This document shows positions 1-34,637 of a stretch of DNA of 34,637 nucleotides, piece by piece. This stretch comes from Nitrospirota bacterium (GTDB taxonomy: Bacteria > Nitrospirota > UBA9217). The position numbers and the translations under genes are program-made. Position 1 is the stretch's first letter. Every line of letters begins with the position of its first letter. The stretch covers positions 1 to 34,637 of the forward strand of contig JAOUEV010000036.1 in NCBI GenBank assembly GCA_029858565.1. Direction: 5' to 3'. The notes below the pieces were generated by a model. That model was not told the DNA's origin and ran no database searches. It worked only from the letters and a program-made list of their open reading frames with translations.

Positions 1-7
1 GTTGGTG

Positions 8-35
8 AAAGGATTTGCTTGGCGGCAATCCTTTT
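8..35. terminator. Possible hairpin terminator left of tldE
   Basis: AAAGGATT at 8-15 pairs with AATCCTTT at 27-34, and the stem can extend through GC/GC with one bulged T. It is followed by TTTTAT on the plus strand and could end a gene outside the window or the queD-tldE transcript. The T-tract is short, so this is tentative. I see no gene in the rest of 1-193; a run of seven T at 65-71 follows a weak 5-bp hairpin (40-54). Confidence 0.35.
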
Positions 36-193
36 ATATCCGCTTCTACAGCGGCCAGCAAGGTTTTTTTGTTTCTCACGGCATCTTTCTATCGCGGGAT
101 TGGGGAGCGGTGATCTCATAACGGAAATGACGAACTTATGTTGCTCGGGATTGAATACAGAAGAAAAGAATAACTGGAGGAGTGCAGCTGATG

Positions 194-1537
194 CTACTTA
201 CCGCTTATGGAGAGCTCCTTGATGCGCAGCGAAGGACTGCCGATCCTGCCGGAGAACCGAAGGTCGCTGCAGACCGCGTCAACGTTCATCATCACATCAA
301 GGATATTGCCGGCAATGGTGATCTCGCGGACCGGGTAGGCCTTGGCGCCCTTCTCGATCCAGAAGCCCGTAGCGCCAACAGAGAAGTCGCCGGATATGGG
401 ATTGGCAGTATGTGCACCCATGATCTCGGTGACCAGAAGGCCCCGTTCTGTATCGCTGATGAGCTGAGCAGGAGTGATCGTACCGGGCTGGATGAATAGG
501 TTTGTCATACCAACGCCGGGAATTCCCTTGAACCCGCCGCGGATGCCGTTGCCAGTCGACTGTGTGCCATCCTTGCGGGCGGTATAGGCATTATACAGGA
601 ACATCGAGAGACGTCCCTTGTCCACCACGGTCTTGGTCCGCGTGGGCACCAGTTCGTCGTCCGAAGGAGCCGTACCTAGCCCGCCTTCACGAAGGCCGTC
701 GTCAATGATCGTGATCAGGGGCGACGCAATTGCCCTATCCAGTTTGCCGATCAGGAGGGATTTCTTCTTCTGCACGTTCTCGGCAGAGAAGCCGCTTGCC
801 AGGATCGAGAGGAATTCCTCGGCAACGGCATTGTCGAGGATCACCGGAGCCTTGACCGAATCAATATGGCGGGCTCCCAGCAGGTCCAGGGCCTTGCTTG
901 CGGCGCGCCTGCCCACGCCTTCGATATCAATGTCCTTGTAGAACCGGCGAACATCGAAATCCCAGCCCGCCTGGGCCTCTCCCCCGGCTTCAGCGACCGC
1001 TTCGATGCTTGCGGATACAGCGGTCGAACGATAGGAAACCTCATTGCCCCGGCTGCTCCTGATGAGCGTTTCCGATTCAGAAAAGCTCGCCGATGCCTTA
1101 CGAATGCGCTTTATCCGGGAGTCAACTCCATAGGCCGCCCGCTCCATGGCCATGACCCGGTCGATCTTTTCCTGCTCTGAGATCCCGGCCACGACAGGAT
1201 CATGGATGATCACGTGCGAATAGGAAGCGCCGGCTATTTCCGGCAGAACTGCAAGCGGGTCCCGGTCAATGCTTTTTGCGTTATCTATCGCCCCGTCAAC
1301 GAGCGTTGCCAGGCCCTCTCTGGTGAAATCCGTGGTAAAGGCGAATCCTATGCGCTCGTCTGTCAGGACCCGGAGACCGATGCCGATGTCCCGGGCGCGC
1401 TCAAAAGCGTCGACCTTCTGGTCCTTGATCTCCACGGACGTCGCGACCGAGCTGCGAAGATAGATCTCCACCCCGCCGGGGCAGCATTTAGCCGTCCGGG
1501 CCAGGACCGTGTCTGAAATATGTTTGGGGTCGATCAT
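194..1537 (-). CDS. pmbA: TldE/PmbA-family protein (metalloprotease partner subunit)
   Basis: A 447-residue protein of the TldD/PmbA family. It lacks the HExxxH zinc motif of TldD, as expected for the TldE/PmbA subunit. The family's C-terminal half is clear: a QSTGNG segment, then GLLVTEIMGAHTANPISGDF and the GFWIEKG / EITIAGN strands. In E. coli TldD and TldE form a heterodimeric protease that trims modified peptides such as microcin B17 precursor; the substrate here is unknown. The start at 1537 (MIDPKH) is chosen because the 31 residues upstream are low-complexity and overlap queD; no strong Shine-Dalgarno is visible. It follows queD by 28 bp on the same strand. A TldD-type partner lies at 27481-28875. 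Confidence 0.9.
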   Translation of the reverse strand: MIDPKHISDTVLARTAKCCPGGVEIYLRSSVATSVEIKDQKVDAFERARDIGIGLRVLTDERIGFAFTTDFTREGLATLVDGAIDNAKSIDRDPLAVLPEIAGASYSHVIIHDPVVAGISEQEKIDRVMAMERAAYGVDSRIKRIRKASASFSESETLIRSSRGNEVSYRSTAVSASIEAVAEAGGEAQAGWDFDVRRFYKDIDIEGVGRRAASKALDLLGARHIDSVKAPVILDNAVAEEFLSILASGFSAENVQKKKSLLIGKLDRAIASPLITIIDDGLREGGLGTAPSDDELVPTRTKTVVDKGRLSMFLYNAYTARKDGTQSTGNGIRGGFKGIPGVGMTNLFIQPGTITPAQLISDTERGLLVTEIMGAHTANPISGDFSVGATGFWIEKGAKAYPVREITIAGNILDVMMNVDAVCSDLRFSGRIGSPSLRIKELSISGK

Positions 1538-1565
1538 AGGTGATCGTTCGGATGCGGGAAGCTGA

Positions 1566-1934
1566 TTATTCGAAGTAGCTCGCTGATGCAGTGTCGGACT
1601 CCCAGACCGTGACGCTGGCGACCTCGACATTGCCGTCGTCGATCTTCTTTGCCATGCTGTCGTAGATCCATTTTGCCAGGTTCTCCGACGAAGGATTGAT
1701 CTGGGTAAAGGGGAAGATATCGTTCAGGAAAGTATGCTCGAGCTGGTCCAGGACCTCGCGCAGATGTTTCTTGAGGTCGTGAAAATCGATCGCCAGCCCC
1801 TGCTCGTTCAGGCGCTCCGCCGTGACGGCAACGGTCACCCGCCAGTTATGGCCGTGCAGCCGTTCGCATTTGCCTTCGTATCCCCGCAGCTGGTGAGCAG
1901 CGGCGAATTTTGATTCAACCATGAGTTCGTACAT
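1566..1934 (-). CDS. queD: 6-carboxytetrahydropterin synthase QueD
   Basis: A 122-residue protein of the PTPS/QueD family, which converts dihydroneopterin triphosphate to 6-carboxy-5,6,7,8-tetrahydropterin in the queuosine/7-deazaguanine pathway. Zinc ligands are visible as His14 (AAAHQL), His27 and His29 (LHGHNW), and Cys23 in GKCERLHGH is the usual catalytic cysteine of QueD. A late WESDTAS segment carries the conserved glutamate. Length is normal. The start at 1934 (MYELMVESKF) matches the family N-terminus better than the internal ATG at 1922. No Shine-Dalgarno precedes it; a good promoter lies so close that the mRNA is probably leaderless. QueC, the next-but-one pathway enzyme, is nearby at 3848. 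Confidence 0.93.
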   Translation of the reverse strand: MYELMVESKFAAAHQLRGYEGKCERLHGHNWRVTVAVTAERLNEQGLAIDFHDLKKHLREVLDQLEHTFLNDIFPFTQINPSSENLAKWIYDSMAKKIDDGNVEVASVTVWESDTASASYFE

Positions 1935-1941
1935 GGCGGAG

Positions 1942-1970
1942 ATATTAAGTTATGGTCGCGAAAAAGTCAA
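1942..1970 (-). promoter_or_regulatory. Sigma70-type promoter of queD
   Basis: On the minus strand the -35 box TTGACT (1965-1970) and -10 box TAATAT (1942-1947) are separated by 17 bp. The predicted start site is about 1935, one base before the queD ATG, so the message would have essentially no leader. The promoter lies inside the 5' extension of the open frame of the divergent crp-like gene, which supports the shorter crp start at 2020. Confidence 0.65.
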
Positions 1971-2019
1971 CAGGCAAAACCGGCTGCTTTTTTTCTGGAT
2001 AAAATCAACGGATTCGGAT

Positions 2020-2703
2020 ATGCTGAATGCCATGAAACAGCCCAGGAACGTGTCGCTTTTCAAGGACCTCTCCGATGCCGAGTATAAGGAGCTGGAGCCT
2101 TATCTCGCGACCTCGGAGATCAAGAAGAAGGAAACGATCTTCTCCGAAGGGGAGCCCCCGGAATGGTTCTATGTCGTGCTTTCCGGCAAGGTCAAGATCA
2201 CCAAGCTGTCCCAAGACGGCAAGGAGATCATCCTCGAGGTCATATCGCCTACAGATATCTTCGGCGGCGTCGCGGTGATCAAGGGATTCCCCTATCCTGC
2301 CAACGCGGTCGCAATGGAGGACTCGGAGATCCTCAAGATCTCCCGCAAGAACCTGATGCGCCTGGTGGACCGTTTTCCGAACCTCATGTACTGCATGGCC
2401 ATGCAGCTGGGCGACCGGATGAAGAGCTCCTACGATTCGCTCAAGAATATCGCCCTGGAGCGGGTCGAAGCCAGGATCGCCGCTCTGCTGCTCAAGCTTG
2501 CCGGCAAGATCGGCAAGGAGACCAAAGAGGGCCTTGTGATCGATATGCGGTTGACCAAGCAGGATGTGGCCGACATGGTCGGCACGACCGTTGAAACATC
2601 GATCCGCACGTTCAGCAAGTTCAAGAAGCAGGAACTGGTGTCCGAAGTGGACGGGAAGATCGTCATCAAGGACCGCGACGGTCTGGCGTCCTTTTCGTCA
2701 TAG
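2020..2703 (+). CDS. Crp/Fnr-family transcriptional regulator
   Basis: A 227-residue regulator. Residues about 10-125 form a cyclic-nucleotide-binding-type beta roll (GEPPEWFYVVLSGKVKI; SPTDIFGGVAVI), then a long dimerisation helix and a C-terminal winged helix (TKQDVADMVGTTVETSIRTF). The recognition helix keeps Glu192 and Arg196 in an FNR-like ETxxR arrangement. There is a single cysteine, in MYCMAM, so it lacks the four-cysteine Fe-S set of FNR and the ligand is unknown. DNR/NnrR-type nitric-oxide sensors also lack that cluster, so NO or another small ligand is possible, but that is inference. The start at 2020 avoids an upstream extension that overlaps the queD promoter; ATG at 2032 is an alternative. 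Likely targets are the two dyads at 3239 and 3313. Confidence 0.9.
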   Translation: MLNAMKQPRNVSLFKDLSDAEYKELEPYLATSEIKKKETIFSEGEPPEWFYVVLSGKVKITKLSQDGKEIILEVISPTDIFGGVAVIKGFPYPANAVAMEDSEILKISRKNLMRLVDRFPNLMYCMAMQLGDRMKSSYDSLKNIALERVEARIAALLLKLAGKIGKETKEGLVIDMRLTKQDVADMVGTTVETSIRTFSKFKKQELVSEVDGKIVIKDRDGLASFSS

Positions 2704-2772
2704 CGAAGAAGCTCTGGGCTCATGGCAAACGACGAAGAGCTGCCTTGCCGTCATGGACAGCGACCTCCCTAA

Positions 2773-3180
2773 CTACGAACTTACCGGCGGCATCATGGTC
2801 TTGAGCATGTTATAAAAGAACAAGAAGACCGAAACAAGCTCGACCACACCGGCAAGGACCGTCAGGGCGACCAGCGCGCTCGACGGATTGTACAGGTTGA
2901 GGGTGTACGCCGCCAGCATCACGACCAAACCCACGTTCGCCATCCAGAACTGCACTTCCCCGATCTTTTTGCTGTGCATCTGCCGCCCCATGAACTTCGG
3001 CAGGATATGGTAGCCCACGCCGTAGATCATCATGGAAACCCATCCAAGCATGTTAAGATGGGAGTGAACGAACTTGAGCGCCATCGCTTTTTCGCTCCCC
3101 AGCATGGCGATGCCGACCACTGCAGCCAAGCCTAGATACACGATGCTCATGATGATGAACCTGCGAACGAATGTTTCCAT
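2773..3180 (-). CDS. Short haem-copper-oxidase subunit I-like membrane protein
   Basis: A 135-residue protein with four predicted membrane helices (about 9-30, 40-62, 76-94, 98-122). Helix 2 carries HSHLNMLGW (His39, His41), and YHILPKFMGR follows with His58. This resembles the HxH...GW helices of the cbb3/NorB branch of haem-copper oxidases and the short stand-alone 'cbb3 subunit I-like' proteins, about a quarter of a true subunit I. The catalytic copper and proton-pumping helices are absent, so it is probably a haem-binding or accessory membrane protein, perhaps in NO or oxygen handling. It is convergent with the crp-like gene and divergent from the DUF1858 gene. A strong GAGGAGG lies 7 bases before the ATG. 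Confidence 0.7.
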   Translation of the reverse strand: METFVRRFIIMSIVYLGLAAVVGIAMLGSEKAMALKFVHSHLNMLGWVSMMIYGVGYHILPKFMGRQMHSKKIGEVQFWMANVGLVVMLAAYTLNLYNPSSALVALTVLAGVVELVSVFLFFYNMLKTMMPPVSS

Positions 3181-3211
3181 TTACTGACCTCCTCGGGATC
3201 TTTTTGCAGAG

Positions 3212-3254
3212 AGTATAGCATACTGACACGGCTGCGGCTATGATGCCGGTCATA
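3212..3254 (-). promoter_or_regulatory. Class II Crp/Fnr-type promoter of the oxidase-like gene
   Basis: On the minus strand an extended -10 (TGCTATACT; hexamer at 3212-3217) predicts a start at about 3205, 25 bases before the ATG. There is no recognisable -35 box. Instead a perfect dyad TATGA-N6-TCATA occupies 3239-3254 (centre 3246.5), exactly -41.5 from the predicted start, the class II activator position of Crp/Fnr proteins. Confidence 0.7.
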
Positions 3255-3312
3255 CATGCCGGCAATGCTATTTGTCCGCCGGTCCTGCATCTCTCCTATG
3301 TTTTTCCTGCCC

Positions 3313-3354
3313 TATGATATGCGTCATACTGTTCCTGGCGGAACGTGGTATCAT
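3313..3354 (+). promoter_or_regulatory. Class II Crp/Fnr-type promoter of the DUF1858 operon
   Basis: A second perfect TATGA-N6-TCATA dyad lies at 3313-3328 (centre 3320.5). It is followed by an extended -10, TGGTATCAT (hexamer at 3349-3354), predicting a start near 3361-3362, so the dyad sits at about -40.5 to -41.5. No clear -35 is present. The flanking bases (C before, C after) match the other dyad, giving a shared 5-6-5 palindrome. Confidence 0.7.
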
Positions 3355-3392
3355 AAGTCCACAACAAGGACCCAAGACCCAAGGAGGTTGAC

Positions 3393-3605
3393 ATGACCGC
3401 AGAGAAGAATAAAGTGACCAAGGACACGCTCATCGGCGATGCTATCAAGAACGTACCCGGAGCAAGGGCCGTCATTGAGAAGTATTTCGGCAACGGCTGC
3501 TTCACCTGCCCTGGCATCAACGTGGAGTCCATATCCTTTGGCGCCATGATGCACAATCTGGACCCGGACAAGATCGTTAACGAGATCAACGAACAGGAGG
3601 GATAA
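3393..3605 (+). CDS. DUF1858 (ScdA_N-like) domain protein
   Basis: A 70-residue single-domain protein with the DUF1858 pattern: TKDTLIGDAIKNVPGARAVIEKYFGNGCFTCPG, where Cys-x-x-Cys follows the YFGNGC turn. This domain is also found at the N-terminus of ScdA/YtfE di-iron proteins for Fe-S repair under nitrosative stress, and beside hybrid-cluster proteins. The stand-alone form is common in anaerobes and its biochemical role is not established. A strong Shine-Dalgarno AAGGAGG lies 5 bases before ATG. The next gene begins one base after the stop, so the two are translated together. Expression is probably controlled by the Crp/Fnr-type site at 3313-3328. Confidence 0.85.
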   Translation: MTAEKNKVTKDTLIGDAIKNVPGARAVIEKYFGNGCFTCPGINVESISFGAMMHNLDPDKIVNEINEQEG

Positions 3606-3606
3606 C

Positions 3607-3744
3607 GTGACAAAACCGGAGATCAAATGCTTTGTCTGCGGGTCTGACGACACCGCCAAGACATACCTGCCCTGCTATCACGAAGGCAAGGAAAAGATCG
3701 TCTGTACCCGCTGTCTTCCCGCGCTGATCCATGGATCTCACTGA
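3607..3744 (+). CDS. Small double-CxxC protein (45 aa)
   Basis: A 45-residue frame starting at GTG 3607, with AGGAGG six bases upstream (inside the end of the DUF1858 gene) and TGA at 3742-3744. It holds CFVCG near residue 8 and CTRC near residue 33, spaced like a small zinc ribbon, with a further Cys-Tyr-His between them. Codon use and the ribosome site support a real gene, and a strong terminator follows. I do not recognise a named family. Co-transcription with DUF1858 suggests a metal- or Fe-S-related function. Short length and the GTG start make it easy for gene callers to miss. Confidence 0.7.
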   Translation: MTKPEIKCFVCGSDDTAKTYLPCYHEGKEKIVCTRCLPALIHGSH

Positions 3745-3773
3745 AGAGATTTTACCGCTACTTTCACGATGCA

Positions 3774-3800
3774 GCCTCCGGATATCCGGAGGCTTTTTTT
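3774..3800 (+). terminator. Rho-independent terminator of the DUF1858 operon
   Basis: GCCTCCGG-ATAT-CCGGAGGC (3774-3793), an 8-bp GC-rich stem, is followed directly by seven T (3794-3800) and another T-rich run. It sits 30 bases after the stop of the 45-residue gene and insulates queC. Confidence 0.9.
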
Positions 3801-3831
3801 ATTTTTTTGAATAGAATTTCCTGTTCGTTCT

Positions 3832-3840
3832 TGGTAAATT
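3832..3840 (+). promoter_or_regulatory. Possible extended -10 promoter of queC
   Basis: TGGTAAATT (hexamer TAAATT at 3835-3840) fits an extended -10 and predicts a start at about 3847, one base before the ATG. No good -35 is seen at normal spacing, and no Shine-Dalgarno precedes queC, so the message may be leaderless. Confidence 0.4.
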
Positions 3841-3847
3841 TAGCATT

Positions 3848-4537
3848 ATGAAGAATGAATTAGCAGTCGTACTGGTAAGCGGCGGCATGGACAGCTGCGT
3901 TACTGCCGCGATCGCGAACAGGAGCCACCGCCTTGCCTTCCTGCACGTGAACTACGGCCAGCGGACCGAAGGCCGTGAGCTCCTCTCGTTCAACGAGATC
4001 GCGGATTTTTACAAGGCGGAAAAGCGCCTTATCGTGAGCATCGAGCACCTGAAGGTGATCGGCGGATCGGCACTTACTGACATTAATATCCCAGTCCCGG
4101 AGACCGGCCATTCTCAATCCGCAATCCGCAATCCGCAATCCGCAATTCCGGTAACCTACGTTCCCTTTCGCAACGCCCATCTCCTTTCGATCGCCACCTC
4201 ATGGTCAGAAGTGATCGGGGCCCGCTGGATATACATCGGCGCTGTTGAAGAGGACAGTTCAGGTTACCCCGACTGCAGGGAAGTGTTCTACCAGGCTTTC
4301 AACAAGGTGATCGAAACGGGGACGCGGCCTGAAACGCGGATCGAGATCGCAACACCTCTGATCCACATGAAGAAAGCCGAGATCGTGAAACAAGGAAGAG
4401 AGCTGGGCGCACCGCTCCACCTCACCTGGAGCTGTTATCAGGATAATGAAAAAGCCTGTGGAAAATGCGAGAGCTGCCTTTTTCGGCTGAAGGGTTTTCG
4501 CGACGCGGGCGTGACAGATCCGATCCCCTACCGTTAG
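3848..4537 (+). CDS. queC: 7-cyano-7-deazaguanine synthase QueC
   Basis: A 229-residue ATP-dependent enzyme that converts 7-carboxy-7-deazaguanine and ammonia to preQ0 in queuosine synthesis. The N-terminal PP-loop VSGGMDSCV (residues about 10-18) binds [16 protein letters not shown] segment and SGYPDCR are typical. The C-terminal zinc site is [17 protein letters not shown]. Length is normal for the family. The loop between [11 protein letters not shown] and IPVTYVP is filled by a translated heptanucleotide repeat (4115-4142) not expected in the family; this loop is naturally variable, so the enzyme is probably active. It lies behind a strong terminator and has no visible Shine-Dalgarno. QueD is at 1566; queE and queF are not in the window. 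Confidence 0.95.
4115..4142 (+). repeat. Heptanucleotide tandem repeat (CAATCCG x4) inside queC
   Basis: Four perfect CAATCCG units run from 4115 to 4142, followed by a degenerate CAATTCCG (4143-4150). They are translated as part of a variable loop with the period QSAIRNP. Because the unit is 7 bp, gain or loss of one copy shifts the queC reading frame, and only multiples of three copies are neutral. Confidence 0.95.
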
Positions 4538-4555
4538 ATCGACATCCTCTGCAGA

Positions 4556-5806
4556 TCAGGAAAGGAAACTGGTCACCAGAAGCAGGACCGTCAGTGTGAT
4601 CAGGACCAGGACCATTGCCCAGGTGATGATGTTCATTCTCCGGGAGTTGACATAATCTCCCATGAGCGAGCGATCGTTCACAAGCCTGAGCATGATCACC
4701 AGTACGATCGGAAGCAGGATGCCGTTGATGGTCTGGGAAAAGAACATGATCTTGATGAGTGGTATGTCCGGGATCATGATGATCCCCGCGCCGATCACGA
4801 TAAAAGCGGTATAGAATCCCAGGAACTGCGGCGCCTCGCTAAAGGTCTTGTTGATCCCCGATTCCCATCCAAAGGCCTCGGACAATCCATAGGCCGTGGC
4901 CAGCGGCAGTACAAAGGCAGCAAGGAAGGACGCGTTCAGCAGGCCGAGCGCAAAGAGGTGAGCCGAGAACGGTCCGGCCAGCGGTTCCAGGGCCTTTGCA
5001 GCGTCCTCTGCCGAATCGATGATAACGCCTGCGGGATGAAGGATCGTCCCTGTGCAGAGCACAATGAAGAAAGCGATGAACACGGTCATAAAAGCGCCTA
5101 CATAGGCATCGTACCGTGCGTAGGAGTATTCCTCGACCCGCACCCCCTTGTCCACGACCGCCGATTGCAGATAGAACTGCATATAGGGCGTCACGGTCGT
5201 ACCGACCATGGTGATGAACAGCAGAAAGTAGTCACGGTCCATCCGCACCTGGGGGAAGGATATCTGCCGCGCCACTTCCTTCCAGGGAGGGTTTGCCATG
5301 AACCCGGACACCACATACGTGAAGTAGACCAGGCTGATCACGATCATGAACCGTTCTACCTGCTTGAAATTCCCCTTCACCACCACGAACCAGACGACAA
5401 AGGCCGACACCGGCACGGAAACATACTTATGGATCCCGAACAGCTCCATGCTTGCGGCAATGCCGGCGAACTCGGCGATGGTGACCGTGAGATTGGCGAA
5501 CACGAAGAGCGTCATGATCGCCAGGGTCACGCGGACGCCGAACTGCTCACGTACCAGGTCACCGAAACCCTTCCCGGTAACGACCCCCATGCGAGCGGAC
5601 ATTTCCTGGATCACCGCGAGAGCGAAGGTGATGAGCAGGAGCGCCCAGAGCAGGCCGTAGCCCTCACGGGCGCCCACGATCGAGTACGTGGCGATTCCGC
5701 CTGCGTCGTTCCCGGCATTCCCGGCAATGACCCCGGGTCCGATCACGGCAAGGACCGCGAGAATGCGGCGCTTCACAAAGAATTGTTTCAAGCGTTCGAT
5801 GACCAT
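4556..5806 (-). CDS. NRAMP-family metal transporter, NRAMP-related Mg-transporter (NRMT)-like
   Basis: A 416-residue, roughly 11-helix SLC11/NRAMP protein. The first helix reads GPGVIAGNAGNDAGG: the canonical metal-binding DPGN is DAGG (Asp34 kept, Asn replaced by Gly37). In helix 6 the usual MPH is T206-P207-Y208 (GTTVTPYMQFYLQS), so the soft methionine ligand is missing. Losing the Asn and Met ligands is the hallmark I recall for the NRAMP-related magnesium transporter clade, as opposed to Mn/Fe transporters; the substrate is inferred, not shown. The gene starts 52 bp after a soluble MgtE_N/CBS protein on the same strand. The start at 5806 (MVIERLK) is chosen because the 38 residues upstream overlap that gene and look non-coding. 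It is convergent with queC. Confidence 0.85.
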   Translation of the reverse strand: MVIERLKQFFVKRRILAVLAVIGPGVIAGNAGNDAGGIATYSIVGAREGYGLLWALLLITFALAVIQEMSARMGVVTGKGFGDLVREQFGVRVTLAIMTLFVFANLTVTIAEFAGIAASMELFGIHKYVSVPVSAFVVWFVVVKGNFKQVERFMIVISLVYFTYVVSGFMANPPWKEVARQISFPQVRMDRDYFLLFITMVGTTVTPYMQFYLQSAVVDKGVRVEEYSYARYDAYVGAFMTVFIAFFIVLCTGTILHPAGVIIDSAEDAAKALEPLAGPFSAHLFALGLLNASFLAAFVLPLATAYGLSEAFGWESGINKTFSEAPQFLGFYTAFIVIGAGIIMIPDIPLIKIMFFSQTINGILLPIVLVIMLRLVNDRSLMGDYVNSRRMNIITWAMVLVLITLTVLLLVTSFLS

Positions 5807-5858
5807 TATAAATATACCGGGCTGGACTACCGGGAGCAGTGCCGACAAGGGCCGGCGG

Positions 5859-7124
5859 TCAGATCTTTCTCCGTTTCTTTCTCGATGCGGGGGGCAGCAG
5901 GAAATCCACGACGTCGTCAACGGTCACGATCCCGCGCATGACCATATTCTCATCCACGACCGGCGCGGCAAGCAGGTTGTATTTCGAAATGAACTCGGCA
6001 ACGTCCATTTGTTCCGCGTCAAGCGAAAGGGTCTTCATGGGCGACCGCATGATGTCCTGCAATAGGGTCTCGGGCCGCGCCATGATCAGACTCTTGAGCG
6101 AGAGCACTCCGAGCAGCCGCTCCTGGTCATCGGTAATATAGAGATAGTAGACCGTTTCCACATCCGGGGCCTCCAGCCTCAGTTCCCGGATCGCATCCTC
6201 GACGGTCATATCAGGCGGGAAGGCCAGATACTCGGTCGTCATGAGGCCGCCTGCGGTGTCCTCCTCGTGCTCCAGAAGTTCCTGCACGTCCTCGGCCTCG
6301 TCCTTTTCCATGAGATTGATCAGTTCCTGGGCCTTGGCCTCCGGCAGATCTCCGAGAACGTCGGCAGCCTCGTCCGGCGGCATCTGTTCAAGAATATCCG
6401 ACGCTTTCTCCTTGGACATGTCATCAATGATGTCCGCCTGGACGCTCGGCTCCAGTTCGTGCAGTGCTTCGGCCGCCGTTTCGACGTCCAGCGACCCGAA
6501 AATGGCGCTCCGCTCCTTCTGAGACACTTCGCTGATGATCTCCGCGAGGTCAGCCGGGTGGAGCTGCGCGGCCTTCTGGCGGGAAACGGTCAGCGTAAGT
6601 TTGTTCAGTTTTGGCTCCACCGGCTGCAGGTAATGCCACCCGATCAGGACGTTCTGAAGACGATACCGCAGGACAGAAAGCAATCGTTCTCCCCTTGCCT
6701 CCACCCCGAGGCGCCGCAGGATGCCTCGCAGGCCGATGTCCGCCGCTATGAGCGATACCCGGCCGTTCACATCTCCCAGTTTGAGATCGTTGACCCGCAC
6801 GAGCTTGGCTCCATTGATGTCGACGATCTGTTTATCCAGGATATCCCGGCAGATAAGCACCTCCGCCGGCTCTATGACCGCAGGCGAAAGCTGGTCTCTC
6901 AGGAGGTTCACGGAAATTACCCGTTTATTGAACAGGTTGATCTGGTCCCAGGGAATGAGGTAGGTGAGCTTGCCGGACTTGACGACCAGCGCGGTTACCG
7001 AAGGAAAGGGGTCGCCCTGGCCGACAGTGATATCGGTCAGTTTCCCGATCTCTTCGCCAGCCCGGTCAAGAACCGGTTTCCTGTGCACCTCGCTGACAAA
7101 GATATCTCCGGCGAAAAAGGGCAT
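5859..7124 (-). CDS. Soluble PRC-barrel / MgtE_N / CBS protein
   Basis: A 421-residue protein with no membrane helix. Two PRC-barrel-like segments lie at about 12-75 and 88-145. The helical MgtE_N superhelix at about 190-300 is marked by repeats such as ADLAEIISEV, ADIIDDMSKEKASDIL and PDEAADVLGDL. Two CBS motifs follow at about 305-415, with ETVYYLYITDDQERLLGVLS and AAPVVDENMVMRGIVTVDD. In true MgtE channels these cytosolic domains sense Mg2+ and gate the C-terminal pore; here the pore is missing. The NRAMP-like transporter immediately downstream could be the partner. GGAG lies 6 bases before the ATG, and a consensus promoter lies just upstream. The tail is basic (RKKRRKI). Confidence 0.88.
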   Translation of the reverse strand: MPFFAGDIFVSEVHRKPVLDRAGEEIGKLTDITVGQGDPFPSVTALVVKSGKLTYLIPWDQINLFNKRVISVNLLRDQLSPAVIEPAEVLICRDILDKQIVDINGAKLVRVNDLKLGDVNGRVSLIAADIGLRGILRRLGVEARGERLLSVLRYRLQNVLIGWHYLQPVEPKLNKLTLTVSRQKAAQLHPADLAEIISEVSQKERSAIFGSLDVETAAEALHELEPSVQADIIDDMSKEKASDILEQMPPDEAADVLGDLPEAKAQELINLMEKDEAEDVQELLEHEEDTAGGLMTTEYLAFPPDMTVEDAIRELRLEAPDVETVYYLYITDDQERLLGVLSLKSLIMARPETLLQDIMRSPMKTLSLDAEQMDVAEFISKYNLLAAPVVDENMVMRGIVTVDDVVDFLLPPASRKKRRKI

Positions 7125-7164
7125 CCTGCGCTCCGGGTGAGGTCGGGATCAATGTGTCGCGCTG

Positions 7165-7192
7165 ATTATACCAGTGGTCGTTTTCAAGTCAA
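7165..7192 (-). promoter_or_regulatory. Sigma70 promoter of the MgtE_N/CBS-NRAMP operon
   Basis: On the minus strand TTGACT (7187-7192) and a perfect TATAAT (7165-7170) are spaced by 16 bp. The predicted start is near 7158, giving a leader of about 34 bases, too short for an M-box or similar magnesium riboswitch. Confidence 0.8.
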
Positions 7193-7464
7193 GAAAAAAG
7201 GCCTTTGAGCATGCATTGATGTGCTAGAATTGATTTAGAAAATGGATGCCCTTTGAAGTTACCACAGAACACGGTTGCTGGCGGATTTGAGTTCCCATTC
7301 TCGTAGATGGAAAGTTACAGCTGATCGTAGTACTGTTTCTATAAGCCTTTAAAATATCAATATAAATAAATTTAAGATGATAGAACCAGGCATTTCTGTT
7401 ATAGTTTTCGAGCGTTGGGCGAACTTCCTTACCGCACCGGCCTCATTGAAAGGAGATCGTTTCC
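7193..7464. other. AT-rich intergenic region without a recognised gene
   Basis: This lies between the divergent promoter at 7165-7192 and the PhoU-like gene. The part from 7340 to 7405 is distinctly AT-rich. TATAGT at 7400-7405 is a possible -10 for the rightward gene, but no convincing -35 accompanies it. I found no coding frame with a ribosome site and no clear riboswitch. Confidence 0.5.
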
Positions 7465-8067
7465 ATGTCGGAACAGACCACCAAGGACCTGAAGAAGGAC
7501 ATCTATCTCATGCTGCACAAAGCTCTCGAAATGCTTGAGCTGATCGAGGACGGCTTTGTAAAGAACAAGGTGTCCGCGCTTGATCAGGCAGAGGACCTGG
7601 CGAAGGACATTCAGACCCGGGAAGACCATCTCACCGGAGCACTGGCAAAGATCGCGGCATCGAATCCTGAAGCACGGAACATCCTCGCGGTTCCCGCTCA
7701 CATTGAAAAGATCGCCTACAATCTGAGAAGACTGAACGACGGCATCAGGACCAAGAACAAGGAAGCGCTCCTGTTCAGCGACAAGGCCATTCAGGAAACG
7801 GGCTCCCTCTTTACCAAGGCAAAGGATGTTTTAAAAAAGGCCGGAGACGCCACAGTGTCGTCCAATACAGCGCTTGCTGATACCGTTAAGGCCGACGCGG
7901 AAGCGTTGGTGCGCATGGCTGATGGATATGCCACCTCCCACGAGGACCGGCTCGTTGCTGGTGAGTGTTCTCCCAAGGCATCTTCCACCTACCTTTGCAT
8001 CCTTTATTCCTTCGAGGATGTCGTGTCCCACGCCAAAGAGGTGGTAAAGAAACTTACTGCAAAATAA
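7465..8067 (+). CDS. PhoU-like helical protein
   Basis: A 200-residue, almost wholly helical cytosolic protein. A segment near residue 75-110 (AHIEKIAYNLRRLNDGI) resembles the helix-bundle motif of PhoU and of PhoU-like tails of Na/phosphate symporters, which carry conserved acidic and asparagine positions for metal binding. No transporter is adjacent, so its partner is unknown. A second half with repeated alanine-rich helices fits a two-repeat PhoU fold. AAGGAG precedes the ATG by 9 bases. A bidirectional terminator follows. The family call is moderate; function in phosphate control is not demonstrated. Confidence 0.6.
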   Translation: MSEQTTKDLKKDIYLMLHKALEMLELIEDGFVKNKVSALDQAEDLAKDIQTREDHLTGALAKIAASNPEARNILAVPAHIEKIAYNLRRLNDGIRTKNKEALLFSDKAIQETGSLFTKAKDVLKKAGDATVSSNTALADTVKADAEALVRMADGYATSHEDRLVAGECSPKASSTYLCILYSFEDVVSHAKEVVKKLTAK

Positions 8068-8106
8068 CGATCAGCGGAAACTGCTGACCCCGGTTAAAAT
8101 AAAAAA

Positions 8107-8139
8107 GGACCAGTACCCGTTCGGGCTGGTCCTTTTTTT
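8107..8139. terminator. Bidirectional Rho-independent terminator
   Basis: GGACCAG (8107-8113) pairs with CTGGTCC (8126-8132), with an inner CCCG/CGGG pair. It is flanked by six A on the left and seven T on the right (8133-8139), so it can end both the PhoU-like gene and the convergent purH-like operon. Confidence 0.92.
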
Positions 8140-8157
8140 GTTCCACGAGAGTGTCTC

Positions 8158-9447
8158 TCAGTGCTTGAATACCCGCTGTCCGGTGAACACCATCGTGACC
8201 TTGGGATTCGCCTCATTGCACGCGGTTATCGCATCAAAATCTCGGTCAGACCCTCCAGGCTGCACGATCGCGGAAATGCCTTCCTTGAGCCCGACATCCA
8301 CTCCGTCACGGAAGGGGAAAAAGGCGTCGGACACCATGGTGGAGCCGATCAAGCCTCCCTTGTCCTTTTTCGTCTGGTCATCGATCTCCTGCAGTGCGGC
8401 TTTGTCCCGCTTGCCCTGGGCCGCTTCCAGCTCGTAGGTCTTATAGGGCACACCGAATTTCTTATAACAGAGCGCATCGGCATATTTCGTATACGCCTTG
8501 AATATGGCGATCTCCGCCACGCCTACGCGGTCCTGTTCACCCGTCCCGATCCCGACGGTAACGCCGTCCTTGACATAGATAACGGAATTCGATGTAATGC
8601 CCTGCTCCACATTCCAGCCGAACAGCATATCGTCATATTCCTGTTCCGTGGGCTTCCGTTCGATCTTGTACTCCTGCCCCTTATACGTCGTTTTTGCTTC
8701 CTGGAAATCCTCTTTTTTGCGGATGGCGTTCCTCTGGGACTGCTGTACGATCAGTCCACCGTCGGTGAGCGCCTTGAATTCAACGATGCTCATATCGCGG
8801 TATTTTGCCAGATCAGCGATCTTTTCGAGACGGATGATGCGAAGATTCTTTCGCTTTGAGAGAATGGAGAGAGTTCCTTCTTCATATTCCGGCGCCGCGA
8901 CGACCTCTAAATAGTTCGAATTAGCCAGCTCCGCCGTCCTTTTGTCCATGGCGCGATTCACCACGAGGCAGCCGCCAAAGGCCGCGATACGGTCTGCCAT
9001 GTTCGCCCGGTCATAGGCATCGAACACGGTCTTTCCGTAGGCAGCCCCGCACGGATTATTGTGCTTCAGGATAACCGCTGCCGGTCGATCCATGAGATAT
9101 TTCAGGATGTTCAAACCATTGTCCAGATCGGTGAAATTGGTCTTGCCGGGATGTTTGCCCGCCTGGAGCATCTGCTCTTCAGTAATGGCGCTCACCATGC
9201 CGTTGCCCGGCTCAATGAACCTTACTCCTGCCAGGACCAGGTTGCCGTTCACCAGTTCGTACATGGCAGCCTGCTGGTCCGGGTTCTCGCCGTAACGGAG
9301 TCCTTTTTCAATGATTTCCCCTGCTCCTTCATCGAGTTTCCACGTCCGTTTTCGATACATAAGCTTCTGCTCACCGAAGGAAACGGTCATTTCCGGCGGA
9401 AAGTTGTCCGCCATGATGGTCTTGTACATTTTTTTGATATCGCTCAT
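8158..9447 (-). CDS. purH: AICAR formyltransferase, stand-alone (PurH C-terminal type)
   Basis: A 429-residue protein matching only the AICAR transformylase half of bifunctional PurH. It transfers the formyl group of 10-formyltetrahydrofolate to AICAR, the penultimate step of IMP synthesis. The catalytic Lys-His pair is in ILKHNNPCG. Other family segments are LRYGENPDQQA, FGGCLVVNRAMD, TSNSVIYVKDG, VSDAFFPFRDGVD and AIVQPGGSDRD. The MGS-like IMP cyclohydrolase domain (about 200 residues) is missing, so ring closure needs another protein. The start at 9447 has AGGAGGA five bases upstream; an upstream ATG (9465) adds a poor extension. It is the last gene of the long minus-strand block, after livH, and ends at the terminator at 8107. 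Confidence 0.92.
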   Translation of the reverse strand: MSDIKKMYKTIMADNFPPEMTVSFGEQKLMYRKRTWKLDEGAGEIIEKGLRYGENPDQQAAMYELVNGNLVLAGVRFIEPGNGMVSAITEEQMLQAGKHPGKTNFTDLDNGLNILKYLMDRPAAVILKHNNPCGAAYGKTVFDAYDRANMADRIAAFGGCLVVNRAMDKRTAELANSNYLEVVAAPEYEEGTLSILSKRKNLRIIRLEKIADLAKYRDMSIVEFKALTDGGLIVQQSQRNAIRKKEDFQEAKTTYKGQEYKIERKPTEQEYDDMLFGWNVEQGITSNSVIYVKDGVTVGIGTGEQDRVGVAEIAIFKAYTKYADALCYKKFGVPYKTYELEAAQGKRDKAALQEIDDQTKKDKGGLIGSTMVSDAFFPFRDGVDVGLKEGISAIVQPGGSDRDFDAITACNEANPKVTMVFTGQRVFKH

Positions 9448-9486
9448 CTCTGTCCTCCTGCGCAAATAACCGCCGGCGCCCGCATT

Positions 9487-10389
9487 TCAAACCTTGTCGA
9501 TGGTCTTCTGGCCAAAGAGGCCCGAAGGCCTCGCGATCAGAGTAATGATGAGGACCAGGAATGCAAAGGCGTCCTTATAGACGCCGGAAATATAGCTGGC
9601 CCCGAAGTTCTCGATCAGACCCAGCAAGACCCCTCCCACCATGGCGCCGGGGATGCTGCCGATGCCTCCCAGGACCGCAGCGGTGAACGCCTTGAGACCC
9701 GCGAGATATCCCATGAAAAAATGAACGACCCCATAATACAACGTCACCAGAACTCCAGCGACAGCGGCAAGGGACGAACCGATCATAAAGGTAACGGAAA
9801 TAACCTGGTTCACGTTGATGCCGACAAGGCCTGCCATGATCCTGTCCTGGGATGTTGCGCGCATCGCCTTCCCCAGTTTCGTCCTGACCACGAAGAGCTG
9901 GAGCCCTCCCATGACCAGCAGGGACACCGCCAGGATGAGGATCTGGAGCGGCGAGACCGTCGCCCCGAAGAGCGCTATCCCGTCCGAAGGTACGACCGGA
10001 GGAAGATTCTTGTACTCCTTGCCTTGTGCAAGCATTACAAAGTTCTGGAGAATGATCGACATGCCTACTGCGCTGATGAGCGGGGCCAGTTTAGCGGCTT
10101 TTCTCAAGGGGCGGTACGCTGTTCGCTCGATCACCGCGCCGTATGCCGCACAGAACCCTGCGGAAAGGATCAGCGTGATGATCAGTTTCGCCGCCATGCC
10201 GATCTCCGGAGCGCCCGGCGAGGTCAGCAGGCCCATCACGATGATGGCCAGATATGCACCCAGCATATATACTTCGCCATGGGCGAAGTTGATAAGCTGC
10301 AGGATGCCGTATACCATCGTATACCCGAGCGCGATCAGCGCGTAGATAGCTCCCAGAGCAAGGCCATTTATCAGCTGCTGAATGAACAT
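9487..10389 (-). CDS. livH: Branched-chain amino-acid ABC transporter permease LivH
   Basis: A 300-residue inner-membrane permease of the LivH type with about eight hydrophobic segments. It begins MFIQQLINGLALGAIYALIA with the LivH signature GYTMVYGILQLINFAHGEVYMLG. The later GLKAFTAAVLGGIGSIPGAMVGG is the cytoplasmic loop that contacts the ATPase. It pairs with the periplasmic binding lipoprotein encoded 15 bp upstream. The second permease (LivM) and the two ATPases (LivG, LivF) that normally follow are absent; the next gene is the AICAR formyltransferase. It must work with ATPases encoded elsewhere, or the locus is a remnant. No strong ribosome site is seen before the ATG. Confidence 0.93.
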   Translation of the reverse strand: MFIQQLINGLALGAIYALIALGYTMVYGILQLINFAHGEVYMLGAYLAIIVMGLLTSPGAPEIGMAAKLIITLILSAGFCAAYGAVIERTAYRPLRKAAKLAPLISAVGMSIILQNFVMLAQGKEYKNLPPVVPSDGIALFGATVSPLQILILAVSLLVMGGLQLFVVRTKLGKAMRATSQDRIMAGLVGINVNQVISVTFMIGSSLAAVAGVLVTLYYGVVHFFMGYLAGLKAFTAAVLGGIGSIPGAMVGGVLLGLIENFGASYISGVYKDAFAFLVLIITLIARPSGLFGQKTIDKV

Positions 10390-10404
10390 GTGCTTGCCGG
10401 CGGA

Positions 10405-11514
10405 CTACTGTACCTCGATGAACTTTCCATCCTTGACCTTCCAGACAACGTAGGGCGCTTTGTTCACATCGCCGTTCTTGTCAAAGGATATGTCGCCGAA
10501 GGCTCCCCGGAACGACGTTTTGGAAATATATTCCGCGACCTTGGTCCCATCGGTCGTGCCGGCCTGCTGGATCGCCGTCAAGATGATGTTCGCTGCATCA
10601 TAGGCATAAATGGAATAGGGGCCTGCTTCACCATACTTGGCAGCATACTTCCCGAGGAACGCTTTTGCCGTCGACAGGCCGCCCGGGTCCTTGCCGAAGG
10701 TGACCAGTGTTCCTTCAGCCGCAGCTCCCGCGATCTTGATGAACGTCGGGTCGTACACGCCGTCGCCGGTGATCATGGGGGCTGTCAGTCCGATCTCCCG
10801 GGCCTGACGCACAAGCCGTCCTGCCTCGGGATAGATGCCTCCGAAGAAGTAGACCTCAGGCCGCTTTTCCTTGATCGCGGTCAGCACACCCTTATAATCT
10901 GGATCGCGCTGGACGATACCGTCGTAGAAAACTATTTCAATGCCGGGGCCAAGGGACTTCTTGAAAAAATCTGCCAGCCCCTGTCCATATGCGGTCTTAT
11001 CATGTATCACGGCAACGCGCTTCGGCCTCATTTTTTTAACGACAAAATCTGCGGCGATCTTCCCCTGCTGGTCATCTGTGCCGCAGACGCGAAATACCGA
11101 CTTGAATCCCTGCTGGGTGAACCGGGGATTCGTGGTAGCCGGAGAGATCATGACCACATTGGCATTGACGTAATATTCCGAAGCCGGTATCGAACAGCTT
11201 GAGTTCCAGTGTCCGACCACTGCCGCGACTTTCTGGTTGATGAACTTGTTGGCAACAGAAACCGCTTGTTTCGGATCGGCCTGGTCGTCACCGGCCAGCA
11301 GTTCGATCTTTTTCCCCAGGACCCCGCCTTTTTCGTTCCACTCGGCAACCGCCAGTTCCGCCGCGTTCCTGAGGTCGATCCCCATCTTGCTCTGGTCACC
11401 CGTCATTGGACCAGCAGCGCCGATCCTGATAACGTTCTGCTGCTGCGAAGTGCATCCCGCCGCCGCGAGACCGAACATTGCAAACAATATGAGCCGATAG
11501 TAGAAGCGGTTCAT
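10405..11514 (-). CDS. Branched-chain amino-acid-type ABC substrate-binding lipoprotein
   Basis: A 369-residue periplasmic binding protein of the LivJ/LivK (Peripla_BP_6) family. A lipoprotein signal peptide is visible: a basic start, a hydrophobic stretch and lipobox AAAGC with Cys21. The mature part begins IRIGAAGPMTGDQ, the typical first strand, and has VVGHWNSSCSIPAS and VMISPATTNPRFT, the ligand-hinge region. The ligand could be a branched-chain amino acid, another amino acid or an amide; the family is broad. Its ATG overlaps the TGA of thiE (ATGA, 4 bp), implying coupled translation. livH follows after 15 bp. Confidence 0.9.
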   Translation of the reverse strand: MNRFYYRLILFAMFGLAAAGCTSQQQNVIRIGAAGPMTGDQSKMGIDLRNAAELAVAEWNEKGGVLGKKIELLAGDDQADPKQAVSVANKFINQKVAAVVGHWNSSCSIPASEYYVNANVVMISPATTNPRFTQQGFKSVFRVCGTDDQQGKIAADFVVKKMRPKRVAVIHDKTAYGQGLADFFKKSLGPGIEIVFYDGIVQRDPDYKGVLTAIKEKRPEVYFFGGIYPEAGRLVRQAREIGLTAPMITGDGVYDPTFIKIAGAAAEGTLVTFGKDPGGLSTAKAFLGKYAAKYGEAGPYSIYAYDAANIILTAIQQAGTTDGTKVAEYISKTSFRGAFGDISFDKNGDVNKAPYVVWKVKDGKFIEVQ

Positions 11515-12149
11515 TTCCTTATCCCCCTTTGATGTGATCTCGTGCCAAGAACCGGAAGAATGCTGTCCTGCAGGACGCCTATTGCTGCCTTTGGATCGGG
11601 AGCGCTCAGCACCGCGCTGATGACCGCGACACTTTCCGCTCCTGCTTCAATGACATCTTTCGCAGTGACCGAGGATATGCCTCCGATGGCGATTATCGGC
11701 AGGGAAACTGCTCTTCGAATGTCCCTGAGACGTTCAATGCCCTGGACCGGACCTGCGTCCTTTGTCCGGGTCGGGAAAAGCGGCCCGAAACCAATATAGT
11801 CCGCACCGCCTGCCTCAGCCGCCTCAGCCTGGGAACGCGAATGGGTGGAAATGCCGATAATGCGGTCAGGGCCGAGCACTCGCCGCGCGTCCTGAAGCGG
11901 CAGATCATCCTGTCCCAGATGGACTCCGTCCGCGCCGACCGCACAGGCAATATCTGCATGGTCATTGAGGATGATGATCCCGCCTCCCCGTTTCACCGCC
12001 TCGACAATGGACCGCGCCGTACGAACAATGGATCGCCGCGTACCTGTCTTGTTTCGGTATTGGAACAAGCCGACCCCGGACGCAAGCGCTGCTGCTATGA
12101 TCCAGTCGGCTCGGCCAAGGAGAAGTTCCTCATCGAGGATCAGGCACAG
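11511..12149 (-). CDS. thiE: Thiamine-phosphate synthase ThiE, non-standard start
   Basis: ThiE joins the thiazole and pyrimidine phosphates to make thiamine phosphate. Core motifs are QYRNKT, ILNDHADIACAVGADGVHLGQ (diphosphate/pyrimidine site), GADYIGFGPLFPT and AIGGI. The first TTG usable by gene callers (12068) would delete strand 1 and helix 1. Reading the frame further upstream gives LCLILDEELLLGRADWI-IAAALASGVGLF, an excellent family N-terminus, but between the in-frame stop at 12213-12215 and 12068 there is no ATG, GTG or TTG. I place the start at CTG 12149; AUC (12158) just after the accC stop, or another rare codon, is possible. Length from 12149 is 212 residues, normal for the family. 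It is coupled to the accC stop upstream and overlaps the next gene by 4 bp. Confidence 0.85.
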   Translation of the reverse strand: MCLILDEELLLGRADWIIAAALASGVGLFQYRNKTGTRRSIVRTARSIVEAVKRGGGIIILNDHADIACAVGADGVHLGQDDLPLQDARRVLGPDRIIGISTHSRSQAEAAEAGGADYIGFGPLFPTRTKDAGPVQGIERLRDIRRAVSLPIIAIGGISSVTAKDVIEAGAESVAVISAVLSAPDPKAAIGVLQDSILPVLGTRSHQRGIRK

Positions 12150-12159
12150 ACCGCGGATA

Positions 12160-13506
12160 TTATTTTGCCGGATTATTGTACCGCTCCATGAACTTCGTCG
12201 AGATATCGCCGCTCAGGAAATCATCTTCGGCCAGTATCTTCTTGTGCATGGGGATCGTTGTCTTTACGCCCTCGATGATAAATTCATCAAGCGCCCGCTT
12301 CATGCGCATGATGGCCGCATCACGGGTCTCCGCATAGACAATGAGCTTCGCGATCATGGAGTCGTAAAAAGGCGGGATGACATATTGGGTATAAGCCGCG
12401 GTATCGACGCGGACACCGGGACCACCGGGAGGGTTGAACGCGGTAATGGTTCCAGGCGATGGGGTGAACTTCTCAGGGCACTCGGCATTAATGCGGCATT
12501 CTATGGCATGGCCCTTGATTCGAACCTGTTCCTGGGTGAAGGACAGCCGCTCTCCCGAGGCCACTCGTATCTGCTCCTTGACCAGGTCGATTCCCGTGAC
12601 CAGTTCGGTCACCGGATGCTCTACCTGGATGCGGGTGTTCATCTCCATGAAATAGAAGTTCCGATTCTCGTCCATGAGGAACTCGATGGTGCCGGCGTTC
12701 CGGTATTTCACCGTCTTCGCAAGCGCCACGGCCATGTCGCCCATGCGCTTCCGGAGCACCTCATCGACCGTCGGCGAAGGAGCCTCCTCGATGAGCTTCT
12801 GGTGGCGACGCTGAATGGAGCATTCGCGCTCTCCGAGCGATACAACATTGCCCTTCTCATCGGCCATGATCTGCACTTCAATGTGACGGGGCTGGGTGAT
12901 GTATTTTTCGATATACACATCTGCATTACCAAAGGCTGCAAGCGCTTCGGATTGCGCCATCATGAAAGCCGATGCGAACTCCGATTCGTCCATCACCACG
13001 CGCATGCCCTTACCGCCGCCGCCTGCGACCGCCTTGATGATGACCGGGAACCCCAGGTCGCGTGCAAGCGCGATGGCATCGGACTCTTCAGTCATGACAC
13101 CTTCGCTGCCGGGCAGGATCGGCACCCCGGCCTTCTGAGCGGTCTCCCGGGCGCGGGCTTTGTCGCCCATCATTTTGATGCTGTCCGCGCTGGGTCCGAT
13201 GAACTTTATTCCTGCGGATCCGCATACCTCGGCAAAGCTCGGGTTCTCGGCAAGAAAGCCATACCCCGGGTGGATCGCTTCAGCATCAGTGATCTCCGCA
13301 GCGCTGATGATGCTGGGAACATGCAGATAGCTGTCCGCGCTCTTGGGTGGCCCGATACAGACGCTTTGATCGGCAAAACGAACATGCAGCGAGTTCGCAT
13401 CAGCGGTCGAATGGACCGCGACCGTCTTGATCCCAAGCTCCTTGCAGGCCCGAATGATCCGAAGTGCGATCTCGCCTCGGTTTGCTATCAAAATCTTCTT
13501 GAACAC
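12160..13506 (-). CDS. accC: Acetyl-CoA carboxylase biotin carboxylase AccC
   Basis: A 448-residue ATP-grasp enzyme that carboxylates the biotin of AccB, the first step of fatty-acid synthesis. Family landmarks are [18 protein letters not shown] at the N-terminus, [15 protein letters not shown], the ATP-binding glycine loop [29 protein letters not shown], and [16 protein letters not shown] with metal-binding Glu and catalytic residues. The start is a GTG: 13506 has GAGG five bases upstream and gives the usual [11 protein letters not shown] beginning; GTG at 13512 is the alternative. accB lies just upstream, the normal accBC order. The last codons overlap the frame that becomes thiE. Confidence 0.97.
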
Positions 13507-13556
13507 AGACACCTCGAAGGGACTTGTAAGATTCCCCGGTGACCGGGGCGCTTCAA

Positions 13557-14033
<477 letters not shown>

Positions 14034-14070
14034 GCTGGCTCCTTTGGATCGCGACAGCGATCCTGGATAA

Positions 14071-14640
14071 TTACCCCTGCTTGACCCGCTCGATGAACGT
14101 TCCGGTCCGGGTGTCTACCTTTACAAGATCGCCTTCGTTGAGATAAAAAGGCACTTTGATCACAGCGCCGGTCTCAAGGGTCGCCGGTTTTGATCCGCCC
14201 GACGCGGTGTCGCCGCGTATCCCCGGATCCGTCTGCGCGATGACCAGCTCAACGAACATGGGGATATCGATATTGATCGGCTGCCCCTTGTAATAGAGGA
14301 CCTTGATCTCCATGTTCTCCTTGAGATAACTGATATTCTCGCCCAATTGCTTTTCATTGAGCGAAACCTGCTCGTACGAGGCGGTATCCATGAAAACCCG
14401 GTCCTTGTCCGCGGCATAGAGATACTGCATCGTCTTCTCCTCAAGTTCGGGAGTGTCCAGTTTTTCACCGGACCGGAACGTCCTATCGATGACGTTCCCG
14501 GAGCGAAGGCTCTTCATCTTCGTCCGGACAAAGGCACCACCCTTACCCGGCTTCACATGCTGAAACTCCACGATCACGTAGGGTTCCTTGTCCAACTCGA
14601 TCTTCAATCCGTTCCTGAATTCAGTTGTTGATACCGGCAA
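14071..14640 (-). CDS. efp: Elongation factor P
   Basis: A 189-residue EF-P, which binds between the ribosomal P and E sites and relieves stalling at polyproline stretches. Domain 1 has the exposed loop KPGKGGAF with Lys33 at the position that is lysylated, hydroxylated or otherwise modified in other bacteria; no modification enzyme (EpmA/EpmB or EarP) is seen in the window, and a lysine rules out EarP rhamnosylation. The C-terminal domain has the signature [22 protein letters not shown] and ends [16 protein letters not shown]. The start is TTG at 14640: GAGGAGG lies 9 bases upstream and no ATG/GTG fits the N-terminus. Confidence 0.97.
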
Positions 14641-14698
14641 TTCCCTGTTCCTCCTCTATAATCGTCTAACGCAAAGCGTCGATTGTCGTCTGCTATGC

Positions 14699-15775
14699 TT
14701 ATAATTCCAGATCCCTCGGCAAACTGGTAAGGACCCGCGATCCTTCCGGAGTGACGAGAACCATGTCCTCGATCCTCACCCCGCCCCAGCCTGGCACATA
14801 TATTCCCGGTTCGATGGTGAACACCATGGCGGCTTCAACTTTTGACTTTGCCAGAGCTGACAGGGACGGTCCCTCATGAACCATCAGACCTATCCCGTGG
14901 CCGGTCGCGTGTCCGAAATGACGGCCATGGCCTGCCGCAGCGATCACATTCCTGGCCGCGGCATCGATATCCCGGCACAGCGCACCGGACTTCACTTTTT
15001 CCACAGCTTCCTGCTGTGCTTTCAGCACCAGCGCATGAATCTCCCGCTGTCGTGCCGATGGTCTACCCACACTATGGGTCCGTGTAATATCACAATAATA
15101 TCCGTCCGCCTCTGCACCAAAGTCGATGGTGACCATGTCACCTGATCGGAGTTTTCTGTTCGATACCGACGCATGCGGCATCGCTCCATTCGGTCCCGAG
15201 GCCACGATTGTATCAAAGGCCTCTTTTCGAGCACCTTTCGACCGCATCAGCCATTCGAGCTTAAGCCCCAGTTCCCGTTCCGTGATCCCCGGACGGATGA
15301 ATCGCTTGAGCTCTTCAAAAGATTCCTCGGCGCGACCAACGGCTTTTCGGATCTTTGCAAGTTCGAAAGGATCTTTCCGCGTCCGGAGTTCAGCAACAGG
15401 GTCTTTTGACGGTCGAAGGCGAAGCCCTTTTTTTCGCAGTGCGCGGATCCGGTCGAGGGTCATGTTCGACTCGTCGATCCAGAGTGTATTGATCCCGAGA
15501 TCATCCGCCGCATCACCGATCGTGCTGTAGAGGTCCTTTTTCTGGATCTGGATCCTGACTCCGGCGGCCTCGACCCTTGCTTGGAGTTTATAGCGGAAAT
15601 CCGTGATCAGCAGTGGGATTCCTGCAGAAACAAGCAGGCATCCGGACGAGCCGGAGAACCCGGTGAGATACCGCAAATTCTCCCGTTGGGTCACGAGCAT
15701 CGCGTCGATATTCCGCTTGCTCATAAGCATGCGCAGTCGCCGGACCCGTGCCGGTTCCGCTCGTTGTCGGATCAT
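14699..15775 (-). CDS. pepP: Xaa-Pro aminopeptidase, M24 family
   Basis: A 358-residue pita-bread metallopeptidase that releases N-terminal residues before proline. A creatinase-like N-terminal domain (about 1-130) begins with [18 protein letters not shown] and RYLTGFSGS. The catalytic domain carries the five metal ligands: Asp in [18 protein letters not shown] (two Asp), His in [10 protein letters not shown], Glu in [20 protein letters not shown] (two Glu). The set is intact, so it should be active, probably with two Mn2+ or Co2+. It starts with an ATG overlapping the aroQ stop (ATGA) and precedes efp, the widespread aroQ-pepP-efp arrangement. Whether it is PepP or PepQ in specificity cannot be read from the sequence. 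Confidence 0.93.
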
Positions 15776-16218
15776 CGTTTTTCTGAATTATTCACAACCT
15801 GCACCGCTGCACGCAAACCGAGCAGATAGCTCTCGGCGCCAAAACCGGCTATCTGGCCTGCGGCTACACCGGAAATATACGAATGCTGCCGGAACTCCTC
15901 GCGCCGGTAGATGTTCGACAGATGGACCTCGACAGTGGGAATCCCGGTTGACGCGATCGCATCCCGAAGTGCTATGCTCGTGTGGGTATAGGCGCCTGGA
16001 TTGATCACCAGGGCATTGAAGACACCCATGGCATCCTGTATCCTCTGTACCAATTCGCCTTCATAGTTGGACTGAAAACATACCGCCTCAATGCCCATCT
16101 CCGACGCAAGATCGCTGATCCGAGCATTGATCTCCTCAAGCGAGGTGGTGCCGTAGATTCCCGGTTCACGTTTCCCCAGAAGGTTGAGATTGGGTCCATG
16201 TAATATCAGGATTTTCAT
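15772..16218 (-). CDS. aroQ: Type II 3-dehydroquinate dehydratase AroQ
   Basis: A 148-residue dodecameric-type dehydroquinase of the shikimate pathway, converting 3-dehydroquinate to 3-dehydroshikimate. Typical motifs are [20 protein letters not shown] (flexible lid with catalytic Arg and Tyr), [38 protein letters not shown] (catalytic His) and [11 protein letters not shown]. The start at 16218 fits the family N-terminus; an upstream ATG (16269) adds a stretch that runs through the terminator hairpin. The start has a weak GGTGGA ribosome site. It is the first gene of the aroQ-pepP-efp-accBC block and overlaps pepP by 4 bp. Confidence 0.95.
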
Positions 16219-16243
16219 ATAAATGATTCCACCGATAAAAGAA

Positions 16244-16264
16244 AAAACTGCCCAGGGCAGTTTT
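16244..16264 (-). terminator. Rho-independent terminator after the roadblock gene
   Basis: AAAACTGCCC (16244-16253) pairs with GGGCAGTTTT (16255-16264) around a single central base. Reading on the minus strand it ends in a run of six T (16247 to 16242). It lies 30 bases after the roadblock stop and just before the aroQ start. Confidence 0.8.
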
Positions 16265-16293
16265 GACACGTGAGCATCGATATCGTTATTCTG

Positions 16294-16650
16294 TCAGAAC
16301 TCCTTGAGCAGTTTCGGAACGGACATGCGCAGCAGAAACCGCCCTTTACCGAAATTCCCGTCCGGCTTGATGATCAGGACCATGAAATACTCGTCGTTCA
16401 GCCGTCGAAGCATGATCATCGCCTTTTCAGCAATAACGGTTACTTCCTTTGTGGATCCAAGCTGGGCCGACTGCGATCCTTTTTCGATCTCCTTCAGAAG
16501 CGTTGAATATTCGACGGTCATGGACTGAAGATCGATATCCGTGGTCACCGCAAACTCTTCAACAGGGATCCCGTCAACGCCGACGACCAGAGCGCCAAGC
16601 GCACCCTCAGTGCCATGTACAACGTCTCTCAGGATGTCGGCAAATGACAT
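16294..16650 (-). CDS. Roadblock/LC7-domain protein
   Basis: A 118-residue single-domain protein of the roadblock/LC7 (MglB-like) type. The opening FADILRDVVHGTEGALGALVVGVDGIPVEEF and central strand EVTVIAEKAMIMLRRLNDEYFMVLIIKPDGNFGKGRFLLR are characteristic. In Myxococcus, MglB is a GTPase-activating protein for the Ras-like MglA; no MglA-like GTPase is in the window, so the partner is unknown. Its ATG shares one base with the TAA of the upstream TPR gene (TAATG), so translation is coupled and the two proteins probably act together. A terminator follows. Confidence 0.85.
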   Translation of the reverse strand: MSFADILRDVVHGTEGALGALVVGVDGIPVEEFAVTTDIDLQSMTVEYSTLLKEIEKGSQSAQLGSTKEVTVIAEKAMIMLRRLNDEYFMVLIIKPDGNFGKGRFLLRMSVPKLLKEF

Positions 16651-18086
16651 TACTGGGGTTTCTCCTTAACAACGTTCTTTAGCCATGATTCCAACCGGTC
16701 GATGGTTTCCTTGCGTCGGGCCGTCGCAGTAGAGCCGGACGGTTTGACCATTTCAGCGCCTTTTCCCGGATCGGGGCGCATAGCCGGGTCAGACAGGGAC
16801 CGGCCGGTCTGCTGTTCATCCCGCGGCGCCGTCATTGCATCTGCTGCCTGCGGTGCCGCTTTTCCCAAAGGGATCGGCTGTGAGGCCGCCGGTTTTACTT
16901 CCTGCTGTACCGGTCTCCTGACGATCGGCTCCGCAGATTCCCTGACCGCCGGCGCTGGTACTTCGGTACGCGCCGGAGGCACGGGAAAGGACTCCGCACC
17001 CTGGATGCCTGCCATCGCATGCAGTTTCAGCAGTTTTTGCTGAAGCACTTTGTTTTCTGGCCGGTCGGCCAGCATTCGCTGATAGATCTCTATGGCCTTA
17101 TCGTAAAAACCCTGGGATATATAAAGCTCGGCCAGAGTATCGGTATTTATATCATCTGCTGCTCCGGCAGCAGGCGGGAGTGCTTCAGTCGGCGACCAGG
17201 CTTCGCCAGCATCATGGTCCGCTTCCGGTTGTGATTCCAGAAAGGCCTCGCCCAGGTCGAATGCAATACTCCCCGGTTCATCCACGGATTTCGGTTTTAT
17301 CGGCGGAAGCGTTTCAGCAGCCGGGACTGTCGGCGACTTCGCCGTCACCTTTTTCGATACCGGCTGCTCCAGGATATCAGCCTCTAAAACCTCTTCTACG
17401 ATCTCCTCGGCTTCGACCTCAAGAACATCAGGCGTCTCGTTCGGCTGAAGTTCAGGTGTAGCATCAACTGTCTGAGCGACTGGAGCAGCTGCCGATGCCG
17501 CGGGAGACGCCTTGGGAACAGGGGCTCTCTCTTGTTCCTTGACAGGGACCGGAGCTGCGGAAACTGCTTTTTGAGTCGGTGACGAAGGCGCCGGGGGAAT
17601 AGCTGCTGCTATGTCCGGCGATCTGGTCTCTTCCGGAGGCTTTTGCCCCTTGGGCTTAGGTATCCTGTCTGAGATATCTTTTCCGGCCTCAAGGTCTGCT
17701 ACGATAGCCGCAAGCTCTTTATCCACAGGATTCAAAGCCTTGGCTATTTTATATCGTTCTAGAGCCTCGCTGTTCTTTCCCAGCAAAACGAACAGATCAC
17801 CGAGTTTCCGCTGGGCAAGGAGATTGTCCGGTATGGTTTTGACGACTTCCTCGAGCTCCTTTTGCGCTCCTGCCAGATCGCCCTGTTCCAAAAGGAGCCT
17901 GCCGAGGAACGAGCGCGCTGTTGCGTATCCGGGATTGTTCTTGAGCCCTTCGGAAAGGACAACAATGGCCATGTCGATCTGGCCGACCTTCTTGTACTCC
18001 TCCGCCAGCGGAACAAACAGCTTCGACTTCGGGTCCTTGGCGATCCGCTCGGATAGTTTGGCTATTTCTGAGGTATCTTTTTCCAT
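16650..18086 (-). CDS. TPR-repeat protein with Pro/Ala-rich linkers
   Basis: A 478-residue protein. Residues about 10-145 hold three to four tetratricopeptide repeats (FVPLAEEYKKVGQIDMAIVV; ATARSFLGRLLLEQGDLAGA; LAQRKLGDLFVLLGKNSEAL). A long low-complexity Pro/Ala/Glu linker follows (about 150-310), then a single TPR unit (LAELYISQGFYDKAIEIYQR) at about 325-360 and another disordered tail with an amphipathic end (TIDRLESWLKNVVK). There is no signal peptide or membrane helix. The same architecture is found upstream of roadblock genes in delta-like bacteria and suggests a scaffold. No strong ribosome site is seen before its ATG. Confidence 0.85.
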   Translation of the reverse strand: MEKDTSEIAKLSERIAKDPKSKLFVPLAEEYKKVGQIDMAIVVLSEGLKNNPGYATARSFLGRLLLEQGDLAGAQKELEEVVKTIPDNLLAQRKLGDLFVLLGKNSEALERYKIAKALNPVDKELAAIVADLEAGKDISDRIPKPKGQKPPEETRSPDIAAAIPPAPSSPTQKAVSAAPVPVKEQERAPVPKASPAASAAAPVAQTVDATPELQPNETPDVLEVEAEEIVEEVLEADILEQPVSKKVTAKSPTVPAAETLPPIKPKSVDEPGSIAFDLGEAFLESQPEADHDAGEAWSPTEALPPAAGAADDINTDTLAELYISQGFYDKAIEIYQRMLADRPENKVLQQKLLKLHAMAGIQGAESFPVPPARTEVPAPAVRESAEPIVRRPVQQEVKPAASQPIPLGKAAPQAADAMTAPRDEQQTGRSLSDPAMRPDPGKGAEMVKPSGSTATARRKETIDRLESWLKNVVKEKPQ

Positions 18087-18151
18087 GAAATCGGGCAGCT
18101 ACTGTGCCTCGGATTGCGAAATTCTACCAGAAACCCGTTTCGAAAGTCAAG

Positions 18152-19357
18152 CTAAACCCCTTGATTTGCTTTGAGTTCTCCCACTTTGTCCAGAATTTTT
18201 CCAGCCAGTTCCTGCTTGGTCAGAAGCGGAAGTGCATCTACCATTCCCGCCCGGTCGATCAGTACCGCTTTATTGGTCTCGGACGCAAATCCAGTCCCCG
18301 CGCTCCCCACCTCGTTCGCCACAATAAGATCAAGGTTTTTCTGTTCCCGCTTTCTCTTCGCCTCGTTCAGAAGATCATGGGTCTCCGCGGCAAAGCCGAC
18401 CAAGATCCTCGTCCCTTTCTCCGACGCAACCCCCTTCAAGATGTCATCGGTCCGTTCAAGAGATATCACGAGCTCGGCATCATCCTTCTTCACCTTGCGG
18501 CTCAATGCCACTGCAGGTCGGAAGTCTGAGACCGCGGCTGCCATGATGAGCACCTGACATCCGGGAAATCGTTCTGATACGGCTTGACGCATTTCCGCTG
18601 CAGTTGTCACCGGCAGGAACAGGATATCATCTGGCGCTCTCTGCTCGGTAGGACCGCTAATAAGCACTACTTCGGCCCCTCGATCACGCGCAGCAGCTGC
18701 GATCGCGTGGCCCATCCTTCCTGTGGAAGGATTGCTGATGAACCTGACGGGATCGATATATTCACGCGTCGGACCAGAAGTGACGATCATCTTGATCCCG
18801 GCAAGGTCGCACCGGGCCGCAAGTATTTTGACGGCGGCATCCACAATCGATTCCGCCGAAGCCAGCTTTCCCTTGCCTTCCACGCCGCATGCAAGCATGC
18901 CGGTCTCCGGCTCGACGATCCGTGCGCCCGTCTCGCGCAGGGTGGAGATGTTGCGCTGCACGATCGGGTTCCCGTACATGCGCGTATTCATGGCAGGGGC
19001 AATGAGCAGCGGACAATTCGTTGCAAGGAGCGCCGTGGACAGTGCATCATCGGCAATTCCAGCCGCGGCTTTTCCCAGAATATCTGCGGTCGCCGGCGCT
19101 ATGATCGCAAGATCGAGCCCGTCAGTCACGGCGATGTGGCCCAGGGAACCCCAGTCACTGCTCGAGAAATCATCATGCAGCACCGGCCGCCCGCTGATGG
19201 CTGAAAAAGTGAGCGGTGCGATGAACTGTGAAGCGTTGCGTGAAAAGACAACACGTACTTCGGCCCCTCGCTCCATCAAGCGACGGAGTATATCTGCGGC
19301 CTTGTATGCCGCGACACTCCCACTGACACCCAGAAGGATCTTCTTTCCGGACAGCAT
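18152..19357 (-). CDS. coaBC: Bifunctional CoaBC (phosphopantothenoylcysteine synthetase/decarboxylase)
   Basis: A 401-residue fusion for two steps of coenzyme A synthesis. The N-terminal flavin-dependent decarboxylase (CoaC, about 1-185) has GVSGSVAAYKAADILR, the catalytic-region APAMNTRMY and the lid GMLACGVEGKGKL. The C-terminal CTP-dependent ligase (CoaB, about 188-401) begins TSGPTREYIDPVRFISNPST and includes a KVKKDD segment and FAAETHDL. Both halves look complete. It is the last gene of the gmk-rpoZ-coaBC cluster, 17 bp after rpoZ, and is followed on the same strand by the TPR gene. Confidence 0.96.
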   Translation of the reverse strand: MLSGKKILLGVSGSVAAYKAADILRRLMERGAEVRVVFSRNASQFIAPLTFSAISGRPVLHDDFSSSDWGSLGHIAVTDGLDLAIIAPATADILGKAAAGIADDALSTALLATNCPLLIAPAMNTRMYGNPIVQRNISTLRETGARIVEPETGMLACGVEGKGKLASAESIVDAAVKILAARCDLAGIKMIVTSGPTREYIDPVRFISNPSTGRMGHAIAAAARDRGAEVVLISGPTEQRAPDDILFLPVTTAAEMRQAVSERFPGCQVLIMAAAVSDFRPAVALSRKVKKDDAELVISLERTDDILKGVASEKGTRILVGFAAETHDLLNEAKRKREQKNLDLIVANEVGSAGTGFASETNKAVLIDRAGMVDALPLLTKQELAGKILDKVGELKANQGV

Positions 19358-19374
19358 GTACAGGTTCTCCGAGG

Positions 19375-19815
19375 CTATTCCTCCGAATATTCTTCCTGAC
19401 CCGTATCCTCAGCTGCAGGCTCTTCCTCGGCGTCGGCGACGGCCTCTCCCTCGACAGCCTCGCCTTCTTCGGCGCCGGCCTGGGATTCGGTAAGATAGGC
19501 TGACAGCTCTTTGCGGATCTCCTCTTCTTTGGCGGAAAGCTGCTCCTCAATGCGTTCCTGTTCCTTCCGTTTTCTCAGCTCTTCCTTGGCCACTTTAGCA
19601 TCTTCACCGATAGTGATCTTGTAGGCGCCCAGCAGGCTTTCTTCCAGCGCTACGGTCGTGTCCTTGATCGACCGAGAGACCACCAGCGGCTGCTCTCCGC
19701 TCGACAGGTCGCGGACCCGCTGTGACGCGATGTGCACGAGGCGGAATTTCGAATCGGCCATCCGTTCGTTGAGTTCGATCGGCAGGGTAATTATGTCCTG
19801 AGCCAGTTTGTTCAT
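19375..19815 (-). CDS. rpoZ: RNA polymerase omega subunit with long acidic tail
   Basis: A 146-residue omega-type protein. The first about 70 residues carry the omega core: LPIELNERMADSKFRLVHIASQRVRDL, then VSRSIKDTTVALEESLLG. Omega binds the beta-prime C-terminus and aids RNA polymerase assembly. Position between gmk and coaBC is the classic site of rpoZ. The second half is unusual: a charged coiled-coil stretch (KEELRKRKEQERIEEQ) followed by an almost purely Glu/Ala/Gly tail, making the protein about twice the usual length. AAGGAGG precedes the ATG. Confidence 0.9.
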   Translation of the reverse strand: MNKLAQDIITLPIELNERMADSKFRLVHIASQRVRDLSSGEQPLVVSRSIKDTTVALEESLLGAYKITIGEDAKVAKEELRKRKEQERIEEQLSAKEEEIRKELSAYLTESQAGAEEGEAVEGEAVADAEEEPAAEDTGQEEYSEE

Positions 19816-19840
19816 GATAAACCTCCTTACGGTTATCTGG

Positions 19841-20452
19841 TTATTTGAGCATGTCTTCGATCCAGCCGCTCTTGAGAAGTTTCGTCCTGCATCTCTCTGC
19901 GGCGATGATCGATCTCAGTTCAGAAAGCGCCCGGTCAAAATCGCGATTCACTACAATATAATCATAGAGTTCGTACTCACGGATCTCGTCTATCGCTCGC
20001 CGCAGCCTATTGCGAATATCTTCCTCTCGGTCCGACTTCCGGTTCCGCAGCCGCTCCTCCAGGATCGCCAGCGAAGGCGGCATGATAAAAATAAAGACCG
20101 CGCCCTCGTAAGCCGCCCTGATCTGCCGTGCGCCTTGGGTATCGATATCCAGGATCACATCGATGCCGTCATGGACCATGTCGTCCAGGACGCGCTTCGA
20201 TGTTCCATATCGGTTCCCATGCACCTGGGCATGCTCGGCAAAATCGCCGGCCGCTACCATCGTTCGAAATCTATCTTCGTCGATAAAATAGTAATCCCTG
20301 CTGTCAAGTTCGCCGGGACGCGGTTTCCTGGTCGTATAGGAGATCGAATGTGTCAGATTCTCCATTGATTCGGTGATCGCTTTGCAGAGTGTTGTTTTGC
20401 CCGCACCCGACGGCGCGGATACCACGAACAGCGCTCCGTTCCGCGCGTTCAT
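19841..20452 (-). CDS. gmk: Guanylate kinase
   Basis: A 203-residue enzyme that phosphorylates GMP to GDP with ATP. The P-loop SAPSGAGKTTL is near residue 12. The GMP-binding region contains SYTTRKPRPGE and YYFIDEDRF. The lid segment is RNRKSDREEDIRNRL and the adenine-binding stretch is YIVVNRDFDRA. Length is normal. It lies upstream of rpoZ by 25 bp, and AAGGAGG precedes the ATG. In many relatives a small remA/DUF370 gene lies between yicC and gmk; here the 90-bp gap is too small and carries only a hairpin. Confidence 0.97.
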   Translation of the reverse strand: MNARNGALFVVSAPSGAGKTTLCKAITESMENLTHSISYTTRKPRPGELDSRDYYFIDEDRFRTMVAAGDFAEHAQVHGNRYGTSKRVLDDMVHDGIDVILDIDTQGARQIRAAYEGAVFIFIMPPSLAILEERLRNRKSDREEDIRNRLRRAIDEIREYELYDYIVVNRDFDRALSELRSIIAAERCRTKLLKSGWIEDMLK

Positions 20453-20471
20453 AGATCCTCCTTCTCGGCCA

Positions 20472-20487
20472 ATCCCAGACCTGGGAT
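20472..20487. other. Perfect hairpin between yicC and gmk
   Basis: ATCCCAG (20472-20478) and CTGGGAT (20481-20487) form a 7-bp inverted repeat with a 2-base spacer, ending 20 bases upstream of the gmk start and close to its ribosome site. There is no T-run, so it is not a standard terminator; it may be an mRNA stability or processing element or a protein site. Confidence 0.5.
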
Positions 20488-20542
20488 CCTTCCCGTACAG
20501 AGAAAGGCATTTAGGAGTTCCGGCAGATTGTGTGCCGCTCCC

Positions 20543-21424
20543 CTACTCGATGTTCTGGACCTGTTCTCGGATCTTTTCGAGTTCGGCCTTCATGGTGACC
20601 ACGGTCATGGCGATATGGGAATCCATGGCCTTCGAAGCTATCGTGTTCACTTCCCGTCCCATTTCCTGGATCAGGAAGTCAAGTTTCCTTCCAACAGGAT
20701 CGCCGTCCGTCCCTGCGAGCAAACGACGGAACTGGGTAAGATGGCTGTCCAGCCTCGTCAGCTCCTCGGTCACATCAGTCCTCTCGGCCAAAATTGCTAT
20801 TTCCTGTGCGATCCGCTGGGGGTCCGGCTGCTCCTTTAATATTCGGGCAACGGTTTCGGTCATTCTGCGGCGGGCCTGCTCCACGGTCTCCGGGGCCCGG
20901 TCCCTTACGACCGATGTCATGCTTGCGATGGATTCGAGCCGGCCTGCTATATCACCGGCCAGAGCAGCACCTTCATCGCTGCGCATGGTCCGCAGCCGTT
21001 CCATTGCCTGGTCAAGTGCCGGAGCGAGCATGCTCCATAAGGCTTCGGGATCGTCGCTGGAATCCTCTCGGGATATAACATCGGGAAGCCCAAGGACCGT
21101 TGCAACACTGACCTCGCCGGGAAGCGAAAAGCGATGCTGGAGCTCCCTGACAATAGTGAGATACTGTTCTGCAAGATGATGGTCAGCGGTGAGCTTCACG
21201 GCGGCGGCGTCACTGCCGGTCCTGTTGACGAAAACATCTATTCTGCCCCGGGCAAATGAACCTTGTACGGCCTTCCTGATCCGCGGCTCCAGTGCGCCGA
21301 GGTTTCGCGGCGTTTTTACCTGCACATCGAGATAACGGTTGTTCACCGAGCGCATTTCCACGGAGTATCCGCCCCGCTCACCGCTCTGGTCACCTCTCCC
21401 GAATCCTGTCATGCTTCGAATCAT
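20543..21424 (-). CDS. yicC: YicC-family endoribonuclease-like protein
   Basis: A 293-residue YicC protein. It starts MIRSMTGFGRG, the family signature, and then has SVNNRYLDVQVKTP. The C-terminal DUF1732 part has RLDSHLTQFRRLL, GRKLDFLIQEMGREVNTIASKA and a final helix KAELEKIREQVQNIE. E. coli YicC is a ring-shaped RNase acting on a small RNA; activity here is presumed from the family. The start at 21424 is fixed by the signature, while an ATG 60 bases upstream adds unrelated residues; GGAGG lies 11 bases upstream. It is followed by gmk and rpoZ, the common cluster. Confidence 0.93.
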   Translation of the reverse strand: MIRSMTGFGRGDQSGERGGYSVEMRSVNNRYLDVQVKTPRNLGALEPRIRKAVQGSFARGRIDVFVNRTGSDAAAVKLTADHHLAEQYLTIVRELQHRFSLPGEVSVATVLGLPDVISREDSSDDPEALWSMLAPALDQAMERLRTMRSDEGAALAGDIAGRLESIASMTSVVRDRAPETVEQARRRMTETVARILKEQPDPQRIAQEIAILAERTDVTEELTRLDSHLTQFRRLLAGTDGDPVGRKLDFLIQEMGREVNTIASKAMDSHIAMTVVTMKAELEKIREQVQNIE

Positions 21425-21496
21425 ACTACGAGCATCCTCCAGTTGATTACACCATCCCCGCCATCCTCCGCAAAAGCACGCCATGGCATTGGCGGA

Positions 21497-21913
21497 TCAC
21501 TTCGCTGCGTAGCTTCCCTCACCCTTTGGTTCGAAATGGTACGTTTGGACGCATCGCTCGCCACATACCCCCCAAAAATAGCGGACTTCAACTTCCCACG
21601 CAGTGGTAATCGTCATTATTTGCCGATCCTCGTGACGCAAGATCAGGAAATTCTCCGCCGTTAACGGAAGGTCGTACCCTTTTGCCTTCACGGCGAGGTC
21701 ATTCTTTATCTCATCATCCTTCAGCACCTGCCCCATGGTCGCCTTTGATTTAATATCATCTTCCAGGCGCCAGAAGTCCATGTTTACAGAAAGCCACTTA
21801 ATGCCAATATGTACAACTGAAAATATCACAAGAAGCAGCAAGAAAACTTTTAAATTACTTGCACCCCGTTCGCCGGAACATACCATCATGCCACGATCTC
21901 CTCTCGTTGTCAT
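21497..21913 (-). CDS. Small single-pass membrane protein downstream of lepB (DUF4845-like)
   Basis: A 138-residue protein with one hydrophobic segment at about 21-40 (LKVFLLLLVIFSVVHIGIKW) and a C-terminal domain of about 95 residues outside it, with two cysteines in WGVCGERCVQTYHF that could pair. Start 21913 overlaps the lepB stop (ATGA, 4 bp), implying coupled translation. In gammaproteobacteria a DUF4845 membrane protein of similar plan lies just after lepB; this protein has a similar size and anchor and may belong to that group, but I am not certain. Its role is unknown. Confidence 0.6.
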   Translation of the reverse strand: MTTRGDRGMMVCSGERGASNLKVFLLLLVIFSVVHIGIKWLSVNMDFWRLEDDIKSKATMGQVLKDDEIKNDLAVKAKGYDLPLTAENFLILRHEDRQIMTITTAWEVEVRYFWGVCGERCVQTYHFEPKGEGSYAAK

Positions 21914-22620
21914 CTGATCAGGTTCCCGATGCGTTCCCACCGCAGCCACCGGTCATTGCCGTCCCAGGACCAATAAATGATCAACGCTCTGCCTAGGATC
22001 TTCTCGTATTTCACGAAACCCCATATCCTGCTGTCCTGGCTGTTGTCGCGATTATCGCCCATGACAAAAACGGAGTCCTTGGGCACGGTCACGGGCCCGA
22101 AATTTTTGTCTTTCTGGTCCTGCAGGAACTGAACCAGATGGACCATGGTTCCCAGGCGCTCCGTTCCGATCCGCGCCGGAGAACCGAAGGGCTCGTTGTC
22201 GCGATCATTACTCTTTTCCTCGCCCTGTTCTTCGAATGGAACGACCTCGTTGTTGATGAGCAGTTTTCCGCTGTTGATCTGTATCTTGTCTCCCGGAAGC
22301 CCGATGATACGCTTGATAAAGTTCTTGTCCTCGTTCTCAGGATACTTGAACACGATGACATCTCCCCGCTTTGGCTCCTTCCAGGAGAAGATCCTGGTAT
22401 CGGTAAAGGGGATGCGGGGGCCGTATATGAACTTGTTCACCAGCAGATGGTCCCCGATCGTTAGTGTCGGGATCATGGAACCCGAGGGAATCTTGAAAGC
22501 CTCCACGACAAACTGTCGGATGAACAGCGCGACCACGGCAGCGATAAGGAATGGTTCGACCCATTCCTTGTAAAAAGACTTGATACGCTTTGGTTCTTCC
22601 TGATCATTGTCCTCTGCCAT
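21910..22620 (-). CDS. lepB: Signal peptidase I
   Basis: A 236-residue S26 peptidase that cleaves signal peptides on the periplasmic side. A transmembrane anchor lies at about 22-40 (PFLIAAVVALFIRQFVVEAF). Box B has the catalytic serine in KIPSGSMIPTL, and box D has the general-base lysine in NFIKRIIGLPGD. Box E is VFVMGDNRDNSQDSR. It is a single-anchor form as in many Gram-positive and delta-like bacteria, rather than the two-anchor E. coli enzyme. GGAGG precedes the ATG. It is 25 bp downstream of lepA, the conserved lepA-lepB pair. Confidence 0.96.
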   Translation of the reverse strand: MAEDNDQEEPKRIKSFYKEWVEPFLIAAVVALFIRQFVVEAFKIPSGSMIPTLTIGDHLLVNKFIYGPRIPFTDTRIFSWKEPKRGDVIVFKYPENEDKNFIKRIIGLPGDKIQINSGKLLINNEVVPFEEQGEEKSNDRDNEPFGSPARIGTERLGTMVHLVQFLQDQKDKNFGPVTVPKDSVFVMGDNRDNSQDSRIWGFVKYEKILGRALIIYWSWDGNDRWLRWERIGNLIR

Positions 22621-22645
22621 GAAACCTCCGTAACCGCGGGGCAGC

Positions 22646-24457
22646 CTAGTCGCCCATTTTCAACACAGCGAGAAACGCTTCCTGGGGAAGCTCGATGCTC
22701 CCGATCTGCTTCATTCGTTTCTTTCCTTCCTTCTGCTTCTCAAGGAGCTTTCGCTTGCGCGTGATATCCCCGCCATAACACTTGGCAAGAACATTCTTGC
22801 GAAGCGCCTTGACGTTCTCCCGCGCGATCACTTTTGCGCCGACCGCCGCCTGGATCACGACCTCGTACATCTGCCGGGGAATGACCTCTTTAAGCTTTTC
22901 AGCAAGCTGCCGTCCCCGGGACTGCGACTTGTCCCGATGAGTAATAAGCGAGAGCGCATCCACCGGCTCGCCGTTCAACAGCATGTCCAGCTTCACCAGG
23001 TCCGATTCCACATACCCAGAAATCTCATAATCGAGCGACGCATACCCCTTGGTCAGCGATTTGAGGCGGTCATAGAAGTCCATAACGATCTCATTCAGGG
23101 GCAGTTCGTAGTGGATCTGCACCCGGTCGCGAGTGATATAGGTGATGTCCTTCTGGATGCCGCGCCGCTCCTGGCACAAAGCGATCAACGAGCCCACGTA
23201 GGTTTCCGGGGTGATGATCGACGCGTTGATAAAAGGCTCTTCGACTTTCAGGATATCCTGGACCGGCGGCAGCTTCGCGGGGTTGTCCACGAGAACGACC
23301 TCGCCGTCCAGCTTGGTCACGCGATACACGACCGTTGGCGCCGTGGGGATCAGGGAAAGCTTGAATTCCCGCTCCAGCCGTTCCTTGATGATATCCATAT
23401 GCAGCAGCCCGAGAAATCCGCATCGAAAGCCGAATCCCAGTGCCAGGGAGGTCTCGGGCTCATAGGTGAACGAGGAATCGTTCAATCGCAGTTTTTCCAG
23501 GGCGTCCTTGAGCTCAGGATAGTCGTCGCTGTTCACGGGGTAAAGACCGGCGAAGACCATGGGTTTCACTTCTTTATACCCCGGCAGCGGCTGCTGCGCC
23601 GGATGCTGGACATCGATGATCGTATCGCCGATCTTCGCGTCGGCCACCCGCTTGATGCCGGCGATGACATATCCCACTTCGCCTGCGGAGAGCTGCCTGG
23701 TCTGCTCCTGTTTCGGCGTAAACGTGCCTACGGACTGCACTTCATAGAAGCCGCCCGTGGACCACAGTTTTATCTTCTGCCCGGGCCGCACCATGCCCTC
23801 CATCACGCGTACCAGCACGACAACACCCTGATAGGCGTCGTACCAGGAATCGAAGAGAAGCGCGCGGAGTGGCGATGTTTCCTCACCACTGGGCGCGGGG
23901 ATGGTCTTTACGATGGATTCGAGTATCTCGCGCGTCCCGATGCCTTCCTTCGCGGAGGCCGGTATCGCCCCTGCGGAGTCGAGCCCGATGACATCCTCGA
24001 TCTGATGTTTTGCCTCTTCGACATCGGCGCTGGGGAGATCGATCTTATTGATCACCGGAATGATCTCAAGATTATGATCCAGCGCGAGATATACGTTCGC
24101 GAGCGTTTGCGCCTCAACCCCCTGGGAAGCATCTACGACCAGCAGCGCGCCTTCACAGGCAGCCATGCTCCGCGATACCTCATAGGTGAAATCAACATGA
24201 CCCGGCGTATCGATGAGGTTCAGGATGTACTCCTGACCGTCGCCCGCTTTATAGCCCAGGCGCACCGCGTGCGCTTTGATGGTTATGCCCCGTTCGCGCT
24301 CAAGGTCCATATCATCCAGGACCTGGTCCCTTCCTGCGGCGGCCATTTCCCGGTCCGACAGGGCTCCGGTGAACTCAAGCAGACGATCAGCAAGCGTTGA
24401 CTTGCCGTGATCGATATGGGCTATGATACAGAAATTTCTGATATTTTTGTTCGACAT
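22646..24457 (-). CDS. lepA: Translation factor LepA (EF4)
   Basis: A 603-residue ribosome-associated GTPase. G1 is [16 protein letters not shown], the switch I region is [14 protein letters not shown]3 is DTPGHVDF and G4 is NKIDLP. The LepA-specific C-terminal domain ends with the segment [40 protein letters not shown], which is split here only for description. It is thought to influence translation initiation and elongation under stress. Length and domain order are normal. It begins 38 bp after the ROK gene stop and is followed by lepB. Confidence 0.97.
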
Positions 24458-24495
24458 AGATATTAATACATCGTTCCCGCTTCACATGATGCTCA

Positions 24496-25452
24496 TCAGG
24501 ATAGAACGCCGACACGGCTGAACGCAACCGCCGCGGCACCGACCATGCCCGCATCATCGCCCAGCACCGATGGTACGATCTTGGTCCGCTCCGCAGGATA
24601 GGCAAAGGCGCGTCTCCCGACCTCGCGACGTACAGCATCGATGAACAAGGACCAGGCGTCCTTTACACCTCCGCCGACCACCACCATTTCAGGATTGAAT
24701 ATATTGATCAGGTTCGCGATCCCGATCCCCAGAAACCTGCCCATTTCATCAACAGCATGCAGCGCATGTTTTTCACCCGATCCCGCAGCCTGGTAGATCA
24801 TTTCCGATGTTGCCGCATCGCGAGCTCCGGCATTCGTACGATCGGAGGCACAGGCCTCCTGGTAGTTCATGATGATTCCGCGGCTTGATGCGTACATCTC
24901 GAGGCATCCCTGGTTGCCGCATCCGCACTGCCTGCCGTCGGGCACAATGGTCATATGGCCGATCTCGCCTGCCATGCCATCGGCGCCGTGCCAGATCCGG
25001 CCTTGAAGGATGATCCCGCCTCCAACGCCCGTTCCCAATGTTAGAAAGATCATGCTCTGGACGTTCTTACCCGCACCGCGCCATTGTTCACCGAGCGCTG
25101 CTGCATTCGCGTCATTCTCGATGAATACCGGGATGCCGAGCACCCCTTCCAATTCCTGCTTCAGCGGGAGATTGTTCCAGTCGGGGAAATTCGGTGATTT
25201 TACCACGACCCCGGAATCTGCGTGGATAACGCCGGGAGCACCAACACCGACAGCCATGACTTTGAGTCCACGTCTTTCGGCATTCCTGAGGTGAATCCTG
25301 ATGTTCTCGATCAGGCGGCGGATCACTTTCTCGTGTCCTTCTACGACACCTGTTGCCTGTTTATGCCTGTCAAGAATGTCACCACCTTCGGTCAGCAGTG
25401 CAGAACGCAGGTTCGTACCGCCGAGGTCCACACCAATGACAGCTCGATCCAC
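24496..25452 (-). CDS. ROK-family sugar kinase (probable glucokinase)
   Basis: A 318-residue ROK protein without the N-terminal DNA-binding domain of ROK repressors, so a kinase. The phosphate-binding motif is IGVDLGGTNLRSALL. The sugar-binding/catalytic region has NFPDWNN, IENDANAAALGEQW with the catalytic Asp, and GTGVGGGII. The ROK zinc motif is CGCGNQGCLEMYAS. It most likely phosphorylates glucose or a related hexose; N-acetylmannosamine is possible. The GTG at 25452 is chosen because AGGGGG lies 4 bases upstream and the residues before it are poor. It heads the lepA-lepB cluster. Confidence 0.88.
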   Translation of the reverse strand: MDRAVIGVDLGGTNLRSALLTEGGDILDRHKQATGVVEGHEKVIRRLIENIRIHLRNAERRGLKVMAVGVGAPGVIHADSGVVVKSPNFPDWNNLPLKQELEGVLGIPVFIENDANAAALGEQWRGAGKNVQSMIFLTLGTGVGGGIILQGRIWHGADGMAGEIGHMTIVPDGRQCGCGNQGCLEMYASSRGIIMNYQEACASDRTNAGARDAATSEMIYQAAGSGEKHALHAVDEMGRFLGIGIANLINIFNPEMVVVGGGVKDAWSLFIDAVRREVGRRAFAYPAERTKIVPSVLGDDAGMVGAAAVAFSRVGVLS

Positions 25453-25501
25453 ATGACCCCCTAACCATTCAATAAAAAAGGATAATCTAGCCGAGCTGTT
25501 A

Positions 25502-25530
25502 ATACTATCATACTGATACTTAAATGTAAA
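25502..25530 (-). promoter_or_regulatory. Possible promoter of the ROK-lepA-lepB cluster
   Basis: On the minus strand TTTACA (25525-25530) and TAGTAT (25502-25507) are spaced by 17 bp in an AT-rich gap, predicting a start near 25495, about 43 bases before the GTG. Confidence 0.5.
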
Positions 25531-25578
25531 CAATTAATTGATTTTACAGGGAACAATTATGCGGAAGTTCGATAACTG

Positions 25579-25989
25579 TCAGGTTCGTGCAATGATCAAG
25601 TAGGCCCAATTTATGAGAACGAACAGCACGATCGATATGCGGATGACGAGATATTCCCGGGAGGTAAATAACAGGACAGGACGTTGTATTCTGAACACCA
25701 ACATGGCCACATTCGCTGCAAGGACCGACAGGGCAACGACTATCAAGACTGCGATGAGAGGATTCATGAGGAATGCGCTGCCCAAATTGCCAAATGCCAA
25801 CTCCCGAACAGCCCTAGTAGATCCGCAAGTTGGACAGGGCAGAGCCGTCACCGAGTGAAAAAAACATATCGGCAGGACCGTGAGGAGCGGAAGTGTACGG
25901 GCTGCAACCAGCATAAGAAGAACGATGCAACCGTAGATAATACCGAATTCTATATCACCGGCCACCCGTTTTTTACGTGTAAGTTGCAT
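25579..25989 (-). CDS. DUF2752 membrane protein
   Basis: A 136-residue protein with three to four hydrophobic segments and the DUF2752 signature: LPCPTCGSTRAVREL, placed after the first membrane helix at about residues 50-65, followed by NPLIAVLIVVALSV. The CPxCGxTR motif is conserved in this family of unknown function and may bind metal or a thiol. The C-terminus ends in a further helix (INWAYLIIA). It follows the YIP1-type gene by 55 bp on the same strand, so they probably form a two-gene unit. Confidence 0.85.
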   Translation of the reverse strand: MQLTRKKRVAGDIEFGIIYGCIVLLMLVAARTLPLLTVLPICFFHSVTALPCPTCGSTRAVRELAFGNLGSAFLMNPLIAVLIVVALSVLAANVAMLVFRIQRPVLLFTSREYLVIRISIVLFVLINWAYLIIART

Positions 25990-26044
25990 GGCATACCTTC
26001 ATCCGTCATGTGGGCTGGACACTCTTATCCCCGGCCCGGCGTCC

Positions 26045-26800
26045 CTATTTCCACGGCTGATTGGTCATGGTCCCGAGCGATGCAGCGACCGTACCGAGGA
26101 TCAGCACAGAGAACAGGACTGCTGCAGCGCAGCACATGATCAGGGGAAAGAGGACGACAAATGCAGATTTTCCGCCGGTCGTGCCATGGCTTTCCTTGAG
26201 ACCGATGATCACAAGGACAATGCTCCAGACGATGGCCAGGGGCCATCCACAGAATGGGACGGCCAGGAAGATATTGGCGCCGTAGCTGTATGCGGCGACC
26301 CGAAACGTGGCCTCAAAACCGTTCTTAGCGCCTTGCACGAGCAGCAAGAGAAGATGCAGCAATCCCGACCAGATGAAGAGGTTGAGAATAATGGAGAACG
26401 GCGCAGCAAACGCGATAACAGCGATGTGTATCCCGGACAGAGCGTCAAAGGCAGCCGGTCCCTTGATATCATGCGGCATCATCACGGGAAGGGCGTCATG
26501 GAGCAGCGTCTGCCAGAGATAGAATGCCATGATGCCGACCATCCCGGTGATGAGCGCGTAGACGATCGGGTCCGTCAGGCCTCCGGTGACCGGCATGTTC
26601 TTGAAAAAATTGCCCGGCGCGAATAACGACCCCTTCAGCGTCTCCATGATGCCGCGCAACCCGCCTACCGTGGACCGGTCCTCCCAGGGGGTCCTGGTTC
26701 GACCTTCCACTGCCGGACTTGCGTCGCGAATATTCACGCCGCAACCGTGGCAGAATGGTTGATCAGCACTTACTTCCCTGCCGCACTGGGGACAGAACAT
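26045..26800 (-). CDS. Zinc-ribbon YIP1-type membrane protein
   Basis: A 251-residue protein. The first 25 residues form a zinc ribbon with two CxxC pairs (MFCPQCGREVSADQPFCHGC). A soluble spacer follows, then a YIP1-like hydrophobic domain of five segments from about residue 75 (VYALITGMVGIMAFYL; ILNLFIWSGLLHLLLLLV; ILVIIGLKESHG-type end). The spacing EATFRVAAYSYGANIF is characteristic of bacterial YIP1 proteins. Function is unknown; a role in membrane trafficking is an extrapolation from eukaryotes. AAGGAG lies 6 bases before the ATG, and a good promoter lies upstream. Confidence 0.8.
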   Translation of the reverse strand: MFCPQCGREVSADQPFCHGCGVNIRDASPAVEGRTRTPWEDRSTVGGLRGIMETLKGSLFAPGNFFKNMPVTGGLTDPIVYALITGMVGIMAFYLWQTLLHDALPVMMPHDIKGPAAFDALSGIHIAVIAFAAPFSIILNLFIWSGLLHLLLLLVQGAKNGFEATFRVAAYSYGANIFLAVPFCGWPLAIVWSIVLVIIGLKESHGTTGGKSAFVVLFPLIMCCAAAVLFSVLILGTVAASLGTMTNQPWK

Positions 26801-26871
26801 GCATGCTCCTTGGTAGTGAAGATAATCTTTACTTTGAGGTATGGTTCAGAATGGTTCCTGCAGCGAGACTC

Positions 26872-26901
26872 ACTGTAGCAAATGGGGAAGGATCTTGTCA
26901 A
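26872..26901 (-). promoter_or_regulatory. Promoter of the YIP1-DUF2752 unit
   Basis: On the minus strand a perfect TTGACA (26896-26901) and TACAGT (26872-26877) are spaced by 18 bp. The predicted start is near 26865, about 65 bases before the ATG. Confidence 0.6.
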
Positions 26902-26930
26902 CACCTCTGCCGTGATGCCCTCCGCACGGT

Positions 26931-27425
26931 TCAGGAACTGGTTCCGCAATCCGACGGATCGCCCTGGATTTTCTCGACCGCATGGACCACTGCGGGAAGC
27001 ACCACCTCAAGGTTCTCACGAACCGCGCGGGGGCTCCCGGGAAGGTTGATGATGAGCGTCCGGCCCCTGATCCCCGCAACAGCGCGGGAGATCATTGCAT
27101 GAGGTGTCTTTAAAAGACTTGCGGCCCGCATGGCCTCGGCCATGCCGGGAAGTTCCCTATCGATGACCTCCCGCGTCGCCTCAGGGGTCACATCGCGAGG
27201 TGCAACGCCGGTCCCTCCAGTGGTCAGGATAAGGTCCACCTCGCCGGAGTCTGACAGTCTCGCAAGGGTATCAGCAATAGATCTACGCTCGTCAGGAAGA
27301 ACCTCATAATGGCTGACGGACGCGTTGAGCCGGGCGATGATCTCACGGATTGCAGCACCGCTCTCGTCACTCCGTTCGCCCCTTGATCCCTTGTCGCTCA
27401 AGGTAATGATAGCTGTCCGTATCAT
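26931..27425 (-). CDS. mog: MogA/MoaB-family molybdopterin adenylyltransferase
   Basis: A 164-residue protein of the MogA/MoaB family. It adenylates molybdopterin as a step in molybdenum-cofactor synthesis. The start at 27425 (MIRTAIITLSDKG) matches the family N-terminus, with GGGAG upstream. The nucleotide-binding loop is LTTGGTGVAPRDVTPEAT, and the second conserved segment LIINLPGSPRAVRENL follows. Only this cofactor gene is in the window; moeA and moaA are elsewhere. It lies downstream of tldD by 55 bp on the same strand. Whether it is MogA or MoaB in function cannot be decided by eye. Confidence 0.9.
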   Translation of the reverse strand: MIRTAIITLSDKGSRGERSDESGAAIREIIARLNASVSHYEVLPDERRSIADTLARLSDSGEVDLILTTGGTGVAPRDVTPEATREVIDRELPGMAEAMRAASLLKTPHAMISRAVAGIRGRTLIINLPGSPRAVRENLEVVLPAVVHAVEKIQGDPSDCGTSS

Positions 27426-27480
27426 GAACCCCTGCTCCCTGCCTGTCCCGAACATTATCGCTCCGCCAGGAGCCGTCGTA

Positions 27481-28875
27481 TCAGGCCACTTCACCGCCTA
27501 CGGTGATATCCGGTATGCGGAGCGTTGGCTGGGCGTCGCTGACCGGAGAGCCCTGCCCATCCTTGCCGCAGGTTCCGATCGAGAATCCCAGGTCGCTGCC
27601 GACCCGGTCGATGGACATCATGACCGAGGGTCCGCTCCCGATCAACGTCGCGCCCCGCACCGGTTCGCCGATCTTACCGTTCTCGATAAGATAACCTTCG
27701 CTCACCTCGAACACGAACTCGCCGTTCACCGTATTTACCTGGCCGCCGCCCATCTTCCGTACGAACTGGCCCTGCGGCGTGTCCCGCAGTATCCCTGCAG
27801 GCGAATCCGTCCCCGGAGCAATCATAGTGTTCGTCATTCGCGGAATGGGTCGATGCCGGTAGGTTTCCCGTCTTCCGTTTCCTGTTGACCGGACACCGTC
27901 CTTCATGGCCGAAATCCTGTCGTAGAGGTACGTTTTGAGGACCCCGCGCTCCACCAGGACCGTGCGCTGCGCTTCGGTCCCTTCATCATCGAACCGGAAA
28001 GATCCACGCTTTCCCGCCAAGGTCGAATCATCGAGCACCGTGATCAATGGCGTGGCTATCTGCTGTCCCCTTTTCCCTGAATATACCGAGAGTCCCGCCT
28101 GAGCCAGATCGGCCTCCAGGCCGTGGCCCACTGCCTCATGGATCATGGTTCCGCCCGCTTCAGATGACAGCACGACCGGCATCCGACCTGCCGGAGCTTT
28201 CCGGGCGGACAGCATCATGACCGCGCGCCGGCCCGCAATAACGGCCGCCTGTTCGAGCGGAGCGGTCTCGAAAAGTTCCATGCCCGTCAGCCCGCCGACG
28301 GGCTCGTATCCAGTCTGGACGATCCCGTCCTGCACAGCCACTACGTGTACCAGCGCTGTCAAATACTGCCGGTCATCCTCGATGAACCTGCCCTCGGAGT
28401 TGGCGATCAGGACCTGCTGCCGGTTCTCCCGATAGGTCACCATGGCCTGCCGAATGCGGGGATCGATGGCCCGGGCAACACGGTTCGCTTCACGGACGAG
28501 AGCCGTTTTCCGCTCGATCGGAACGGAACCGGGAGCGATCCGAACAGATCCCCCCCGAAAATAGCCGGAACGCTCTAGTCTGATGACGGACACAGGGGGG
28601 GACTCGCTGCTCGAAGCGGCAAGACTCACGGCATCGGCAAGCTCCAGCAACGATGCTGTCGTTATCTCATTGGTATAAGCGTATGCCGTTCTCAGACCGG
28701 AGATCAACCGCAATCCGGCGCCGCATTCAAAACCGGCAAGAACCTTTTCGATCCTGTTGTCCTCGCACTGGATGCTCAGGGGAGATGTCGTTTCCACGAA
28801 CAGGTCCGCATACTCTCCGCCTTTCCTGAGCGCCCGACGCAGGACTGCATGATGATCGATCCCGAACCGCTCCAT
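27481..28875 (-). CDS. tldD: TldD-family zinc metalloprotease
   Basis: A 464-residue catalytic subunit of the TldD/TldE type. The zinc-binding HExxxH is HEAVGH (His246, Glu247, His251), and the third-ligand region near the C-terminus is GTCGKDGQGSP with the conserved Cys. Other landmarks are GEYADLFVE, RSTGNGRRETYRH and RMTNTMIAPG. It should form a protease with a TldE-like partner; the candidate is at 194-1537, about 26 kb away. The start is set at ATG 28875, with GGGAGG 3 bases upstream; a TTG at 28899 is the alternative. Confidence 0.93.
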   Translation of the reverse strand: MERFGIDHHAVLRRALRKGGEYADLFVETTSPLSIQCEDNRIEKVLAGFECGAGLRLISGLRTAYAYTNEITTASLLELADAVSLAASSSESPPVSVIRLERSGYFRGGSVRIAPGSVPIERKTALVREANRVARAIDPRIRQAMVTYRENRQQVLIANSEGRFIEDDRQYLTALVHVVAVQDGIVQTGYEPVGGLTGMELFETAPLEQAAVIAGRRAVMMLSARKAPAGRMPVVLSSEAGGTMIHEAVGHGLEADLAQAGLSVYSGKRGQQIATPLITVLDDSTLAGKRGSFRFDDEGTEAQRTVLVERGVLKTYLYDRISAMKDGVRSTGNGRRETYRHRPIPRMTNTMIAPGTDSPAGILRDTPQGQFVRKMGGGQVNTVNGEFVFEVSEGYLIENGKIGEPVRGATLIGSGPSVMMSIDRVGSDLGFSIGTCGKDGQGSPVSDAQPTLRIPDITVGGEVA

Positions 28876-28991
28876 GTCCCTCCCTGACAAAATGACCAAT
28901 TCTTGGCAACAGATTCAAAATAAACTGCGGTGATAATAACATTCGGAAGCAGGCGAGCCCGCATGACACACCCGGATATTCCGCCTTGGTC

Positions 28992-29043
28992 GGAGAAGAT
29001 TCCAGCACGGTCTTCCGCCGTTGCAACGGGGAAATCTTACTCC
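28992..29043. other. Structured element in the tldD/receiver intergenic region
   Basis: GGAG-AAGATT-CC (28992-29003) pairs with the region to 29043 ending AATCTT-A-CTCC, giving roughly 12 paired bases with two small bulges. Inside it GCACGG (29005-29010) pairs with CCGTTGC (29018-29024), and CCGTTGCAACGG (29018-29029) is itself a perfect palindrome. The 320-bp gap 28876-29195 holds no gene I can support. The element could be a structured RNA or a DNA-binding site; it has no T-run for a terminator. Confidence 0.4.
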
Positions 29044-29144
29044 ACCCCCGGCCCATTTACAATATGTTTGTATTGGTAAAACTGCACCTCCCTGCAACTT
29101 CACAGCGTGAACGAATTTTACTTGGAGCGGAGATAATTAATTGC

Positions 29145-29172
29145 TTGACAATCATCCCTTCCATCAGATACA
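29145..29172 (+). promoter_or_regulatory. Possible promoter of the receiver gene
   Basis: A perfect -35 TTGACA (29145-29150) is followed after 16 bp by a weak -10, GATACA (29167-29172), predicting a start near 29179, about 17 bases before the ATG. The weak -10 suggests activator help or low output. Confidence 0.5.
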
Positions 29173-29195
29173 TTTGAGCTTACAAAGGATTCTCT

Positions 29196-29576
29196 ATGAC
29201 GACCATGCAAAAAAAGATCCTGATCGCCGACGACAATGAAAATATCAGGGATGCCTTGACCTACCTGCTTGAGGATGAGGGATATGAATTGTTCCTTGCC
29301 AAGGACGGCAAGGACACCATCAGAATGGTCCGGGAACACCATCCTGATGTACTGTTCCTGGATATCATGATGCCGGAGATCAACGGTTATGATGTCTGTA
29401 AAACCATCAAGGAAGACCCAGCGCTCAAGCAGACCCATATCATCATCCTGACGGCCAAAGGGCAGGTCGCAGAACAGGAACGGGGCAAAGAAGCAGGCGC
29501 TGATGAATATATCGTAAAGCCGTTCAGCCCCATGGACATCCTCTCCAAGATCAAGACAATTCTGGGCAACCGTTGA
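29196..29576 (+). CDS. Single-domain CheY-like response regulator
   Basis: A 126-residue receiver domain with no output domain. The acidic pair is Asp12-Asp13 (ILIADDNE), the phosphoacceptor is Asp56 (LFLDIMMPEINGYDV), the switch threonine is Thr86 (IILTAK) and the lysine is Lys108 (IVKPFSP). The set is complete. AAAGGA lies 6 bases before the ATG. It is 101 bp upstream of a sensor kinase on the same strand, so it may take phosphate from that kinase, act as a phosphate sink or signal to a target protein. The output cannot be read from the gene. Confidence 0.93.
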   Translation: MTTMQKKILIADDNENIRDALTYLLEDEGYELFLAKDGKDTIRMVREHHPDVLFLDIMMPEINGYDVCKTIKEDPALKQTHIIILTAKGQVAEQERGKEAGADEYIVKPFSPMDILSKIKTILGNR

Positions 29577-29642
29577 TCTTCGACCGCCTTGCTTCTCCTG
29601 CCGGCCGCATTTCTCTGCCTGACAATCGCCCTGCCGAACCCC

Positions 29643-29670
29643 TTGACTTTCCTCACTTGTTGGCTGTAAA
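29643..29670 (+). promoter_or_regulatory. Possible promoter of the sensor kinase gene
   Basis: TTGACT (29643-29648) and TGTAAA (29665-29670) are spaced by 16 bp. The predicted start is about 29677, one base before the ATG, and no Shine-Dalgarno is present, so the transcript from here would be leaderless. Confidence 0.45.
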
Positions 29671-29677
29671 GTAGCCC

Positions 29678-31957
29678 ATGCTTCGGCTTATCAGCACTCT
29701 TCGCAACAAGGGGCTCCTAACGCCTGTTCTTCTTGTTCTCGCCTCCTTGTTCATACTGTCCCTGATCATCATTCTCGGCCAGATATTCCACCAGACCCTT
29801 CAGAACGAGATGGCAGTTCAGTTCAACAAGCAGCAACTGCTTCTTGCCCAGCAGGTCGCCATCAACATTGATGGTTTCATTGATCACGTATACAAGGACA
29901 TCAGCGTCATTTCCCGGCTGCCTGACGTTGCCGCCGGCTCCATCGGTCCCCGCGCCCGCTCCGTTGTCGAGAACGTGCACTTCCATCTGGAAAGCGACAT
30001 CCTGGTCACCATCCGCATTGTGGGCCCTGACGGGACCATCCTGTACGACAGCTCCGCTCCCGGCAGAGAAGGCGGCAACCTGTCGAAGGAAGACTACTTC
30101 ATCAAAGCCCGGGGCCTCCGTCGCCACGAGAGGATCATAACTGAGCTGCTTGGCCCGGCGGGACTTCCGGGAAATGCGAAAAACTTCATCATCGCGGCCC
30201 CGATCTACCGCGGCGCAGCTGACCGCGAGCCCTCCTTCGGCGGGATCGTGCTCGCCCTTCTATCGATGGATGGCATCACCCAGAAATACCTGGCTCCGGT
30301 GAAGTCCGGCACCCGGGGGTACGCCTGGATGATGGACAGCGCCGGCACCCTTCTCTACCATCCCACACAGCCCCAGATGGTCGGCAAGAACCTTTTCCAA
30401 ACGGACACATCCTGCTTTCAGTGCCACCGGTCCTTTGATTCAGAAAAAAAGATGATCGAAGGCGAAGCAGAGACCTTCGGATATTACGAAGCGCCGGGCG
30501 GCGAGAACAAGGTGGCAGCCTACTTTTCCATCCCCGTGGGGACCCGCACCTGGATCGTCGTGGTATCTGCGCCCTACACCGACGTGATCGCCCTCATGCA
30601 GAAAAGCCGCATGTTCTATTCCTTCCTGATCATTTCCATATTCGTCGCGACGCTCACAGCGTCCGTGGTGTCGATCATCACCTACACGAAAAAAATCAAG
30701 TTCGAGGAGAAGGCGCGCCACCTCGAGAACCAGCGCAAGCTGGAGCAGGAGATCGTCATCGCCAAGAATTACCTGGAGAACATCATCGAGAACACCAAGA
30801 CAAATCTCCTGGTCCTCGATCGCGAAATGCTCGTCACAACCGTAAACACCGCCCAGGCGAAGACCCTCGGTCGATCGAAAAACGATCTCATCGGGAAATC
30901 GTTCTTCCGTATATTTTCCGAACCGCTGCGGCCCTACGACGGCATCCCGATCGAAGCGCTCCTGCACAAGACCGTGAGCTCAGGCAACAGTTTCGAGATC
31001 AAGGAATACCCCATCGCCGGCCTTCAGCCGGAACCGGTCTATCTGGACATGCATGTCAGCCCCTTGCTCATCGCGGGGAACATTTCCGGCATCATCATCA
31101 CGAGCAGCAACGTGACCAAGCGGGTTTTGCTCGAGGAAGCGCTGAAAAAATACACGGTCGAGCTCGAGGTCAAGGTCGACAAGGAGACCGCGACCTCACG
31201 GAAGCTCGAGCAGCAGGTTCTGCACTCGGAAAAGCTGGCCGCCCTTGGCAGGCTCGCGGCCGGGGTCGCCCATGAGATCGGAAATCCCCTGACGTCGATC
31301 TCGACCTTCGCACAGCTGCTGCGTGAAATGGCCACGGACGAGTTTACCCAGAGCAGTCTCGACATCATCAACAACCATATTCAGCGGATCACGGACATCG
31401 TCCGCCAGATGTCCACCTTCGCGCGGCCCGACTCCTCGAACAGCAAGCTGGTTGAGGTCAACGATATCCTTCGGTCATCGCTCGACCTGATGCGTCTCGA
31501 CAAGCGCATGAAAAGCACCATCGAAATATCGACGAACTTTGCGTCGGGGCTCCCGAAGCTGCTGCTTGATGACGGGCAGATCTCCCAGGTTATCATCAAC
31601 ATCATCCTGAACGCTCTCGACGCAATGCCCGACGGAGGAAAACTTATCGTAGCGAGCGGCCAATCCAGAGATGACCAGGGCCGCGACGCTGTCGCTATCA
31701 GTATAACCGACACGGGGACCGGCATCCCGACCGATTCCCTGGCAAAGATATTCGATCCCTTTTACACGACCAAGGAGGTCGGAAAAGGCACCGGTCTAGG
31801 CCTGTCCGTCAGCTACAACATCGTGAAACGGTTCAAGGGCGACATCAAGGTCGCGAGCACGCTCGGCAGCGGGACCACCTTCACCGTGATCCTGCCCATC
31901 CTTACCGAAACGTCCAAGGAGCTCAGCAATGGAAATAACGAACATACTGGTCGTTGA
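29678..31957 (+). CDS. Sensor histidine kinase with periplasmic CxxCH Cache domain
   Basis: A 759-residue membrane kinase. TM1 is about 14-36 and TM2 about 312-335. Between them lies a dCache-like periplasmic domain (ILYDSSAPGREGGNL; RGYAWMMDSAGTLLYHP) with a CFQCH motif at 246-250, the c-type haem attachment signature, on the correct side for cytochrome maturation. A cytosolic PAS domain follows at about 365-485, a coiled coil, then the kinase core: H-box His532 (GVAHEIGNPLTS), N-box ILNALDAMPDGG, G1 DTGTGIP and G2 GKGTGLGLS. It overlaps the NtrC-type gene by 29 bp, so the two should be a cognate pair. Haem-bound Cache/PAS sensors with one CxxCH are known in Geobacter; haem binding here is predicted only. 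Confidence 0.92.
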   Translation: MLRLISTLRNKGLLTPVLLVLASLFILSLIIILGQIFHQTLQNEMAVQFNKQQLLLAQQVAINIDGFIDHVYKDISVISRLPDVAAGSIGPRARSVVENVHFHLESDILVTIRIVGPDGTILYDSSAPGREGGNLSKEDYFIKARGLRRHERIITELLGPAGLPGNAKNFIIAAPIYRGAADREPSFGGIVLALLSMDGITQKYLAPVKSGTRGYAWMMDSAGTLLYHPTQPQMVGKNLFQTDTSCFQCHRSFDSEKKMIEGEAETFGYYEAPGGENKVAAYFSIPVGTRTWIVVVSAPYTDVIALMQKSRMFYSFLIISIFVATLTASVVSIITYTKKIKFEEKARHLENQRKLEQEIVIAKNYLENIIENTKTNLLVLDREMLVTTVNTAQAKTLGRSKNDLIGKSFFRIFSEPLRPYDGIPIEALLHKTVSSGNSFEIKEYPIAGLQPEPVYLDMHVSPLLIAGNISGIIITSSNVTKRVLLEEALKKYTVELEVKVDKETATSRKLEQQVLHSEKLAALGRLAAGVAHEIGNPLTSISTFAQLLREMATDEFTQSSLDIINNHIQRITDIVRQMSTFARPDSSNSKLVEVNDILRSSLDLMRLDKRMKSTIEISTNFASGLPKLLLDDGQISQVIINIILNALDAMPDGGKLIVASGQSRDDQGRDAVAISITDTGTGIPTDSLAKIFDPFYTTKEVGKGTGLGLSVSYNIVKRFKGDIKVASTLGSGTTFTVILPILTETSKELSNGNNEHTGR

Positions 31958-33284
31958 TGATGAAAAGGACATCTGCCGCGCCCTGAACATCATACTCTCC
32001 AAGGAAGGCTACTCGGTGACCGAGGCCCACAATGGAGAGCAGGCCGTGGAGATCATTACCCGGCGGTCTTTCGATATCATCATGACCGACATCAAGATGG
32101 AAAAGATGGACGGATTCGGCGTTCTGCGGGAGGCGCAGCGGATCAGCCCGGAAACATCGGTTATCATGATGACCGCATTCGCGTCCGTGGGATCGGCGGT
32201 CGAGGCCATGCGCGCCGGCGCCGTGGATTATATCACCAAGCCTTTCATCAACGACGATATCAGGCTCACGCTCAAACGCATTGTCGAAAGCCGCAATCTC
32301 CAGCGGGAGAACCAGATCCTGCGCCAGGAGCTCAGCCAACGCCGCGCTACGTTCAAGAACATCATCGGTTCATCGGACGCCATGCAGAAGATATTCTCGG
32401 TGATGGAAAAGGTCATCCCGAGCAAGACCAACATCCTGATCACCGGAGAGAGCGGGACCGGCAAGAGCCTGGTGGCCCAGGCCATCCATGAGAACGGTCC
32501 GCGAAAGGACAAACCCTTCATTTCGATCAATTGCGGCGCGATCCCGGAGACGCTTCTGGAAAGCGAGCTCTTCGGCCATAAGAAAGGCTCCTTTACCTCT
32601 GCGGTCGAGGACAAGAAGGGCCTCATCACCATGGCGAACGAAGGCACCCTGTTTCTCGATGAGATCGGGGACCTTCCCGCTGCCCTGCAGGTAAAGCTGC
32701 TCCACGTTATCCAGACCAAGGAGTTGAAGCCCGTTGGAGACACGCGGGTGATCACCGTGGACGTGCGCATCATAGCGGCGACCAACGCCGACCTCGCCCA
32801 GCGCGTGCAGGACCACCGTTTCCGCGAGGATCTCTACTATCGCCTGAACGTCATCGAGATCCGCATGCCGTCGCTCCGGGAGCGGCGGGACGACCTGCCC
32901 GTGCTGATCAAGCATTTTATCGGGGAATTTTCCCGTGACGCCGGCAAGAGCATCAAGGACATCGACTACGAGGCCATGCAGGCAATGATGGCCTACGACT
33001 GGCCGGGCAACATCAGGGAACTCGGAAACACCCTGGAGCGGGCGATCGTCCTTACCGAGGGCGACCTCATCACGCTCCACGACCTGCCGGACAAGTTCCG
33101 GACACTCGATGTGGAGGGAATGGCCACATCGTCTTTGCGCCAGGCGCTGGATGATTTTGAAAGGGAGTATATCAAGCGGAGCATGGCGGAGAACAAGGGC
33201 AACAAGGAAGCTGCTGCGGAACGGCTGGGGATCGACCTTGCAACCCTCTATCGGAAGCTGAAGAAATTGCGCATCGAGAACTAG
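31929..33284 (+). CDS. NtrC-type sigma54-dependent response regulator with GSFTSA loop
   Basis: A 451-residue protein of three parts. The receiver (1-120) has the phosphoacceptor Asp54 (IIMTDIKMEKMDG). The AAA+ domain (about 140-375) has Walker A GESGTGKS, Walker B GTLFLDEIGD and the arginine finger region FREDLYYRLNVIEIRMPSLR. The C-terminal Fis-type helix-turn-helix ends NKEAAAERLGIDLATLYRKL. The sigma54-contact loop normally reads GAFTGA; here it is GSFTSA (HKKGSFTSAVED), keeping Phe-Thr but changing the second Gly to Ser. It probably still works, but contact may be altered. AAGGAG lies 7 bases before the ATG, inside the kinase gene. No sigma54 promoter target is recognised with confidence in the window. 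Confidence 0.94.
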   Translation: MEITNILVVDDEKDICRALNIILSKEGYSVTEAHNGEQAVEIITRRSFDIIMTDIKMEKMDGFGVLREAQRISPETSVIMMTAFASVGSAVEAMRAGAVDYITKPFINDDIRLTLKRIVESRNLQRENQILRQELSQRRATFKNIIGSSDAMQKIFSVMEKVIPSKTNILITGESGTGKSLVAQAIHENGPRKDKPFISINCGAIPETLLESELFGHKKGSFTSAVEDKKGLITMANEGTLFLDEIGDLPAALQVKLLHVIQTKELKPVGDTRVITVDVRIIAATNADLAQRVQDHRFREDLYYRLNVIEIRMPSLRERRDDLPVLIKHFIGEFSRDAGKSIKDIDYEAMQAMMAYDWPGNIRELGNTLERAIVLTEGDLITLHDLPDKFRTLDVEGMATSSLRQALDDFEREYIKRSMAENKGNKEAAAERLGIDLATLYRKLKKLRIEN

Positions 33285-33333
33285 TCGATAACTGCAGACG
33301 GGGCGAAGGGCTGTCGAGAGACGGCCGCGGACA

Positions 33334-33660
33334 CTACTTGCCAGGTTCGTCGACCTCCTCAAAATCATCAATGATCTCTATCTCTTCCGCATCTTCCACG
33401 ATTTCCGCCTCAACGGTGCCTTCCGCAGCATCCATCTCGTCTGCGCCGTCGATCGTCACAGTCAGTTTGTCCGCTACCGCTGTAGAGCGTTTTTCCGCAA
33501 GCTTTATGGAGCTTACGCTGGACGCGGGAAGCGAGAGCCACTGCAGCAAGGTCTTGACATTGACCTCGCTTTCCGTCACCTCGATCAGCGTTCCGCGATA
33601 GGACATCCCGTTCGCGATGATCTCCACTTCCTTGCCGATCATCTGCATAAGATCAGGCAT
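33334..33660 (-). CDS. Small protein with Sm-like barrel and acidic tail
   Basis: A 108-residue protein. The first about 50 residues (MIGKEVEIIANGMSYRGTLIEV) look like a small beta barrel of five strands, similar in pattern to Sm/LSm-like or PRC-like domains, but I cannot assign a family. The last about 45 residues are strongly acidic and poor in structure (EAEIVEDAEEIEIIDDFEEV). GAGGAGG lies 6 bases before the ATG at 33660. It lies between the convergent NtrC-type gene and a MATE gene on its own strand. It is probably cytosolic. Function unknown. Confidence 0.65.
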   Translation of the reverse strand: MPDLMQMIGKEVEIIANGMSYRGTLIEVTESEVNVKTLLQWLSLPASSVSSIKLAEKRSTAVADKLTVTIDGADEMDAAEGTVEAEIVEDAEEIEIIDDFEEVDEPGK

Positions 33661-33698
33661 TGTTCCCTCCTCGTTTCCCACACATTGTTCTTTTCATC

Positions 33699-34637
33699 CT
33701 AGATTTCGATCCGCCCCCACCGTTCTCTTCTGTAGCGCCACGCAAGAATGGACAACCGCACAAGCCAGTCGAGGATCATGACCGACCAGACATAGCGGAT
33801 GGGCGCATGCATGATCGTGGCAAGGAACGCGGTCACCGGTATCCTGACAAGCCACATGCCCGCGATAGTCGCGAACATGATGAAGCCCGTATCACCAGCT
33901 CCGCGGAGAGACCCTGTCAGCACCATGGTAATGGCCAGCGGAACCTGCGCGAAGGCAACGATCTTCATGTACAGTATACCATAGCCGATCACTTCGGGAT
34001 CGCTCGTAAATACCCTGAGAAGCAGGTACGGGAAAAAGAAGAAGACCAGTGCCATGCCTGCCATAAGGATGACCGCGAGCCGGTTCGCTTCCGCAGCGGA
34101 TACCCGCGCTTCATCCGACCTGCCCGCTCCGAGGTTCTGTCCCACCATGGTTGCGGCCGCTACCGCAATGCCGTACCCCGGCATGAAGGAGAACGCCTCG
34201 ATCGCGAGACCCACCTGGTGCGCCGCGTACACGGAAGTCCCGTAGAGCAGGATCACTTTGGCGAACAGCATGGACCCGGCATTCTGCAGGAACCGGTCGA
34301 ACATGATCGGCCAGCCCAGCTTGATCATCAAACCGGTCAACGGCATATCGAACCTGCCGGACAGAACAATATATTTCCGGCTGATCGACCGGAGGAACAG
34401 AAAGACAGCTCCAAAACACTCTGATACGGCGATCGCGATCGCCGCGCCTTTGACGCCCAGGTGCGGGAGACCGAACTTTCCGTAGATCAGCGGATAGGCA
34501 ATCATCACGTGCAGGATGTTCACGATCAGCACTGCATATAGCGGTGTCTTCGTGTCTCCGGTCCCGTGCATGATCCCCGACAGCACATTGATCGATATAG
34601 TAAAGATGATGAAGGTGAACAGTATCCGCGTATAGTC
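33699..34637 (-). CDS. MATE-family efflux transporter, N-terminus beyond window
   Basis: The 3' 312 codons of a multidrug and toxin extrusion-type transporter; the frame stays open to the window edge and the start lies beyond 34637. Eight or so membrane helices are visible. Family segments are GIMHGTGDTKTPLYAVLIVN (end of the first half), VGLAIEAFSFMPGYGIAVAAATMVGQNLGAGR and LRGAGDTGFIMFATIAGMW, where GxGDT repeats once in each half. MATE proteins export cationic drugs, polyols or toxic metabolites using H+ or Na+; the substrate cannot be named. It lies downstream of no visible partner, and its stop is 38 bp before the acidic-tail gene's start. Confidence 0.92.
   Translation of the reverse strand, partial: DYTRILFTFIIFTISINVLSGIMHGTGDTKTPLYAVLIVNILHVMIAYPLIYGKFGLPHLGVKGAAIAIAVSECFGAVFLFLRSISRKYIVLSGRFDMPLTGLMIKLGWPIMFDRFLQNAGSMLFAKVILLYGTSVYAAHQVGLAIEAFSFMPGYGIAVAAATMVGQNLGAGRSDEARVSAAEANRLAVILMAGMALVFFFFPYLLLRVFTSDPEVIGYGILYMKIVAFAQVPLAITMVLTGSLRGAGDTGFIMFATIAGMWLVRIPVTAFLATIMHAPIRYVWSVMILDWLVRLSILAWRYRRERWGRIEI

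Follow-up and report, generated by a model that had tools for sequence, protein, structure and literature searches.

Twin TATGA-N6-TCATA operators beside a Crp/Fnr regulator and a predicted nitrogen-oxide regulon in Nitrospirota

The window analysed here, a 34,637-nt stretch of DNA from a groundwater-type Nitrospirota bacterium (contig JAOUEV010000036.1), carries a gene for a Crp/Fnr-family regulator and, next to it, a divergent pair consisting of an oxidase-like gene and a DUF1858 gene, whose intergenic gap holds two TATGA-N6-TCATA dyads (Table 1). The cluster is flanked by a PTPS/QueD-like gene (1566-1934, PF01242) and a QueC-like gene (3848-4537), an order that is kept in close relatives. 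The QueC-like open reading frame contains a short tandem repeat, caatccgcaatccgcaat, at about 4110-4150, which gives rise to a 10-residue insert in the protein.

Table 1. Features of the locus and target genes of the dyad (positions in the window unless a contig or locus is named)
Feature	Position	Strand	Remarks
Crp/Fnr-family regulator, 227 aa from ATG 2020 (ATG 2032 also possible)	2020..2703	+	PF00027 E=2e-25, PF13545 E=5e-18
Oxidase-like gene: 135-aa membrane protein, like the CcoN/COX1 H-x-H haem-ligand segment	2773..3180	-	PF00115 E=9e-11, above cut-off
Intergenic gap between oxidase-like gene (-) and DUF1858 gene (+), a target pair	3181..3392		212 bp; twin dyads
-10 hexamer TATACT of oxidase-like gene, extended by TGC (3220-3218)	3212..3217	-	predicted +1 at about 3205
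Operator 1, TATGATGCCGGTCATA	3239..3254	.	TATGA-N6-TCATA; centre at -41.5 from predicted start of oxidase-like gene
Operator 2, TATGATATGCGTCATA	3313..3328	.	TATGA-N6-TCATA; centre at about -40.5 from predicted start of DUF1858 gene
-10 hexamer TATCAT of DUF1858 gene, extended by TGG (3346-3348)	3349..3354	+	predicted +1 at about 3361
DUF1858 gene: 70-aa protein, Hcp-associated redox-disulfide family	3393..3605	+	PF08984 E=2e-10; TIGR03980 45.4 bits, cut-off 44.95
45-aa protein with two CxxC pairs, GTG start	3607..3744	+	predicted second gene of DUF1858 operon
Predicted intrinsic terminator of DUF1858 operon	3773..3803	+	9-bp stem, then T run
norC with adjoining norB	L008; norB C74:69839-71107		norB against solved cNOR NorB E=5e-114
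hcp	L005		TIGR01703 match
FrdX-like gene (presumed resemblance)	L011		no Pfam match
Multihaem cytochrome	L002		preceded by dyad in source genome
Cytochrome c'-like protein	L014		E=2e-4, below Pfam cut-off
Two NapH-like ferredoxins	L007, L013
CBS protein with HPP downstream	L006
YwiC-like protein	L015
Zinc-ribbon protein	L003
Membrane protein without assigned family	L004

An earlier, sequence-only reading of this DNA had called the minus-strand gene haem-oxidase-like, and this label is backed both by the Pfam match and by a match to CcoN structures (E=5e-10); residues H39, H41 and H58 are invariant in the alignment. A fold search with the protein's model contributed little beyond the sequence match, its best hit being weak (E=0.03). 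The protein shares the COX1/CcoN H-x-H segment with the haem-copper oxidases CcoN and NorB and is weakly similar to NnrS (E=0.004), but it has only four predicted helices and no full haem-copper active site. The DUF1858 protein, which contains an invariant C-F-T-C motif, had been equated with ScdA_N; profile searches gave no ScdA_N match and assigned it instead to the Hcp-associated redox-disulfide domain, and a RING-finger label was likewise rejected by them. In most of the relatives with a preserved cluster, the small CxxC protein is encoded directly 3' of the DUF1858 gene.

Operators 1 and 2 are the only perfect dyads found by a pattern scan of the whole window, and their starts lie 74 bp apart. 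Their coordinates and geometry had been given correctly, while the description of the two dyads as identical holds for the half-sites and not for the N6 cores, which differ. The TATACT hexamer begins 21 nt after operator 1 on the minus strand and the TATCAT hexamer 20 nt after operator 2 on the plus strand, offsets that match the earlier placement of the dyad centres. A scan for consensus -35/-10 pairs found no -35-like hexamer with either extended -10 in the gap, as had also been proposed.

The source genome (3.92 Mb, 144 contigs) contains 15 perfect TATGA-N6-TCATA sites, whereas the reversed pattern, used as a control, occurs 0 times; the stricter CTATGA-N6-TCATA has nine strand-wise matches against 0. 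One-mismatch dyads numbered 90 against 46 in the control; because about half of them are expected by chance, they were not read individually and the perfect sites were taken as the informative ones. At 13 of the 15 perfect sites, a -10-like hexamer lies 20-22 nt away and faces a gene. Two perfect sites (L001 and L012), located inside genes and lacking a -10, were rejected as functional sites. In one relative, G014, nine of the 15 loci read fall within long frames or at their beginning and lack a suitable promoter, and counts in AT-rich genomes thus overstate the number of functional sites.

The dyad is strongly conserved beside both genes of the pair. Counting each distinct upstream region once and accepting a dyad within 200 bp, a perfect dyad was found in 37/43 orthologous upstream regions of the oxidase-like gene and 30/32 of the DUF1858 gene (67 of 75 when pooled), with 0 matches to the reversed control; the survey of relatives suggested by the sequence-only reading therefore turned out in its favour. 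The class II geometry that it had claimed is also borne out, for offset 21 dominates in the orthologs, where a -10-like hexamer takes this position in 28 of the 37 oxidase-side and 21 of the 30 DUF1858-side promoters. Gene order with twin dyads is conserved in relatives, and in six loci (L025, L026, L029, L033, L038 and L052) the two genes are separated by a FrdX-like gene; a third dyad is present there, giving each transcription unit its own. Where a genome lacks a close regulator and its oxidase-like homolog is distant (33-42%; L113, L114, L117 and L118), no perfect dyad accompanies the gene, and in family f16, whose regulators are 55-60% identical, the site is one base off the consensus. 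The genome G112, which is 98% complete and has no close regulator, nevertheless carries an oxidase-like gene with a perfect dyad (C75:32605-32994, L110), and there the dyad may be read by another factor. The predicted circuit recurs across much of the phylum Nitrospirota.

The regulator has matches above cut-off to PF00027, PF13545 and PF00325, which place it in the Crp/Fnr superfamily with a cNMP-binding-like sensor domain and a Crp-type winged helix, and its orthologs in Nitrospirota are 55-87% identical. Its recognition helix reads G-T-T-V-E-T-S-I-R, with V-E-T-S-I-R at CRP positions 180-185, and the form V-E-T-[S/A/T]-I-R is kept among the orthologs. FNR has V-E at positions 180-181 and Ser at position 184. 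The helix, earlier described as FNR-like ETxxR, reads V-E-T-S-I-R, in which Ile occupies the place of the FNR Ser. Only three PF13545 proteins occur in the source genome; the other two have the helices R-E-V-V-S-R and R-E-A-V-S-K, so that Arg180 is absent only from the window regulator. A previous study correlated R180 with base G3 of the half-site, and E181 with base A6 (Rodionov 2005, PMC1274295); by this rule, a protein with V180 and E181 is expected to recognize a half-site without G3, as in TATGA.

The association between motif and regulator extends beyond the locus. Among 118 Nitrospirota genomes, the 35 that encode an ortholog (at least 55% identity) have on average 11.9 dyads (control 2.1) and the 72 without one 2.7 (control 2.1), a difference with p=4e-15 when kinship is left uncorrected; this correlation is confounded by ancestry. 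Summed over the 35 regulator genomes, the dyads amount to 416 against 74 in the control, and nine genomes without an ortholog show a modest excess. The regulator and the oxidase-like gene coincide in 34/35 genomes each. In G014 and five other genomes of family f11, the regulator gene is located elsewhere, yet the twin dyads stay beside the oxidase-like/DUF1858 pair. The proposed link between the dyads and the neighbouring regulator is thus supported by a motif excess that follows the regulator through the 118 genomes and by twin dyads that persist where the regulator is unlinked. The regulator's own promoter contains no dyad in any of 42 distinct upstream regions (250 bp), even with one mismatch allowed. 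Autoregulation via the dyad was rejected on this ground, and the suggestion that three transcripts form one regulon is retained for the oxidase-like and DUF1858 sides and dropped for the regulator gene.

The target genes, taken from the loci around the sites, widen the picture considerably: what had been described as a mini-regulon local to the gap would comprise about 13 promoters in the genome, including those of norCB and hcp. A perfect dyad is present upstream of norC in 3/3 regions and of the FrdX-like gene, a label that we presume from its resemblance, in 9/9, as well as of hcp in 2/2. Of the earlier suggestions (NO, oxygen or redox stress), the one of NO gains support from this comparison, as dyads precede norCB, hcp, FrdX-like, NapH-like and cytochrome genes, and napA in a relative. 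In that relative, G005, many of the sites of the source genome recur, and the dyad is also found before a DUF2249 gene, a gene for an nrfA-like cytochrome c552 and napA, which is truncated at the end of the locus (NCBIfam NapA, 705 bits). A single cluster in Nitrospirae GWF2_44_13 (L033) combines the oxidase-like, FrdX-like, DUF1858, CxxC-protein, nrfA-like and norC genes with dyads between them. For the nrfA-like gene, a dyad within 200 bp was found in only one of five regions, and one lies about 190 bp upstream in L029 and L033. Upstream of the dyad-bearing CBS-HPP pair, we also noted a gene for a Protoglobin-PsiE fusion (L006 444-1337, PF11563 and PF06146).

As to the signal, the regulator gives few indications of its own. 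It has no His and one Cys, which is Leu or Asp in some orthologs, while M99, M123, M176 and M186 are conserved Met residues; HcpR of P. gingivalis senses NO through bound haem and involves Met68 (PMC12750200). The FNR-type N-terminal cysteine cluster for a [4Fe-4S] centre is absent from the sequence, and a profile alignment with mycobacterial CRP shows Gly, Tyr-Pro and Val in place of the cAMP-contacting Glu, Arg-Ser/Thr and Arg180. The score of the regulator against the CRP equivalog was 84 (cut-off 266), and its fold matches were generic Crp proteins with poor superposition, which do not indicate a sensor. Sensing of NO by haem or an Fe-S cluster is not evident from a protein with no His and a single non-conserved Cys. 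Because FNR cysteines, cAMP contacts and His are all missing, the signal was deduced from the target genes alone.

The protein shares features with several known regulators. The operators of DNR/NnrR are of the FNR-like type TTGAT-N4-ATCAA. As in DNR/NnrR systems, nor genes seem to be placed under a Crp/Fnr protein, which is deduced here from the dyad before norC and the adjacency of norB, but the operators have a different sequence, and the match to DNR (65.7 bits) is more distant than that to mycobacterial CRP (84.6 bits). FNR shares V-E and class II promoters with the present system and differs in its cysteine set, in Ser184 and in the half-site, TTGAT rather than TATGA. The fold and the TnTGA-N6-TCAnA framework are those of CRP/GlxR, GlxR and mycobacterial CRP being the nearest solved relatives, whereas the cAMP contacts and Arg180 are replaced. 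The closest functional parallel is HcpR, also a Crp/Fnr regulator of a nitrogen-oxide regulon with hcp and FrdX-like genes as its core, both preceded by perfect dyads here, and with nap and nrf in extended regulons; E181 is kept as in delta-proteobacterial HcpR. Unlike HcpR systems, norCB is a predicted target and the regulator gene lies beside the oxidase-like/DUF1858 pair rather than hcp. The published HcpR operators are TGTGA-N6-TCACA, TTGAC-N4-GTCAA or GTAAC-N4-GTTAC (Rodionov 2005, PMC1274295; D. desulfuricans HcpR1/HcpR2, PMC5701242; C. difficile hcpR, PMC12915319), none of which is TATGA-N6-TCATA, and we provisionally set the regulator apart from HcpR by its operator rather than by placement in a tree.

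The sites, their spacing and conservation, the target genes and the co-occurrence of regulator and motif were computed directly, and from them we infer that the regulator is the binder, that it activates rather than represses and that NO is its signal. Quite probably, then, the dyads are the operators of the 2020-2703 regulator, a class II activator whose regulon, comprising about 13 promoters, is switched on by nitrogen oxides, most likely NO. The protein would bind TATGA-N6-TCATA centred at about -41.5 and stand in for the missing -35, and the divergent oxidase-like/DUF1858 pair would form one node of a regulon that also takes in norCB, hcp, the FrdX-like gene, the multihaem and c'-like cytochromes, two NapH-like ferredoxins and others. 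It would be turned on when nitrogen oxides, above all NO, build up during nitrate or nitrite respiration, and would work like the HcpR and DNR/NnrR regulons with an operator of its own.

A reading of the dyads as palindromes arisen by chance, or as structural elements that play no part in regulation, is hardly credible: the information per site is low, but the conservation in 67 of 75 upstream regions and the 15 genomic sites stand against 0 in both controls. They could be true activator sites read by a different protein, either of the other two PF13545 proteins or an unrelated factor, and G112 does keep the dyad without a close regulator. This is unlikely, since the Arg180 of the other two proteins predicts TGTGA-type half-sites rather than TATGA, no perfect dyad lies near their loci, and across genomes the excess of the motif goes with the window regulator. 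Slightly less likely still is a repressor at the dyads, released by NO, for which D. desulfuricans HcpR2, modelled as a repressor (PMC5701242), offers a precedent; dyads at -41.5 in place of a -35, with a sharply conserved -10 offset, have the layout of class II activation.

The nature of the signal leaves more room. An FNR-like activator of anaerobiosis or redox responses, cued not by NO but by low oxygen or a redox metabolite, is a possibility of some weight, though not the one we favour: several targets (napA, NapH-like, cytochromes) are general anaerobic respiratory genes and no NO-sensing residues are evident, but FNR's defining cysteine cluster is missing, and norCB, hcp and the FrdX-like gene, which form the core of the targets, make up the usual NO/HcpR set. 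Returning to the NO-responsive activator, we tentatively raise a further idea, that it may represent a separate Nitrospirota lineage with its own operator code, in which V180 and I184 read A at the third base, with a sensing chemistry that uses neither His-bound haem nor an Fe-S cluster nor cAMP, and with the DUF1858/oxidase-like pair as new NO-handling parts. The literature searched contained no earlier description of a TATGA-N6-TCATA operator or of HcpR in Nitrospirae. In anoxic groundwater, Nitrospirota of the Thermodesulfovibrionia type are abundant; they possess norBC and nap genes (PMC11033732), and within the literature searched no nitrogen-oxide regulon was described for them. The sharp operator consensus makes the regulon searchable throughout the phylum, places by association the uncharacterised oxidase-like, DUF1858, CxxC-protein, YwiC-like and CBS-HPP genes in the NO/nitrite response, and would add a new pairing to the Crp/Fnr residue-to-base correlation.

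Finally, the target promoters differ in their leaders. The norC, hcp and FrdX-like genes have leaders of 24-47 nt with a Shine-Dalgarno sequence, whereas in the NapH-like, YwiC-like and zinc-ribbon genes the predicted +1 coincides with the first base of the ATG or is displaced from it by no more than one position, and a Shine-Dalgarno sequence is missing. As two independent features coincide there, the predicted starts gain support, and the mRNAs of these genes are probably leaderless. The leaderless candidates in the source genome and G005 are L007, L013, L015, L003, L077, L075 and L082.
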